In this document: piece by piece, positions 1-64,000 of the stretch
Numbering within the stretch: the first letter of the stretch is position 1
Layout: every line of letters starts with the position of its first letter
NCBI RefSeq assembly: GCF_005233835.1
Contig: NZ_SZQA01000008.1
Span: forward strand, 124,001-188,000
Length of the DNA stretch: 64,000 nucleotides
Direction: 5' to 3'
Source: Herbidospora galbida
GTDB lineage: Bacteria > Actinomycetota > Actinomycetes > Streptosporangiales > Streptosporangiaceae
The notes under the pieces: generated by a model
Told to the model about the DNA's origin: nothing
Seen by the model: the letters and a program-made list of their open reading frames with translations, nothing else
Database searches by the model: none
Translations under genes and position numbers: made by a program

Positions 1-2
1 TG

Positions 3-389
3 ACCGGCCTGCCCGACGACGCCGCCGCGACGATCCTGTCGGCCCCCGGAGGCCCGATGGTGTCGGTGCAGGTCCGGCACCTGGGCGGGGCCATCGCCCG
101 GTCGTCGGACGACCACGGCGCGCACGGCCGCATCGCCGAGCCCTACCTGCTCGGCCTGCTCGGGGTGGCCCCCGCGCCGCCGGTGGCCGAGATAGTGCGG
201 GCGCGGCAGGCGGAGATCTCGCGGGCGCTGGTGCCGTACACGACCGGCCGCAAGCCGTTCACCTACCTCTCCCCCGGTGAGAAGGCCGCGGCGGCCTTCC
301 CGGCCGGCACGCTGGCCCGGCTGCGGGAGATCAAGCGGCGGCGCGACCCTCACGGGACCTTCCGCAGCAACTTTCCGGTGCTCGCCTGA
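3..389 (+). CDS. FAD-linked oxidoreductase, C-terminal part (partial at window start)
   Basis: The reading frame is open from the first base of the window, so the 5' end lies outside. The visible 128 residues align closely with the C-terminus of the complete gene that follows: both share MVxVxxRHLGGA-like and VRHLGGA blocks, a Tyr-rich segment around GRKPFTYL, and the terminal RRRDPHGTFRSN element. The last is typical of the BBE (berberine bridge enzyme-like) C-terminal domain that follows a vanillyl-alcohol-oxidase type FAD domain. The gene therefore looks like one member of a tandem pair. Substrate unknown; known relatives oxidise sugars, alcohols or natural-product intermediates. The FAD domain itself cannot be checked. 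Confidence 0.8.
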   Translation, partial: TGLPDDAAATILSAPGGPMVSVQVRHLGGAIARSSDDHGAHGRIAEPYLLGLLGVAPAPPVAEIVRARQAEISRALVPYTTGRKPFTYLSPGEKAAAAFPAGTLARLREIKRRRDPHGTFRSNFPVLA

Positions 390-478
390 CAGGGCCCCTT
401 GAAGCAACTTCCAACTGCACGCCAACCCAGCCCCAAACGGTCCGATCGATCCTCATCTCAGACGAACGAGGAGGAATC

Positions 479-1825
479 ATGATCAACGACTTGCGGCAGG
501 TGGTCCGGGGCCGGGTGCTGACCGCCGGCGACGAGGGGTTCGACCGGGCCCGCGAGCCGTGGGACGGCGCGATCGACCAGCGCGTGCTGGCCGTCGTGGA
601 GGCCGAGGACGCCGCCGACGTGGCGGCCGTGGTCCGGCACGCGAGCCTGTACGGCCTGTCGATCGCCACGCAGCCCAACGGCCACGCGCCGTCATCGGGG
701 TTCGAGGGGGCGATCCTGCTGCGCACCTCCCGGATGCGGGCGGTGCACGTGCGTCCGGAGGAGCGGGTGGCCCGGGTCGAGGCCGGGGCGTCGTGGCAGG
801 AGGTGCTGACCGCCGCCGCCAAGCACGGCCTGACCGGCCTGGCCGGGAGCACCGGCGCGGTCAGCGTCACCGGGTTCGTGCTCGGCGGCGGGCTGAGCTG
901 GTTCGCCCGCAAGCACGGCTTCGCCGCCAACCACGTCGTGGCGTTCGAGGTGGTCGACGCCCAGGGCGAGCACCTGCGGGTGACCGCCGACAGCGACCCC
1001 GACCTGTTCTGGGCGCTGCGCGGGGGCGGCGGGGACTATGCGATCGTCACCGCCGTGGAGATCGGCCTGTTCCCCGCCCCCGAGCTGTTCGGCGGCCGGA
1101 TCATGTGGCCCGCCGCCCGCGCCGCCGAGGTGCTGGCCGCCTTCCGCGAGGTCACCCGTACCGCCCCCGACGAGCTGACCTTGTGGTTCAGCCTGCTGCA
1201 GCTGCCCCCGATCCCCGAGCTGCCCGAGCCGCTGCGCGGGCTGTCGGCGGTCTGCCTCGACGCCACCTACCTGGGCGGCGAGGCGGAGGCGCGGGAGCTG
1301 CTGGCCCGCTTCGACGCGATCCCCGGCGCGATCGTGGACACCCGGGGGATGCTGCCCGTCGAGCGGCTCGGCGAGATCTGCATGGAGCCGACCGACCCCA
1401 CCCCGGCCCTGGTCACCTCGCACCTGCTGACCGACCTCGACGACCGGGCCGCCGCCACGCTGCTCGCCGCGACCGGCCCCGGCACGGTCGCCCCGCTCAC
1501 CTTCGTGATGGTCCGCCACCTCGGCGGCGCCCTCGCTGTGGAACGTGCCGACGCGGGCGCCTGCGGCCACCTGACCGAGAAGTACCAGGTCCATGCCGCC
1601 GGCATGCTGCCCTGGCCGGAGCTGGCCGGGCCGATCAAGGAGCGGCAGGCCTCGATCGCGCGGGCACTGGCGCCCTACGCGTCGGACCGCAAGGCCTTCA
1701 CGTTCCTCGGCCACGACGAACCGGCCGACGCGGCCTTCCCCGTCGAGACGTACGCCCGCCTGCGCCGGATCAAGTCCCGGCGCGACCCCCTGGGGACGTT
1801 CCGCTCGAACCACCCGGTGCGTTAG
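479..1825 (+). CDS. FAD-binding oxidoreductase, BBE family (complete tandem paralogue)
   Basis: 448 residues. The N-terminal half is an FAD_binding_4 domain: a QPNGHAP segment places His69 where family members bind FAD covalently, and a glycine-rich STGAVSVTGFVLGGG stretch follows. The second covalent Cys found in bicovalent members is not present there, so at most one flavin linkage is expected. The C-terminus has the BBE motif DPLGTFRSN. A strong Shine-Dalgarno (GAGGAGGA) lies 4 bases before ATG 479, which fixes the start. The gene follows its partial paralogue by 89 bases, suggesting co-transcription after a local duplication. Its stop overlaps that of the convergent lipoprotein gene by 4 bases. 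Substrate not predictable. Confidence 0.85.
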   Translation: MINDLRQVVRGRVLTAGDEGFDRAREPWDGAIDQRVLAVVEAEDAADVAAVVRHASLYGLSIATQPNGHAPSSGFEGAILLRTSRMRAVHVRPEERVARVEAGASWQEVLTAAAKHGLTGLAGSTGAVSVTGFVLGGGLSWFARKHGFAANHVVAFEVVDAQGEHLRVTADSDPDLFWALRGGGGDYAIVTAVEIGLFPAPELFGGRIMWPAARAAEVLAAFREVTRTAPDELTLWFSLLQLPPIPELPEPLRGLSAVCLDATYLGGEAEARELLARFDAIPGAIVDTRGMLPVERLGEICMEPTDPTPALVTSHLLTDLDDRAAATLLAATGPGTVAPLTFVMVRHLGGALAVERADAGACGHLTEKYQVHAAGMLPWPELAGPIKERQASIARALAPYASDRKAFTFLGHDEPADAAFPVETYARLRRIKSRRDPLGTFRSNHPVR

Positions 1826-2502
1826 AGCTTCAGGACCTTGCTGTCGCCCGAGCCGGACTGGATGACGATCTTCTTGGCGGCGGACGGGTCGTTGGCGACC
1901 TCGAGGGTCTGCTCGCCCGAACCGGTCTCGAGGGTGGCGTGGTAGGTGCCGCCGGGGACCCACGCGATGCCGTCGCCCGAACCGGTCTCGATGGTGACCG
2001 AGTCGGGGGCGGCGCCGAACTTCGCCTCGACGCTGCCCGAACCGGCCTCGGCGCGGAAGGTCTTGGCCAGCAGGCCGCTGGCGTCGACCTCGCCCGAGCC
2101 GGTCGAGACGTCGACCGGGCCGCTGAGGGCGCGCAGGGTGATCTCGCCGGAACCGGTGTCGACCTTGACGTTCAGGCCCTTGGGCACCTGGACGTCGTAG
2201 TCGATCGAGCAGTCCTCGCACGTGTAGGAGAGGGTCAGGGTGCCGTTGCCGACCTCGTGGCCGTCGGTCGGCTTGTCGCCCCGGTAGTGGAGGGTCTCGG
2301 TCACCGCGATGCCGGTCCGGGCCGACTCGGTGACGACGACGTCGCCCGACCCGCTCTCGATGCGCAGGGCGCTGACCGCGTCGGTGACGTCGTACTTCTC
2401 GACCGCCTCGCTGCGGGGGCCGAAGTCGAGGTCGAGATCGCCGCAGGCGGTCAGGACCAGTGCGGATCCGGCCAGCAGACCCGCGGCCGCGATGCTCTTC
2501 AT
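1822..2502 (-). CDS. Lipoprotein with DUF4097-like beta-repeat domain
   Basis: 226 residues from ATG 2502, chosen over ATG 2508 and upstream codons because a GAGGG ribosome site lies 7 bases before it. The protein starts with a short positive stretch, a hydrophobic segment and the lipobox LVLTAC, so it should be an exported, lipid-anchored surface protein. The rest contains about seven copies of a [ED]-x-GSG-[DE] motif (IESGSGDV, VDTGSGEI, IETGSGDG and others) spaced 20-30 residues apart, the pattern of DUF4097 'putative adhesin' beta-repeat proteins. A CEDC pair could form a disulphide. Function unknown. It diverges from aceB, sharing a 144-base intergenic region. Confidence 0.8.
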   Translation of the reverse strand: MKSIAAAGLLAGSALVLTACGDLDLDFGPRSEAVEKYDVTDAVSALRIESGSGDVVVTESARTGIAVTETLHYRGDKPTDGHEVGNGTLTLSYTCEDCSIDYDVQVPKGLNVKVDTGSGEITLRALSGPVDVSTGSGEVDASGLLAKTFRAEAGSGSVEAKFGAAPDSVTIETGSGDGIAWVPGGTYHATLETGSGEQTLEVANDPSAAKKIVIQSGSGDSKVLKL

Positions 2503-2593
2503 TCTCATGCCCTCAGTCTGTGAGCCCGGGGCCCGCCCTCCCATCGGGGATGGCCCCCAGGGCTCCCTGAGAGGACCCTCAGGAACGCCCTCT

Positions 2594-2637
2594 GATAATC
2601 TTCCATTGGACAGAAGATGATTTCCGCATCATGGAAA
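2594..2637 (+). promoter_or_regulatory. aceB-glc operon promoter and IclR-type operator candidate
   Basis: GATAAT at 2594-2599, preceded by TG, is a good -10 element. The -35 is weak (GAGGAC about 17 bases upstream). Just after the expected transcription start is a dyad, TTTCC-N7-GGAAA (2621-2637), overlapped by ATGAT-N6-ATCAT (2617-2632). IclR-family repressors of glyoxylate and allantoin genes (IclR, AllR) bind TTCC/GGAA-type dyads, and this operon ends in an iclR-family gene, so autogenous control of aceB-glcDEF by that protein is the natural inference. Confidence 0.5.
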
Positions 2638-2646
2638 AGAGGGGCG

Positions 2647-4289
<1,643 letters not shown>

Positions 4290-4293
<4 letters not shown>

Positions 4294-5707
4294 CGGTGTT
4301 CGACCGGCTCGAAGCGATCTTTCCGCCCGACCGGGTCATCACCGACCCGGTCCGGCTCCGCACCTACGAGTGCGACGGCCTCACCTACCATCGCGCGACC
4401 CCGATGGTCGTGGTCCTGCCGGAGACCGCGGCGGAGGTCGCGGCGGTGGTGAAGGTGTGCGCCGAGTTCGGCATGCCGTTCGTGGCGCGCGGCTCGGGCA
4501 CCGGCCTGTCGGGCGGCGCGCTGCCGCGCTCCGACGGGGTCCTCATCGTGACGTCGCGGATGCGGCGGATCCTCTCGGTCGACCTCGACCGGCGGCAGGC
4601 CGTCGTCGAACCGGGGGTCACCAACCTGGCGATCACCGAGGCGGTCCGCGACCGGGGCTACTACTACGCGCCCGACCCGTCGAGCCAGCAGATCTGCTCG
4701 ATCGGCGGCAACGTGGCCGAGAACTCGGGCGGGGCCCACTGCCTCAAATACGGGTTCACCGTGAACCACGTCCAGGCCCTGGAGATCGTCACCCCCGAGG
4801 GCGAGATCGTCGAGGTCTCCGAAGACGACTTCGGCTACGACCTGCTCGGCGCGTTCGTGGGCTCGGAGGGCACGCTCGGCATCGCCACCAAGATCACCGT
4901 CAGGCTGCTGCGGACGCCCGAGGCGGTGACCACCCTGCTGGCCGCCTTCGAGAACATCGAGGCGGGCGGCCAGGCGGTGTCGTCGATCATCGGCGCAGGC
5001 ATCGTGCCGGCCGCGATCGAGATGATGGACGCCCTCGCCATCGAGGCCGCAGAGGCGGCCGTGGCCTGCGGCTATCCGCCCAACGCCGGAGCGGTGCTGA
5101 TCGTCGAGCTCGACGGGCCCGCGCCCGAGGTCGACGCGCAGCTCGCCGAGGTGATCGCCATCTGCGTGGCGACGGGCTCCTTCGAGCAGCGGGTGGCCGC
5201 CTCGGCCGACGAACGGGCCAAGATCTGGCGGGGCCGCAAGTCGGCCTTCGCCGCCGTCGGCCGCATCAGCCCCGCCTACATCGTCCAGGACGGGGTGGTC
5301 CCGAGGACCTCCCTCGGCGAGGTGCTGGCCGGCATCGACGCGCTGCAGGACGAGTTCGGCATCCGGGTGGCCAACGTCTTCCACGCCGGCGACGGCAACC
5401 TCCACCCGCTGGTGCTGTTCGACGACGCCGCGCCCGGCGAGGGCGAGCGCGCCGAGGTGGTCAGCGGCCGGATCCTCGACCTGTGCATCGTGCACGGCGG
5501 GTCGATCACCGGCGAACACGGCGTGGGCGTCGACAAGGCCCGCTACATGCCCAGGATGTTCACCGACGCCGACCTCGACACCATGCAGCGGTTGCGCTGC
5601 GCCTTCGACCCCGGCGGCCGGTCGAACCCGGGCAAGGTGTTCCCGACGCCGCGATTGTGCGGCGAGGTGCCGCGCGTCCGCAAAGGCTCACCCGGGGAGA
5701 TCTTCTG

Positions 5708-5708
<1 letters not shown>
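4290..5708 (+). CDS. glcD: Glycolate oxidase FAD subunit GlcD
   Basis: 472 residues starting at GTG 4290 in a GTGA overlap with aceB, implying translational coupling. GlcD is the catalytic flavoprotein of the three-subunit glycolate oxidase (glycolate to glyoxylate). The FAD_binding_4 fold is seen in [12 protein letters not shown] (residues about 70-81) and the [19 protein letters not shown] block; the FAD-oxidase C domain ends with the family motif [14 protein letters not shown]. Its place between malate synthase and glcE/glcF supports glycolate rather than D-lactate as substrate, although D-lactate or 2-hydroxyacid oxidases look alike. Its stop overlaps the glcE start by one base. Confidence 0.9.
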
Positions 5709-6820
<1,112 letters not shown>

Positions 6821-6821
6821 C

Positions 6822-8048
6822 ATGGACCAAGAGCTGATCAAAGATTGCGTGCACTGCGGTTTCTGCCTGCCGACGTGCCCGACCTACGTGCTGTGGGGCG
6901 AGGAGATGGACTCCCCGCGCGGCCGCATCCACCTGATGGCCCAGCACAACGAGGGCGTCGAGATGACGCCCGAGATGGCCGGCCACTTCGACGCGTGCCT
7001 GGGCTGCATGGCGTGCGTGACGGCGTGCCCTTCGGGGGTCCAGTACGACAAGCTCATCGAGCACACGCGCCCGGTCGTCGAGCGGGAGCACACCCGCGCC
7101 CCGCGCGACCGGGCGGTCCGGGCGCTGGTGTTCGCCCTGTTCCCCTATCCGCGGCGGCTGCGGCTGGTCAAGCCGTTCACCCGGCTCAACCGGCGGCTGG
7201 CCCCCTTCCTGGAGCGGGTGCATCCGACGCTCGGGGCGCTGGCCGAGCTCACCCCGCCCCGGTCGCGGGTGAGGCCGCTGCCCGCGCTCGTCCGGGCGCG
7301 GGGACGGCGGCGGGCCCGGGTCGGGCTGCTGACCGGATGCGTGCAGGGGGCGTTCTTCCCCGACGTGAACCGGGCGACCGCGCGGGTGCTCGCCCTCGAA
7401 GGCTGCGACGTGGTCATTCCCCGAGGCCAGGGGTGTTGCGGGGCGCTCTCCCTGCATTCCGGCTACGACGCGCACAAGTTCGCCAGGAAGACCATCGAGA
7501 CCTTCGAGAAGGCCGGCGTCGACACCGTCGTGGTGAACGCCGCCGGGTGCGGGTCGTCGATGAAGGACTACGCCGACGTGCTGGCCGACGACCCCGACTG
7601 GCAGCAGCGGGCCTCCCGGCTGAAGGTGCGCGACCTGGCCGAATACCTGGTCGAACTGGGCCCGGTGGCCGAACGCCACCCGCTGCCGATGACCGTGGCC
7701 TATCACGACGCCTGCCACCTCGCCCACGCCCAGGGGGTGCGCGCGCAGCCGCGCGAGCTGCTCGGCGGGATCCCCGAGCTGAAGATCCGGGAGATCGCCG
7801 AGTCGGCCATCTGCTGCGGATCGGCCGGGACCTACAACCTCTTCCAGCCCGAGCCCGCCCGGGCACTGGGCGAACGGAAGGCGGCCCGGGTCGAGGAGAC
7901 CGGCGCCGACCTGCTCGTCTCCGCCAACCCCGGGTGCACCATGCAGATCACGACCGCCATGCGGCGGCTCGGCCACCCGCCCATCCCCGTCGCCCACACC
8001 GCCCAGGTCCTCGACGCGTCCCTCCGGGGGCTGGGGACGGTGCGGTGA
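6822..8048 (+). CDS. glcF: Glycolate oxidase iron-sulfur subunit GlcF
   Basis: 408 residues. Two ferredoxin-type 4Fe-4S motifs lie near the N-terminus (CVHCGFCLPTCP at about residues 8-19 and CLGCMACVTACP around 65-76). Two cysteine-rich CCG domains follow, with QGCCGALSLHSG and AICCGSAGTYN, typical of GlcF/LutA-type electron carriers. It passes electrons from the flavin subunits GlcD/GlcE to the quinone pool. The start ATG 6822 is 2 bases after the glcE stop, and its own stop overlaps the GTG of the regulator gene by 4 bases, so all five genes probably form one transcript. Confidence 0.92.
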   Translation: MDQELIKDCVHCGFCLPTCPTYVLWGEEMDSPRGRIHLMAQHNEGVEMTPEMAGHFDACLGCMACVTACPSGVQYDKLIEHTRPVVEREHTRAPRDRAVRALVFALFPYPRRLRLVKPFTRLNRRLAPFLERVHPTLGALAELTPPRSRVRPLPALVRARGRRRARVGLLTGCVQGAFFPDVNRATARVLALEGCDVVIPRGQGCCGALSLHSGYDAHKFARKTIETFEKAGVDTVVVNAAGCGSSMKDYADVLADDPDWQQRASRLKVRDLAEYLVELGPVAERHPLPMTVAYHDACHLAHAQGVRAQPRELLGGIPELKIREIAESAICCGSAGTYNLFQPEPARALGERKAARVEETGADLLVSANPGCTMQITTAMRRLGHPPIPVAHTAQVLDASLRGLGTVR

Positions 8049-8785
8049 GCGTCCAGTCGGTGGAGCGCGCGCTCGACGTGCTCGAAGCCCTGGCCGACCA
8101 CGGCGGCGAGGCGGGCCTGTCGGAGATCGCGGCCCGCACGGGCCTGCCCTACGGCACCATCCACCGCCTGCTCCAGACCCTCCTGCTGCGCGGGTACGTC
8201 CGGCAGGAGTCCGACCGGCGCTACGCGCTGGGCGGGGCGCTCGTGCGGATCGGCGGCGCGGCCGAACGGCTGGTGGGCGCGTGGGCCGAGCCCTACCTGA
8301 CGAAGATGGTGGAGCTGTCCGGTGAGACGGCCAACATGGCCGTCCTGGAGGGCGACTTCGTCGTCTACGTGGCCCAGGTCCCCTCACCCCGGCGCCTGCG
8401 GATGTTCGCCGAGGTGGGCCGCCGGGTGCTGCCCCACAGCACGGCCGTCGGCAAGGTCCTGCTGGCCGGCCACCCGAACGCGGCGGCGGTCTTCGAACGG
8501 ACCGGCCTCCCCCGCCGGACCGACCAGACCATCACCACCGTCGGGGCCATGATGGCCGAACTGTCGGCGGTGGCCGTCCGGGGCTACGCGATGGACCTCG
8601 GCGAGGAGGAGTCGGGGGTGCACTGCCTGGCGGTCCCGGTGGCCGACGGCGCCCGCGTGGTGGCCGCGATGTCGGTCTCGGGCCCGGCCGAACGGATCTC
8701 CGCCCTCGACCGCGACGAGCTGGCCCGGGGCCTGCGGAAGATCGCCGACGACTTCGGCGCGGAGGTCTTCGGCGCCCGAAGCTGA
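8045..8785 (+). CDS. IclR-family transcriptional regulator
   Basis: 246 residues starting with GTG 8045 in a GTGA overlap with glcF. The N-terminus is a winged helix-turn-helix (VERALDVLEALADHGGEAG, then SEIAARTGLPYGTIHRLLQTL, residues about 5-60). The rest is an IclR effector domain with the conserved LPHSTAVGKVLLAG and YAMDLGEEESGVHCLAVPV segments. IclR-family proteins often sense glyoxylate or related small acids. Being the last gene of the glycolate operon, it is likely an autoregulated local regulator acting at the dyad upstream of aceB. The effector is inferred from context only. Confidence 0.9.
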   Translation: MSVQSVERALDVLEALADHGGEAGLSEIAARTGLPYGTIHRLLQTLLLRGYVRQESDRRYALGGALVRIGGAAERLVGAWAEPYLTKMVELSGETANMAVLEGDFVVYVAQVPSPRRLRMFAEVGRRVLPHSTAVGKVLLAGHPNAAAVFERTGLPRRTDQTITTVGAMMAELSAVAVRGYAMDLGEEESGVHCLAVPVADGARVVAAMSVSGPAERISALDRDELARGLRKIADDFGAEVFGARS

Positions 8786-8815
8786 ACTGTCGGGACGCGC
8801 GGCTAGGTTGAGGGC

Positions 8816-9028
8816 ATGTGCCGAAGCATCAAGACGCTGCGCCCGCCGTTCGCCGATGACGTGACCGAGAACGACATCGAGGCCGCGGCGCTCCAATACG
8901 TCCGCAAGATCAGCGGGTTCCGCACCCCTGCCGCGCACAACGCGGCGGCCTTCGACGAGGCGGTCGCGGAGATCACCGCCGCGAGCGTCAAGCTGCTCGC
9001 GGCGCTGGAGGTCCGGGGCGCGAAGTGA
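8816..9028 (+). CDS. DUF2277 family protein
   Basis: 70 residues beginning MCRSIKTLRPPF and containing AALQYVRKISGF, the two hallmarks of the DUF2277 family, small proteins common in actinobacteria and other soil bacteria. Length is normal for the family. ATG 8816 is preceded by GTTGAGGGC, with GAGG close to the start. No function is known. It stands alone between the IclR gene and the convergent nuclease gene; a conserved Cys2 may be functional. Confidence 0.85.
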   Translation: MCRSIKTLRPPFADDVTENDIEAAALQYVRKISGFRTPAAHNAAAFDEAVAEITAASVKLLAALEVRGAK

Positions 9029-9045
9029 TCACGCTGAGCCGGTGA

Positions 9046-9807
9046 TCAGGCACACTGGGTCAGCATGATGTCCTTGTCGGCCGTGGTGACCGGCAGGTCA
9101 TACTTGAGCGCCACCTGGGCGAACCTGACCACGTAGGAGCAGCGGATCTTCCGCACCGGCGGTAACCACGACGCCGGGCCCGAGTCGCTCTTCGACGAGT
9201 TGGTCGAGCCGTCGACCGGCAGCAGGTTGAGCGGGTCGTTGGCCAGCCGCTTGCGCTCGGCCTCGCTCCACCGCGAGGAGCCCATCTGCCAGCTGTACGA
9301 CAGCGGGATCACATGGTCGATCTGGACCTCCGACGCGTCTTCCTTCCGGAAGTCGATGGTCTTGCCCGTGTAGGGGTCGTCGAGCGTCATCGCCACGACG
9401 ACGCAGTCGGAGCCGCTGCGGAACTCGACGTCCTCGCCGTCGCGCTGGAGCAGGTCGTTGCGGGTGTCGCAGCCGTTGCGCGCCAGCGGGATGCCGTCGG
9501 CGTTGTCGGCCCACGCGTAGCCGAACTCGTCGCGGTCGTACCCGGTCTTCGGGCCCCGGCCCTTGGTATCGACCTTCTCGATCAGCTCACGGGCCTCCTT
9601 GAGATCGGCCTCGGACGTGATCGCCTTGAGGCCCGCCTTGGTGCCCTCGGGGTTGTCCAGGGGGTTGGTCCCGGACGACGATCCCCCGCCTCCCCCGGAG
9701 TCGCCCGGCGGAGCCGCCGCCTCGATCGCACCGCAGCCCGACACGAGTAATCCCGCCAGCACGAACCCGGCGCCCACTCTGCGCAGCACCGCCCACCCCC
9801 AGGTCAT
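9046..9807 (-). CDS. Secreted lipoprotein with HNH endonuclease domain (DUF1524-like)
   Basis: 253 residues from ATG 9807 (an upstream ATG at 9840 exists, but GGCAGG lies 7 bases before 9807). A signal sequence ends in the lipobox LLVSGCG, followed by a Gly/Ser/Pro-rich linker. The C-terminal half has the motif EVQIDHVIPLSYSW, then NDPLNLLPVDGSTNSSKSD and a late Cys-containing segment. This is the His-(x)-Asn arrangement of DUF1524/HNH nucleases widespread as exported proteins in Streptomyces. It probably cleaves DNA outside the membrane, for nutrition or competition. No immunity gene is evident nearby. Activity is inferred from the motif. Confidence 0.85.
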   Translation of the reverse strand: MTWGWAVLRRVGAGFVLAGLLVSGCGAIEAAAPPGDSGGGGGSSSGTNPLDNPEGTKAGLKAITSEADLKEARELIEKVDTKGRGPKTGYDRDEFGYAWADNADGIPLARNGCDTRNDLLQRDGEDVEFRSGSDCVVVAMTLDDPYTGKTIDFRKEDASEVQIDHVIPLSYSWQMGSSRWSEAERKRLANDPLNLLPVDGSTNSSKSDSGPASWLPPVRKIRCSYVVRFAQVALKYDLPVTTADKDIMLTQCA

Positions 9808-9858
9808 GAAATTGCCTGCCCAGGTATAGCAAATGCCCAAATTTCAGGCTTTAAGAGG

Positions 9859-10629
9859 TCAGGTGATCAGGATTCCACCGTCCACCGGCAGCACCGCCCC
9901 CGTCACGTACGACCCCGCGTCCGAGGCCAGGAAGACGGCCGCGCAGACCAGTTCCTCCGCCTCCCCCACCCGCCCGGCGGGCACGCGGAGGGCCAGCGTC
10001 TTCTCCAGGTAGCCCTCGGGATACTGCGAGGTCATCTCCGAGGCGAAGAACCCCGGCTCCAGGCAGTTGACCCGGATCCCCCGGCGGCCCGTCCACTGCT
10101 GCGCCAGGTCGCGGGTCAGCCCGGTGATCGCCGCCTTGGACGCCGAGTAGGCCGCCTGCGGCAGCCCTCCGGTCGTCTCGCCCAGGATGCTCCCGATGTT
10201 CACGATCGAGGAGCCGGGCCGCATCACCCGGGCGCAGGCCTGCGCCATGTGGAAGGCCCCGTTGAGGTTGACGTCGACGACCGCCCGGAACTCCTCGGCC
10301 GTCTCCTTGAGAGCGGGCACGGCGGTCCCGACCCCGGCGTTGTTGATCAGGATGTCGACCCCGCCCAGCTCGTCGACCGCCGCGGCGACCAGGGCCGCGC
10401 AGTCGTCGGGCGAGGTCACGTCGGTGGCCACCGCAACGCAACGGCGGCCGGTCTCCAGGACCAGCCGCCGTGTCTCCTCCAGCCGTTCGGCCCGCCGCGC
10501 GCCGATGGCGACGTCGGCTCCGGCCTCGGCCAGGCCGCGGGCGAAGGCAACGCCCAGGCCCGACGAGGCCCCCGTGACGACCGCGACTTTCCCGTCCAGA
10601 CGAAAACGTTCGAGAATCACGGCCGCCAC
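9859..10629 (-). CDS. Short-chain dehydrogenase/reductase
   Basis: 256 residues, classical SDR. The cofactor motif TGASSGLG is at about 20-27, NNAG at about 100, the catalytic Ser in NIGSILG, and Tyr-Lys in YSASK. The C-terminus VTGAVLPVDGGILIT is like that of 3-oxoacyl-ACP reductase-type family members. The arginine pair GARRAERLEE after beta-2 suggests NADP(H) rather than NAD(H). It stands 16 bases downstream of the large repeat protein gene on the same strand, so it may be co-transcribed. Substrate unknown. Confidence 0.85.
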   Translation of the reverse strand: MAAVILERFRLDGKVAVVTGASSGLGVAFARGLAEAGADVAIGARRAERLEETRRLVLETGRRCVAVATDVTSPDDCAALVAAAVDELGGVDILINNAGVGTAVPALKETAEEFRAVVDVNLNGAFHMAQACARVMRPGSSIVNIGSILGETTGGLPQAAYSASKAAITGLTRDLAQQWTGRRGIRVNCLEPGFFASEMTSQYPEGYLEKTLALRVPAGRVGEAEELVCAAVFLASDAGSYVTGAVLPVDGGILIT

Positions 10630-10645
10630 GATACCGAACCAAGTT

Positions 10646-12931
10646 CTAGAGGCCGTACTCCTTCACGATGTGCTCGTGGCGCTCGGCCTCGACGCCGACC
10701 TCGCGGGCCAGGTCGAGCCAGGCCAGCGGGTGGACCCACGTCTCGGTCACGTCGTCGAGCACGGCGTCGAGCTCGGTGGGGCCGGCGTCCGGCGGGATCG
10801 CGATCCAGCCGAACACACCCGGGAGCTGCTCGCCGGTGCCGGGGTGGGTGACCGTGTAGTTCTTGTCGGAGTAGACCCACATCGGCCAGCCCCGCTCGGC
10901 CATCAGCTCGTCGAACTCCGACCACTCTTCGTCGGTCGGCGCGGCGCCGTCGAAGAACCAGCTCGTGTAGCCGCCCGGACGGAGCATCGTGACCCCGGCG
11001 AACGGGATGACGAAGTTCTCCTTCTCCTCTTCGGACTCGGGCACCGGCTCCAGCGGGCGCGGGTCGATGACGACGATGTCACCGGCGTTGTATTCCATGC
11101 CGCGCGGCTGCGGGATGGCCAGCCGGGCGGTGGCGGGGCCGGTGCGGACCGCGAGGACCTCACGCTGGCTGCCGTCGGGCGCGGGGAGGATGGCGCGGAT
11201 GAGGTGCCACTCTTCCTCGATCGGGCCCTCGGGCGACTGGATCGGCATGCCGAGCTTGGCCGCGCCCTTGCGGACGGTCACCCAGTCTTCGGCGGCCGTC
11301 GCCAGCACGATCACGCGCCAGATGTCTTCTTCCTCGCCCTCGACGTCGCCGTCGATGATCGGGCGGAGGATCTCGGCGGCGCGGGGGTTGTCGCCGAGCT
11401 GCTGCACGGCGCCCGACCACAGGCGCAGCGCCTCGAGACCGGCGCCGCCCTTGGCGGCCTTCTCCGCCTCGTCGGCGGTCTCCTCCCAGCGCTCACGCGC
11501 CCGGTGGAGGCGGGCCAGCGCCAGGTGCGAGGCGGGCGCCTTGAGGCGGGCCGCGAGGTCGTGGACGCGTTCGTCCTGCCCCGCCTCGATGAGGAGGCCG
11601 GTCAGGTAGGCGATGTCTTCGGTGTCGGCCTGCGCCGGGTCGCTCTGGACGGCGGCCATCTGCCAGTAGACGTCGGCGCCGGTGGGCGCGTAGCCCAGGA
11701 AGCCGAGGGTGGTCGTGTGGCGGCGGGTCGCCTCGAGGTCTTTGCCCGACAGCGGCCACAGCCAGCCGACCCAGCGCTCGGGGTCGGCGGTGCGGCCGTC
11801 GGCGGCGTCGAAGTAGGCGACCAGTTCGCCCTCGGGGCCGGGCGGGGGCAGCTCGACGGCCGCGTCGCACTCGGCGCGCAGCGCGGCGATCTGCTCGGCG
11901 ACGCCGTCGGCCGACTTCAGCTCGCGCGAGGCGGCCTCGGCCAGGTCGGCGAGCAGCCGGGCCTGCCAGACGCCCTGCCGCCGCAGCGCGAGCCGGGCGC
12001 CGGTGACCGCCAGCTCGACGCGGGCGCGCGGGGAGCCCATGGTCTCGAAGTAGCTCATCCACTGCCGGACGATCCGGCCCAGCTGCCAGGAGTTCTGGAT
12101 GGCGTCCTGCTCCGACAGCCGGTGGACGACCTGCGCCCACTCGACCCAGTCGCGCGGGTGCTCGCCGACGACGTCGAGGTCGGGCAGCGACTCGACGGCG
12201 TGCTGGGTCTGGCCGAGCTCGACCAGGATGCGGGAGTGCAGGATGCCCTCGCGCCGGGCCTTGGCCACCGGGTCGTCGGGCTTGAAGCCGTTGGCCGCGT
12301 GCAGGGCCTCGAGCGCGTCCTGCGCCCGGCCGGTGGCCAGCAGGGCCCGCGCCGACATGGCGGCGAGCTCCCAGGAGGCCTCGCGACCGGCGCCGCGCAG
12401 CCGCTCGACGGCGGCCTCGGCGTAGGCCACGGCCTCGGCGGGCTTGCCGGCGTCGAGCAGCGCCAGCACGTATTGGGTGGTGAGCCCGGAGAAGGCGAGC
12501 GAGTCGGGCCCCACGGTCTGCAGCGCGCGGCCCAGCGAGCCGAGCCGCTCGTCGGCGTAGCCCGGCCCGTCGGTGTTGGCCTGGGCGATCGCCAGCACCT
12601 CGACGGCGCCGGAGGCCGCCGGGCAGTCGGCGACGTCGCTCCGGGCGGCGAAGCTGACGAGCTCACGGGCGTCGTCGATGGCGACGGAGCCGTTCGCGCG
12701 GTCGCCGACGCGGCCGATCAGGTGCCAGTAACGGGCGAACAGTTCGAGCCAGGGCTGCTCCATTCCCTCGGCCTGCTGCGCGATCGCCGGGGCCACGACG
12801 TCGAGCTGGCCGTAGCGGCCTTCGAGGGCCTGCGCGGGAACGTCGCCCAGCGCCATCGCCAGCCCGACATTTCCCGCCTCGTGCAGTTGCCGCTGGGTGC
12901 CGCCGACCCACGACCAGATGTCCACGTCCAT
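10646..12931 (-). CDS. Large repeat protein, TPR-like, function unknown
   Basis: 761 residues, cytoplasmic by composition (no signal or membrane segment). Residues 100-560 are rich in alpha-helical pairs with the Ala/Leu spacing of tetratricopeptide repeats, for example ALLDAGKPAEAVAYAEAAVE and ALLATGRAQDALEALHAAN. The C-terminal 200 residues are different, acidic and rich in Trp/Pro (IVVIDPRPLEPVPESEEE, GGYTSWFFDGAAPTDEEW), suggesting a second folded domain. No catalytic motif was found. Similar long proteins are annotated as hypothetical in actinomycetes. It may be a scaffold or interaction protein. Confidence 0.7.
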   Translation of the reverse strand: MDVDIWSWVGGTQRQLHEAGNVGLAMALGDVPAQALEGRYGQLDVVAPAIAQQAEGMEQPWLELFARYWHLIGRVGDRANGSVAIDDARELVSFAARSDVADCPAASGAVEVLAIAQANTDGPGYADERLGSLGRALQTVGPDSLAFSGLTTQYVLALLDAGKPAEAVAYAEAAVERLRGAGREASWELAAMSARALLATGRAQDALEALHAANGFKPDDPVAKARREGILHSRILVELGQTQHAVESLPDLDVVGEHPRDWVEWAQVVHRLSEQDAIQNSWQLGRIVRQWMSYFETMGSPRARVELAVTGARLALRRQGVWQARLLADLAEAASRELKSADGVAEQIAALRAECDAAVELPPPGPEGELVAYFDAADGRTADPERWVGWLWPLSGKDLEATRRHTTTLGFLGYAPTGADVYWQMAAVQSDPAQADTEDIAYLTGLLIEAGQDERVHDLAARLKAPASHLALARLHRARERWEETADEAEKAAKGGAGLEALRLWSGAVQQLGDNPRAAEILRPIIDGDVEGEEEDIWRVIVLATAAEDWVTVRKGAAKLGMPIQSPEGPIEEEWHLIRAILPAPDGSQREVLAVRTGPATARLAIPQPRGMEYNAGDIVVIDPRPLEPVPESEEEKENFVIPFAGVTMLRPGGYTSWFFDGAAPTDEEWSEFDELMAERGWPMWVYSDKNYTVTHPGTGEQLPGVFGWIAIPPDAGPTELDAVLDDVTETWVHPLAWLDLAREVGVEAERHEHIVKEYGL

Positions 12932-12989
12932 GGGCAGCCAGTCTGCCAGGTCAGCAGGGCTGCCCCAAACGTCCGCACGGCTGTGCGCA

Positions 12990-13724
12990 CTAATTCACGG
13001 TGGCCTGCGCCTCGCGCAGCAGCTCGCCCAGCTCGGCCGCCTCACCATCGGTGAGCACCTCGTATGCGGGCGCGACCAGCGCGTCGGTCAGTTCCTCCGC
13101 GTGCGCCCGCTTCGCCAGGTCCTCTTCCGCGGGTACGGGATAGGGCTCCGGCCACGACAGAAACCTGGCGACCTCGGCAGTGCTCTCGTAGCTGAGCGGC
13201 GCGCCGGACTCGTCGCTCCCGACGATCGTGGCCATGAGGAGGTCGAGCCGCGCCGCGGCGACCGCGACGGCGTGCATGCCGCCCCGGTGCTCCCTCGCCA
13301 CCTGGAGGGCGTGGGCGGCCCGCCCGGGACCGTCGTCGGGCAGCGGCAGCGCCCGCCAGCCGGCGAACAGCGGCGCGGCCGCCGCCGAGGCCGACGAGGT
13401 GGCCTTCGTGAGCAGGTCGGCGAGTCGTCCGGCCCCGTCGAAGTCGAGGTTGCGGCGGCCCCAGGCGGCGCACGCGCCGGCGAACAGGACCGCGGCCTTC
13501 TCGGCGGGCAGCGACCGCCCGTTCTCCCACGTCGCGCGGACGAAACCGGGCTCGAAGAACGGCGCGGCGGCGAGGACCACGTCGGGGTGGACCTCGCCGA
13601 GGACGCCGCAGCGGCCCCGGAAGTACATCTCCCACCGGCCGAGTCCGTGCTCGTCGCAGAGGGCCTTGACCTCGCGGGAGATCATGAACCGGCCGCCGAG
13701 GGCGCCGATCGCCTTCTTGTACAT
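12990..13724 (-). CDS. SCO6745-like conserved actinobacterial protein
   Basis: 244 residues. The pattern EMYFRGRCGVLGEV, then FFEPGFVRATWE, an Ala-rich helical middle, and AHALQVAREHRGGMHAVAVAAA matches my recollection of the SCO6745 family, alpha-helical proteins of unknown function often annotated as such in Streptomyces. No catalytic residues can be assigned with confidence; the HRGGMH segment is the best conserved candidate. It lies 58 bases upstream of the repeat protein gene on the same strand, possibly in the same transcript. Family assignment is from pattern memory and should be treated as moderate. Confidence 0.6.
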   Translation of the reverse strand: MYKKAIGALGGRFMISREVKALCDEHGLGRWEMYFRGRCGVLGEVHPDVVLAAAPFFEPGFVRATWENGRSLPAEKAAVLFAGACAAWGRRNLDFDGAGRLADLLTKATSSASAAAAPLFAGWRALPLPDDGPGRAAHALQVAREHRGGMHAVAVAAARLDLLMATIVGSDESGAPLSYESTAEVARFLSWPEPYPVPAEEDLAKRAHAEELTDALVAPAYEVLTDGEAAELGELLREAQATVN

Positions 13725-13812
13725 GTCCGCCTCCTGGGTCTACACAGCGCACCCAGGATGGGAGACAGAACAATATTTCGGCAACCCCTTGATCAGGTGG
13801 GGATCGGCCCGT

Positions 13813-14619
13813 TCACCCGTGGTAGTCGCCGGCGGCCACCAGATCGGCCGGCCCGGCCAGGTAGCTGGTCCGCCCGTCGAGGGTGATCGTCAGGGTGCCG
13901 CCGAGCACGCGTACGGACCAGACCCCTTCGGTCTCCCCCGCCGCGTGGGCCGCCGCCACGGCCGTGGCCACCGCGCCGGTGCCGCAGGAGCGGGTCTCGC
14001 CGGAGCCGCGCTCGTAGACGCGCATGGAGACCGAGTGGTCGCCGATCGGGTTGATCAACTCGATGTTGACGCCGTCGGGGAAGTCGTGGCGGTCGAAGGA
14101 CGGCTGGGCCGACAGGTCGAGCTCGGTCACCGGGTCGGTGATCACGCAGGCCAGGTGGGGGTTGCCGACGCTGACCCGCAGGCCCCGGTATTCGCGCCCG
14201 TTGAGGACCGTGCGGCTCTCGCCCGAGACGACCGGACGGCCCATGTCGACCCGTACGTCGCCGGAGGCGCCCAGGCGGACCTTCCGGACCCCGGCCCGGG
14301 TCGCCACGCCGAACTCGCCCGGCTCGGCCAGACCGGCGTCGACCAGGTAGCGCGCGAACACCCGCACCCCGTTGCCGCACATCTCGGCGAGACTGCCGTC
14401 GGCGTTGCGATAGTCCATGAACCATTCGGCCTCGGCGGCCTGGGACTCCACCTCGGGGACCAGCTTGGTCGGGACCACGTGGAGGACGCCGTCGCCGCCG
14501 ATCCCGGCCCGCCGGTCGCAGATCTTGGCCACAAGCGGGGCGGGGAGGTCGAGACGCCCCTCCGGGTCGGGGAGTAGGACGAAATCGTTCTCGGTCCCAT
14601 GACCCTTCACGAAGCGCAT
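13813..14619 (-). CDS. dapF: Diaminopimelate epimerase
   Basis: 268 residues. DapF converts LL- to meso-diaminopimelate for lysine and peptidoglycan synthesis. The N-terminus KGHGTENDFVLLPD, the first active-site Cys in MCGNGVRVFARYL, and the second in TRSCGTGAVATAVAAA are all present, giving the Cys pair of this cofactor-free epimerase. The ATG at 14619 lies within the last 13 bases of miaA, so the two are translationally linked; miaA-dapF adjacency is common in actinobacteria. Confidence 0.96.
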   Translation of the reverse strand: MRFVKGHGTENDFVLLPDPEGRLDLPAPLVAKICDRRAGIGGDGVLHVVPTKLVPEVESQAAEAEWFMDYRNADGSLAEMCGNGVRVFARYLVDAGLAEPGEFGVATRAGVRKVRLGASGDVRVDMGRPVVSGESRTVLNGREYRGLRVSVGNPHLACVITDPVTELDLSAQPSFDRHDFPDGVNIELINPIGDHSVSMRVYERGSGETRSCGTGAVATAVAAAHAAGETEGVWSVRVLGGTLTITLDGRTSYLAGPADLVAAGDYHG

Positions 14620-15512
14620 GACACAACTCTAATCGCTTGAGCAGGCAGGTCCGGGGCGTCGTAGGGCAGCCAGACCACCCGGGGATCGCGGCGGAACCAC
14701 GATTCCTGACGGCGCGCGAAGCGCCTCGTGGCCCGGACCGTCTCGTCGACGGCCTGCTCCTCGGTCCACTCGCCGTCGAGGTATTTGATCACCTGGGCGT
14801 ATCCGAGCGCCCGCGACGCCGTCGGGCCCATGCCGGCCTCGTGCAGTTTCCGCGTCTCTTCCACGAAACCGGCCGCCCACATGCGGTGAACCCGGAGCTC
14901 GATCCGCTCGTCGAGCACCGGACGGGGGATGTTCAGCCCGATCTGCACCGATCGGTAGACCGACTCGTAGGACGGCATGGTGGCCGAGAACGGCCGTCCG
15001 GACAGCTCGATGACCTCCAGGGCGCGGACCACCCGCCGCCCGTTGCTGGGCAGGATCGCGGCGGCGGCCACCGGGTCTTCGACCGTGAGGCGGGCGTAGA
15101 GGGGCGCGACGCCCTTCTCGGCCAGTTCGGCCTCCAGCCTGGCCCTGATCGCGGCGTCGGTGCCGGGGAACTCCAGGTCGTCGAGGATCGCCCGGACGTA
15201 CAGGCCCGAACCCCCGACGATCACCGGGGTGACGCCTCTGACCAGCAGCCCGTCGATCAGGGGACGGGCCAGCCGCTGGTATTCGGCCACGCTGGCGGTC
15301 TGCTCGACGCCCCAGATGTCGAACAAATGGTGGGTGACACCTTTTCGTTCGGGGATGGTCAATTTGGCCGTGCCGATATCCATTCCTCGGTAAAGCTGCA
15401 TGGAGTCGGCGTTCACCGCCTCGCCCCCGAGACGGATCGCCAATTCCACGGCCAGGTCGGACTTTCCGGCCGCCGTGGGCCCCACGACGGCGATGACTGG
15501 TAGCTGCCCCAC
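14607..15512 (-). CDS. miaA: tRNA dimethylallyltransferase
   Basis: 301 residues from GTG 15512, the start that puts the P-loop near the N-terminus as in other MiaA proteins (PVIAVVGPTAAGKSDLAVEL); the open frame extends upstream but without family sequence. MiaA adds a dimethylallyl group to A37 of tRNAs reading UNN codons. Further motifs: NADSMQLYRGMDIGTAKL, GGSGLYVRAILDDL, and the C-terminal QESWFRRDPRVVWLP. MiaB, which thiolates the same base, is encoded about 4 kb away on the same strand (19765-21246). The 3' end overlaps dapF by 13 bases. Confidence 0.95.
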   Translation of the reverse strand: MGQLPVIAVVGPTAAGKSDLAVELAIRLGGEAVNADSMQLYRGMDIGTAKLTIPERKGVTHHLFDIWGVEQTASVAEYQRLARPLIDGLLVRGVTPVIVGGSGLYVRAILDDLEFPGTDAAIRARLEAELAEKGVAPLYARLTVEDPVAAAAILPSNGRRVVRALEVIELSGRPFSATMPSYESVYRSVQIGLNIPRPVLDERIELRVHRMWAAGFVEETRKLHEAGMGPTASRALGYAQVIKYLDGEWTEEQAVDETVRATRRFARRQESWFRRDPRVVWLPYDAPDLPAQAIRVVSCAS

Positions 15513-15588
15513 GCCATCCAGTGTCCCAAGCCCCCGGGTAAGAATGGGACGAGTGGCGCCCGACGGCGTCACGATCGGGGGATACGAC

Positions 15589-15780
15589 ATGTCCATGTTC
15601 GACAAGGCCAAGGACAAGCTCGGCGAACACTCCGACAAGGTGGAAGACGGCGCCAAGAAGGGCGTCGACAAGGTCTCCGAGACCGCCCGGCACAAGACCG
15701 GCGGCCGGCACGACGACAAGATCGACAAGGTCGCCGACAAGGCCAAGGAAGCGGCCGACAAGATCGACGACCAGCAGTAG
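15589..15780 (+). CDS. Small MT0933-like (antitoxin-annotated) protein
   Basis: 63 residues, very hydrophilic, nearly all Lys, Asp, Ala and Glu in amphipathic helix repeats (MFDKAKDKLGEHSDKVED, KIDKVADKAKEAADKI). This matches the MT0933_antitox family pattern, named 'antitoxin' from a mycobacterial prediction with little experimental support; LEA/CsbD-like stress proteins look similar. GGGGGA lies about 8 bases before ATG 15589. It is followed 11 bases later by a paralogue. No toxin gene is adjacent. Confidence 0.7.
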   Translation: MSMFDKAKDKLGEHSDKVEDGAKKGVDKVSETARHKTGGRHDDKIDKVADKAKEAADKIDDQQ

Positions 15781-15791
15781 GGGGAACTCTG

Positions 15792-16052
15792 ATGTCGTTC
15801 TTCGACAAGGTGAAAGACATGTTCGGCGGGCATCACACCCAGTCCGCCCCGACGACTCCTCGACCCCAGCGCATGCCCGGAACCGAGCAGGACGGCTTCC
15901 GCGACAAGGTGGAGGATTCCGTGAAGAGCGGCATCGACTCCGCCGCACGGAAGGCCGACGAGATGACCAAGGGCAAGTACCGCGACCAGATCAACCGGAC
16001 CGCGGGCTCGGCCAGGAACGCCGCCGACAAGATCGACGGCAAGCAGGACTAG
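15792..16052 (+). CDS. Small MT0933-like protein, paralogue of preceding gene
   Basis: 86 residues. Both ends resemble the previous gene product ([13 protein letters not shown] at the start, [11 protein letters not shown] at the end), with a Pro/Thr/His-rich insert near residues 15-30 that the smaller protein lacks. Helical, charged, without membrane segments. The ribosome site TAGGGGGA is 6 bases before ATG 15792, directly after the stop of its paralogue, so the two are an operon produced by tandem duplication. Role unknown; the 'antitoxin' family name should not be taken as function. Confidence 0.7.
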
Positions 16053-16063
16053 CCTCCTCCGCC

Positions 16064-16096
16064 CCGCCCGCCTCTCGCGATCGCGGAGGCGGGCGG
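16064..16096. terminator. Bidirectional hairpin terminator between convergent genes
   Basis: An 11-bp perfect GC-rich stem (16064-16074 with 16086-16096) encloses an 11-base loop that is itself a CGCGATCGCG palindrome. It sits between the 3' ends of the second MT0933-like gene and the convergent alkyltransferase gene, as expected for a shared terminator. There is no T-run on either side, which is usual for actinomycete terminators. Confidence 0.7.
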
Positions 16097-16104
16097 CCGC
16101 GCGT

Positions 16105-16629
16105 TCAGAAGAGGGTCGGCGGCAGGTGGCCCTCCATGGTCAGCAGCCAGCGCTTCGACTCGACGCCCGTCCCGCCGGAGAACCCGCCCAGCCCGTCGCC
16201 CGCCACGACCCGGTGGCACGGCACGATGATCGGGATCGGGTTACTCCCCATGATCGACCCGATGGCGCGGGCCGGGATGCCCGTCTCGTGGGCCAGATCG
16301 CCGTAGGTCACCGCCCGCCCGTAGGGCACGCTCTCGAACAGCAGCCCGAGCACCCGGCGCTGCGTCGTGGACATCAGCCGCCAGTCGACGGGCACGGTGA
16401 ACTCTTTCAGCTCCCCGGCGAAATAGGCCGCGAGCTGCCGCCCGACCTCGGCGGTCTCGGGCTCGCCCGGCTCGTCGCGGAACGGGCTCATCCGCTCCCG
16501 GACGCGCTCGCGGAACTCCGGACCGTCGTCGAACGAGGTGGCCACCACCCCTTCGGCGGTCACGGCCGCCACGACCAGCCCGACGTCGGTCGGCACCGAC
16601 ACGAAACTCAGCCCCATCCACCCGACCAT
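16105..16629 (-). CDS. ogt: Methylated-DNA--protein-cysteine methyltransferase
   Basis: 174 residues from ATG 16629 (GGGGG just upstream; ATG 16617 is the alternative). This suicide enzyme removes alkyl groups from O6-alkylguanine. The methyl acceptor Cys is in [19 protein letters not shown], and the DNA-binding helix [19 protein letters not shown] and YGDLA motifs are as in Ogt/Ada. The length fits Ogt; the N-terminal domain is poorly conserved, as is normal. It diverges from rnz, with starts only 42 bases apart, so the promoters must overlap. Confidence 0.92.
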
Positions 16630-16671
16630 AGCCCCCGCCACCGACCGAACCGGACCTCCTACCATGAGGCG

Positions 16672-17607
16672 ATGTCCAACCGTGAGCTGATCGTCCTGGG
16701 CACGTCGAGTGCCGTGCCGACGCGGGCGCGCAACCACAACGGCTACTTCCTCCGCTGGGACGACCAGGGCTTCCTCTTCGACCCCGGCGAGGGCACCCAA
16801 CGGCAGATGCGGCTGGCCGGGGTCAGCGCCCACGACGTCACGACGATCTGCGTCACCCACTTCCACGGCGACCACTGCCTGGGCCTGCCCGGCGTGATCC
16901 AGCGCATCGCGCGCGACGGGGTGCCCCACGAGGTGCGGGCCCTCTATCCGGCGAGCGGCGAGGACTACTGGCTGCGGCTCCGCCACGCCACCGCCTTCGC
17001 CGACACCTCGAAGGTCACGCCCCACCCGGTCGAGGGCGAGGTGACGACCCTGCGGTCGGCGGGGCTCACGCTGACCGCGCGGCCGCTGTCGCACCCGGTC
17101 GACGCCTACGGCTACCGGCTCGACGAGCCTTCGGGCCGCCGGATGATCCCCGCCGAACTCGCCCGGTACGGCATCAGCGGCGCGCAGGTGGGCGAACTCC
17201 AGCGCGAGGGCCGCCTCGGCGCGGTCACCCTGGAGCAGGTCAGCGAACCCCGCCGGGGCCAGAGCATGGCGTTCGTCATGGACACCCGGCTGTGCGACGG
17301 CGTCCACGCCCTGGCCGAGGGCGTCGACCTGCTCGTCATCGAGTCGACGTTCCTCACGCCGGAGGCGGCCCTGGCCCACGAGTACGGCCACCTCACCGCC
17401 GCCCAGGCCGGACAGGTCGCGGCGGAGGCGGGCGTGCGGAAGCTGGTGCTGACCCACTTCTCCGAGCGCTACGGCCACGACGACGAGCGCCGCTTCGCCG
17501 AGGAGGCCGCCAAGGCCTACGCGGGCGACATCGTGGTGGCCCGCGACCTCATGCGCGTGCCGGTGCCCAAGCGCCGCAACCCGGCTACGGGGCCGTCGCG
17601 GCCGTGA
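16672..17607 (+). CDS. rnz: Ribonuclease Z (tRNA 3' endonuclease)
   Basis: 311 residues, the typical size of bacterial RNase Z, which removes 3' trailers from tRNA precursors. The metallo-beta-lactamase zinc motif [13 protein letters not shown] (around residue 62) is preceded by [19 protein letters not shown] and [11 protein letters not shown], the family N-terminus. Further zinc ligands are in the C-terminal [13 protein letters not shown] 16672 is chosen because it puts the conserved beta-strand at residue 5 and has GAGG 2 bases upstream. The 3' end overlaps the convergent LigB-like gene by 23 bases. Confidence 0.93.
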
Positions 17608-18241
17608 CGTAGTAGGCCACGCCGTACGGCGCGTCGGCGTAGAGCAGGTCGAAGGGCCAGGCGGGCAGGGTCTGGAAGGCCGCCCGTCCCGCCGCCCACA
17701 TCTCGGCCGCCTCGTCGGGGTCGAGCTCGGCGGTCCGGCCGCCGACGAGGGCCGCCTCCATCCGCTCGGCGTAGGCCGCCGCGCCGGGGTGCAGGTAGCC
17801 CGGCGACTTCTCGGTCAGCCGGGCCGAGCCGTCGCCCATGACCAGCAACGCCACCCGGCCGGCCAGCTCCCCAACCCGTTGGGCGACGGCGCGGCAGCCG
17901 TCCGGCGGGGTGTCGTGGCGGAGGGCTTCGAGATGCAGCGGCACCTTGGACGTGGACAGCAGCCACCGCCCGATCGTGAGCGACAGCGGCAGCACCGGAG
18001 CCCCGCTCCCGACGGTGACGTCACCGCCCCACGGCCGCAGCGTCCCGGCGGCGGACGGCGGATAGACGCGACCGGTCTCGGCCCCGCCGACGACCGCGAC
18101 GAGGTCGGGAGAGGCGGAGTGCAGCACCGCCACGGCCGCCGCGCAGGCGGCCCTGAGGGGGTCGAGCTCCCCCGCGGCCTCCCCGGCCAGGGAAGGAACG
18201 ATCAGCGGTGGATTCGGGCACACGGCAGCGGCGACGAGCAC
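17585..18241 (-). CDS. LigB-like (class III extradiol dioxygenase fold) protein
   Basis: 218 residues, opening with [18 protein letters not shown] and containing [18 protein letters not shown]-type segments ([11 protein letters not shown]). In actinobacteria a protein of this kind, annotated as class III extradiol dioxygenase subunit B-like, is commonly found close to miaA, dapF and miaB, as here. Its true reaction is unknown; a ring-cleaving role is not supported by the genomic context. The usual LigB His ligands are only partly visible. The start ATG 18241 follows directly on the sequence with no clear ribosome site. Confidence 0.7.
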
Positions 18242-18292
18242 CGCCTCAGCGTATCCACCGCTGATCCGTCCATCGTCCCCCGCCGTTTCGGC

Positions 18293-18793
18293 TCAGTACC
18301 CGCCGATCGGCTCGCCAGGCTCGATCGCGCCCGCGTCTCCGCCTCGGTCGATGGCGTCCGGGTCGTCCTGGGCCGACTGGGTCGGCTTCGCGGCCGGCTT
18401 CCTGGTGGGCTTGGCGGCGGGCCTGTCCTGGCCGCTCGTGCCGCCGCTGCCCTGCTCGTCGGGGCCGGGGGCGTCGCCGGAGGCGACGGCGGTGTCGTCC
18501 TGGACGTCCTCCTGGACCGCCGGTGCGTCGCCGTCTTCGGCCACGACGTCGTCAGGCGGCGACTCCGCCTCGGGGGTGCCCGCCACCTCGGGGTCGGCGT
18601 CGGCCACGGGGGGTGCGGCCGAGGTCGCCGCGGGGGCGGGGGCCGGAGGGGTCTGGTCGCCGTTGAGGGCGAGGCCGATGCCGGCTCCGCCCACGACCGC
18701 CACCAGCGCGCCGGCGACGATCGCGATCGTCTTGGTCTTGCCGCCTGATCGTGCGCGGCCCGGCGGAGGCGCCTTTCGCGCGGATCGGTTCAT
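18293..18793 (-). CDS. Membrane-anchored Pro/Ala/Asp-rich protein, unknown
   Basis: 166 residues. A basic N-terminus (RSARKAPPPGRARSGGKTK) is followed by one hydrophobic segment ([21 protein letters not shown] without charged residues), then about 120 residues of low-complexity sequence rich in Pro, Ala, Asp and Glu, ending in a Lys/Pro repeat (KPTRKPAAKPTQ). The topology suggests a single membrane pass with an exposed disordered tail. No domain is recognised. It lies 92 bases downstream of the CAP-domain gene on the same strand and may share its transcript. Confidence 0.6.
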   Translation of the reverse strand: MNRSARKAPPPGRARSGGKTKTIAIVAGALVAVVGGAGIGLALNGDQTPPAPAPAATSAAPPVADADPEVAGTPEAESPPDDVVAEDGDAPAVQEDVQDDTAVASGDAPGPDEQGSGGTSGQDRPAAKPTRKPAAKPTQSAQDDPDAIDRGGDAGAIEPGEPIGGY

Positions 18794-18885
18794 GAGGGTG
18801 ACTCCATGCTGCTGGGGTTGAGGGTGCCCAGCAGCCTAACCACAAACCCGAAATCCAGGCCCATAAATGCCGATATAGGCACAAA

Positions 18886-19530
18886 TCAGCGGTAGCCGAA
18901 GTCCTGCGTCCACCACGGCCCGTCGACGCCCTGCTTGAGGCCGACCCCGATGGCCTCCAGGTCGCAGTTGACGATGTTGGCCCGGTGGCCGGGGCTGTCG
19001 AGCCAGGCCTGCACGACCTGCCTCGGGGTGGTCTGACCTCGGGCGATGTTCTCGGCCGCCGGGTAGTCGTAGCCGGCCGCCTCGATGCGGTCCCACGGCG
19101 AGCGGCCGTCGAGGGAGTCGTGGCTGAAGTAGTCGCGGGCGGCCATGTCGGCCGAGTGGAGCCGGGCCGCCCGGCGGAGCCGCTCGTCGATGCGCAGCGG
19201 CTCGCACCCCTCGGCCCGGCGGGCGACGTTGGTCAGCCGGACCGCCTCGTCTTCGGCGATCTTCAGCGAGTTCGACGGCGCGGTGGCGGCGACCGGAGCG
19301 GCTCCGGCGCGCTCCTTGGTCGTCTTGCGGGCAGGCTTGTTGGTCTTCACCCGGACCGTCGGCTTCTGCTTCGGCGGGCGGGGGGTGGACTCCGGGCTCG
19401 GCACCGTGTAGGAGTCGACCGGCACGGGAGGCTCGCTGGCCATGTCGAACGCCCCGGTCTGCCCGCTCCCGCAGGCGGTCAGGAGCGCGGGCACCAGAAA
19501 AAGCCAGCCACGCTGCCGGAACGAGGGCAT
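18886..19530 (-). CDS. Secreted CAP-domain lipoprotein
   Basis: 214 residues. A signal sequence ends in the lipobox LLTAC (about residue 20), followed by a Pro/Lys-rich linker and a C-terminal CAP (SCP/PR1-like) domain of about 125 residues: LTNVARRAEGCEPL, HSADMAARDYFSHDSLDGRSPWDRI, AENIARGQ, and VVQAWLDSPGHRANI. The conserved His, Glu and second His of the CAP cavity are present, and two Cys (CEPL and NCDL) can pair. Bacterial CAP proteins are extracellular, with unknown and mostly non-enzymatic roles. AGGAAGG lies before ATG 19530. Confidence 0.88.
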   Translation of the reverse strand: MPSFRQRGWLFLVPALLTACGSGQTGAFDMASEPPVPVDSYTVPSPESTPRPPKQKPTVRVKTNKPARKTTKERAGAAPVAATAPSNSLKIAEDEAVRLTNVARRAEGCEPLRIDERLRRAARLHSADMAARDYFSHDSLDGRSPWDRIEAAGYDYPAAENIARGQTTPRQVVQAWLDSPGHRANIVNCDLEAIGVGLKQGVDGPWWTQDFGYR

Positions 19531-19542
19531 CCGGGACCTTCC

Positions 19543-19569
19543 TGTGTCACTCAGCGAACGCGTGACACA
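19543..19569 (-). promoter_or_regulatory. Perfect inverted repeat upstream of CAP-domain gene
   Basis: TGTGTCAC at 19543-19550 and GTGACACA at 19562-19569 are perfect 8-base arms around an 11-base centre, 13 bases upstream of the CAP gene start codon and touching its ribosome site. It could be an operator or a leader hairpin that masks or spaces the ribosome site. A pair of direct GAATCACGA copies (19599-19607, 19610-19618) lies further upstream in the same intergenic region. Confidence 0.45.
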
Positions 19570-19764
19570 CTAATCCCAGTAACGAATTCGCCGCACGCGA
19601 ATCACGAAAGAATCACGACATCTCATCGCGAGTCGCCGCGGGTGACAAAAGCCGACTTTCCGTTACGGCTCCGCCCACCCCGGCCCCGGCCACCGCCCCC
19701 GGTTCGCACCGCATCCGGCGCCAACCGGCCGCTCCCGCCCCGGAGGCCGACGACGCAGAGGCCG

Positions 19765-21246
19765 CTAGGAGACCTCGCACCCCGAGACGACCGGCAGCGG
19801 CGCCGGGCGCCCGATCGTGGGCATGCCGAGGTTGACCCCCTTGGCTGCGGCGGGCCGGCCCTGCCGGGCCTCCCACGCGTCGCCCGAGCGGGTGCGCCGG
19901 ACCCCGACGACCTTGTCGGCCACCAGGTGGTGCGGGGCCGCGTAGGTCACCTCGGCCGTGACGACGTCGCCGGGGCGGGCGTCGGCCCAGGCCACGTGGA
20001 CCAGCCGGTTGTCGGGCGCGCGGCCCGACAGCCGCCGGGTCGCGTCGTCTTTGCGGCCCTCGCCCTCGGCGATCAGCACCTCGACGACCCGCCCGGTCTG
20101 GGTCTTGTTCTCGGCCCAGGCGATCTCTTCCTGGACCTCGATGAGCCGGTCGTACCGCTCGCGGACGACCTCCTTCGGCACCTGGTCGGGCATGGTCGCG
20201 GCCGGGGTGCCGGGGCGGATCGAGTACTGGAAGGTGAAGGCGTTGGCGAACCGCGACTGCCGCACCACGTCGAGGGTGGCCTGGAAGTCTTCTTCGGTCT
20301 CGCCGGGGAAGCCGACGATGATGTCGGTCGAGATGGCGGCGTCGGGCATCGCGGCGCGGACCCGGGAGATGATCCCGAGGTACTTCTCGGCGCGGTAGGA
20401 GCGGCGCATCGCCTTCAGGACCCGGTCGGAGCCCGACTGCAGCGGCATGTGCAGCTGGTGCATCACGTTGGGGGTCTCGGCCATGGCGGCGATGACGTCG
20501 TCGGTGAAGGCGGCGGGGTGGGGCGAGGTGAACCTGACCCGCTCCAGGCCGTCGACGTCGCCGCAGGCGCGCAGCAGCTTGCCGAAGGCGAGCCGGTCGC
20601 CGAACTCGACGCCGTAGGTGTTCACGTTCTGCCCGAGGAGGGTGACCTCCATGACGCCCTGGTCGACCAGGGCCCTGATCTCGGCGAGGACGTCGCCGGG
20701 ACGGCGGTCCTTCTCCTTGCCGCGCAGGGCGGGCACGATGCAGAAGGTGCAGGTGTTGTTGCAGCCCACCGAGATGGCGACCCACGCGGCGTAGGCCGAC
20801 TCGCGCTTGGTCGGGAGGGTCGACGGGAAGACCGTCAGCGACTCCTCAAGCTCGACCTGCGACTCCTGCGCGATGCGGGCGCGTTCGAGGAGGGCGGGCA
20901 GGGAGCCGATGTTGTGGGTGCCGAAGACCACGTCGACCCACGGCGCGCGGCGCACGATCTCGCCCTGGTCCTTCTGCGCCATGCAGCCGCCGACGGCGAT
21001 CTGCATGCCCTCGCGGGCGGCCTTGATCGGGCGCAGGTGGCCGAGGTTGCCGTAAAGGCGGTTGTCGGCGTTCTCGCGCACGGCGCAGGTGTTGAACACG
21101 AGCACGTCGGGGGTGTCACCCTCGGGGGCGCGGACGTAGCCGGCGTCTTCGAGCAGGCCGGAGAGGCGCTCGGAGTCGTGGACGTTCATCTGGCACCCGT
21201 AGGTCCGTACTTCGTACGTGCGGGTGCTCTCCTCTGTCGCAGTCAT
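19765..21246 (-). CDS. miaB: tRNA-2-methylthio-N6-dimethylallyladenosine synthase
   Basis: 493 residues. MiaB is a radical-SAM methylthiotransferase that adds a methylthio group to i6A37, the product of MiaA. The N-terminal UPF0004 cysteines are in [25 protein letters not shown] and VGGCMAQ; the radical-SAM cluster motif is [11 protein letters not shown]; a C-terminal TRAM domain follows ([15 protein letters not shown]). ATG 21246 gives the normal N-terminus; the frame stays open far upstream but without family sequence. It is divergent from the sensor kinase gene, 93 bases apart. The C-terminal tail after the TRAM domain (about 40 residues) is longer than in E. coli. Confidence 0.95.
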
Positions 21247-21339
21247 CTCAATCGACAAGCCTAGGCGCTCCGGCGAGCCCGCCACGCCCGGGACATTGTC
21301 CCGGGCGTCCAGGCATCGGCGTCTATATCCTGACGTGCG

Positions 21340-23241
21340 ATGACAACGAGGTGGGCCGTGGGCGTGGCCGGGCTCGCGGCGGCGGCCGTGGCGCTCGTCC
21401 TCGGGCTGGTCAACGGGCTCGGGCTGGTGGCGCTCAGTCATCTGCTCTACGCGGCGGCCTGCGTGCTGATCGGCACGATCATCGCGGTGAACCGGCCGCG
21501 CAACGCCGTGGGCGCTCTCCTGCTGACCGCCGGGCTGTCCTTCACGGCCCTCGACTTCTTCGGGCTGCTCGCGCTCTGGCGGCCGGAGCTGTCCCTGCTT
21601 GCCTGGCCGCAGAACTTCCTCTGGGTGCCGGCCAACCTGGCGATGGCCGCGATCCCCTTCTGCTTCCCCCACCGGCCGCTCCCCGCGCCGAAGCTGGTCA
21701 TCCCCGCCGTGGTCCTGGCCGCGCTCCCGTGCGCGTTCGCGCCGGGGCCCAACCAGCAGCTCGGGTACGGCGTCGCGGTGCCCAACCCCCTCGGGATCGA
21801 GGCCCTGGCCGGCGTCGCGAAGGTCATGGAGCCCGCGATCACCGTGGTCGCGGGCCTGCTGTTCCTGGTCGGCGCCGCCGGCCTCGCCCTCAGGGCCCGG
21901 CGGATCGAGCGGGCCCAGGTCCAGTGGCTCGTCTACGCCGTCTCGATCGCCGGCGTGGTCATCGTGCTCCGCCTGGCCGCCGGCCTGACCGACGACCTGC
22001 CCGACGCGATATGGCCCGTCGACAGCGGCTTCTGGGAGCTCGTCGGGACCGCCGCGATCACCCTCGTGATCGCCGCCATCGGCATCGCGATCGTGCGGCA
22101 CGGCCTGTTCGACATCGAGCTGGTCATCAACCGCACGCTCGTCTACGCCGTCCTGACCGCGTTCGTGACCGGCGGCTACGTCGCGGTCGTCGGCTATCTC
22201 GGCGCGGTCTTCGAGAGCCGGGACCTGCCGCTCTCGGTGGCCGCCGCAGCGGTCGTCGCCCTCGTCTTCGCCCCGCTCCGGGCCCGCGTCCAGCGCGCCG
22301 TCAACGTGCTCATGTACGGCCGCCGCGACGACCCCTACGCCGCCGTCGCCCACCTGGGGCGCAGCCTGGAGGTCCGGCCGGACGCCCGCGCGGCGGCCGA
22401 GTCGGTGGCCGAGGCGCTGAAGCTCCCCCACGCCGCCGTCGAACCGCTCGGCCACGTGGGAGATCCCGGGCTGGTGCGCCTGCCGCTGACGTACAAGAAC
22501 GAGCTCGTCGGGCACCTGGCCCTCGCGCCGCGCCCGGGGCAGCGGGAGTTCGGCACCCGCGACCTGCGGCTGCTGCGGGACCTGGCCCGGCAGCTGGGTC
22601 CTGTCGTGCACGCCGAACGGCTGGCCGCCGACCTGCGGGCCTCGCGGGAACGCCTGGTGGTGGCCCGCGAGGAGGAGCGGCGGCGGCTCAGGAGGGACCT
22701 GCACGACGGGCTCGGGCCGACGCTGGCCGCGCTGACCATGCGGGCCGAGGCGGTCCAGGACCTGGTCGACGACCCCAGGGCGCAGGACCTGCTGGAGGAG
22801 ATGATCGGCGCGGCCCAGGCGGCCACCGCCGACGTGCGGGCCCTCATCGACGGGCTGCGCCCGCCCGCCCTCGACACCCTCGGTCTCCTCGGGGCGCTGC
22901 GGGCCCATGTGGCGGGGCTGCCCGGAGAGCCTCGAATAGGTCTCGATCTGCCTGTCGACCTGCCCGAACTGTCGGCAGCCACCGAGGTGGCGGCATACCA
23001 TATCGCTGTCGAGGCGATCAACAACGCCCGCCGCCACTCAGGCGCGGACACCGTCACGCTCCGGCTCGTACCCTGGAAGAACCTGCTGGTCGAAGTCGTC
23101 GACGACGGCCGGGGCGCCGAGGGGCCACCGGGCATCGGCCTTACTTCTCTGCGCGAGAGGGCCGTCGAACTGGGCGGCTCGTTCGCGGTCATCACTGCGC
23201 GCGGCACCACCGTCCGGGCGCAGCTGCCGATGGGAGCCTGA
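21340..23241 (+). CDS. Membrane sensor histidine kinase
   Basis: 633 residues. The first 310 residues contain about 8-9 hydrophobic segments, a multi-pass sensor region of no known family. A degenerate GAF-like stretch follows, then a HisKA_3 dimerisation domain with the phospho-His in [18 protein letters not shown] (around residue 455) and a C-terminal ATPase domain ([16 protein letters not shown]-box, [23 protein letters not shown]-box). This is the NarX/LiaS type of kinase that pairs with NarL-type regulators. The partner gene starts on the next base after its stop. Signal unknown. Confidence 0.92.
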
Positions 23242-23877
23242 ATGGACCAGATCCGCGTCTTGCTCGTCGACGACCACCCCGCGTTCCGGGCGGGTCTGTC
23301 GGCGCTGCTCAAGCCGGTGCGTGAGATCGCGATCGCCGACGAGGCGTCCACCGGCGAGCAGGCCCTGGCGCTCGTCGGCGGGGTGCAGCCCGACGTGGTG
23401 CTGATGGACCTGGCCATGCCCGGCATGGGCGGGGTGGCCGCGACCGAACGGCTGGTGCGCGACCACCCGCACATCCGGGTGCTGGTGCTGAGCATGGCCG
23501 ACGACGACGACTCGGTCTTCGCCGCCCTCAGGGCCGGCGCGCGGGGCTACGTGCTGAAGGGCGCCAGGAAGGTCGAGCTGGTGCGGTCGATCCTGGCCGT
23601 GCACGGCGGCGAGGCGATCTTCGGGCCGGCCATCGCGTCCCGGCTGACCGGCTACTTCACCGGTCTGGCCAGGCGCGAGCAGGGCTTCCCCGAGCTGACC
23701 GCCCGGGAGCGGGAGATCCTGATCCTGATGTCGAGTCACCTGACCAACCCGGTGATCGCCGAGCGGCTCGGGCTGAGCGGCAAGACGGTCCGCAACCACG
23801 TGTCGAGCATCTTCGCCAAGCTGCACGTCGCCGACCGCGCCGAAGCGATCATGCGAGCGCGCGAGTCGGGGTTCTGA
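23242..23877 (+). CDS. NarL/LuxR-type response regulator
   Basis: 211 residues. The receiver domain has the acidic pair D10/D11, phospho-acceptor Asp56 in VVLMDLAMPGMGG, and Lys in GYVLKGA. The C-terminal LuxR helix-turn-helix reads ELTAREREILILMSS and LGLSGKTVRNHVSSIFAKL. ATG 23242 directly follows the kinase stop, so the pair is coupled. Its regulon is unknown; the convergent membrane protein gene overlaps its 3' end by 29 bases and is not an obvious target. Confidence 0.93.
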   Translation: MDQIRVLLVDDHPAFRAGLSALLKPVREIAIADEASTGEQALALVGGVQPDVVLMDLAMPGMGGVAATERLVRDHPHIRVLVLSMADDDDSVFAALRAGARGYVLKGARKVELVRSILAVHGGEAIFGPAIASRLTGYFTGLARREQGFPELTAREREILILMSSHLTNPVIAERLGLSGKTVRNHVSSIFAKLHVADRAEAIMRARESGF

Positions 23878-24478
23878 GCAGGTCGCGGGCCACCCACCCG
23901 AGCGCGGCCAGTTCCAGCAGCGACCCGATCGACTGGACGGCGGGCGAGGAGCCCGCCACCGCGAACGGCACCGCGATGCCGGCCACCACCGCCACCGGCA
24001 CCCACCACGGGGCGGCCTTCTTGACCGCCAGGCCGATTAGCAAAACCAGCGTGCCGACGTGGGTGAGGAAGCCGGGGAACAGCATGCCGAACAGGAAGCC
24101 GGGCAGCTCGTTCGCCGCCGCGGTGACCTGCTTCGCCGTCTCGGCGGGCACGGTCTGGGCCAGCGCCAGGTCGTAGAAGTCGGTCGTGAACAGGGTGCAG
24201 GCCGCCGCCGCGCCGAACAGGCCCAGCGTCAGGCCCGTGTTGGCCAGGCCCCTGGCCTTCGGGTAGAGGAGCGCGGCCAGGCCGAAGTAGGCCGGGATCA
24301 TCGCGAGGGTGGCGTACAGGAACAGCAGGCCGCTGACCTGCACCTGGCCGGGCATGGAGGCGAAGACGGCCGGGTCGTGCTCCTCGCCGGGCGGCGAGGT
24401 GAGGAAGGCGGCGAAGAGCAGGACGGGCCAGGCGACCAGCGCGCCCGCGGCGACGACGCGCCGGTAGTTATCGGTCAT
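23849..24478 (-). CDS. Multi-pass membrane protein, unknown (DUF4386-like pattern)
   Basis: 209 residues from ATG 24478, preferred over ATG 24514 because it begins just before the first membrane segment. Six hydrophobic segments are visible (for example AAGALVAWPVLLFAAFLT, GLLFLYATLAMIPAYFGLAA, THVGTLVLLIGLAV). The overall pattern recalls DUF4386-type integral membrane proteins, but no diagnostic motif is seen, so this is weak. Overlaps the response-regulator gene tail to tail by 29 bases. Confidence 0.6.
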   Translation of the reverse strand: MTDNYRRVVAAGALVAWPVLLFAAFLTSPPGEEHDPAVFASMPGQVQVSGLLFLYATLAMIPAYFGLAALLYPKARGLANTGLTLGLFGAAAACTLFTTDFYDLALAQTVPAETAKQVTAAANELPGFLFGMLFPGFLTHVGTLVLLIGLAVKKAAPWWVPVAVVAGIAVPFAVAGSSPAVQSIGSLLELAALGWVARDLLRTPTRALA

Positions 24479-24578
24479 GCCCTCAGCAAACCGATGCCGT
24501 GCCCCAAACCTCATGAGTCAGACTCGGGAAGATTGTCCCAACCAGCCGGGATGACCAGGACAGCCGTGATGTGATCGG

Positions 24579-24584
24579 TATAAC
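24579..24584 (+). promoter_or_regulatory. Candidate -10 element for gluABCD
   Basis: TATAAC lies 44 bases upstream of the gluA start in the 149-base divergent intergenic region. No good -35 is visible at 16-18 bases. No clear Shine-Dalgarno precedes gluA ATG 24628, so a second start site closer to the gene is possible. Confidence 0.3.
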
Positions 24585-24627
24585 TCCGCTGCTGACTTGG
24601 AGATATACCCCCTTTACGTTGACTCCC

Positions 24628-25383
<756 letters not shown>

Positions 25384-25394
25384 AGGTGGCTGTC

Positions 25395-26204
25395 ATGCGT
25401 GTCCGTCGAATTGGTGCCGTCCTGATGACCGCCGCCGCACTGGCGGCGTCCTTGACCGCGTGCAGCGGTGGCGACGACAAGTTCGTCATCGGCGTGAAGT
25501 TCGACCAGCCCGGTCTGGGCCTGAAGCAGACCGACGGTTCGGTGAAGGGTTTCGACGTCGACGTCGCCGCCTACATCGCCAAGGAGCTCGGCTACACCCC
25601 CGAGCAGATCGAGTGGAAGGAGACCGTGTCGGCCAACCGCGAGCCCTTCATCCAGCAGGGCCAGGTCGACATGGTGGTGGCGACCTACTCGATCACCGAC
25701 AAGCGCAAGGAGGTCATCTCCTTCGCCGGTCCTTATCTGGTCACCGGCCAGGACATCCTGACCCGCGCCGACGACACCACGATCACCGGCCAGGACAGCC
25801 TCCAGACCAAGAAGGTCTGCGGCGCCCAGGGCTCCAGCTCCCCGGCGCGCCTGGTCGAGAAGTTCGGCGAGGAGTGGAAGGGCCAGTACCTGACCGAGCA
25901 GCAGGGCTACGGCGCCTGCCTGCCGCTGCTGGAGCAGGGCCAGGTCGACGCGATCTCCACCGACGCCACCATCCTGGCCGGCTTCGCCGCCCAGAGCCCC
26001 GGCAAGTTCCGCCTCGTCGGGCAGGTCTTCTCCGAGGAGAAGTACGGCGTCGGCCTCAAGAAGGACGACAAGGAGACCCGCGACAAGGTCAACGCGGCCA
26101 TCGAGAAGATGTTCTCCGACGGCTCGTGGAAGAAGGCCGTGGACGCGAACTTCGGCGAGTTCGCCCCCAACTTCGCGACCCCGCCCGCCCTGGAGAAGTA
26201 CTGA
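25395..26204 (+). CDS. gluB: Glutamate-type ABC transporter substrate-binding lipoprotein
   Basis: 269 residues from ATG 25395 (AAGGTGG upstream; GTG 25386 is the alternative). The signal peptide ends in the lipobox SLTACSG. The mature protein is a family 3 periplasmic-type binding protein: GFDVDVAAYIAKELGY near the N-terminus, ATYSITDKRKEVISFAGPY (the Thr/Arg pair expected to hold the ligand alpha-carboxylate), and FSEEKYGVGLKKDD. It captures the amino acid outside and delivers it to GluC/GluD. Glutamate is inferred from gene order. Confidence 0.9.
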   Translation: MRVRRIGAVLMTAAALAASLTACSGGDDKFVIGVKFDQPGLGLKQTDGSVKGFDVDVAAYIAKELGYTPEQIEWKETVSANREPFIQQGQVDMVVATYSITDKRKEVISFAGPYLVTGQDILTRADDTTITGQDSLQTKKVCGAQGSSSPARLVEKFGEEWKGQYLTEQQGYGACLPLLEQGQVDAISTDATILAGFAAQSPGKFRLVGQVFSEEKYGVGLKKDDKETRDKVNAAIEKMFSDGSWKKAVDANFGEFAPNFATPPALEKY

Positions 26205-26217
26205 TCTGACCGGCTCC

Positions 26218-26246
26218 CGGCCCTCCCCTCGGGGAGGGCCGTTTCT
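26218..26246 (+). terminator. Hairpin between gluB and gluC (attenuator-like)
   Basis: A perfect 10-bp stem (CGGCCCTCCC with GGGAGGGCCG) around the tetraloop CTCG is followed by TTTCT. It starts 13 bases after the gluB stop and ends 18 bases before the gluC start. Placed inside the operon, it probably lowers permease expression relative to the binding protein, or stabilises the gluAB message. Confidence 0.75.
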
Positions 26247-26263
26247 CATGGGGAGGTGGGGGC

Positions 26264-26932
26264 GTGGGCGCCCTCGTCGAAGAGTTCCCGGTCATCCTGG
26301 GCGCGTTCTGGCTGACCATACGGCTCACGCTGGCCAGCGCCGTGGCGGCGCTGGTGCTGGGCACCGTCCTGGCCGCCATGCGGGTCAGCCCGTTCGGGGT
26401 GCTGCGCGGGGTGGCCACGGCGTACGTCAACACGCTGCGGAACACGCCGCTGACCCTAGTGATCGTGTTCTGCGGGCTCGGCCTCGGGCTGGTGCTCGAC
26501 GTGTCGTTCTCCGAGTCGCTGTCGACCAACTACCTGTGGCTGTCGATCATCGGGCTGTCGGCGTACACGGCCGCGTTCGTCTGTGAGGCGATCAGGTCGG
26601 GCATCAACACCGTGCCCGTCGGGCAGGCCGAGGCGGCGCGGGCGCTGGGGCTGACGTTCACCCAGAACCTGCGGTTCATCGTGCTGCCGCAGGCGTTCCG
26701 GGCGATCATCGCGCCGCTGGGCAGCCTGCTGATCGCGCTGACGAAGAACACCACGGTCGCCGCCGCGATCGGCGTGGCCGAGGCGTCGCTGACGATGAAG
26801 TCCCTGTTCGAACGGCACCAGGACTCGGTGGTCGCGATCTTCTTCGGGTTCGCGCTGGCCTTCCTCGTGCTCACCCTCCCCACCGGCCTGTTCTTCGGCT
26901 GGCTGTCCCGACGGCTGAAGGTGGTCCGATGA
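26264..26932 (+). CDS. gluC: Glutamate-type ABC transporter permease
   Basis: 222 residues from GTG 26264, with GGGAGGTGG just upstream. The protein has about five membrane segments, and the cytoplasmic EAA loop reads EAARALGLTFTQNLRFIVLPQAFRA when its parts are joined (residues about 125-150; key EAARALG and LPQAF). It is the HisM/GlnP type of amino acid permease and should pair with GluD. Its stop overlaps the gluD ATG in an ATGA. Expression may be tuned by the hairpin before it. Confidence 0.92.
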   Translation: MGALVEEFPVILGAFWLTIRLTLASAVAALVLGTVLAAMRVSPFGVLRGVATAYVNTLRNTPLTLVIVFCGLGLGLVLDVSFSESLSTNYLWLSIIGLSAYTAAFVCEAIRSGINTVPVGQAEAARALGLTFTQNLRFIVLPQAFRAIIAPLGSLLIALTKNTTVAAAIGVAEASLTMKSLFERHQDSVVAIFFGFALAFLVLTLPTGLFFGWLSRRLKVVR

Positions 26933-27783
26933 GCACCGTCCTGTACGACACCCCGGGCCCGCGCGGGATCCTGCGCAACCGGATCCTGACGTTCGTCTTC
27001 GCCGTCGCGCTGCTGGCCGGGCTCTACTTCGCCTACGTGAAGTTCGACGAGAAGGGCCAGTTCGACGCGGCCCTGTGGGAGCCGTTCCTGCAGGGCGACG
27101 TGTGGGTGAACCTGATCATCCCGGGCCTGGTGAACACCCTGTCGGCGGCCGCCGTGGCGGCGCTGATCGCGGTGCCGTTCGGGTTCGTGTTCGGCATCGC
27201 CCGCCTGTCGGAGCACAAGTGGATCAGGGTGCCCGCCGGGGCGGTGGTGGAGTTCTTCCGCGCCATCCCGCTGCTCATCATGATCTTCTTCGCCCAGTAC
27301 GGCGGCTCGGCCGTGCTCGGACTCACCGTGACCTCGTTCACGGCCGTCGTGTTCGGGCTGGTGCTCTACAACGGGTCGGTGCTGGCGGAGATCGTCCGGG
27401 CCGGGATCCAGTCGCTGCCGCGCGGCCAGACCGAGGCCGCGCTCGCCGTCGGGCTGCGCAAGGGGCAGGTCATGCGGCTGATCCTGCTGCCGCAGGCGGT
27501 GACCGCGATGATGCCGGCCATCGTCAGCCAGCTCATCGTGCTGCTCAAGGACACCGCGCTCGGTTTCATCGTGGCGTTCGAGGACCTGCTGAACGCGGGC
27601 GCCCGCATCCTGCCCGCGAACTTCCGCAACCTGATCCCGGCGGTCATCGTCGTCGCGATCATCTACATCATCATCAACGTCCTGGTCGGGCTGCTCGCCA
27701 ACTGGCTGGAACGCCGTTCCCGCCGCAGTCGCAAGACCACGATCAAGCCCATCGAGGCCCCCCAGTCGGTCGGGGTGGGGTAA
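26929..27783 (+). CDS. gluD: Glutamate-type ABC transporter permease
   Basis: 284 residues, longer than GluC because of an extra N-terminal stretch and a basic C-terminal tail (RRSRRSRKTTIK), as in other GluD proteins. The EAA loop is TEAALAVGLRKGQVMRL with LPQAV. About five to six membrane segments. Starts in an ATGA overlap with gluC. Together with gluA and gluB this completes the importer. The following gene, an extra binding protein, begins 9 bases after its stop. Confidence 0.92.
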   Translation: MSTVLYDTPGPRGILRNRILTFVFAVALLAGLYFAYVKFDEKGQFDAALWEPFLQGDVWVNLIIPGLVNTLSAAAVAALIAVPFGFVFGIARLSEHKWIRVPAGAVVEFFRAIPLLIMIFFAQYGGSAVLGLTVTSFTAVVFGLVLYNGSVLAEIVRAGIQSLPRGQTEAALAVGLRKGQVMRLILLPQAVTAMMPAIVSQLIVLLKDTALGFIVAFEDLLNAGARILPANFRNLIPAVIVVAIIYIIINVLVGLLANWLERRSRRSRKTTIKPIEAPQSVGVG

Positions 27784-27791
27784 GCCTTTAC

Positions 27792-28571
27792 GTGTCGGTT
27801 CGCCGAGATCGGCGATCAAGATCTGATCCTGATCGGGTGTGGCGCGTCGTCTCCGCGGGTATCGCGGCCCTCTCGATCGCGGCCGGGCTCACGGGCTGTT
27901 CGGGCACCGGCCTTCTGATCGGCGTCCGGGCCGGCCAGCCCGGCCTGGCCGAGATGCTGCCCGGCGGCGGCTGGTCCGGTTTCGACATCGCCGTGGCCCA
28001 CTACGTGGCCCGGCAGCTCGGCTACCGGAAGGACCAGATCCGGTACACCACCGATCTCGACTCGGCCGACCTGGTGATGGGTCCGGCGCGGGAGCCGTAC
28101 GTCGGGCCCTACCTGGTCGCGGCCAAGGACATCCTGGTCCGGGCCCGCGACCGCGACCGGACGCTGAAAGACCTGGCGGGCGGGCTCGTGTGCGGCACCC
28201 GGGCCGACACCCTGGGCCTGACCGGCCGGTTCGGCGCCGCATGGCGGGCCGCCCACCTGGCCGAGGCCAACGTGCCGGCCGCGTGCGGGCCCCTGCTGGC
28301 CGACCGGCGCACCGACGCCATCATCGCCGACGCGCCCGTGCTGGCCGGCCTGTCGGCCCAGTACCCCGGCCGGTTCCGGCTGGTCGGACGCCCTCTCGCG
28401 CAGGAACGGTACGGCATCGGCCTGTCGGAGCGGACCGAGTCGTGGCGCGACGACATCGAGGACGCGCTGCGCCAGATGTACGACGACGGTTCGTGGCACC
28501 GGGCCGTGATCGACTACCTGGGCGAGCTCGCCACTCAATACGAAATGCCGCCGGCCCTGGAAAAGCGCTAA
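27792..28571 (+). CDS. Second, eroded GluB-like binding lipoprotein
   Basis: 259 residues if GTG 27792 is used; GTG 27837, just before the hydrophobic segment, is an alternative and neither has a good ribosome site. The signal ends in the lipobox GLTGCSG. The rest aligns with GluB over its whole length (GFDIAVAHYVARQLGY; GRFRLVGRPLAQERYGIGL; shared C-terminal PPALEK), so it arose by duplication. About 16 residues are missing in the middle of lobe 1, including the Thr/Arg region used by GluB to bind the ligand. It may bind something else or act as a regulator rather than a normal receptor. Confidence 0.75.
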   Translation: MSVRRDRRSRSDPDRVWRVVSAGIAALSIAAGLTGCSGTGLLIGVRAGQPGLAEMLPGGGWSGFDIAVAHYVARQLGYRKDQIRYTTDLDSADLVMGPAREPYVGPYLVAAKDILVRARDRDRTLKDLAGGLVCGTRADTLGLTGRFGAAWRAAHLAEANVPAACGPLLADRRTDAIIADAPVLAGLSAQYPGRFRLVGRPLAQERYGIGLSERTESWRDDIEDALRQMYDDGSWHRAVIDYLGELATQYEMPPALEKR

Positions 28572-28612
28572 CCGCACGACATCATCAGCCGCGTTCGGGC
28601 AGGATGCCGTGC

Positions 28613-30424
28613 ATGCTCCCCGAGCGCACGCCGTTGCCGTACGCCGCCCGCATATCCACCGCCGACGTGGCCCGGTCGGGCCTCAACCTCGGCTTCCCGA
28701 CCGTGATCGGCGACGAGGTGTGGTGGGAGGAGGACCGGCCGGCCCAGAACGGCCGCCGGACCATCGTCCACCGCGCCGCCGACGGGCGGCGGCGCGAGAT
28801 CCTGCCCGCGCCCTGGGACGCGCGGACGCGGGTGCACGAATACGGCGGACGGTCCCATCTCGTCGTCCCCGAGCTCGGGGTCGTCTTCGCCGAGCACTCC
28901 GACCAGCGGCTCTACCTGATCTCCGACGGAACGCCGCGGGCGATCACCGACGAGGGCGACTGCCGCTACGCCGACCTGTCGTGGGCGGGCGGGCGGATAT
29001 TCGGCGTACAGGAACGCCACCACGACGACGGCAAGGTGGAGCGCGCCGTCGTGGCCGTCTCGCTCGACGGCTCGATCTCGGTCATCGCGTCGGGGTGCGA
29101 CTTCTACGCCTCCCCCACCGTCTCGCCCGACGGGGAGCACGTGGCGTACGTCTGCTGGAACCATCCCCGCATGCCGTGGGTGGGCACCGAGCTGCGCATC
29201 ACCCGGATCGACGACGGCTCGTCGTGGACGGTCAAGGGCGGGCAGTCCGAGTCGGTGCTCGCGCCGGCCTGGAAGGACGACCGCAACCTCTACCTGGTGT
29301 CCGACTGGTCGGGCTGGTGGAACATCTACCAGATCGGCATGTTCGGCACCTCGCCCCGGGCGCTCTACCCGGCCGAGGAGGAGTTCGCGGGGCCGCTGTG
29401 GCAGCTCGGCGGACGGCCCTACGTGGTGCTCGGCCCCGACCGGCTGGGCGTGCTCCACGGGCAGGGCAACCTGCGGCTGGGCGTGCTCGACGTCGAGGCG
29501 GGCGTGCTGACCGACCTCGACGTCCCCTACGACGGCTTCCACCCGGAGCTGTCGGCCGACGGCCGGACGCTGGTCGGCGTCGGCTACGGCTGGGACGTGC
29601 CGCGCTCGGTCGTCCGCGTCGACACGGTGACCGGCCGGGTCGAGGGGCTGCGCCGCGACATCCCCGAACTCCCCGACGTGGCCTACCTGCCCCGGCCGTC
29701 GGAGGTGATGATCGACCACCGGGTGCCCGCCTACCTCTACGCCCCTCTCGACGCCACCGGCCCGTCCCCGTTCGTGGTGTTCGCCCACGGCGGCCCCACC
29801 GGCCACGTGACGACCGAGCTGAGCCTGGCGCGGGCCTTCTTCACCACCCGCGGCATCGGGGTGCTCGACGTGAACTACGGCGGCTCGACCGGCTACGGGC
29901 GGGCCTACCGCGAGAAGCTGCGCGGCCAGTGGGGCGTGGTCGACGTCGACGACGTGATCGCCGCCGCCGAGTGGCTGGCCTTCTCGGGCCACGCCGACCC
30001 CGAACGCATCGCGATCCGCGGCGGCAGCGCCGGAGGCTGGACCGTCCTGGCGGCCTGCGCCGCCTCCGACGTGTTCACGGGGGGCGTGTCGATCGCCGGG
30101 GTCACCTCGCTGGGCCCGCTCCTCGAAGCGACCCACGACTTCGAGTCCCGGTACGCCGACTGGCTCGCCGGCCCCGACGGGCGGCGTCGCGAACCGCTGG
30201 CCCGGGTCGGCGAGATCGACTGTCCGGTGCTGCTGCTGCAGGGACAGAACGACCCGGTCGTGCCGCCGTCACAGGCCGAGACCTTCTGCGCGGCGCTCAC
30301 CGCCCGGGGTGTCCCGTGTACGTATCTCGCCTTCGAGGGCGAGGGGCACGGGTTCCGCAGGCTGGAGACCAAGACCGCCGCCCTCGCCGCCGAACTCTCG
30401 TTCTACCTGCAGATATTTGGCTGA
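28613..30424 (+). CDS. S9 family prolyl oligopeptidase-like serine peptidase
   Basis: 603 residues from ATG 28613 (AGGA 9 bases upstream; ATG 28604 possible). The N-terminal half shows beta-propeller-like repeats (SPDGEHVAYVCWN, ELSADGRTLVGVGYG). The C-terminal alpha/beta-hydrolase domain has the nucleophile Ser in RGGSAGGWT, the Asp in QNDPVVPP, and the His in EGEGHGF. No signal peptide, so it is probably a cytoplasmic acylaminoacyl/dipeptidyl-peptidase-type enzyme. The 3' end overlaps the convergent membrane protein gene by 156 bases. Confidence 0.9.
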   Translation: MLPERTPLPYAARISTADVARSGLNLGFPTVIGDEVWWEEDRPAQNGRRTIVHRAADGRRREILPAPWDARTRVHEYGGRSHLVVPELGVVFAEHSDQRLYLISDGTPRAITDEGDCRYADLSWAGGRIFGVQERHHDDGKVERAVVAVSLDGSISVIASGCDFYASPTVSPDGEHVAYVCWNHPRMPWVGTELRITRIDDGSSWTVKGGQSESVLAPAWKDDRNLYLVSDWSGWWNIYQIGMFGTSPRALYPAEEEFAGPLWQLGGRPYVVLGPDRLGVLHGQGNLRLGVLDVEAGVLTDLDVPYDGFHPELSADGRTLVGVGYGWDVPRSVVRVDTVTGRVEGLRRDIPELPDVAYLPRPSEVMIDHRVPAYLYAPLDATGPSPFVVFAHGGPTGHVTTELSLARAFFTTRGIGVLDVNYGGSTGYGRAYREKLRGQWGVVDVDDVIAAAEWLAFSGHADPERIAIRGGSAGGWTVLAACAASDVFTGGVSIAGVTSLGPLLEATHDFESRYADWLAGPDGRRREPLARVGEIDCPVLLLQGQNDPVVPPSQAETFCAALTARGVPCTYLAFEGEGHGFRRLETKTAALAAELSFYLQIFG

Positions 30425-31267
30425 CGCCAGCCCGGCGACCGCCACGGAGGCGGCCAGGGTCAGCCAGAACCCCGGGAGCAGTCCTGTTCCGAAACGCACC
30501 ACCTCCACCGCGTGCAGGGTCGAGGCGAGCCCAGAAAGCATGAGCCCCGCACCGGCCGGCCGCGACCGGGCCAGCGCGCCCAGGACGAGGAGCAGCGCCA
30601 GGGGGATCCAGCGACTGAGCACCCATAGGGCGCCTGGGAGGTCGTCCATCGTGACCAGGCAGCAGTCGTAGGACGTGCCGTCCCACCGCACGTCCACCAT
30701 CCACGGCTGGACCCAGGCGTGGACGTAGAACAGACTCACCGCGATCGCGCCGGACGCCAGTAGAAGGTTCGGCCGATTCAGCCTCACCTTCACACGGTCC
30801 CGCCAGACGACCCCGAACAGCAGGAGAAGCGGCACATCCAGCATGGCCCAGTGCCGCCACCAGTCGTGGACCGGCGGCTGGACCCAGAGCGCCTTGAGCG
30901 GAAAGGACACCAGCCAGAAGACGGCGACGGTCAACAGGCCCAGCGTGAAGGTCGATCCGAACACCGCGGTTCGCCGGGTGAGCAGCGCCGCCGCGGCGAC
31001 GAACTGCAGGTACCACGCCGGGACCAAGATCATCTGTGTCAGAAGGTCTGGATCGAATACCCCGGAGTATCCCGTGGACTGGCCGTCCGCATGGGTGACC
31101 AGCCCGTTCAGTCCGACGATCGCCACCGCGCCGGCGATGTCCCACCACCGGATCGGCCGCCGCTCGACGGCAGGAGGCTCGGGAGCCGGAGCGGCGCCCG
31201 TCCCCTCGCAGACCGGGCAGGTCACCCAGTCGGGAACCGTGTCGGTACGACAGCCGAGACATAACAT
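30269..31267 (-). CDS. Membrane protein with N-terminal zinc-ribbon-like motif
   Basis: 332 residues. The start MLCLGCRTDTVPDWVTCPVCEG has two CxxC-type pairs, a likely small zinc ribbon. About eight hydrophobic segments follow between residues 45 and 270, with Trp-rich loops. The last 60 residues are polar and are encoded within the 156 bases shared with the 3' end of the peptidase gene on the other strand. No family recognised. The length of the tail may be an accident of the open frame. Confidence 0.6.
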   Translation of the reverse strand: MLCLGCRTDTVPDWVTCPVCEGTGAAPAPEPPAVERRPIRWWDIAGAVAIVGLNGLVTHADGQSTGYSGVFDPDLLTQMILVPAWYLQFVAAAALLTRRTAVFGSTFTLGLLTVAVFWLVSFPLKALWVQPPVHDWWRHWAMLDVPLLLLFGVVWRDRVKVRLNRPNLLLASGAIAVSLFYVHAWVQPWMVDVRWDGTSYDCCLVTMDDLPGALWVLSRWIPLALLLVLGALARSRPAGAGLMLSGLASTLHAVEVVRFGTGLLPGFWLTLAASVAVAGLASAKYLQVEREFGGEGGGLGLQPAEPVPLALEGEIRTRDTPGGERRAEGLGL

Positions 31268-31316
31268 GCGATCACGCCACCGATCCCCTCATGGCCCCGA
31301 GTATGCCGCGAAGCGA

Positions 31317-32450
31317 TCATGTCCAGCGATCCCTGACGACCTCGCAGGCGGCCACGATCCGGTCGACGTCGTCGTCGCTCAGCCGGGCGTGCAGCGACAG
31401 CCTGATCAGCGCCCGGTTCCGGGGCGTCGCGGGCGGTGCGAACACCGAGCCGAACACGCCGTACTCCTCCAGCAGCTCGCGGACCTCGATGGTGGTCCGC
31501 TCCGTTCCGGTCTGGAGCGCCACGATCTGGCTCACCGAGCCCTCCAGGTCGAAGCCGAGCGCCGCGACCTCGTCGCGCACCCACTCCGACACCTGGTGGA
31601 GCCGGTCACGCCGCCACTCGTCGATCCGCACCACCTCCAGCGTCGCCGCCAGCCCGGCCAGGTCGTGCGGCAGCAGCGCCGAGGAGAACACGGCGGGGAA
31701 GGACTCCAGCCTGAAGTAGGGGACGAAGGCCGGATCGGTGGCCGTGACGAACCCGGCCCGCCCGGCGAACGCCTTGGAGAGACTGGCGATCCGGAAGTGG
31801 ACGCGGTCGGTCAGGCCCAGCGCGACGACCATGCCGGCGCCCAGCGGACCGGTCGTACCGAGAGAGTGCGACTCGTCGACCACGAGCACGCACCCGCTCT
31901 GCTCGGCCAGCTCGCACAGCTCCTCCAGGGGCGAGCGGCTCCCGTTGGTGCTGTAGAGCGCGTCGACGGCGACCACGCCGGGCCCGTTCCGGACGATCCG
32001 CCTCTCGAGATGCGCCAGGTCGTTGTGCCGGAACACGTGGACCGGCGCCCCGGCCAGCCGCGCCCCGGCCGCGAGGGACATGTGGGCGAGCTGGTCGACG
32101 TACACGGGCGTGTGCACGTCGGAGATCGCCTGCAGGAGGCCCAGGTTCGCGTCCCACCCCGACTGGCACAGCACCCCGGCGGCGGCGTGCATGTAGTCGG
32201 CGAGATCCCGTTCCAGTACGTGCTGGGGGTGCCCGCCCCCGTCGAGCAGGCAGTCGGCCATCTGCTTGGCGACCCGCTCGTCACCGGCCAGGGCCAGGTA
32301 GTCGTTGCTGTCGACCACGACGTCACCCGGCCGGGGCGACCGCCCGACGAGGAGCTCCCGGCCGCCCCACTCCCCCGCGACCCTGTCGTGGTGGAACCGC
32401 TCGACGCGGGCCCGGACACGAGCGGTGGCGGGCTGGGAGGACAAGGTCAT
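31317..32450 (-). CDS. CqsA-like alpha-oxoamine synthase (autoinducer synthase homologue)
   Basis: 377 residues from ATG 32450. It is a PLP enzyme of the alpha-oxoamine synthase class (KBL, BioF). Long stretches match my recollection of Vibrio cholerae CqsA, which makes the quorum signal CAI-1 from an acyl-CoA and an amino-acid substrate: SNDYLALA, QSGWDANLGLLQ, VYVDQLAHMSLAAGAR, VDESHSLGTTGPLGAG, the PLP Lys226 in ASLSKAFAGRAG, FPAVFSSALLPHDLAGL, and GVFGSVFAPPAT followed by IRLSL. About 12 residues near position 75 of CqsA are missing here. No CqsS/LqsS-type receptor is nearby. It stands alone; product unknown. Confidence 0.85.
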   Translation of the reverse strand: MTLSSQPATARVRARVERFHHDRVAGEWGGRELLVGRSPRPGDVVVDSNDYLALAGDERVAKQMADCLLDGGGHPQHVLERDLADYMHAAAGVLCQSGWDANLGLLQAISDVHTPVYVDQLAHMSLAAGARLAGAPVHVFRHNDLAHLERRIVRNGPGVVAVDALYSTNGSRSPLEELCELAEQSGCVLVVDESHSLGTTGPLGAGMVVALGLTDRVHFRIASLSKAFAGRAGFVTATDPAFVPYFRLESFPAVFSSALLPHDLAGLAATLEVVRIDEWRRDRLHQVSEWVRDEVAALGFDLEGSVSQIVALQTGTERTTIEVRELLEEYGVFGSVFAPPATPRNRALIRLSLHARLSDDDVDRIVAACEVVRDRWT

Positions 32451-32565
32451 CGCACCAAGCTTTCTCTGAGCCGGAAAGTGATCTTTCAACAACTCAGAGT
32501 GATACAAGGCCACGGGTATCGAATGCCACCCGGGACGGGTCAAGATCGCCCCAGCAACCGCGGAA

Positions 32566-32586
32566 GGCCCGCCTGGCGGGCGGGCC
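32566..32586 (-). terminator. Hairpin downstream of the alpha/beta hydrolase gene
   Basis: GGCCCGCC and GGCGGGCC form a perfect 8-bp stem with a 5-base loop, 17 bases beyond the stop of the leftward hydrolase gene (ends 32603). Read on the minus strand it is followed by TTCCGC. It separates this gene from the CqsA-like gene downstream, so the latter should have its own promoter in 32451-32565. Confidence 0.65.
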
Positions 32587-32602
32587 CTCACGGTCGTGGA
32601 CG

Positions 32603-33400
32603 TCAGCGCGAGGCGGCCTTCACGATGAGCGAGGTCACCAAGTCGGGGTGGCTCATCATCGGCACGTGCGAGCTGTTGACCTCGACGATCACGCCCTTGG
32701 CACGCTTGGCCATCGCCCGCTCGGCCACCGTCGGGATGATGTTGTCCTGCTTGGCGACCACGAAGTAGCTCGGGATCGTCTTCCAGGCCGCCGGCCCCGA
32801 CGGGGTCACCAGCGCGGCCAGCGCCCCCGGCCGCTGCGTCGCGGCCATCACCGCGGTGACGCTGCGGGGCAGGTCCTGGGCGAACAGGCGGTGGAAGTGC
32901 GCCGGGTCGATGTAGGCGTCCCGGTCTTCGCCCTGCGCGCCCGGGAAGGGCTTGACCTTCAGATGGTTGGTGACCTCGGTCTCCCCGCCGGCCAGGTGGT
33001 TCGCGTCGGATACGCTCTCGCCCTCGTTGAGCGCGTAGGCGGCGACGAACACCAGCGACTTCACGTTCGCGTTGCCGGTGGCGGCGTTGGAGATGACGGC
33101 CCCGCCGTAGGAGTGCCCGACGAGGACGACCGGCCCCTCGATCGTCGACAGGAACTGCCGCAGGTACTCACCGTCGGCCTGCGGACCACGCAGCGGGTTG
33201 GAGAACGCGATCACCGGATAACCCCTGCCGATCAGCCGCCCGGCCACGTCGTTCCAGCCACTGGAATCGGCGAACGCACCGTGCACCAGCACCACGGTCG
33301 GCTTCGGCTTGGGCGTGCCCACGGCCTGCGCGGGCGCGGCGAAAGTCAGACCGGCCAGCAGGAAGGCGGCCATGAGTGATTTCAGTAAGCGGGACATCAT
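32603..33400 (-). CDS. Secreted alpha/beta hydrolase
   Basis: 265 residues. A cleavable signal peptide (LLKSLMAAFLLAGLTFAAP, then AQA) precedes an alpha/beta-hydrolase domain: VVLVHGAFADSSGW oxyanion region, nucleophile Ser in VGHSYGGAVI, and a late His in SSHVPMMSHP. The Asp is probably in AKQDNIIP. It resembles the EstC-type family of small salicylate-esterase-like hydrolases common as exported proteins in actinomycetes. GAGGAG lies just before the double ATG at 33400/33397. Substrate unknown. Confidence 0.85.
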   Translation of the reverse strand: MMSRLLKSLMAAFLLAGLTFAAPAQAVGTPKPKPTVVLVHGAFADSSGWNDVAGRLIGRGYPVIAFSNPLRGPQADGEYLRQFLSTIEGPVVLVGHSYGGAVISNAATGNANVKSLVFVAAYALNEGESVSDANHLAGGETEVTNHLKVKPFPGAQGEDRDAYIDPAHFHRLFAQDLPRSVTAVMAATQRPGALAALVTPSGPAAWKTIPSYFVVAKQDNIIPTVAERAMAKRAKGVIVEVNSSHVPMMSHPDLVTSLIVKAASR

Positions 33401-33813
33401 GCTCCTCGGGTCGTGATGACCCGCTCATCGTCAGCCGGACGACGGGAGCGGCGAATCATGTGGTCTTCGTAGTCTTTGCACCAAGTCTCCGACCCCGGTC
33501 ACGCACTTTCCGTGCCCCGCCACGACGACCTGGGGAGGGGTGGGCGAAGCCGTAACGAAAGCAGCGCCTTCAACCATCAACGGCGATCCCACCACCAGCG
33601 GCCGATGCCCACGACGGCGAGCGGCTCTCCCGGGCGGGACCCCGGCCTGCCGACTCGAAGCTGACGGACTGAACCTTCGGGCTCAGCCGGGCTGCTGCCC
33701 AACGGCCCGGATCCCCTTCTTCGCCAACCGCAGCCGTCGGACTCAGGCGGGCCGATGGCCAATGGCTCCGGGTCTCCCGATCTTCGGATCACCGGCTCAA
33801 GCTTGGCGGCCGC
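33401..33813. other. Intergenic region with faint degenerate repeats
   Basis: 413 bases without a convincing gene between the hydrolase start and the 3' end of rny. A CGGGTC-N5-GACCCG hairpin (33407-33423) lies just upstream of the hydrolase start. From 33600 to 33770 three weakly similar GC-rich blocks share GCCGATGxCCA and CGGxTCTCCC-like strings; they look like decayed sequence. No terminator with a clear stem was found for rny. Confidence 0.4.
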
Positions 33814-35454
<1,641 letters not shown>

Positions 35455-35918
35455 GCGCACCCACCCCTTCTAGCGTCAAGCCGACAAGGGGTCACCAGCA
35501 CAGCACGAAGAGACCTGGTGGCACCACCAGGGCATATATTCGTACCCCGAAACGATCGGGGCCGTGGTTCACCGTTATGGCAATCCGCGCTGCGCGGAGT
35601 AACTCCTCACTGCGGTCGAGGTTAAGCGTCATTCGGGTAACGAGCAAGCAAAGACGCGGCAGGTGGCGAGTTTTTCTCGATCATCATTTCCCGGTTTCCG
35701 GACGAGCCGGACGGGGCACCCGATTACAGACCGGGTTTGATCCATTTCTGTACGTCATGGGCGATGCGCCCCTGATGCCGCGAAGACGGCGTTACGACGA
35801 GGCCCCAGACGGGGCCAAGAAATGCGATCAGGATCATTTGAGCACAGGGGCGGTCATACTCGGCGTCAAGACACGCGGAGACCGGATGCCCCCCGAACAG
35901 GACAGCCTTCACCGGGGG
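35455..35918 (-). promoter_or_regulatory. rny upstream region with stem-loops and promoter-like AT box
   Basis: 464 bases without a gene between rny and the 3' end of recX. Read towards rny, an ATATAT box (35533-35539) is followed about at the expected transcript start by CCTGGTG-GTGC-CACCAGG (35514-35531), a perfect stem of 7-8 bp. Further upstream are CCCCGA-N5-TCGGGG (about 35545-35561) and CCGCGC-T-GCGCGG. The message may therefore begin with a 5' stem-loop. Beyond about 35600 nothing else is recognised. Confidence 0.4.
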
Positions 35919-37574
35919 TCACGGAGAATCCAGGTAGTCTCCGCCCGCCTCCTCGGAGGTCTCCTCCCCCTCGGCCTCCAGAGCCTCTCTGACGATCCGG
36001 AAGGCCAGCCCTGCCGGATACCCCTTCCGGGCCAGCATGCCGACCAGCTTGCGCGTCCGGGCGCGCGGATCGGCGCCCCTGGTCGAGCCCAGCTTGCGAG
36101 CCACGAGCCGCCGGGCCGTCTCGACCTCCTCGTCGGGATCGAGTTGCTCGACGGCCTCCTTGACCATCTCCTCCTCGACCCCGCGATGCCGCAGCTCCTG
36201 CGCCAGCGCCCGGCGCGCGAGCCCCCGCCCGTGGTGCCGCGAACTCACCCACATGGCGGCGAACGCCTGATCGTCGATCAGGCCGACCTCGGAGAACCGT
36301 TCAAGGACCCGCTCGGCGACCTCACTCGGGATCTCCCGCTTCAGCAGGGCCTCGGCGAGCTGGGCCCGCGTCCGGGGGGCGAGGGTCAGCAGCCGAAGGC
36401 AGATCCCCCGCGCCCGCGCTTCGGGATCGCCACTGTGCTCCTCGGAGAACGACCCCCGCCGCTTCGATCGACCACCCGAGCCGCCGTCACCAGGACCACC
36501 GTCTCCAGAAGCGCCATAGCCACCGCTTCGGCCACCGGTGCCGAAGATCCCTTCACCCTCGGCGGGGGCGCCGACATCGGGGTCGCTGACGGTGGGGTCG
36601 TCACGGCGTGAAGCACGCCGACCTGCTCTGCCGGTCTTCGATCGACGCGCACGGCGGCCGCGGCCAGGCTCTTCATCTGGCAGGCCGCCCCAATCCAGCG
36701 GATTCGGGCGATCACCCTCTGCCGCCCGGGAATCCGGAGAGCCCGCCGCACCGTCGCGCCCACCACCAGGGAACCAATCCGCATGACGCGGCCCATTGCC
36801 GGATGGCCCGCTCTCGGGATCCCCACTCTGCGGGCCCTCATCCGGTGGCCCGTCCTCTGCGGGTGTCTCTTCTCCGGGTGATCGCCTGAGACGCCCCCGC
36901 CGATCACCCCATGAAGACCTGTCTACCTGCTCGTCCCCGTCAGAAGACAGACGGGATCGCTCACGCCGACCATGCGCGGAAGAGCGTCCCTTGCGCTGCC
37001 GGCCGCTGCGGGAACCTTCAGCCTTGTTCTCCGCCTCGTTGTCGCCAGAAGGAGCCGAACCGCCATCCTCTTGGTCATCGCCCTCAGGCCAACGGCCGAA
37101 CCGTCTACTGTCCCCGTCATCCGAAGGCGAACGCCAGTCGCGGCGGCCACGAGCTGAGCCGGCATCTTCTTGGCCCCGTCCACGCTCTCCGTCATCCGAA
37201 GACTCACGTCGGCCAGAAGCCGAGTCGGCCTCCCCTTGGCCATCGCTCTCAGGCCCGAATCGTTCACGCTCTCCGTCATCCCGAGGCGCACGCAGGGCGT
37301 GGCGGCCTGAGGACAGAGACTCTGGCCCATCCCCGATCAGCCAGCCCGGGTGCTCGCCCGGGTCGTCGTCGAACGCGGCGCCGGGCCATGCACCGCCGCC
37401 GCCTCGTACCGTTTCCGGGTCGATCTCCGACCAGGACGAGCCGCCCGTGGTCCATTCGGAGCGCGAATCCGGGAAGCCCCATCCGGGCGGATCGGACTCG
37501 CGCTCGTCGTCATAGGGCCATCCGGGGCGGCCCCAGGCGCCCCGGTCGTCGTCCCAGGAGTCGGAAGGTCGCAC
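35919..37574 (-). CDS. recX: RecX regulatory protein with very long low-complexity N-terminal extension
   Basis: 551 residues from GTG 37574, 8 bases after the recA stop; typical RecX proteins have 150-220. The C-terminal 165 residues are a clear RecX domain: ICLRLLTLAPRTRAQLAEAL, ERFSEVGLIDDQAFAAMW, LARRALAQELRHRGV and LARKGYPAGLAFRIV. RecX binds RecA filaments and limits their activity. The first 385 residues are hydrophilic, rich in Gly, Ser, Asp, Arg and Glu, with repeated SDDGE-like units, and probably disordered. In this part third codon positions use A and T far more than in neighbouring genes, so it is under weak constraint. A shorter protein from an internal start cannot be excluded. 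Confidence 0.85.
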   Translation of the reverse strand: MRPSDSWDDDRGAWGRPGWPYDDERESDPPGWGFPDSRSEWTTGGSSWSEIDPETVRGGGGAWPGAAFDDDPGEHPGWLIGDGPESLSSGRHALRAPRDDGERERFGPESDGQGEADSASGRRESSDDGERGRGQEDAGSARGRRDWRSPSDDGDSRRFGRWPEGDDQEDGGSAPSGDNEAENKAEGSRSGRQRKGRSSAHGRRERSRLSSDGDEQVDRSSWGDRRGRLRRSPGEETPAEDGPPDEGPQSGDPESGPSGNGPRHADWFPGGGRDGAAGSPDSRAAEGDRPNPLDWGGLPDEEPGRGRRARRSKTGRAGRRASRRDDPTVSDPDVGAPAEGEGIFGTGGRSGGYGASGDGGPGDGGSGGRSKRRGSFSEEHSGDPEARARGICLRLLTLAPRTRAQLAEALLKREIPSEVAERVLERFSEVGLIDDQAFAAMWVSSRHHGRGLARRALAQELRHRGVEEEMVKEAVEQLDPDEEVETARRLVARKLGSTRGADPRARTRKLVGMLARKGYPAGLAFRIVREALEAEGEETSEEAGGDYLDSP

Positions 37575-37582
37575 CGGATCGG

Positions 37583-38680
37583 TCAGACGTCACCCGGCTT
37601 GGGGGTGGCCGCGGCCTTCGAGCCGCGGCCGGTCGGGGCCGGGGCGGCGACGGGGACCGCGGGGGCCTCGGGAGCGGCGTCGAGGCGGGGGCCGACGCCG
37701 AGCTTCTCCTTGATCTTCTTCTCGATCTCGTTGGCGATGTCGGGGTGGTTCTTCAGGAAGTTGCGGGCGTTCTCCTTGCCCTGGCCGAGCTGGTCGCCCT
37801 CGTAGGTGTACCAGGCGCCGGCCTTGCGGACGAAGCCGTGCTCCACGCCCATGTCGATCAGGCCGCCCTCGCGGCTGATGCCGAAGCCGTAGAGGATGTC
37901 GAAGTCGGCCGTGCGGAAGGGCGGGGCCATCTTGTTCTTGACGACCTTCACGCGGGTGCGGTTGCCGACCGGCTCGGTGCCGTCTTTCAGGGTCTCGATG
38001 CGGCGGACGTCGAGGCGGACCGACGCGTAGAACTTCAGCGCCTTACCGCCCGTCGTGGTCTCGGGCGAGCCGAACATGACGCCGATCTTCTCGCGGAGCT
38101 GGTTGATGAAGATCGCGGTGGTGCCGGTGTTGTTGAGGGCGCCGGCGACCTTGCGGAGGGCCTGGGACATCAGGCGGGCCTGGAGACCCACGTGGCTGTC
38201 GCCCATCTCGCCCTCGATTTCGGCCTTGGGCACCAGGGCCGCCACCGAGTCGATGACGATGATGTCGATCGCGCCGGAGCGGATCAGCATGTCGGCGATC
38301 TCCAGGGCCTGCTCACCCGTGTCGGGCTGGGAGACCAGGAGGGCGTCGACGTCGACGCCGAGCTTCTTGGCGTATTCGGGGTCGAGCGCGTGCTCGGCGT
38401 CGATGAAGGCGGCGATGCCGCCCTGACGCTGGGCGTTGGCCACGGCGTGGAGGGCGACGGTGGTCTTACCGGAGGACTCGGGGCCGTAGACCTCGACGAT
38501 CCGGCCGCGGGGGAAGCCGCCGATGCCCAGGGCGACGTCGAGCGCGATCGCGCCGGTCGGGATGACCTCGACGGGGGCGCGGGCGTCTTCGCCGAGGCGC
38601 ATGACGGAGCCCTTGCCGAACTGCCGCTCGATCTGGGCGAGGGCGGTCTCGAGGGCCTTGTCACGGTCGTTCACTGCCAT
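37583..38680 (-). CDS. recA: RecA recombinase
   Basis: 365 residues, normal length. RecA forms the strand-exchange filament on single-stranded DNA and triggers LexA self-cleavage. Walker [17 protein letters not shown], the [25 protein letters not shown] region including loop L1, and the L2-proximal [22 protein letters not shown] are intact. The C-terminus is Ala/Pro-rich, as in other actinobacteria. AGGGGG lies 6 bases before ATG 38680. Upstream are two recognisable damage-response sites. recX follows after 8 bases. Confidence 0.98.
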
Positions 38681-38724
38681 TGGGGTGCCCCCTGTGAGGG
38701 TCGTGGGTTGTTCCGGTCAACGGA

Positions 38725-38746
38725 ACGCTATGGGGTGCCACTGACA
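38725..38746 (-). promoter_or_regulatory. recA LexA-independent (PafBC/RecA-NDp type) promoter
   Basis: On the minus strand TGTCAGTG, eight bases, then TAGCGT. This matches the RecA-NDp motif known from mycobacteria (tTGTCRGTG-N8-TAnnnT), recognised with the help of PafBC when DNA is damaged. Transcription would start about 38 bases before the recA ATG. Spacing and both boxes agree exactly. Confidence 0.75.
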
Positions 38747-38790
38747 TTTTCTGGAGACGCTGCCTCCAGGGCGGCAGCCACAAATATAGC

Positions 38791-38804
38791 CGAACGGCTG
38801 TTCG
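38791..38804. promoter_or_regulatory. LexA SOS box upstream of recA
   Basis: CGAAC-GGCT-GTTCG is a perfect match to the Gram-positive/actinobacterial SOS box (CGAAC-N4-GTTCG). A TATATT -10-like element on the minus strand (38783-38788) adjoins it on the recA side, so LexA bound here would block a second, upstream recA promoter. A half site TCGAAC follows at 38813. Confidence 0.85.
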
Positions 38805-38966
38805 ATCACACCTCGAACGGCCCATTGCTTCGGGAAAGGGAACCCATCCGGAAGGTCACATTCGCGGGCATTGTGATCAGGGTGTTGCCACGCCGTTGAC
38901 CTGCGGCGATCCTGGAGGAGACGGGCGAATCAGCCAGACCAGAACCGCGAGTGAGAAGGCGGCGCC

Positions 38967-39230
38967 GTGTCGACCGAAAACGAACGCCGTACTCTCCTTG
39001 AGGCGCTCGCCGAACGGCTTCCGGGGCGAGGGCTCCAGGGGCGGATGCTCGGCGGGGGCGAGCCCGTGCTGTGGATCTGGCATCCCCGTACGAACAGGCA
39101 GACGATCGTCTTCGCCACGCAGTCGGCCGGGGGGTGGCTGTTCCTCTGGTCGCCCGACGGGCAGGAAGACGCCGAAGATCCCGACGTCGCCGCCGACACC
39201 CTGGAGAAACTGCTCTCTCAGGCCGCTTGA
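38967..39230 (+). CDS. Small conserved-looking protein, unknown
   Basis: 87 residues from GTG 38967, divergent from recA. It has a helical start (TLLEALAERLPGRGL), two short beta-rich stretches with several Trp (PVLWIWHPRTNRQTIVF, GGWLFLWSPDGQ), and a helical, acidic end. No signal or membrane segment. The coding bias (G/C third positions) is that of a real gene. The SOS box lies about 160 bases upstream, but too far to claim control. Function unknown. Confidence 0.6.
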   Translation: MSTENERRTLLEALAERLPGRGLQGRMLGGGEPVLWIWHPRTNRQTIVFATQSAGGWLFLWSPDGQEDAEDPDVAADTLEKLLSQAA

Positions 39231-39295
39231 CACCCCTTCTCCACAAATGTGTGGCACGCTGATCCGTTGAGCCCCACGCGGTGAGGAGACGACAC

Positions 39296-40048
39296 ATGGG
39301 CGCACTGGAGGCGAAGGCGGCTCTGGTGACGGGTGGATCGCGGGGGATCGGGCGGGCGGTCGTACAGAAACTGGCCCGTGAGGGCGCCCACGTGGTCTTC
39401 AGCTTCAACGAGAACCGTTCGGCGGCCGAAGAGGTCGTCGCGCAGGTGGCCAGGTTCGGCGGCACCGCCCATGCCGTGCGGGCCGACATGGGCTGTCCCG
39501 ACGACGTGAAACTGCTGTTCGAGCAGGTGGTACGCCGGCTCGGCGCCCTCGACATCCTGGTCAACAACGCGGCGATCAACCCGATCAGGCGGATCATCGA
39601 CGCCACCGCCGACGACTTCGACCGGGTGATGGGCGTGAACGCGAAGGGCCCGTTCCTGGCGATCCAGGCGGCGTCCCGCATTCTGCGCGCGGGCGGGCGG
39701 ATCGTGAACATCTCCTCGTTCGGCACCCGCGCGCCCGCCGAAGGGCTCTCGCTCTATCTGGCCAGCAAGGCGGCGCTGGAGCTGCTGACCGCCGTGGCCG
39801 CCCGGGAGCTGGGCGCGCGCGGGATCACCGTCAACGCGGTCTCGCCCGGGGTGACCGACACCGAGCTGATGCGCGAGTCGTCGGGGGCGAGCGCCGACGA
39901 GACGTTCGACGGGATCACCGCCAAGACCGCCCTGCGGCGGCTGGGCGAACCGGCCGACATCGCCAACGTGGTGGCGTTCCTGGCCGGGCCCGACTCACAG
40001 TGGATCACCGGGCAGAACCTCAGGGCGACCGGCGGCCTGATCGTCTGA
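39296..40048 (+). CDS. Short-chain dehydrogenase/reductase (FabG-like)
   Basis: 250 residues from ATG 39296, chosen because GGAG lies 9 bases upstream and the cofactor loop TGGSRGIG then falls at the usual position. NNAAIN replaces NNAG, the catalytic Ser is in VNISSFGTR, and the Tyr-Lys pair is offset (LSLYLASKAALEL), still in the YxxxK pattern. The C-terminus (WITGQNLRATGGLIV) is of the 3-oxoacyl-ACP reductase type. Substrate unknown. Its last 54 bases overlap the convergent small gene. Confidence 0.85.
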   Translation: MGALEAKAALVTGGSRGIGRAVVQKLAREGAHVVFSFNENRSAAEEVVAQVARFGGTAHAVRADMGCPDDVKLLFEQVVRRLGALDILVNNAAINPIRRIIDATADDFDRVMGVNAKGPFLAIQAASRILRAGGRIVNISSFGTRAPAEGLSLYLASKAALELLTAVAARELGARGITVNAVSPGVTDTELMRESSGASADETFDGITAKTALRRLGEPADIANVVAFLAGPDSQWITGQNLRATGGLIV

Positions 40049-40288
40049 CAGCTCCGCCGACTCGGCGAACGTGATCACCATGTATCTGCCGTTGGCGTAG
40101 CTGACCACGGGACGCCCCAGCAGTTCGCCCGCCCCGCGGGCGGCGTTCTGGAACATCTCCACCAGTTCCGGGGTGTCGGCGCCGATCCTGAACCGGCCGC
40201 TGGTGGTCAGGTGCTCGGCGACCAGAGGGACGAAGTTCGCCTCGGCGCGGAGCTTCTCCTCCGGCGTGAGGGGAGTGCGTGCGGACAT
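39995..40288 (-). CDS. Small protein, unknown
   Basis: 97 residues. N-terminal half helical (SARTPLTPEEKLRAEANFVPLV), then GRFRIGADTPELVEMFQNAARGAG and a beta-rich RPVVSYANGRYMVITF. No membrane segment or known motif. It lies 11 bases from the end of the DUF3046 gene on the same strand and overlaps the SDR gene end by 54 bases. Third-position GC is normal, which supports coding. Function unknown. Confidence 0.55.
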   Translation of the reverse strand: MSARTPLTPEEKLRAEANFVPLVAEHLTTSGRFRIGADTPELVEMFQNAARGAGELLGRPVVSYANGRYMVITFAESAELSDDQAAGRPEVLPGDPL

Positions 40289-40299
40289 GTCTCTCCTGG

Positions 40300-40494
40300 T
40301 CAGCGGAGGCGGGGGTCGACGTCGACGACCTGGCAGACCGCCTGCCAGACCTGCTTGGCCGCGAAACCGTCGGCCAGGGCCTGCTCGACCGTCCGGCCGC
40401 CGAGTCCTGCGATCACGTAGTCCTTCGCCCAGGACTCGGCGTACGTCTCGCCGAAGTGGCGGGACATGCGGTTCCAGAATTCCGTGAGTCGCAT
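40300..40494 (-). CDS. DUF3046 family protein
   Basis: 64 residues from ATG 40494. The sequence MRLTEFWNRMSRHFGETYAE, then a WAKDYVIAGLGGRTVEQAL core and a KQVWQAVCQ end, is the DUF3046 pattern: small actinobacterial proteins nearly always encoded close to recA and recX, as here. The open frame continues upstream in another context, but family members start at this Met. Function unknown; the neighbourhood suggests a link to recombination or regulation, without evidence. Confidence 0.85.
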   Translation of the reverse strand: MRLTEFWNRMSRHFGETYAESWAKDYVIAGLGGRTVEQALADGFAAKQVWQAVCQVVDVDPRLR

Positions 40495-40525
40495 GGCCCC
40501 CAGTATGGCCGTGTCGGGCGGGTGG

Positions 40526-41014
40526 TCAGAGCACGCGAGAGCCGTACATCTCGCCGAGGGGGTCGGCGAGGAGTTCCAGGCGGGCGCCGTCGGGATCGGA
40601 GAAGTAGATGGAGGCGCCGCTCTCCATGACGTAGGGGACTCCGGCGGCCTCCAGCTTGCCGCGCAGGCGCTCCCACACGACGGGGTCGACGGAGATGGCG
40701 ATGTGGTGGAGGCCGCCGAGGACCTCCTGGTAGGGGCCGAGGTCGAGGCCGGGGAAGTCGAAGAAGGCCAGCAGGTTGCCGTTGCCGACGTCGAAGAAGA
40801 AGTGGTTGGAGCCCTTGTAGTCGCGGTTCTCGAAGATCTCGGTGAGCGGGAACTCCAGAAGACCCTGATAGAATTCGATCGTGCGTTCGACATCGGACGA
40901 CAGCAGGGCGAAGTGGTGGAGGCCGCGGGCGCTGCTCGGAGGCCGGCGCTCGTTCAGATGACGTTCTTTTATGGAGGCACGGGTTGCTTCGATGGCCTCG
41001 TAGTCGATGTCCAT
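40526..41014 (-). CDS. VOC family (glyoxalase/dioxygenase fold) protein
   Basis: 162 residues. After a 28-residue helical lead comes GLHHFALLSSDVERTIEFYQGLL, the first beta-alpha-beta unit of a vicinal-oxygen-chelate protein; the second unit begins GLHHIAISVDP and ends YFSDPDGARLELLADP. The His of each first strand and the Glu of LEL are the expected metal ligands. Such proteins include glyoxalases, dioxygenases and resistance proteins; no specific role can be assigned. Divergent from the helicase gene. Confidence 0.85.
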   Translation of the reverse strand: MDIDYEAIEATRASIKERHLNERRPPSSARGLHHFALLSSDVERTIEFYQGLLEFPLTEIFENRDYKGSNHFFFDVGNGNLLAFFDFPGLDLGPYQEVLGGLHHIAISVDPVVWERLRGKLEAAGVPYVMESGASIYFSDPDGARLELLADPLGEMYGSRVL

Positions 41015-41113
41015 AGTTCACATGATTGTCGCTTTACCCGCAGATCAACCACATCGGCCCCGGCGAGAACTGTCGGTCGCCGGAGGCATGATGTCCGGAG
41101 GAGGTGGAGGGAC

Positions 41114-44100
41114 ATGGTGAAAGGCGCGCTGAGCAGGTTCGGAGCGGTGACGCGCGAGTGGTTCACCGGCGCCTTCGCCGAACCGACCGCCGCCCAGGAA
41201 GGCGCCTGGAACTCCATCGCCGACGGCGACAACACACTGGTGGTGGCGCCGACCGGCTCGGGCAAGACGCTGGCGGCGTTCCTGTGGTCGATCGACCGGC
41301 TGGCCACCCGGGAAGACCCCGAACGGAAGTGCCGGGTGATCTATGTGTCACCCCTGAAGGCGCTGGCGGTCGACGTCGAACGCAACCTGCGGGCGCCGCT
41401 GGCCGGGGTGCGGCAGACGGCGCGGCGCACGGGGGTGGCCGTGCCGGAGATCTCGGTGGCGATCCGGTCGGGTGACACCCCGGCCGAGGAGCGGCGGCGG
41501 TTCGCCTCCAAGCCGTCCGACATCCTGATCACCACGCCCGAGTCGCTGTTCCTGCTGCTCACCTCGCAGGCGCGGGAGGCGCTGCTCGGGGTCGAGACGG
41601 TGATCGTCGACGAGGTCCACGCGGTGGCGGGCACCAAGCGGGGCGCCCATCTGGCACTCAGCCTCGAACGTCTCGACGCCCTGCTGCCCAGGCCCGCGCA
41701 GCGGATCGGGCTGTCGGCGACCGTGCGGCCGGTCTCCGAGGTGGCGGCCTTCCTCGGGGGCACGCGACCGGCGAAGGTCGTGCAGCCGCCGTCCGATAAG
41801 CAGATCGAGATCGACGTGGTCGTCCCGGTCGAAGACATGGCCGAGATCACCTCGCGCGACGACGGCCAGCCCAACCAGCGCAGCATCTGGCCCCATGTCG
41901 AAGAGCACCTTCTCGACCTGATCGAGGCCCATCGGTCGACGATCGTCTTCGCCAACTCGCGGCGGCTGTCGGAGCGTCTGTGCAGCCGGCTCAACGAGCT
42001 CGCCTATGAGAGGAGCACGTCCGAGTCGATGCCCGCGGGCGTGCCGGCCGAGGTGATGGCGCAGGCGGGGGCGTCCAAGGGGGCGATCCCCGAGGTCGTG
42101 CGGGCCCATCACGGGTCGGTGTCGAAGGAGGAGCGGTCGCAGATCGAGGAGGCGCTGAAGTCGGGGCGGCTGCCGGCCGTCGTGGCGACGTCCAGTCTCG
42201 AATTGGGCATCGACATGGGGTCGGTCGACCTGGTCGCGTGTGTGGAGGCGCCGCCGAGTGTGGCCAGCGGGCTGCAGCGGGTCGGGCGGGCGGGGCACCA
42301 GGTGGGGGCGGTCTCGCGTGGGGTGATCTTCCCGAAATATCGGGGCGACCTCGTGCAGACGGCCGTGGTGGCCGAACGGATGAAGAGCGGCCAGATCGAG
42401 GAGATGCGCTATCCGCGCAACGCGCTCGACGTGCTGGCGCAGCAGATCGTCGCGATGACCGCGCTCGACGAGTGGACCGTCGACGAGCTCGAGACCGTGG
42501 TCCGCCGGGCCGCGCCCTACGCCACGCTGCCCCGGTCGGCGCTGGAGGCCACCCTCGACATGCTGGCCGGGCGCTACCCGAGCGAGGAGTTCGCCGAGCT
42601 GCGTCCCCGCCTGGTGTGGGACCGGGTGACCGGCACGCTGCGCGGCCGCCCCGGGGCCCAGCGGCTCGCGGTCACCAACGGCGGCACCATCCCCGACCGG
42701 GGCCTGTTCGGCGTGTTCCTCGTCGGCGAGAAGGCCTCCCGGGTCGGGGAGCTCGATGAGGAGATGGTGTACGAATCCCGCGTCGGCGACGTCTTCGTCC
42801 TGGGCGCCACCTCGTGGCGGATCGAGGACATCACGGCAGACCGGGTGCTCGTCTCCCCCGCCCCCGGTCTGCCGGGGAAGCTGCCGTTCTGGAAGGGCGA
42901 CCCGCAGGGGCGTCCGGCCGAGCTGGGGCGGGCGATCGGCGCCTTCGTCCGTGAGCTGGCCGGGGCCGGTCCGGCCGCCGCCGACCGCGTCCGGGAGGCC
43001 GGGCTCGACGAGTTCGCGACCGGGAACCTCATCGGCTACCTCGCGGAGCAGCGGGAGGCCACGGGATACGTGCCCGACGACCGCACGCTGCTGGTCGAGC
43101 GGTTCCACGACGAACTGGGCGACTGGCGGGTCATCATCCACTCCCCCTTCGGGGCCCGGGTGCACGCGCCCTGGGCGCTGGCCATCGGGCGGCGGCTGCG
43201 GGAGCGCTACGGGATCGACGTCCAGGCCGTCCACTCCGACGACGGGATCATCCTGCGCGTCCCCGACACCCTCGACGAGGCGCCGGGCGACGTCGCGGCG
43301 TTCGACCCTGAGGAGATCGAGCAGATCGTCACCGAGGAACTCGGCGGGTCGGCCCTGTTCGCGGCCCGGTTCCGCGAGTGCGCCGGGCGGTCGCTGCTGC
43401 TCCCGCGCCGCACCCCCGGGCGGCGCAGCCCTCTGTGGCAGCAGCGGCAGCGGTCGGCCTCACTGCTGGGCGTGGCGGCCAAGTACGCCGGGTTCCCGGT
43501 CGTGCTCGAGACGATGCGCGAGTGCCTGCAGGACGTGTTCGACGTGCCCGGCCTGGTGCGGCTGATGCGCGACATCTCGGCGCGGCGGATCCGGGTGGTC
43601 GAGGTGGAGACCCGGCAGGCCTCGCCGTTCGCGGCGTCGCTGCTGTTCAACTACATCGGCGAGTTCATGTACGAGGGCGACGCCCCCCTCGCCGAACGCC
43701 GGGCCCAGGCTCTGGCGCTCGACACTTCTCTCCTGGCCGAGCTGCTCGGCCAGGCCGACCTGCGGGAACTCCTCGATCCCGACGTGATCGCCGAGACCGA
43801 GCGCGAGCTGGCCCGGCTCGACCGGCCGCTGCGCGACGCCGAAGACCTGGCCGACCTGCTCCGGTCCCACGGGCCGCTGCTCGCCGAAGACGTGGCCATC
43901 CGCGAGGGCGATCCCGGCTGGCTGACCGAGCTGGAGCGGTCGCGGCGGGCGATCCAGGTGCGGGTCGCGGGGGTGACGCAGTGGGCGGCGATCGAAGACG
44001 CCTGGCGGCTGCGCGACGCGCTGGGGGCGCCGCTGCCGGTGGGGGTGCCGCTGGAGTTCCTCGACGCGCCCGAGACGTCCGCCCGGCCCGATCCGCTGGG

Positions 44101-45733
44101 CGACCTGCTGTCCCGGCACGCCCGCACGCGCGGGCCGTTCCCGGCCTCGACCGCCGCCGCGCGGTTCGGGGCGGGGATCGCGGTGGTGTCCGACGCGCTG
44201 GCCCGGCTGGCGGCGTCCGGGCGGGTGGTGTCGGGCGAGTTCCGGCCCGGCGGCCGGGGTGAAGAGTGGTGCGACGCCGGGGTGCTGCGGCTGCTGCGAC
44301 GGCGGTCGCTGGCCCGGCTGCGCAAGGAGGTCGAGCCGGTGCCGCCCGAGGCGCTGGCGATGTTCCTGCCGCGCTGGCACGGCATCACGGCCTACGAACC
44401 GCCCGGTGCGGCCGGCAACGGGCGCGTCATGCGGTCGAAGGGCCGCTTCGACGTCCCCGAACCTTCGGCCGGTTCCCATCGGGCGATGGATTCGCTGGTC
44501 TCGGCCATCGAGCGGCTGCAGGGGGCGGCGGTTCCGGCGTCGGCGCTGGAGACGCTCGTGCTGCCGGGGCGGGTGCCCGGATATGCGCCGTCGCTGCTCG
44601 ACGAGCTGACCTCGTCGGGCGAGGTGCTCTGGGTGGGGCAGGGAGCGCTGCCCGGTGGCGACGGATGGGTGTCGCTCTACTTCGCCGACACCGCGCCGCT
44701 GCTGATGCCCGAGCCGGGTGAGATCACCATGACGCCGGTCCACGAGGCCGTGCTCGACGTGCTCGCGGGGGGCGGGGCGCTGTTCTTCCGCGACCTGTCG
44801 AACCGGGTGGTGCACGACGGTCTGCCCGACGACGCCACGCTGGCGGCGGCGCTGTGGGACCTGGTCTGGTCGGGCCGGGTCACCGGCGACACGCTCGCCC
44901 CGTTGCGGGCCACGCTCGGGACCGGGAAGCCGGCGCATCGTCCGGCGTCGCCGTCACGGCGTCGCCGGGCCGTGCTGCCGACGCGGTCGGGGCCGCCGAC
45001 GGTCGGGGGGCGCTGGTGGCTGCTGCCCGAGCCGTCGGACGAGGTGACGCCGCGGGCCCAGGCGCAGGCCGAGATGCTGCTCGAACGCCACGGCGTGGTG
45101 ACGCGCGGCGGAGTGACCGCCGAGCGGCTGCCGGGCGGGTTCGCCGCCGTCTACCAGGTGCTGCGGGCGTTCGAAGAGAGCGGGCGGTGCCGCCGGGGCT
45201 ACTTCGTCGAGGGGCTGGGCGGGGCGCAGTTCGCGCTGCCGGGGGCCGTCGACCGGCTGCGGGCCTCCGATCGCAAGGAAGAAGAAGCGGCGCCCCCGGC
45301 GCCGGCCGAAGGCGACTACGTCGATCCGTGGACGGTTTGGCGTCCCCAGCAGGCCGAGCGCGAGGCGCCCAAGGCGACGGTGATGGCGGCGGCCGATCCG
45401 GCCAACCCGTTCGGGGCGGCGCTGCCGTGGCCCGATCGGGGTGGCGACGCCGGGCACCGGCCGGGACGCAAGGCCGGGGCTCTGGTGGTGACCGTGGCCG
45501 GGAAGCTGGTGCTCTATGTCGAGCGGGGCGGCAAGACGCTGCTGTCCTTCGGCGAAGACGACCATCTGACCGTGGCGGTGGGGGCGTTGGCGGGGGCCGT
45601 ACGGGAAGGAGCCCTGGGGCGGCTCACCGTCGAGCGGGCCGACGGGACGGCGATCAACGACTCGCCTCTGGCGGCGGCGCTGGAGGCGGCGGGTTTCCAT
45701 CCGACCCCGCGAGGCCTGCGGATAAGAGGGTGA
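41114..45733 (+). CDS. lhr: Lhr-type large ATP-dependent helicase
   Basis: 1539 residues from ATG 41114, which has GGAGGTGGAGG just upstream; the open frame extends further 5' without helicase sequence. SF2 motifs: APTGSGKTLAAFLWSID (I), VDEVHAVAGTKRG (II, DEVH), SATVRP (III), VATSSLELGIDMGSVDLV (V) and QRVGRAGHQ (VI). After the helicase core come a winged-helix region and about 650 residues typical of bacterial 'long' Lhr, a 3'-5' DNA helicase linked to DNA repair in mycobacteria. The length equals that of mycobacterial Lhr. It is not adjacent to a nuclease gene here. Confidence 0.93.
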   Translation: MVKGALSRFGAVTREWFTGAFAEPTAAQEGAWNSIADGDNTLVVAPTGSGKTLAAFLWSIDRLATREDPERKCRVIYVSPLKALAVDVERNLRAPLAGVRQTARRTGVAVPEISVAIRSGDTPAEERRRFASKPSDILITTPESLFLLLTSQAREALLGVETVIVDEVHAVAGTKRGAHLALSLERLDALLPRPAQRIGLSATVRPVSEVAAFLGGTRPAKVVQPPSDKQIEIDVVVPVEDMAEITSRDDGQPNQRSIWPHVEEHLLDLIEAHRSTIVFANSRRLSERLCSRLNELAYERSTSESMPAGVPAEVMAQAGASKGAIPEVVRAHHGSVSKEERSQIEEALKSGRLPAVVATSSLELGIDMGSVDLVACVEAPPSVASGLQRVGRAGHQVGAVSRGVIFPKYRGDLVQTAVVAERMKSGQIEEMRYPRNALDVLAQQIVAMTALDEWTVDELETVVRRAAPYATLPRSALEATLDMLAGRYPSEEFAELRPRLVWDRVTGTLRGRPGAQRLAVTNGGTIPDRGLFGVFLVGEKASRVGELDEEMVYESRVGDVFVLGATSWRIEDITADRVLVSPAPGLPGKLPFWKGDPQGRPAELGRAIGAFVRELAGAGPAAADRVREAGLDEFATGNLIGYLAEQREATGYVPDDRTLLVERFHDELGDWRVIIHSPFGARVHAPWALAIGRRLRERYGIDVQAVHSDDGIILRVPDTLDEAPGDVAAFDPEEIEQIVTEELGGSALFAARFRECAGRSLLLPRRTPGRRSPLWQQRQRSASLLGVAAKYAGFPVVLETMRECLQDVFDVPGLVRLMRDISARRIRVVEVETRQASPFAASLLFNYIGEFMYEGDAPLAERRAQALALDTSLLAELLGQADLRELLDPDVIAETERELARLDRPLRDAEDLADLLRSHGPLLAEDVAIREGDPGWLTELERSRRAIQVRVAGVTQWAAIEDAWRLRDALGAPLPVGVPLEFLDAPETSARPDPLGDLLSRHARTRGPFPASTAAARFGAGIAVVSDALARLAASGRVVSGEFRPGGRGEEWCDAGVLRLLRRRSLARLRKEVEPVPPEALAMFLPRWHGITAYEPPGAAGNGRVMRSKGRFDVPEPSAGSHRAMDSLVSAIERLQGAAVPASALETLVLPGRVPGYAPSLLDELTSSGEVLWVGQGALPGGDGWVSLYFADTAPLLMPEPGEITMTPVHEAVLDVLAGGGALFFRDLSNRVVHDGLPDDATLAAALWDLVWSGRVTGDTLAPLRATLGTGKPAHRPASPSRRRRAVLPTRSGPPTVGGRWWLLPEPSDEVTPRAQAQAEMLLERHGVVTRGGVTAERLPGGFAAVYQVLRAFEESGRCRRGYFVEGLGGAQFALPGAVDRLRASDRKEEEAAPPAPAEGDYVDPWTVWRPQQAEREAPKATVMAAADPANPFGAALPWPDRGGDAGHRPGRKAGALVVTVAGKLVLYVERGGKTLLSFGEDDHLTVAVGALAGAVREGALGRLTVERADGTAINDSPLAAALEAAGFHPTPRGLRIRG

Positions 45734-45771
45734 TCGCCGCTTAGGGTGAGGGTCCGAGGCGAGGAGGCGTA

Positions 45772-46698
45772 ATGGCATGGACGGCTGCGGACATCGCCGA
45801 TCTGTCGGGCAAGGGCGCGATCGTGACCGGCGCCGGCAACGGGCTCGGGCTCCTCGCGGCGGGTGAGCTGGCCCGGCGCGGCGCGAAGGTCGTCTTCGCG
45901 GTGCGCGACGTGACCAAGGGCGAAGCTGCCGCGGCACGGGTCCGCTCCGCCGCCCCCAAGGCCGAGATCGTGGTGTCGCGGCTCGATCTGGCCGACCTGT
46001 CGTCCGTGCGCGACTTCGCCGGGCGGATGCCCGAGGTGTTCCCCAACGGGCTCGACATCCTGATGAACAACGCCGGCGTCATGGCGCTGCCCCGGCGGCT
46101 GTCGGTCGACGGCTACGAGACGCAGTTCGCCACCAACCACCTGGGACATTTCGCGCTCACCGGCCTGCTGCTGTCGTCTCTGCTGCTGCGGCCCGCTCCC
46201 CGGGTGGTGACGGTGAGTTCCAGCCTGCACTCGCGCGGCCGGATCGACTTCGACGACCTGCACGGCAGCCGGAACTACTCGCCCGGCCGGGCCTACGCGC
46301 AGTCGAAGCTGGCGAACCTCCTGTTCGCCTACGAACTCCAGCGGCGGGCGGCGGCCACTCCCCTGCTGTCGCTGGCCGCGCACCCGGGATATTCGGCGAC
46401 CGGCCTGCAGGAGGCCGGGCCCCGGATGACGGGCAGCAGGGTGCGCGGGCTGGTCATGCGGGTGGCCAACGCGGTCATCGCGCAGCGGGCCGAGATGGGG
46501 GTGCTGCCGCAGCTCTACGCGGCCACCGCGCCCAGGGTGCCGCGCGGGGGCTACGTCGGGCCTGACGGGCGCGGGGGGATGCGGGGCTATCCGACGCTGG
46601 TCTCCAGCAGCGCGGCCTCCCATGACGAGACGGCGGCCCGCCGGTTGTGGGACGAGTCGGAGCAGCTGACGGGGGTGCGGTACAGCTTCTCGGGGTGA
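45772..46698 (+). CDS. SDR family oxidoreductase (retinol-dehydrogenase-like)
   Basis: 308 residues, an extended classical SDR: TGAGNGLGLLAAGELARRGAK, NNAGVMALPRR, TVSSSLHSRG with catalytic Ser, and the Tyr-Lys in YAQSKLANLLF. This pattern is that of the retinol-dehydrogenase/WW-oxidoreductase-like bacterial SDRs, which use NADP(H). The start at ATG 45772 follows the helicase stop by 38 bases with GAGGAGG upstream. Substrate unknown. Confidence 0.87.
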   Translation: MAWTAADIADLSGKGAIVTGAGNGLGLLAAGELARRGAKVVFAVRDVTKGEAAAARVRSAAPKAEIVVSRLDLADLSSVRDFAGRMPEVFPNGLDILMNNAGVMALPRRLSVDGYETQFATNHLGHFALTGLLLSSLLLRPAPRVVTVSSSLHSRGRIDFDDLHGSRNYSPGRAYAQSKLANLLFAYELQRRAAATPLLSLAAHPGYSATGLQEAGPRMTGSRVRGLVMRVANAVIAQRAEMGVLPQLYAATAPRVPRGGYVGPDGRGGMRGYPTLVSSSAASHDETAARRLWDESEQLTGVRYSFSG

Positions 46699-46770
46699 GC
46701 ACGGTTCGCGAGATGAGCACGGGGTGAGCGGGGTGAGCACCGGGCCAGCGCGGGGTGAGCGGGGTGCGCG
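46691..46770. repeat. Short GGGGTGAGC-type repeats after the SDR gene
   Basis: Four to five irregular copies of a GGGGTGAGC(A/G) unit lie from the end of the SDR gene into the intergenic region (46693, 46721, 46730, 46752 and a decayed copy at 46761). The arrangement looks like slippage-derived simple sequence. No stem-loop terminator was seen. Confidence 0.5.
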
Positions 46771-46852
46771 CGGCCGGGCGCTCCCGGTGCCCTGCGGCAT
46801 CTCTGTCGGTACGTTCTTGACCTGGGCACATCCCCTCGGCAGGCTGCGATGG

Positions 46853-47317
46853 GTGAGAACCAATCGGTCCATACCGTCGGCCTCGGTCATCCCCGTCCTG
46901 ATCTATCCCGACGTCCGGGCGGCCGTCGACTGGCTCACCGGGGCGTTCGGGTTCGAGGAGCGGGTGCGGATCGGCGAGAACCACCGCTCCCAGCTCCGCT
47001 ACGGCGACGGCGCGCTGATCATCGGCGAGGCGCGCAAGGACAGAATGCCTCCCCGCCCGGGAGAGGTGACCCACTCGGTCACTGTGCGCGTCGACGACGC
47101 GCGGGCGCACTGCGAGCGCGCCCGGGCCTTCGGCGCGCGGATCCTCATGGAGCCCGCCGACTTCGAGTACGGCGAGCGGCAGTACGCCGCCGAGGATCTC
47201 GCCGGTCACCAGTGGACCTTCTCCGAGACTCTCGGCGACGTCGCTCCCGAGGAGTGGGGCGGGCAGACCGTCACTCCGCGGTCGCCAGGGCCTTCGTCTC
47301 CCGCCCGAGGGCGTTGA
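46853..47317 (+). CDS. VOC family protein (PhnB-like)
   Basis: 154 residues from GTG 46853. ASVIPVLIYPDVRAAVDWLTGAFGFEE begins in the manner of PhnB/glyoxalase-like proteins (key segments IPVLIYPDV and WLTGAFGF), and the second half has HSVTVRVDDARAHCERARAFGA and YAAEDLAGHQWTFSET, where an aromatic 'HQW' replaces the usual metal Glu. Many such proteins are annotated bleomycin-resistance-like without that function. No good ribosome site. Its last 47 bases overlap the end of the convergent E2 gene. Confidence 0.75.
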   Translation: MRTNRSIPSASVIPVLIYPDVRAAVDWLTGAFGFEERVRIGENHRSQLRYGDGALIIGEARKDRMPPRPGEVTHSVTVRVDDARAHCERARAFGARILMEPADFEYGERQYAAEDLAGHQWTFSETLGDVAPEEWGGQTVTPRSPGPSSPARGR

Positions 47318-48362
47318 GGAACCGGGCGGCGTCGCGGCCGTTGACGAGCCGGTGGTCGTAGGCCAGGCCGATGTGGGCCACCTGGCGCGACTTCACCTCC
47401 GTGCCGTCCAGGTAGAGCACCTCCTGAGGGGCGGTGACGGCCAGCGCGCAGGCGGTGCCGGGGAAGATGAACGGGATCGCCAGGGTGATGCCGCCGTCGT
47501 GGTGGAGGGTGACGGCGATGTTGGCGTCGGCGAGGTCGGCGGCGCTGAAGTCGCCCTTCATCGCGGCCACGCGATACTCCATCAGCTTGGTGGCCACCTC
47601 CTGCAGCGACTTCGCGCCGGCGTCGTGGACGACCGGGACGTACAGGCCGTCGCCGGTGTCGAAGGTCACGCCGACGTTGGCGGTCTCCGAGAGCACCGCG
47701 TGCGAGCGGTCGTCGCCGAGGGTGGCGAAGAACAGCGGGAACTCCGCGTGGAGTCTGGCCACGGCCATGACGAAGAGCTCGGCCAGCCCGACAGGGCGGC
47801 GGACCTGTTTCGTCAGCCGGCGGGCCGCAGCGAGTTCCTCGTCGAGGGGCAGGTCGAGGACGGCGTAGGCGGCGGGGATCGTCGAGTGCGAGAGCGTGAC
47901 CGCCCGGCCGACGGCCTGCTGCACCTTCGACAGCGGGGCGGTGCGGGTGGAGCTCTCCGCCGCCAGCCGCTCCACGTCCACGCGCCGGACGACGTTGACG
48001 CCCAGGGTGGCGACCTGCGCCTCGGTCACGCCGAGTTCGTCCATCGCGGCCCGCGCGGGCGCGGTGATCACCGGCCCGGCCGGGGAGGCCGCGCCGCCCG
48101 CCGTGGTCGCCACCGGGTCGGCCGGCGCCGGGATCGGTGACGGCGAGCCGATGGTCGCCAGCAGGTCGCCCGGGGCGCAGTCGGCCATCAGGGCGATCTC
48201 CTGCCGCAGCACCCCCGTCGCGTCGGCCGGCACCTCCTCGGCGGACTTCGAGGTCTCCAGCACGGCGACCGGGTCGCCCTCCTTGACCTCGGTCCCCGTC
48301 GCCACCAGCCATTCGACCAGGACGTACGTGTCGTCGTTGTTGTTGAGCTTGGGGACCTTCAC
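47271..48362 (-). CDS. 2-oxoacid dehydrogenase E2-like acyltransferase
   Basis: 363 residues from GTG 48362 in a GTGA overlap with E1beta. An N-terminal lipoyl domain carries the lipoylation Lys39 in ETSKSAEE; a short peripheral-subunit-binding region follows (APARAAMDELGVTEAQVATLG, about 105-125); then a catalytic acyltransferase domain. The active-site motif, normally DHRxxDG, reads DHRLVNG (His337), so the conserved Asp is Asn. It should carry an acyl group from E1 on lipoate and transfer it, in housekeeping complexes to CoA. Here, in an NRPS operon, the acceptor may instead be a carrier protein (inference). No E3 gene is in the window. Confidence 0.88.
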   Translation of the reverse strand: MKVPKLNNNDDTYVLVEWLVATGTEVKEGDPVAVLETSKSAEEVPADATGVLRQEIALMADCAPGDLLATIGSPSPIPAPADPVATTAGGAASPAGPVITAPARAAMDELGVTEAQVATLGVNVVRRVDVERLAAESSTRTAPLSKVQQAVGRAVTLSHSTIPAAYAVLDLPLDEELAAARRLTKQVRRPVGLAELFVMAVARLHAEFPLFFATLGDDRSHAVLSETANVGVTFDTGDGLYVPVVHDAGAKSLQEVATKLMEYRVAAMKGDFSAADLADANIAVTLHHDGGITLAIPFIFPGTACALAVTAPQEVLYLDGTEVKSRQVAHIGLAYDHRLVNGRDAARFLNALGRETKALATAE

Positions 48363-49336
48363 TTGAGGGACTCCAGGACCGTGTCGTGGATGGTGGTTTC
48401 GGTCAGCAGGACGGCACGTTCCAGGTGGCCGGCCGTCGGGATGATGCTGTCGGCCGAGTGGGCCAGCGCGACCGGGTTGCGCAGCACGCCCCACAGCTCC
48501 CGGTGCAGCGCGTGGGCCACCTCGGCGCCCCACGTCCCCCCGGCGGTGCTCTCCTCGGCCACCACCACCGACCTGGCCTCCCTCGCCACGGCGACCAGCG
48601 GGGCGGCGTCGAGGGGGTGGAGGCGGGAGGGGACGAGCAGGGTGCAGACGATCTCCTGTTCCAGCAGGAGGCGGCGCATGGCGGCGAGGGCGCGGTGGGT
48701 GACGCCGCCGGGGGCGATGATCACGCAGTCGGGGGGCGTGTCGACGTGGACGCGGGCCACGCCGTCGGCGAGGTCCCAGGTGAACAGGTCGTCCACCTCG
48801 TGCATGCGCTTGGTGTAGAGGACCTTGTCCTCGAAGAAGACGCAGGGGCGCTCGGCGGCGATCATCTGGGCGAAGACGGCGCGGTTGTCGTGCAGGGGCG
48901 ACATCTCGTAGACGTCGAGGCCGGGCACGCCGATGAAGTGTTTCTGCAGACTCTGGCTGTGGGTGGGGCCGTAGCCGCGTCCGCCCCCGGTGGGCAGGCG
49001 GACGATGAGGCGCATCGGGACGCGGGTGCCGTACATGGAGACGGACTTGGCGGCGAAGTTCACGATCTGGTCGAACGCCAGCGTGACGAAGTCGCCGAAC
49101 ATGATCTCGACGATCGCGGTGTCGCCGCACAGCGCGAGGCCCGCCCCGACGCCGGTGATGGCCGATTCGCTGATGGGGGTGGTGACGACCTGCGCGGGAA
49201 AGCTCGTCGACAGGCCGCGGGTGGCTTTGAAGGCGCCGCCGTACGGGTCCAGGAGGTCCTCTCCCAGGAGGAAGGCCCTCGGGTTCCCGGCGAGCACTTC
49301 GCGGAGCGCGTGGTTGAGGTTCTCGACGACTCTCAT
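48359..49336 (-). CDS. Dehydrogenase E1 beta subunit-like protein
   Basis: 325 residues from ATG 49336 in an ATGA overlap with E1alpha. It has the E1beta/transketolase pyrimidine domain: LGEDLLDPYGGAFKATRG, TPISESAITGVGAGLA, EIMFGDFVTLAFDQIVN, and LPTGGGRGYGPTHSQSLQKHF, ending with the transketolase C-domain. Members join E1alpha to form the thiamine-diphosphate site that decarboxylates a 2-oxoacid or cleaves a ketose and passes the acyl unit to lipoate on E2. Located third in a five-gene operon with NRPS genes. Substrate not deducible from the sequence. Confidence 0.88.
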   Translation of the reverse strand: MRVVENLNHALREVLAGNPRAFLLGEDLLDPYGGAFKATRGLSTSFPAQVVTTPISESAITGVGAGLALCGDTAIVEIMFGDFVTLAFDQIVNFAAKSVSMYGTRVPMRLIVRLPTGGGRGYGPTHSQSLQKHFIGVPGLDVYEMSPLHDNRAVFAQMIAAERPCVFFEDKVLYTKRMHEVDDLFTWDLADGVARVHVDTPPDCVIIAPGGVTHRALAAMRRLLLEQEIVCTLLVPSRLHPLDAAPLVAVAREARSVVVAEESTAGGTWGAEVAHALHRELWGVLRNPVALAHSADSIIPTAGHLERAVLLTETTIHDTVLESLK

Positions 49337-50187
49337 GGCCGGCTCCACGTGGACAGGGGGCGGGCCTTCACGTCCCGCACGACGGCGTCGACCAGGTCGC
49401 CGGCGCGGGCGTCCGCCTCCGCGAAGCCGGTCAGGTCAGACATCTCGCGATACCAGTCGCGAAGTTCCGCGACCCCCGACCGGGTGTCGTCGCCCTTGCT
49501 GTGCGGGCCCAGCCGGTTGACGGCGAACTCCACCACCAGGGGCGAGCCGGTGCGTACCGCCGAGACCAGGGGTGTCAGCACGGCCCGGATCTCGGCGATG
49601 TCCTCGGCGGGCAGGGCCACGTGCCGGACGCCGAAGGCCGCGCAGCGCGCCCCGATGGTGCCCGCCATGGCCAGCGCCGTCGGGGTCGTCTGCGCGATGC
49701 CGTTGTGCTCGACCACGACCAGCAGCGGCAGCGCCCACAGGGCAGCCAGGTTCAGGGCCTCGTAGACCGCCCCCTCGCCCCAGGTCCCGTCGCCGATGTA
49801 CGCGCAGGCCAGCGCCCCCGACCCGCGCAGGTGCAGGGCGGCCCCGGCCGCGACCGGGAGGCTCTCGCCCTGGACGCCCGTCGACAGGTAGCCCTCGCGC
49901 AGGATGTGCTGGCTGCCGCCGACGCCCCCGCAGACCGCGCCCTCGCGTCCCATGATCTCCGCCAGCAGGCCGGCGGGGTCGTCGAAGCGGGCCAGGTAGT
50001 GGCCGTGGCCGCGATGGTTGCTGAAGACGTGGTCGTCCGGGCCGAGCAGCGGCGCCAGCGCCACCGGGACGATCTCCTGGCCCAGGCAGGTGTGGGTGGT
50101 GCCGTTGAGCTCGCCCTTCGCGAACAGGTCGAGCAGGGCGCGCTCGAAGTGGCGGATGAGCAGCAGCCGGTCGAGGTCGGTGGTCAC
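49333..50187 (-). CDS. Dehydrogenase E1 alpha subunit-like protein
   Basis: 284 residues, shorter than the 320-370 of housekeeping E1alpha. Start GTG 50187 overlaps the stop of the condensation gene by 4 bases. The thiamine-diphosphate motif is present: GDG at 132-134 (IGDGTWGEGAVYEALNLAAL) and the Asn at 162 in EHNGIAQTT, where most E1alpha have a double Asn. The SNHRGHGHYLA segment recalls divergent E1 proteins found in sugar and secondary-metabolite clusters. It likely supplies the substrate-cleaving half-site for E1beta. The context points to production of an unusual acyl unit for the NRPS. Confidence 0.87.
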   Translation of the reverse strand: MTTDLDRLLLIRHFERALLDLFAKGELNGTTHTCLGQEIVPVALAPLLGPDDHVFSNHRGHGHYLARFDDPAGLLAEIMGREGAVCGGVGGSQHILREGYLSTGVQGESLPVAAGAALHLRGSGALACAYIGDGTWGEGAVYEALNLAALWALPLLVVVEHNGIAQTTPTALAMAGTIGARCAAFGVRHVALPAEDIAEIRAVLTPLVSAVRTGSPLVVEFAVNRLGPHSKGDDTRSGVAELRDWYREMSDLTGFAEADARAGDLVDAVVRDVKARPLSTWSRP

Positions 50188-51599
50188 CTGACGGCCGGTT
50201 CCGCCTCGCGGATCGCCTGGACGACGCCCGCGATGGTCGGGGTGTCGAAGAAGACGTCCAGGGGGACCTCGACGCCGAGGCGTTTGCGCATGCGGGCGAT
50301 GATCTGGGTGATGGTCAGGGAGTGCCCGCCGAGGTCGAACAGGTCCTCGTCGTCGCCGATCTCGTCGATGCCGAGCACTTCCTGCCAGATCTCGCGGACG
50401 GCGTCGTCAAGGGCGGTCTCCTGTGGGGTGCCGGCCACAGGGCTTTCGGGGTTGTTCATGATGGTGAGAAGGTCCTCCGCTATCCGGGCGACGTCCAGCT
50501 CCGTGCCGGAGCCGGCGCCGTATTGCATGATCACGTAGAGGCCGTCGGGGTGGTCGACGGCCTGGAGGTGCAGGACGCTGCGTACGGAATGGTTGAAGAC
50601 GGCCCAGTCGACGGTGGCCTTCACGCCGGTGAAGACCGGGTCGGGGCGGCGTTTGCGGTAGCTGACGGAGACCTGGGCGAGGGCGGTGCGCGGGCGCACT
50701 CCCCTGACGGCGCGGGCGTAGGGGACGTGCCGGAAGCGGTACATCTCGCGCAGGTCGTGGTGGAGGGTCCGGGCGACGTCGGCGACGGTGCCCTCCGGTG
50801 AGACGGTGACGGGGAGTTCGTTGACGAACAGGCCGATGTTGTCGCGGACGCCGGGGACGCGGGTGGACAGATCGACGGCGACGGTCGGGGCGGGGTCGCC
50901 GTAGCGGTGCAGCAGGGTGTGGACGGAGGCCAGGAAGAGCTCGAACCGCGAGACGTCCGGCAGGTCGGTCAGCCGGCCGCGAAAGGTGTACACCGCGCCC
51001 TCGGCCGCGCCCCGGCCGGTCGCGGTCAGGCCGGGCAGGCTCGTGGCCTCGCCGGGCGGTCGCGCCGACCAGTAGGCCTTGGCCTCGGCGAGATCGTCGC
51101 AGACCCGCTCCCGCTCGTCGTCGGCGAAGCTCGCGTACGACATCCCGAGCCGGGGCCGCGACTCCCCGTTGTAGAAGTCGGCCAGGTCTCTGACCAGGAT
51201 GTCCTTCGACTCGCCGTCGAACACGAGGTGGTGGGCGACGAACACCAGCGCGTGCCGCTCCGGGCCCAGCTTGGCCACCGTGAACCGGGCGAGCGGCCCG
51301 TTCTCGACGTCGAAGGGCCGGAGGGTCTCCTCCCGCACGAGCTCGTGCAGGTCGTCGGCTGAGGTCAGCCGGGCCGGGGGCCGCTGCCCGGACACCATGA
51401 CGGGCAGCCCGTCGATCTCGGCGACCGCGCTCGACAGCACCGCGTGCCGCCGGATGACGGCCTCGCACGCCTGGTGGAGCGCGCACGCGTCGAGCGGACC
51501 TTCGAAGTCGATGACCAGCGGCATGTGGTAGGCGGTCCGGGCCCGTCCCATGCGCTCGGTGATCCACATCCCGGTCTGCGCGAACGACGCCTCGGTCAT
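50184..51599 (-). CDS. NRPS condensation domain plus carrier protein
   Basis: 471 residues from ATG 51599, ATGA-overlapped with the adenylation gene. Residues 1-390 form a condensation domain with an intact HHLVFDG (123-129; HHxxxDG motif). Residues 395-471 form a peptidyl carrier protein with the phosphopantetheine Ser427 in DLGGHSLTIT. Normally C-T units take their amino acid from an adenylation enzyme in trans, here presumably the free A protein encoded directly upstream. The C domain would join an upstream acyl or peptidyl group to that residue, or accept the E1/E2-derived acyl. Order of action is inference. Confidence 0.88.
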   Translation of the reverse strand: MTEASFAQTGMWITERMGRARTAYHMPLVIDFEGPLDACALHQACEAVIRRHAVLSSAVAEIDGLPVMVSGQRPPARLTSADDLHELVREETLRPFDVENGPLARFTVAKLGPERHALVFVAHHLVFDGESKDILVRDLADFYNGESRPRLGMSYASFADDERERVCDDLAEAKAYWSARPPGEATSLPGLTATGRGAAEGAVYTFRGRLTDLPDVSRFELFLASVHTLLHRYGDPAPTVAVDLSTRVPGVRDNIGLFVNELPVTVSPEGTVADVARTLHHDLREMYRFRHVPYARAVRGVRPRTALAQVSVSYRKRRPDPVFTGVKATVDWAVFNHSVRSVLHLQAVDHPDGLYVIMQYGAGSGTELDVARIAEDLLTIMNNPESPVAGTPQETALDDAVREIWQEVLGIDEIGDDEDLFDLGGHSLTITQIIARMRKRLGVEVPLDVFFDTPTIAGVVQAIREAEPAVR

Positions 51600-52972
51600 G
51601 GCAGCGCCTTCTTGTCGACCTTGCCGCCCCGGTTGCGCGGCAGCGCGTCCATCGTGGTGACCTTCGAGGGCAGCTCGTGCGGGGCGAGCCGGTCGAGCAG
51701 GAACGCCCGCAGGTCGGCGAGGGGGATCTCCTCCCGTACGACCAGAGCCGCCGCCACCGCCGTCCCGAGCACCGGGTGGGGCACCCCGTAGGCGGCGGCC
51801 TCGGTGACCAGCGGGTGCGCGTGCAGCGCCTCCTCGACCTTCAGGGTGGAGACCTTGTGGGCGCCCGACTTGACGACGTCGCCGGTCCGGTCGACCAGGA
51901 ACAGGTAGCCCTCCTCGTCGAGGTAGCCGAGGTCCCCCATCCGCACCCACCCGTCGCGGAAGGTGTCGGACGCGGTCTCGCCGAGGTAGGCGCGGGGCGC
52001 GGCGGCCGACCGCATCCACACCTCGCCGACCTCCCCGGGAGCGGCCGTGCCCCCGTCGCCCGAGGTGATCCTGACGGAGCCACCGGCCGCGGCCCGGCCC
52101 ACCGACCCCGGGCGCTCGGGGTCGAAGACCATGATCGTCTGAGCGGGGGCGGCCTCGGTGGAGGTGTAGTAGTTCGTGATCATCGCGGCCGGGAAGAGCC
52201 CGGCCAGCCGCCCCGCCACCGCAGAGGGCAGCGGCGCGGCGGCCGACCCGAGCAGCAGCACGCTGTCGAGGGGCTCCACGGCCGCCGACAGCAGCTCGAT
52301 GGCCATCGCGGGCACCAGGAACACCGTCCCGGCCTGGTATTTCGCGATGAGCGAGGCGAACCGGCCGGGCGTGAAGAGGGGGGTGGTGACGACGGTCGGG
52401 TGCGCCGCGATCGCGTTCACCAGCATCATCTGGCCGGCGTTGGTCCCGATGGGGAACGCGTGCGCGAGGTGCCGGGAGTGCCGGAAGGCCCGGCGGCGCG
52501 GATCGCGGGGCAGGCCGTGAGCCAGGTTGGCATGGGTGGCGGTGACGCCCTTGGCCACGCCGGTCGTGCCGGAGGTGAAGAGGATCTGCGCGGGGTCGGT
52601 CGGAGCCACTCGGGGAAGGGAGGAAACCGATCGGTCCATGAAAGTTACATCCCGCAGAATCCGGCTGATTCCGACCCGTTCCGCGAGATGTCGGATCTCT
52701 CCCTCCGGGGTCCGGTCGGAGATCGGCACCGCGACGGCCCCCGCCCGCAGCACCCCCATGAACGCCACCGCGTAGTCGAGCCACCCCGCGTGGGGGAACA
52801 CCAGGCCCACCGGCTCTCCGGGGCGCACACCTTCGGTGATCAGCAGGTTCGCCAGACCGTCGGCGCGGGAGTCCCAGCCGGCGTAGGTCAGTTCCCCCAC
52901 GCCGTGGACGATCATGGCGACGCCGTCAGGCTCGGCGGCGGCGCGGGCCGCCAGCAGATCCGAGAGCGTCAT
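51596..52972 (-). CDS. Free-standing AMP-dependent ligase / adenylation enzyme
   Basis: 458 residues, first gene of the leftward operon. Core motifs of adenylate-forming enzymes are present: ILFTSGTTGVAKGV (A3), NYYTSTEAAP (A5), MGDLGYLDEEGYLFLVDRTGD (A7), and the C-terminal Lys in NRGGKVDKKAL (A10). The A4/A5 region lacks the FDxS aspartate that binds the amino group of alpha-amino acids in NRPS A domains and looks more like acyl-CoA/aryl-acid ligases, so the substrate may be a carboxylic acid without an alpha-amine. It shares a 282-base divergent promoter region with the large NRPS gene. Confidence 0.85.
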   Translation of the reverse strand: MTLSDLLAARAAAEPDGVAMIVHGVGELTYAGWDSRADGLANLLITEGVRPGEPVGLVFPHAGWLDYAVAFMGVLRAGAVAVPISDRTPEGEIRHLAERVGISRILRDVTFMDRSVSSLPRVAPTDPAQILFTSGTTGVAKGVTATHANLAHGLPRDPRRRAFRHSRHLAHAFPIGTNAGQMMLVNAIAAHPTVVTTPLFTPGRFASLIAKYQAGTVFLVPAMAIELLSAAVEPLDSVLLLGSAAAPLPSAVAGRLAGLFPAAMITNYYTSTEAAPAQTIMVFDPERPGSVGRAAAGGSVRITSGDGGTAAPGEVGEVWMRSAAAPRAYLGETASDTFRDGWVRMGDLGYLDEEGYLFLVDRTGDVVKSGAHKVSTLKVEEALHAHPLVTEAAAYGVPHPVLGTAVAAALVVREEIPLADLRAFLLDRLAPHELPSKVTTMDALPRNRGGKVDKKALP

Positions 52973-53020
52973 TGGACTTCCTCAAAGATCGGATGAATAC
53001 TGCCCGAGCACTGCATTACT

Positions 53021-53041
53021 GAAAAGATTCTTTCCAGTTAG
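53021..53041 (+). repeat. Promoter-region repeat, copy 1
   Basis: 21 bases, 18 identical to copy 2 at 53174-53194. The first 15 bases form an imperfect dyad (GAAAAGA then TCTTTCC); the last part is the invariant CTTTCCAGTTAG. It lies 49 bases upstream of the adenylation gene start. The surrounding stretch is AT-richer than the rest of the window. Confidence 0.7.
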
Positions 53042-53173
53042 ATCAAGCGCCAGTGTGGCACGGCGCGGACGCTCGTCACAAGGGGTCCCAGGCTCCGCCC
53101 GCCCAATGGGTTGGGCACGTTTAGAGCTTGTGAGCGGAGGCGGGGCATGCCAGACTGACGCCGTCCGCTAATT

Positions 53174-53194
53174 GCAAAGAACCTTTCCAGTTAG
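53174..53194 (+). repeat. Promoter-region repeat, copy 2
   Basis: Same orientation as copy 1, 153 bases away start to start, and 61 bases upstream of the NRPS start codon. Shares CTTTCCAGTTAG and the GxAAAG...CTTTxC dyad. The position of one copy near each of the divergent genes suggests a common regulator binding both operons. Confidence 0.7.
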
Positions 53195-53254
53195 CTTCCC
53201 CGGCTGAGGCGTTTGGCCTCTTTGTGCTGCATTCGTCCGATCACTTGAGGGAAG

Positions 53255-56200
53255 ATGCTCGCCGTCACACCGGCCAATCCGCTCTCGCTCGGACAGGAAC
53301 GGCTCTGGTTCCTGCACGAGCTCAACCCCGACGACGCGTCGTACAACATCTGTGTGACCGAACGGCTCGTCGGGGATCTCGACGTGGCCGCGCTGCAGCG
53401 GGCACTTGACAATGTCGTCAGACGGCACGAGGTGTTGCGGACGCGGTATCCGGCCGTCGACGGCCGTCCGGTCGCGCTGGTCGAAGACCGCACCCTCCCC
53501 CTCGAACGCGTCTCCGGCGTGCCGCTGGCCGACCTGACGAACCGGCCCTTCGACCTCGCGAACGGGCCCGTCGTCAGGGCCTGTCTGACCGACGACCAGA
53601 CGCTCGTCATCGTGCTGCACCACATCGCCGGCGACGGCTGGTCTCTCGGGCTCCTGTACGACGAGATCGCCACCCTCTACGCCGGCGGCGACCTGCCTGA
53701 CCTGCCGATGCAGTACGGCGAGCACGCCCGCAGGCAGCGTGAGCAGCCGATCGACACCTCCTTCTGGCGTGACCGGCTCGACCGGGTGCCGGTGCTCGAC
53801 CTGCCCACCGACCTGCCCCGGCCGAGGGTCCGCACCTCGAAGGGCGCGGTCGTCGCCCGCAGGCTGCCCCGGGAGCTCACCGACCAGGTGAACGCGCTCG
53901 CCCGCAAGGAGCGCGTCACCCTGTTCATGCTGCTCATGGCGGCCTTCCAGACCCAGCTGCACCGCTACACGACGGCGACCGACTTCGCCGTGGGCACCCC
54001 CGTCGCGGCCCGGCCCGACGAGGACGTCGAGAAGCTCATCGGGTTCTTCCTCAACACGGTCGTGCTCCGCGCCGACCTGAGCGGAGATCCGACCTTCCGG
54101 GAACTGCTGAAGCGCACCCGCCGGACCGCGATCGACGCCTTCACCCACGCGGAGACGCCGTTCGACCGGGTGGTGCAGGACCTCGGCGTGGCCCGCGACC
54201 TGAGCCGCACCCCCGTCTTCCAGGCCCAGTTCAGCATGCGCAGCGAAGCCGGGACCCGCCTCCACCTCGACGGACTCGTCGCCGAACCGGTCGACCCCGA
54301 TTTTCACCAGGCGAAGTTCGACCTGTCGCTGGAGATCACCCCGACCGGCGACGGCCTGGACGCCTTCTTCGTCTACTCGGCCGACCTGTTCCACCGCGAG
54401 ACGGTCGAACGGTTCGCGGCCAACTTCGAGACGCTGCTGCGCTCGATCGTCGCCGACCCCGGGCAGCCGGTCTCCCGCCTCGATCTCGTCTCGCCTGCCG
54501 AGAGGGAACTGCTCGACGGGTGGTCGGCGGCCCCCGGCGAGCCGGTCACGCCCGCGCAGGAGACCCTCGCCGAGGTCCTCTCCACCCGGTCGCCCGACAG
54601 GGTGGCGATCCGGCACGGAGACGACGCGATCACGTACCGGACGCTGCACCGCCGGGTCGCGGGCACCGCGCGGGCGCTGCGGGAGCGGGGCGTCGGCCCG
54701 GGTGTCCGGGTGGCGGTCTGCATGGAGCAGTCGATCGACCTGGCCGTCGCGCTGCTCGCGGTGCTGAAGGCGGGCGGGGCCTACGTGCCGATCGACCCCG
54801 AGTATCCCGAAGAGCGCCGCGCCTTCATGATCGAGGACTCCGGCGCGGCGGTCGTGCTCACTGAGGTCGGCGACGCCGAGGCCGACGACGTCGAGCCGCT
54901 CGGCGACGGCGACGACCTCGCCTACGTCATCTACACCTCGGGCTCGACCGGGCGGCCGAAGGGCGTCGCGGTGCGCAACCGCGAGATCCTCCGCTACCTG
55001 GCCGACGCGAGACAGCGCTTCGACGTGGCCGACGAGGCCGAATACGCCCTCCTCCAGTCGCTCGCCTTCGACTTCGGCATCACCATCCTCTACCTGTGCC
55101 TGAGTACCGGCGGCACCCTGCACCTGCTGCCCGCGCGCATCTCCGGCCCCGAACTCGCCGGGCACATGCGCGGCATCGACTACGTGAAGCTCACCCCCTC
55201 GCACCTCGGCGCTCTGGCCGCCGACACCGACGACGTCGCCGACCTCCTGCCGCGCCGGCTGCTCATCTTCGGCGGCGAGGGGTCGAGCTGGGAGTTCGCC
55301 CGCGACCTCGCGAGACGGGTCCCGGTCGTCAACCACTACGGCCCGACCGAGGCCATCGTCGGCGTCTCCACCTACCCCGTCTCCCCCGACGTGACCCCGA
55401 CGGGCCCGATCACCCCGATCGGGAAGCCGCTGGGTCATTCGGTCCTGTACGTCCTGGACCCGCACCTCGCGCAGGTCCCGGCGGGCGTGGCGGGCGAACT
55501 GTGCATCGGCGGCCGGCTGGCCCGCGAGTACCTGGGCCGCCCCGACCTGACCGCCGAGAAGTTCGTCGACCACCCGCTGTACGGCCGCCTCTACCGGTCG
55601 GGCGACCTGGCCCGCTGGCTCCCGACCGGAGACCTGGAGTTCCTGGGCCGCCGCGACCTCCAGGTCAAGATCCGCGGCTACCGGGTCGAACTCGGCGAGA
55701 TCGACGAGGCGCTGCGCCTCGTGCCCGGCGTCTCCCACGCCGTCACCGACGCCCGCGACGGTGAACTGGTCGGCTACGTCGTCGCCGACCCCCGGCCCGC
55801 GATCGGCGACCTGCGCAGGACGCTGGCCGAGCGGCTGCCGGAGTACATGGTCCCGACCCGCTGGGTGTTCCTCGACGAGCTCCCGCTGAAGGGCCACGGC
55901 AAGGTCGACCGGGCGGCCCTGCCCGCGCCCGAGGACACGCGATCCGAGGACGTCCCGTTCGAACCGCCGGCCGACGCCTGGGAGGAAGCCGTCGCCGCCG
56001 CCTGGTGCCAGGTGCTGGGGCTGCGGCAGGTGGGCGTCCTGGACGACTTCTTCGACCTGGGCGGCCACTCCCTGCTCGCGGTGCGCGTCGTGGCGAAGCT
56101 GCGCACGACCCTGCCCGAGGGGTCGTCGCCGATCGCCCTGATGGACCTGTTCCAGCACCCGACCGTACGCGCCCTCGCCGCCGTCGCCCGGTCGGCGTCC

Positions 56201-58312
56201 GGCCCGAGGCCGCTGCTCTACCGCCTGACCGGGCCGGGCGCCAAGGCCCTGGTGTGCGTCCCCTACGGCGGTGGCAGCGCGGTCGTGTACCAGCCGCTCG
56301 CCGACGCCCTGCCGGCGGAATGGGAGCTGTGGTCGGTCGCCGTCCCGGGCCACGACCTGGGCCTGGCCGAGGATCCGCTGCCCCTCGAAGAGGTGGCCCG
56401 CCGCTGCGTCGAGGAGATCCTGCGCATCGAGGCCCCCGTCACCCTTTACGGCCACTGCGGCGTCGGCGGCGCCCTGACCGTCGAGATCGCCCGCCGTCTG
56501 GAGGCGGCCGGACGCGCGGTCGACACCGTCTTCCTCGGCGGCATCTTCCCGTTCGCCCGCCCCACCAAGGGCGTGCTCGGGCGCTGGGCGAGACTGGCGC
56601 GGCTGGAGCGGTTCCGCAGCGACAAGGGCCAGCTCAACTGGCTCACCGCGCTCGGCGCCGACCTGTCGGACCTGGACGACGCCCAGAAGGCGTTCGTCAT
56701 CGGGAACATGCGCCACGACGCCCGCGCCGCCGAGGACTACTTCACCGCCCTGATGGACAGCGGCGCGCCCAAGCTGAAGGCGCCGATCGTGTCCGTCGTC
56801 GGCGAGTACGACCCCGCGACGGACTACTACGAGGAACGCTTCGCCGAGTGGGGCTTCATCGCGGAGCGGACCCGGCTGGTCGTCCTGGACGAGGCGGGCC
56901 ACTACTTCCTGAAATATCGCCCGGAGGAGCTGGCCGAGATCGTCACGGCCACGACCCCTGACCCCGCTTGGGGCGCGAGCGACCCTGACCTCGTCTCGCG
57001 CCCCGACGCGGTTCCGGCCGGGCCGCCGCCCTCGGTCACCCGCTTCCTGCTGGTGGCCTTCGGGCAGATGGTGTGCCTGGCCGGGTCGACGCTGACCGAG
57101 TTCGCGCTGCCCCTCTGGGTCTACCTCCAGCACCAGTCGATGACCCAGCTGGCCGTCCTCCAGGTGCTGGCCGTCATCCCCGGCGTGCTGGCCGCGCCGC
57201 TGGCGGGGGCGCTGGTCGACCGGTCGTCCAAGCGCGGCGTGATGATCGGCGGCAACGCGGCGGCCCTGGCCGTCCAGACCGCGACGGGCGTCCTCGTCTG
57301 GACCGGGAACCTGCACGTCTGGACCCTGTACATCCTGCTGCCGCTGCTGTCGGTCGCGCTGACCACGCAGCGGCTGGCCTTCACGGCGGCCGTGCCGCAG
57401 CTGGTCCCCAAGCGCTATCTCGGCCACGCCAACGGCATCGCCCAGATGGCGCTCGGCATGGCCCAGTTCGTCGCGCCGCTCGCGGCCGTCGGCCTGATGG
57501 CGGTCTGGGGCCTGCACGGCATTCTCGTCCTGGACGTCGTCGGGCACGTCTTCACCATCGTCGTGCTGGCCCTGGTGGCCTTCCCGGCCGCGCTGGCGCT
57601 GCGCCGCCGGGAGACGGTCGGCCGGGAGATCGCCGAAGGGTTCAAGATCTCGTTCGGCAACCCCTACTTCCGGGCGATGGTCGTCTTCTTCGCGTTCCTG
57701 TCGCTCGGGCTGTCGCCGGTCTTCATGATGTACTCGCCGCTGGTGCTGGAGTTCGGCACCGTCCAGGAGGCGGGCGTCATCGCCCTGGTGGCCGGGTCGG
57801 GCGCCGTCGCGGGCGGCCTCACGATGGGCCTGTGGGGCGGCCCGTCCAGGCGCCGGATGCGCGGCATGCTGCTCCTCACGTTGATCATCGCCGTGTCGTG
57901 CGGCGTCGTGGCGCTCCGCGACGACCTGGTCGTCATCGGCGTCGGCGCGTTCGGCGTCAGCTTCGGCCTGGCCCTGGTCAACGGCGTCTACAACACGATC
58001 ATCCAGGTCAAGGTCCCGCAGCGGTTCCACGGCCGGGTGTTCGCGCTCAACCAGATGGTCGCCTGGTCGACCATCCCCATCGGCGTCGGGATCATCGCCC
58101 CCGTGGGCACCGGGCTCCTCGGCGACGTCTCCCTGATGTACGCCGTCTTCGCCGGATTCATCCTGCTGGTCGTGGCCGGGGCGCTGCTCACCAGGAGGCT
58201 GGCCCGGTTCGACGACGCGGTCCCCGACGCCACCCCCGACGACCTGGTCGGGCTGGAACGGAAGGTGCGCAATGAAGGAAAGACTGGCCGAACTGGTGTC
58301 GGAGTCGTGTGA
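53255..58312 (+). CDS. NRPS module C-A-T-TE fused to MFS exporter
   Basis: 1685 residues. Domains in order: condensation (1-430; HHIAGDG at 122-128), adenylation (about 440-860; YTSGSTGRPKG near 560, GELCIGG, YRSGDLARWLPTGDLEFLGR), carrier protein (Ser939 in DLGGHSLL), thioesterase (about 1000-1250; nucleophile Cys1068 in YGHCGVGGA, where Ser is usual; late His in AGHYFLKY), and a 12-segment-like MFS transporter (about 1258-1665). The adenylation pocket residues by alignment to PheA are D-F-T-S-I-G-H-V-G, closest to aspartate-type codes I recall. The protein would attach one amino acid, release the product by its own thioesterase and export it. GAGG lies 4-8 bases before ATG 53255. Confidence 0.92.
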   Translation: MLAVTPANPLSLGQERLWFLHELNPDDASYNICVTERLVGDLDVAALQRALDNVVRRHEVLRTRYPAVDGRPVALVEDRTLPLERVSGVPLADLTNRPFDLANGPVVRACLTDDQTLVIVLHHIAGDGWSLGLLYDEIATLYAGGDLPDLPMQYGEHARRQREQPIDTSFWRDRLDRVPVLDLPTDLPRPRVRTSKGAVVARRLPRELTDQVNALARKERVTLFMLLMAAFQTQLHRYTTATDFAVGTPVAARPDEDVEKLIGFFLNTVVLRADLSGDPTFRELLKRTRRTAIDAFTHAETPFDRVVQDLGVARDLSRTPVFQAQFSMRSEAGTRLHLDGLVAEPVDPDFHQAKFDLSLEITPTGDGLDAFFVYSADLFHRETVERFAANFETLLRSIVADPGQPVSRLDLVSPAERELLDGWSAAPGEPVTPAQETLAEVLSTRSPDRVAIRHGDDAITYRTLHRRVAGTARALRERGVGPGVRVAVCMEQSIDLAVALLAVLKAGGAYVPIDPEYPEERRAFMIEDSGAAVVLTEVGDAEADDVEPLGDGDDLAYVIYTSGSTGRPKGVAVRNREILRYLADARQRFDVADEAEYALLQSLAFDFGITILYLCLSTGGTLHLLPARISGPELAGHMRGIDYVKLTPSHLGALAADTDDVADLLPRRLLIFGGEGSSWEFARDLARRVPVVNHYGPTEAIVGVSTYPVSPDVTPTGPITPIGKPLGHSVLYVLDPHLAQVPAGVAGELCIGGRLAREYLGRPDLTAEKFVDHPLYGRLYRSGDLARWLPTGDLEFLGRRDLQVKIRGYRVELGEIDEALRLVPGVSHAVTDARDGELVGYVVADPRPAIGDLRRTLAERLPEYMVPTRWVFLDELPLKGHGKVDRAALPAPEDTRSEDVPFEPPADAWEEAVAAAWCQVLGLRQVGVLDDFFDLGGHSLLAVRVVAKLRTTLPEGSSPIALMDLFQHPTVRALAAVARSASGPRPLLYRLTGPGAKALVCVPYGGGSAVVYQPLADALPAEWELWSVAVPGHDLGLAEDPLPLEEVARRCVEEILRIEAPVTLYGHCGVGGALTVEIARRLEAAGRAVDTVFLGGIFPFARPTKGVLGRWARLARLERFRSDKGQLNWLTALGADLSDLDDAQKAFVIGNMRHDARAAEDYFTALMDSGAPKLKAPIVSVVGEYDPATDYYEERFAEWGFIAERTRLVVLDEAGHYFLKYRPEELAEIVTATTPDPAWGASDPDLVSRPDAVPAGPPPSVTRFLLVAFGQMVCLAGSTLTEFALPLWVYLQHQSMTQLAVLQVLAVIPGVLAAPLAGALVDRSSKRGVMIGGNAAALAVQTATGVLVWTGNLHVWTLYILLPLLSVALTTQRLAFTAAVPQLVPKRYLGHANGIAQMALGMAQFVAPLAAVGLMAVWGLHGILVLDVVGHVFTIVVLALVAFPAALALRRRETVGREIAEGFKISFGNPYFRAMVVFFAFLSLGLSPVFMMYSPLVLEFGTVQEAGVIALVAGSGAVAGGLTMGLWGGPSRRRMRGMLLLTLIIAVSCGVVALRDDLVVIGVGAFGVSFGLALVNGVYNTIIQVKVPQRFHGRVFALNQMVAWSTIPIGVGIIAPVGTGLLGDVSLMYAVFAGFILLVVAGALLTRRLARFDDAVPDATPDDLVGLERKVRNEGKTGRTGVGVV

Positions 58313-58514
58313 CGGCGAGCTCACCCCGGCCGACGTGCTGGCGGCGACCGTGCCGCTGGCCTATCTCGGCGTGACCTCGCTGGCGCAGATGCGGCTCATC
58401 GACGCCGTCGAACGCGAATACGGCGTCGAGGTCGACCTGAGCGGCGACGTGACGTTCCTCGACAGCGTCGACGGGCTGGCGGCCTGGGTCGAGGCCGCCC
58501 GGTCACCGGCATGA
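58272..58514 (+). CDS. Free-standing acyl/peptidyl carrier protein
   Basis: 80 residues, a four-helix carrier protein with phosphopantetheine Ser36 in LGVTSLAQMRLID (the usual DSL is TSL) and an acidic surface. ATG 58272 lies inside the last 41 bases of the NRPS gene in another frame, with GGAACGGAAGG-like sequence before it. Its own stop overlaps the next start in ATGA. It probably carries an acyl or aminoacyl building block for the free condensation protein; the E2 protein is a possible partner that loads it. Confidence 0.88.
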   Translation: MKERLAELVSESCDGELTPADVLAATVPLAYLGVTSLAQMRLIDAVEREYGVEVDLSGDVTFLDSVDGLAAWVEAARSPA

Positions 58515-59794
58515 CCCCGGAAATGACGGAGCGGGCCGCCTTCTCGGGCGGGCGTACGGGGACGGCGTCGTTCACGTGGGGTCAGCGCGCGATCTGGGAG
58601 GCGATCGAGCGCACCCGGCCGGACGACCACTACTTCAACTTCGGCCGGGTGCTGCCGCTCGGGGCGCGCCCGGCGTCGGTGTCGTCGGCGCTGTGGGCGC
58701 TGGGCCGCCTGGTCGAACGGCACGAGTCGCTGCGCACGCTGGTCGGCGACGGTGGCCAGCTGCTCAGGGCGAACGGGGAGCTGAGCGTCCGGACCGGCGA
58801 CGATCCCCAGGCCCTGCTGGCCGAGATGGCGGCGACCGCGTTCGACTACGCGCACGAGTGGCCGCTGCGCGCCGGGCTGGTGCTCTCCCCCGACGGCGCG
58901 GTCACCCATCTGGTACTGGTGTTCTGCCACCTGGCCGCCGACGGCCTGGGCGCCGAGCAGGCCATCCGCGACCTGCGCCTGCTGCTCCTGCGCGGCGGCG
59001 CGCCCGCGTCCCGGCCGCCGCAGCCGATGGACATCGCGCGCTGGCAGGAGTCGGCGGCCGGCCGCCGGGTGGCCGGCGAGGCGGCGGCGTACTGGGAGGA
59101 GGCGCACCGCAGGATCCCGCCGACGATGTTCCACGTGCCGTCGGGGGCCGGGGAGTCGCCGCCCGTGTGGCGGGCGTCGCTGCGCTCCCCCGCCGTCGAC
59201 CTGGCCGCGCAGCGGATCGCGGTCCGGCACGGTACGAGCACCTCGACGGTCCTGCTGACGGCGGTGACCGCGCTGGTGTCGGAGATGACGGGGCACGAGA
59301 CGGTGGCGATGCTGCCGATCGTGGGGAACCGGTTCCGGGCCGACACCCGGACGGCGGTGACCACGATGTCGCAGGAGGGGCTGTTCGTTCTGGACGTGGA
59401 GAAGGTGCGGTTCGACGAGCTGCTGAGCCTGGCGGGGCCGGCGGCGCTGCGGGCGTACCGGAGCGCCTACCACGACCCCGCCGACCGGTCTGCGGCCCTC
59501 GACAGGGTGGCGGCCGAGCGGGGCACGGTCGTGCATCCGTGGTGCTGCTTCAACGACATGCGCTTCGCCGACAACCCCGTCTACCGCGACGAGGCGCTGA
59601 TCCGCCGGGCGCTCGGCGAGAGCGCGCTCAGCTGGCCGATGTCGCAGGACCAGCTGAACTGCCGGTTCTGCGTCCACCTGAGCGGAACCATGGACGTGTC
59701 GGTGACCGCCGACACCCGCTGGCTGTCCAAGGCCGACATGGAGCGCTTCCTGTACGGGCTGGAGACGATGCTGGTCGAAGCGGCGCTGCGGTGA
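58511..59794 (+). CDS. Free-standing condensation-domain protein
   Basis: 427 residues, condensation fold without other domains. The catalytic motif reads CHLAADG (139-145): the second His, which is the catalytic one, and the Asp-Gly are kept, while the first His is Cys. N-terminal FTWGQRAIWEAIER matches the C1 motif, and the C-terminal VHLSGTMDVSVTADTRW the late C-domain part. Free C proteins form amide or ester bonds between carrier-bound groups or transfer to soluble acceptors. Start ATG 58511 overlaps the carrier gene by 4 bases; the next gene overlaps its stop in GTGA. Confidence 0.85.
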   Translation: MTPEMTERAAFSGGRTGTASFTWGQRAIWEAIERTRPDDHYFNFGRVLPLGARPASVSSALWALGRLVERHESLRTLVGDGGQLLRANGELSVRTGDDPQALLAEMAATAFDYAHEWPLRAGLVLSPDGAVTHLVLVFCHLAADGLGAEQAIRDLRLLLLRGGAPASRPPQPMDIARWQESAAGRRVAGEAAAYWEEAHRRIPPTMFHVPSGAGESPPVWRASLRSPAVDLAAQRIAVRHGTSTSTVLLTAVTALVSEMTGHETVAMLPIVGNRFRADTRTAVTTMSQEGLFVLDVEKVRFDELLSLAGPAALRAYRSAYHDPADRSAALDRVAAERGTVVHPWCCFNDMRFADNPVYRDEALIRRALGESALSWPMSQDQLNCRFCVHLSGTMDVSVTADTRWLSKADMERFLYGLETMLVEAALR

Positions 59795-61626
59795 TCGCCT
59801 ACGCGGAGGCGACCTCGTGCCCCCAGGGCCGCCCGCTGACCTTCCGGCTGGGCGGCGACAGCGGCGTCCACATCCACGACGCCACCACGGGCGCCCACGT
59901 GCTGACGACCCGCGCCACCGGCCCGCGCTGGACGCTCGCGATCCCGGAGCACTGGCCGAGCTCCCTCTACCGCGCCCACTTCACCGACGCCCCCTCGTCG
60001 GAGGTGCCGAGGGCGACGGGCGAGCTGCCCGGCACCGGCGTCTCCGGCGACGACGAGGTCTACTTCGTCGTGACGGCGGCCGGCCCGAAGAAGGACGTCC
60101 TTGTGTCCATCCCGTTCGGCACCTGGCAGGCCTACAACCGCGCCGGGGTCCCCGGCGAGGGCCTCTACTGGACGGAGGACCCGTCGCGGGCCGTCGAAGT
60201 GACCTTCGACCGGCCGGGCGGCGGCCCGCCTCCCGAACGCTGGGAGGACGGCTTCCTGCGCTGGCTCCGCCCGGCGGGCTTCGACGCCGACTTCTGCGAC
60301 GGCCTCGACCTGTCGCCCTCGTTGCTGGACGGCTACCGCCTCTTGGTCGTCAACGGCCACGACGAGTACTGGACCCGCGAGATGCGCGACGCCTGCGAGG
60401 AGTTCGTGCGGCGCGGCGGCAACATGGCGATCTTCGCCGGCAACACCGCCTGGTGGCAGGCCCGCCTGGAGGGCCGCACCCTGGTCTGCCACCGCGACCC
60501 CTTCACCGACCCGGTCGACGACCCGGCGCTGGTCACCGCCGAGTGGTCGACCGTCGGCCGCCCCGAGAACACGCTGACGGGCGTGTCGTTCCGAGCGGGC
60601 GCGGGCACCTGGGGCCCGTCGATGCCGCTGATGAACGAGGAGTCGTACGTCACCCGCTTCGCCGGCCACTGGGTCTTCGAGGGCACCGGCCTGACCGAGG
60701 GCGACAAGTTCGCCCAGGGAGCCCTGGGCTACGAGACCGACGCGGCCGAGTTCGTCGAGGTGGGCGGCGTCCCGAGGGTGACCTCGCGCGACGGCACCCC
60801 GCCGTCGTTCACCGTGCTCGCCACCGCCGACCTGCGCCACTGGCGCAGCGGCGGCCAGGGCGGCTGGGCGACCATGGGCGTCTTCACCTCGGGCCGCGGC
60901 ACCGTCTTCAACGCCGCCACGGTCAACTGGGGCAACACCCTCCACGACCCGGTCGTCGACCGCATCACCCGCAACGTGCTGACCCGCCTCAGCTCGGCCT
61001 ACGACGGCTGGGACGCGATCGGCGAGCCGTCCGACATCCGCGCGCTGGCCGCCGACGCCCGCGTCCTCTACGGCGTGACCTCCGACGGCGCGCTGATGAG
61101 CCGCGAACTGTGCGCCCAGAACCTTCCCTGGCGCCCCATCGGCTGGGCCGGCGACGTGACCTGCCTCGACACTCCGCGCGAGGCGGCCGGCACCCGCGGC
61201 GTCCTGCTGTACGGCGTGACCGCCGACGGCGTCCTGCGCTCCCGCGCGGCCGTGGAGGTCCCGGCCCTCTGGCAGGACGAGGCCCGCTGCCCGGAGGGGA
61301 CCGTGGCCCTGGCGATCGCCGACTGCACGTTCTGGGTCGCGACCGCGGCGGGCCGCCTGTGGGCGATGCCCTTCACCGGCGACGAATGGCTGGACCGAGG
61401 AGAGTGCGACGCGATCGCGATGAGCGGCATGAACGGCCGCCTCTACGCCCTGACGAGCACGGGAGAACTGGTCACCCGCCGCCCGGACACGACGGATGAC
61501 TGGCACCCGGCCGGCGACCTCCCGAAGGGCACGACGACGTTCACCGCGCACGCGGGCCGCCTGGTCGCCACCACCCCAGGTGAGCCGCTGCGGTGGCGAG
61601 AAGCCCGACGGGCGCGGAATCCCTGA
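59791..61626 (+). CDS. N,N-dimethylformamidase large-subunit-like protein with C-terminal beta-propeller repeats
   Basis: 611 residues from GTG 59791 (GTGA overlap). Residues 1-410 resemble the large subunit of N,N-dimethylformamidase and related uncharacterised proteins: VSIPFGTWQAYNRAG, YRLLVVNGHDEYWTREMRDACEEF split around residues 180-200, GGNMAIFAGNTAWWQ and NAATVNWGNTL. Residues 410-611 hold at least three repeats of the type LYGVTSDGALMSR (also LYGVTADGVLRSR and LYALTSTGELVTR), as in small beta-propellers. No signal peptide. A role in amide hydrolysis or tailoring of the peptide, or in self-resistance, is possible; neither is shown. Confidence 0.75.
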   Translation: MIAYAEATSCPQGRPLTFRLGGDSGVHIHDATTGAHVLTTRATGPRWTLAIPEHWPSSLYRAHFTDAPSSEVPRATGELPGTGVSGDDEVYFVVTAAGPKKDVLVSIPFGTWQAYNRAGVPGEGLYWTEDPSRAVEVTFDRPGGGPPPERWEDGFLRWLRPAGFDADFCDGLDLSPSLLDGYRLLVVNGHDEYWTREMRDACEEFVRRGGNMAIFAGNTAWWQARLEGRTLVCHRDPFTDPVDDPALVTAEWSTVGRPENTLTGVSFRAGAGTWGPSMPLMNEESYVTRFAGHWVFEGTGLTEGDKFAQGALGYETDAAEFVEVGGVPRVTSRDGTPPSFTVLATADLRHWRSGGQGGWATMGVFTSGRGTVFNAATVNWGNTLHDPVVDRITRNVLTRLSSAYDGWDAIGEPSDIRALAADARVLYGVTSDGALMSRELCAQNLPWRPIGWAGDVTCLDTPREAAGTRGVLLYGVTADGVLRSRAAVEVPALWQDEARCPEGTVALAIADCTFWVATAAGRLWAMPFTGDEWLDRGECDAIAMSGMNGRLYALTSTGELVTRRPDTTDDWHPAGDLPKGTTTFTAHAGRLVATTPGEPLRWREARRARNP

Positions 61627-61741
61627 CCCGCCACCCGTGCAAACGGAGAACCGGCGAAGCAGGTGGAACCTTGGGCTTGCTCTTGCACACACCTGATTGC
61701 ATCGAATGCCCTCTCGTGATTGCGTGTGTGAAAGAGAGAGC

Positions 61742-61753
61742 TATTTCGAAATA
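61742..61753. promoter_or_regulatory. Palindrome in AT-rich stretch before the protease island
   Basis: TATTTCGAAATA is a perfect 12-bp palindrome flanked by GAGAGA (61734) and TCTCTC (61759). The whole intergenic region 61627-61877 is clearly richer in A and T than the flanking genes and separates the NRPS cluster from the next gene set. It likely contains the promoter of the 144-residue protein gene; no confident -35/-10 pair was found. Confidence 0.35.
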
Positions 61754-61877
61754 AGCGGTCTCTCGAATCGTCGATCCCAGGCAGACCATCGTCAAACCGG
61801 TTGAGGTGAGCCGCACCCAGAAATGTTCACGACATTGGCCGCAAGTCGAGAAACGACGAAACGAGGAGACGATCCAC

Positions 61878-62312
61878 ATGGTGGAGATCTTCAATCAGCG
61901 TATCGACGGCGGAGCCCTGGAACAGGACCCCGACTACCACTTCACCGTCACCTACAAAGCGTCGTTCGACCCACAGGAATTGGGCGACACCTTCCACGAA
62001 TTCGTCAGGCTCTGCGAGGAGGACGACGTCTCTGGTGACGACTTCATCACGGCACAGGGTCCCGCAGGGAACGTGTTCTCGCCCGGCGTTCTTCCGCAAC
62101 AGAACGACAACCGCCCTGGACACCAGGGCATGAAGGTCGTCGACCGACGCCTCGGCTTCGTCCTCTCAAGGGAGGTCGCGGACACGGAAACCGGCCACGA
62201 GGAGATCTACGCCGACATCTGGCTGCGTTCGTCCGGGAATTTGCAGAGTACCGGATGGCCGGGGTCGGACAGCGGAAAAGCGACGACCAACGTCGGCGAC
62301 TTCAATCCCTAG
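61878..62312 (+). CDS. Unknown 144-residue protein at start of protease island
   Basis: 144 residues from ATG 61878 (GAGGAG 9 bases upstream; a longer frame from 61806 has no ribosome site). Acidic and soluble: VEIFNQRIDGGALEQDPDYHF, several Phe/Tyr-rich beta-like stretches (FTVTYKASFDPQEL), one Cys in VRLCEEDD, and a Gly/Ser/Asn-rich tail ending NVGDFNP. No signal peptide and no family recognised. Being the first gene before an S8 protease and PatG-like gene, it could be a substrate or partner of the protease; there is no direct evidence. Confidence 0.7.
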   Translation: MVEIFNQRIDGGALEQDPDYHFTVTYKASFDPQELGDTFHEFVRLCEEDDVSGDDFITAQGPAGNVFSPGVLPQQNDNRPGHQGMKVVDRRLGFVLSREVADTETGHEEIYADIWLRSSGNLQSTGWPGSDSGKATTNVGDFNP

Positions 62313-62389
62313 CACAAGGGATGGAAAGGGCCGAATCCGGCCTCGGCCCTTTCCAGGGAAATCGCACGCTCTCGTCCACAGGCGACCGC

Positions 62390-63322
62390 ATGACCACAAT
62401 CGCTCAGACTCACGGTGTGAATCCACTTGAGCTCATCGGCCTTCCCCGCCTGATGGCCAGGACCGGCGGAGAAGGCGCCACGAGAATCGGGCTCATCGAC
62501 GGACCGGTTCTGGCCACTCACCCGGGGCTGGCCGGCGCGAACCTCGAATTGCCCGCTCGGCTGTCGACGGCGCGCGATATAGCGTCCCATCACGCGACAG
62601 CCGTCGCCGGCGTCCTTGTCGGTCGACGCGACTCCGGCGCCCCGGGCGTCTGTCCGGGCGCCACCTTGGTGAGCCATCCGATTTTCGCTCCCGCCCCGTC
62701 ACATTCCGGTGGCACGACCACCGCCCGGCAGGACGTCCTCGCGGCCGCGATCGTGGAGATGGCCGACGCCGGGACGCGGATCCTCAATCTGAGCCTGACG
62801 CTGTCTCCGCGTAGCCACGACGCCCATCGCATCCTGCAGAGGGCTCTCGATCACGCGGCCGCGCGAGGCCTGATCGTCGTGGCCGCCGCGGGTGACCACG
62901 GGACGATCGGCGGCTCGGTCATCACCCGCCATCAGTCGGTCATCCCGGTCGTCGCCTACGGCCTTCACGGGCACCCTGCGGCGAACGCGAATACCGGGCC
63001 GACGATCGGCCGCCGCGGAGTGGGCGCGACCGGCGCCGGAATGGTCAGCCTCGGAGCGGACGGGGGACTACGTCCTTTCGGCGGATCGAGCGCCGCCGCG
63101 GCCCTGGTCACCGGTGTCATCGCCCTGTTGTGGTCGGAATTTCCCGACGCGACGCACGCGGACCTGGTCCACGCGGTCACCGGGTCCACGTCCCGCCGTT
63201 CCTCTGTGGTGCCGCCGCTGGTCAACGCTTGGACGGCTTACCAGACGTTGCGCACGAGACGTGATCGACAAGGAGGCGCACATCATGGCCGATCAGGACA
63301 GGCCCCGCATGGCGGGCGATGA
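62390..63322 (+). CDS. Subtilisin-like (S8) protease of PatA/PatG type
   Basis: 310 residues from ATG 62390. Catalytic residues by pattern: Asp37 in IGLIDGPV, His68 in HHATAVAGVLVG, Ser234 in FGGSSAAAALVTGVIALL. The wording HATAVAG and GSSAAAA (in place of HGTHVAG and GTSMAAP) is that of proteases of the cyanobactin PatA/PatG type rather than secreted subtilisins, and there is no signal peptide, so it should act in the cytoplasm. The oxyanion Asn appears to be Asp169 (AAAGDHG). The C-terminus after residue 290 is encoded partly within the overlap with the next gene (38 bases). Confidence 0.8.
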   Translation: MTTIAQTHGVNPLELIGLPRLMARTGGEGATRIGLIDGPVLATHPGLAGANLELPARLSTARDIASHHATAVAGVLVGRRDSGAPGVCPGATLVSHPIFAPAPSHSGGTTTARQDVLAAAIVEMADAGTRILNLSLTLSPRSHDAHRILQRALDHAAARGLIVVAAAGDHGTIGGSVITRHQSVIPVVAYGLHGHPAANANTGPTIGRRGVGATGAGMVSLGADGGLRPFGGSSAAAALVTGVIALLWSEFPDATHADLVHAVTGSTSRRSSVVPPLVNAWTAYQTLRTRRDRQGGAHHGRSGQAPHGGR

Positions 63323-63527
63323 CGAGAAGCCGGCCGAGCCGACGTCGGCCCGCGTGCGGCTTCCCGGATTCGTCAACGACGAGGACATCGGGCTGGGCGA
63401 CGTCGTGAAACGCGTTTCCCGGGCCACCGGCATACGACCGTGTCGCGGCTGCGGACAGCGGGCCGAAACGCTCAACCGCTGGCTTGTGTTCTCCGGCAGG
63501 AGCGGATCGCGACGACGAGAGGTCTGA
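63285..63527 (+). CDS. 80-residue CxxC protein, unknown
   Basis: 80 residues from ATG 63285, with an excellent AGGAGG 8 bases upstream that lies inside the end of the protease gene. The first 25 residues are charged and variable-looking; then VRLPGFVNDEDIGLGDVVKR leads to GIRPCRGCGQRAETLNRW with Cys53 and Cys56. I recall similar small GLGDVVKR...GIRPCxGC proteins next to PatG-like genes in other bacteria, but no function. It could be a metal-binding accessory protein or the substrate of the protease pair. Confidence 0.8.
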   Translation: MADQDRPRMAGDDEKPAEPTSARVRLPGFVNDEDIGLGDVVKRVSRATGIRPCRGCGQRAETLNRWLVFSGRSGSRRREV

Positions 63528-63537
63528 GCACCGATCG

Positions 63538-64000
63538 ATGGGAAACGGCCCTATGAACGAGAACGAGCAACTGTCCGTGCAGCCCGCCTCAACGGAATCG
63601 CCGTCTCACGACACGATGCCCGGTCCGGTGCCGGCGGAAAAGGAACCGCACACCTGCACGACCTGCGGTCACGGTCCGGAGAAACTCGCGGCCACCGGTC
63701 AGGGCGGTGACCCCGTCTCACCCTACGTATACGCACTCGGCAGAATCGAACCGCGTATGCCGAGCCTCGGCGTGGAAAAGGAATTCGCGCAGGCGACCGG
63801 GCGCGCCGAGACCACCGACATGACCGACCGCCAAGCGCTGCACGCAGTGCTTTCCGCACCACAGAATCGCTATCTGATCCGCCAGCTCTGCTATGTGCTC
63901 ACTGTTCAGGGGCTCGACACGTACCTGCTGCGCCCCCGCGACTCCGGAGACCTTTCCCAGCTCGTGGAAGCCCTGGCTGAGGCACCGCGGTCGACGGACC
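63538..64000 (+). CDS. PatG C-terminal-like protein (partial at window end)
   Basis: Open from ATG 63538 (ATG 63553 also possible) to the last base; 154 residues visible. After a 35-residue polar lead there is a CTTC motif (Cys40, Cys43), then YVYALGRIEPRMPSLGVEKEF in parts, AQATGRAETTDMTDRQALHAVL, NRYLIRQLCYVLTVQGLDTYLL and RPRDSGDLSQLVEAL. This matches my recollection of the domain following the protease in the cyanobactin maturation protein PatG, here encoded apart from the S8 protease. Its role even in cyanobactin pathways is poorly understood. The 3' part lies outside the window. Confidence 0.8.
   Translation, partial: MGNGPMNENEQLSVQPASTESPSHDTMPGPVPAEKEPHTCTTCGHGPEKLAATGQGGDPVSPYVYALGRIEPRMPSLGVEKEFAQATGRAETTDMTDRQALHAVLSAPQNRYLIRQLCYVLTVQGLDTYLLRPRDSGDLSQLVEALAEAPRSTD

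Follow-up and report, generated by a model that had tools for sequence, protein, structure and literature searches.

The end of this stretch of Herbidospora galbida DNA (64,000 nucleotides, hereafter the window; G000 contig C95:124001-188000, + strand, with a further 22.6 kb of contig extending beyond it) raises the question of what a subtilisin-like protease and a PatG-like protein, both related to proteins of cyanobactin biosynthesis, are doing side by side. A first-pass annotation had placed an S8 protease, a CxxC protein and a PatG C-terminal-like protein after a 144-residue protein, and all of these are indeed found at 61878-64000 (Table 1). They had been described as one overlapping set, which is accurate for the S8 and CxxC genes (38 bp are shared, 63285-63322) and inaccurate for the CxxC and PatG-like genes, which lie 25 bp apart with the start codon chosen here; the start of the S8 gene is itself uncertain, as another in-frame ATG occurs at 62255. 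The same annotation proposed a protease-driven peptide system of a different kind, and this proposal is now well supported by the conservation of the gene set and by a family of leader-bearing ORFs alongside it. We regard the gene set as a probable new type of machinery for peptide maturation rather than a cyclic-peptide pathway, and consider it likely that the locus is a ribosomal-peptide maturation island in which the PatA-like S8 protein, the PatG_D/PatG_C protein and the CxxC protein remove a leader and thereby free a disulfide-stabilised product.

Table 1. Features of the Herbidospora island, in window coordinates.
Feature	Coordinates	Strand	Pfam	Remark
orf1, 144 aa, all-beta	61878-62312	+		accessory in some actinobacterial loci only
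PatA-like S8 (subtilisin-family) protease, presumed leader peptidase	62390-63322	+	PF00082	
CxxC protein, 80 aa	63285-63527	+		conserved partner, PCRGC motif
Free-standing PatG_D+PatG_C protein, 310 aa	63553-64485	+	PF18047, PF18065	window cuts gene at 64000
Cys-rich protein, 267 aa, 40 Cys, candidate precursor	64508-65311	+		beyond window end

A Pfam search assigns the protease to Peptidase_S8 (E 8e-18), and the NCBIfam model of PatA/PatG (TIGR03895) gives it 75.6 bits against a cut-off of 421, the protease alone being scored. The four closest solved chains are 4h6v, 3zxx, 3zxy and 4h6w, entered as subtilisin-like protein or N-terminal cyanobactin protease, the first three of which we take to be PatA; the alignment to 4h6v is near co-linear (224 versus 222 residues), and no PatG macrocyclase entry was recognised among the 48 PDB chains with E <= 1e-5. 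It had been suggested earlier that PatG is split in two here, macrocyclase included, and we abandoned PatG-like macrocyclisation as the leading idea because PatA-type entries are nearer to the protease than is any PatG macrocyclase that we recognised, a position that leaves macrocyclisation unsupported. One report describes PatA as performing the first cut in patellamide biosynthesis, ahead of PatG (PMC10885120). The D/H/S motifs are kept in all 19 aligned S8 sequences (the L032 copy, truncated by a contig end, was left out). At the oxyanion-hole position, Asn is present in 17 of them and Asp in the window copy (L003) and L017, so the activity of the Herbidospora protease could be reduced and this copy could be a weakened one. 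No signal peptide is apparent by eye, and processing may thus be cytoplasmic.

Two other S8 systems deserve comparison. The top NCBIfam score of the protease is to mycosin of type VII secretion (TIGR03921, 96.5 bits), which is far under the cut-off of 278.75, and the protein differs from mycosin in showing neither a signal peptide nor a C-terminal anchor by eye. QhpE, the leader protease of quinohemoprotein amine dehydrogenase, is an S8 enzyme acting on a small Cys-bearing subunit; its model (NF049966) gives 39.6 bits against a cut-off of 165, and the candidate substrates of the present island form a hypervariable family instead. A reading as a defence system was rejected, as the PADLOC matches were subtilase-type only (PDLC03014 and IetS).

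The DNA downstream was followed as locus L003, which includes the window end (L003 position p equals window position 59999+p), and as locus L004. The earlier statement that no precursor is seen is true inside the window, but a candidate substrate starts at 64508, just beyond its end. As had been anticipated, what follows departs from an ordinary cyanobactin cluster: the end of the PatG-like gene and the 267-aa, 40-Cys protein are succeeded by an M15-type dipeptidase on the opposite strand. No second S8 gene was noticed across the 19 kb of L003, and a YcaO model had five matches genome-wide, one each on C73 and C106 and three on C39, with contig C95 giving none. Herbidospora mongoliensis (G006; L012/L016), which is the nearest relative, carries the same five-gene set among other flanking genes, which sets the borders of the island. 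The region upstream of orf1 holds NRPS-type genes, which were identified by eye and begin at 53255, as well as a DMFA2_C protein; a linkage to these was discarded, as H. mongoliensis has other genes there.

The recurrence of the set was examined by scanning contigs with three PatG-like proteins, whereby 18 loci were confirmed from 65 pattern matches; with L003 and L013 these make 20 (L003, L013 and L016-L033), in which the PatG-like protein is present by construction and the S8, CxxC and orf1 homologues were located by phmmer. Some of these loci are near kin (L003/L016; L022/L024/L025; L013/L027; L030/L031). The search for conserved partners that had been advised returned S8 and CxxC homologues in 20/20 loci, with the CxxC gene frameshifted by our reading in L024 and L025, and with contig ends truncating the S8 gene of L032 and the PatG-like gene of L033; orf1 homologues occur in five (L003, L016, L017, L018, L021). 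The loci span Actinomycetota, Pseudomonadota, Acidobacteriota, Chloroflexota and one Abditibacteriales MAG. In a neighbourhood survey of 22 loci in 16 groups, only families of the set, antisense shadows and large Cys-rich proteins occurred in five groups or more, against three for an SDR-type enzyme and two for ABC ATPases, and no exporter recurred in at least three.

The recommended search for short ORFs near each occurrence was equally productive, in that ORFs with the start 'M..PGFTAEASLYRT..YR' stand beside the set in 17/20 loci. Regarding the remaining three, the contig of L033 ends in the PatG-like gene and the leader ORF of its genome is apparently on another contig (L079), L030 has a weak leader-like ORF only, and none was found at L031; the leader model misses the genomes of these last two. 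The leader comprises some 35-40 residues, in which the N-terminal motif is followed, roughly 15-20 residues on, by an end motif [VI]xP[Q/A]. It may be summarised as 'PGFTAEASLYRT...VxPQ/A', with the end motif often near the first Cys and with divergent, mostly Cys-rich C-termini thereafter. A model built from 18 leaders (A3) matches 16/18 genomes at E <= 0.001, 14 of which had supplied model rows; among the other four, G459 (near a source) and G468 were matched and G465 and G466 missed. In four Nitrosospira/Nitrosovibrio genomes the leader matches number 4, 4, 8 and 7 and are spread over several contigs. None of the strings 'FTAEASL', 'TAEASLY' and 'GFTAEAS' occurs in the literature searched in full text.

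The pattern expected of RiPP precursors, a conserved leader on variable cores, is what these ORFs display: 51 precursor rows sharing the leader separate into 25 clusters by their cores (single linkage at blastp E 1e-4, no composition correction, rows under 16 bits dropped), and the cores are unrelated between genomes and often within them. The N-terminal leader is the sole common part of the candidate precursors; no common follower sequence was seen, and no PatE-like recognition sequences were noticed flanking short cores. An even number of Cys characterises 20/24 Cys-containing clusters (one-sided binomial p 8e-4, with ties of parity counted as odd), the other four being odd or tied, which suggests disulfides; one precursor (L029:9079-9384) has no Cys. 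A loose end-of-leader pattern (a hydrophobic residue, at most one further residue, P or L, and finally Q, A or S) is present in 45/51 rows, where shuffled sequences gave a mean of 11.5 and a maximum of 18 in 200, and it lies at offset 31-37 in 40/51 rows, a segment covered by the 18 leader-model rows; the test is in part circular, the pattern having been derived from those very sequences. Of the plasmid precursors, which are outside the models, seven have E < 1e-4, and five of these show xPQ by eye.

The cores themselves are diverse. Several are short, hydrophobic and Gly- and Cys-rich, and in our reading these resemble bacteriocins in sequence, whereas seven actinobacterial loci encode large proteins of 264-300 aa with 40-50 Cys. 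The candidate Herbidospora precursor has a CX3CX3C...CX3CX3C stretch as its first core segment; with about 230 aa and 40 Cys, its core is large for a RiPP. Two CxxC proteins and seven precursors reached the cut-off of no family in Pfam or NCBIfam (two NCBIfam matches, at E 0.0017 and 0.61, were far below theirs).

Support that is independent of the models comes from plasmids and from genomes that were neither search centres nor sources of model rows. A tblastn search with the window's PatG-like protein matched five of 72,556 plasmid records, four of them with at least 80% protein coverage, and these plasmid loci were kept out of all models as a hold-out. All four elements (S8, CxxC, PatG-like protein and leader ORFs) are present in 3/4 of them, namely those of Sinorhizobium mexicanum, Mesorhizobium sp. 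and Streptomyces sp. NBC_01568, with several precursors in tandem on the Sinorhizobium plasmid. The fourth (L139, on a S. xanthophaeus plasmid) has the CxxC and PatG-like genes and neither S8 nor leader within 12.8 kb; the fifth match, from Photobacterium, is distant, partial and without the gene set. A phage origin was dismissed, as none of 50,697 phage records searched in the same way encodes the PatG-like protein. In a rapidly built tree with 19 PatG-like proteins the window clusters with H. mongoliensis, and the acidobacterial sequence groups with Sphaerisporangium and two Streptomyces (SH-aLRT 95), although midpoint rooting and a long Anaerolineae branch make this tree indicative only. 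Taken with the plasmid copies, its branching fits a horizontal spread of the island.

Across 819 genomes, the leader (E <= 1.1e-6) was found in eight and the split PatG protein in those same eight: 2/396 actinobacterial genomes, 4/274 of the Nitrosospira class and 2/149 of the acidobacterial phylum. The search centres G000, G457 and G464 and the model source G057 are among these eight, which leaves four independent genomes positive for both models (G489, G496, G637 and G825). The leader searches scored up to 18, 26 and 48 first-look candidates per genome in the three sets respectively, so leader-only genomes may have escaped. In the actinobacterial set, for which the leader and PatG_C searches apparently used an identical genome draw, the leader model gave E values of 1.5e-13 or lower for G000 and G057, followed by 1e-3 for the next hit; in all 126 genomes match at E <= 0.1, and the 124 between 0.001 and 0.1, several of which contain stops, were counted as background. 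PatG_C itself occurs in 4/396 of these genomes, as the split protein in G000 and G057, as a fused S8-PatG_D-PatG_C protein in G381 (L015), and within an 843-residue open frame in G184; the split-type model A1 matches neither of the last two. In the Nitrosospira class, the PatG model matched only G457, G489, G496 (a 33-residue fragment at a contig edge) and G637, and the leader was found at E <= 1e-4 in these and in G593, where the weak match (5.3e-5) has a stop inside and is accompanied by no PatG protein. In the acidobacterial phylum both models matched G464 and G825 only, and in G825 the order is S8-CxxC-PatG-like followed by four leader ORFs. With the dependencies of the models set aside, the hold-out plasmids and the four independent genomes remain in support of the association between set and leader.

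The other partners of the protease are less readily assigned a task. The PatG-like protein matches PatG_D at 4e-29 and PatG_C at 6e-31, and the AlphaFold model (mean pLDDT 77.2, with residues 1-52 low) has as its sole PDB match at E <= 0.001 the PatG DUF 4uvq (E 2.3e-15, TM 0.64/0.74). The work on that domain describes a novel fold that did not bind linear PatE', and leaves its role open (PMC4259220). The N-terminal tail of our protein, unstructured in the single model made, carries a leader-end-like motif in 15/21 sequences (the 20 and L133; shuffle mean 1.4, maximum 6 in 2000), in 10/16 once close relatives are removed and in 9/13 of an earlier subset; the tail starts were picked by us, and the motif is at times distant from the Cys pair. 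This CxC/CxxC pair is present in 17/20 tails, and together with the motif it hints at a PatG-like protein that may present the leader or act as a gate on the protease. The CxxC protein has the consensus RLPGF...IGLGD..KR...PCxGC..RA..LNRW, and its two Cys are invariant across 17 aligned sequences; it has no Pfam or NCBIfam family and no significant match in the PDB, and a weak match to the phage family phrog_32048 (E 1.6e-5). For orf1, no match in Pfam and NCBIfam was obtained at E <= 1, and its AlphaFold model is all beta (mean pLDDT 77.6); a function was sought from the fold and given up, as the best Foldseek match (E 1.1e-3, TM 0.56) is a general beta-sandwich resemblance.

A common leader, a PatA-related S8 protease and cores with even numbers of Cys together suggest the removal of leaders from disulfide-forming peptides. 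We postulate that the precursors, each a common leader followed by a variable and mostly Cys-rich part, would be recognised through the leader by the S8 protease acting with the PatG_D/PatG_C protein and the small CxxC protein, that the protease would cut at or near the end motif, and that the released product, a peptide or a small protein, would be held together by disulfides and may be bioactive, perhaps antimicrobial. The precursor in the window genome would be the 267-aa protein, and in genomes of the Nitrosospira type a single protease locus seems to act on several precursors at dispersed sites. The CxxC protein may assist recognition, presentation of the leader or gating of the protease may fall to the PatG-like protein, and orf1 is an accessory of some actinobacterial loci.

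Cyanobactin pathways of the patellamide type have in common with this island an S8 protease, the one here being nearest to PatA-type solved chains and under the cut-off of the PatA/PatG model, and PatG_D/PatG_C with the PatG DUF fold, and presumably also the leader-bearing ribosomal precursor. They differ in that protease and DUF are separate genes here and a CxxC protein is added, in that no macrocyclase was recognised, no YcaO was found on the contig and no PatE-like precursor with recognition sequences was noticed, and in that the present precursors bear another leader on mostly Cys-rich cores. The YcaO heterocyclase is optional in some cyanobactins. In some RiPP families one enzyme set serves many dispersed precursors, and the island resembles these in its conserved leader, hypervariable cores and several precursors per maturation locus, unlike them in that no modifying enzyme for the core was recognised. 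No title or opening of an abstract in the literature searched describes the gene set, although coverage of subscription papers was thin and an earlier description is possible; a 2026 preprint (PMC13174530) concerns a different RiPP cluster, in which an S8/S53 domain is fused to a carbamoyl transferase.

Three other explanations were weighed against leader removal by a PatA-like protease. That the island is a split cyanobactin-type pathway, in which the S8 protein macrocyclises as PatG does and the PatG_D/C protein is its detached partner, would account for the homology of both proteins to those of cyanobactin biosynthesis and for the fused protein of G381; given the near co-linearity with 4h6v and the PatA-type character of the nearest PDB entries, none of the 48 being recognised as a PatG macrocyclase, together with precursors showing no common follower and a contig without YcaO, we regard it as very unlikely. 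A rather unlikely reading is not concerned with natural products at all: the leader would mark Cys-rich proteins, structural ones or those of the surface, for sorting or assembly, and the S8, CxxC and PatG-like proteins would process or chaperone them. The large 40-50-Cys proteins of seven actinobacterial loci, the absence of any exporter that recurs in at least three groups and the all-beta orf1 in five loci all agree with such a role; against it stand the unrelated cores, some of them short and in our view bacteriocin-like, and a distribution that is sporadic and partly on plasmids.

It is barely credible, last, that these genes are unrelated neighbours or the remnant of a decayed cyanobactin pathway. 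Damaged and partial copies do exist, as in the frameshifted CxxC genes and the incomplete set of L139, but the set is conserved in every one of the 20 loci, leader and PatG-like protein are present and absent together across the 819 genomes (subject to the capped candidate scoring and the overlap with search centres and model sources), and they co-occur in the four independent genomes and in plasmids.

A broader proposal may be entertained, which we hold as a doubtful though real possibility: that these loci define a new, phylum-spanning class of disulfide-rich bacterial peptides whose leader is read by the free-standing PatG DUF and cut in trans by the PatA-like protease. Judging from its motifs, the tail of the DUF protein may act as a pseudo-substrate, or its clipping may activate the complex. 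If the DUF does read the leader, then the DUF of cyanobactin proteases would be a substrate-delivery or gating subunit. In this island the DUF is encoded separately, next to one protease and a candidate substrate family that can be recognised, so that its role is testable by omission. The leader motif, for its part, serves as a search key for mostly Cys-rich peptides, from short ones up to proteins of 40-50 Cys.

The candidate substrates are putative precursors with a common N-terminal leader. Across the S8 homologues that were aligned, the catalytic domain is succeeded by a conserved 'VVPPLLDA'-like stretch, which recalls the motif that ends these leaders and could be a pseudo-substrate or simply chance. 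The N-terminal tails of PatG-like proteins (for example L022, L023, the acidobacterial L029 and the added tail L133) carry ISPQ/VSPQ-like motifs followed by CxC or CxxC, an arrangement similar to that at the boundary between leader and core in these candidates. In the acidobacterial locus, a second, isolated PatG_C-type ORF lies among the leader ORFs, downstream of the full PatG-like gene. Within the protease domain itself, the oxyanion-hole Asn is retained in 17 of the 19 S8 proteins aligned, and is replaced by Asp in the window protein and in that of Nonomuraea (L017).

Features discussed, with their coordinates
Feature	Source	Coordinates
Asp at oxyanion hole of S8	window	62883-62897
'VVPPLLDA'-like stretch of S8	window	63200-63235
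Isolated PatG_C-type ORF	acidobacterial locus	L029:9567-10022
Fused S8-PatG_D-PatG_C protein	actinobacterium G381	L015:9111-10988
48-aa ORF	actinobacterium G381	L015:11325-11471
Degenerate second, partial copy of orf1	H. mongoliensis	L016:6521-6877
106-aa conserved protein	actinobacterial locus	L019:6423-6743
106-aa conserved protein	actinobacterial locus	L020:9819-10136
Third precursor, apparently broken	Nitrosospira	L024:9347-9754
Three consecutive YcaO matches	H. galbida genome	G000:C39:14387-17947

The fused gene of G381 is followed by the 48-aa ORF (MLPPQASPIDRTPAGAAAF...GIGILGGLL), which may serve as substrate for the fused type; in G184 (L014), PatG_D and PatG_C are contained in an 843-residue open frame. 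The CxxC genes of two Nitrosospira strains (L024, L025) are frameshifted, and together with the apparently damaged precursor they suggest decay or sequencing error. The YcaO trio of H. galbida, located away from the window, possibly constitutes a separate RiPP cluster.

In H. mongoliensis, the degenerate partial copy separates orf1 (the 144-aa all-beta protein) from the S8 gene. The 106-aa protein (MAT[LV]TI..V.C.ET.DG.G.DD) is encoded near the set in both its loci, and in L019 directly upstream of the S8 gene, the position held elsewhere by orf1.
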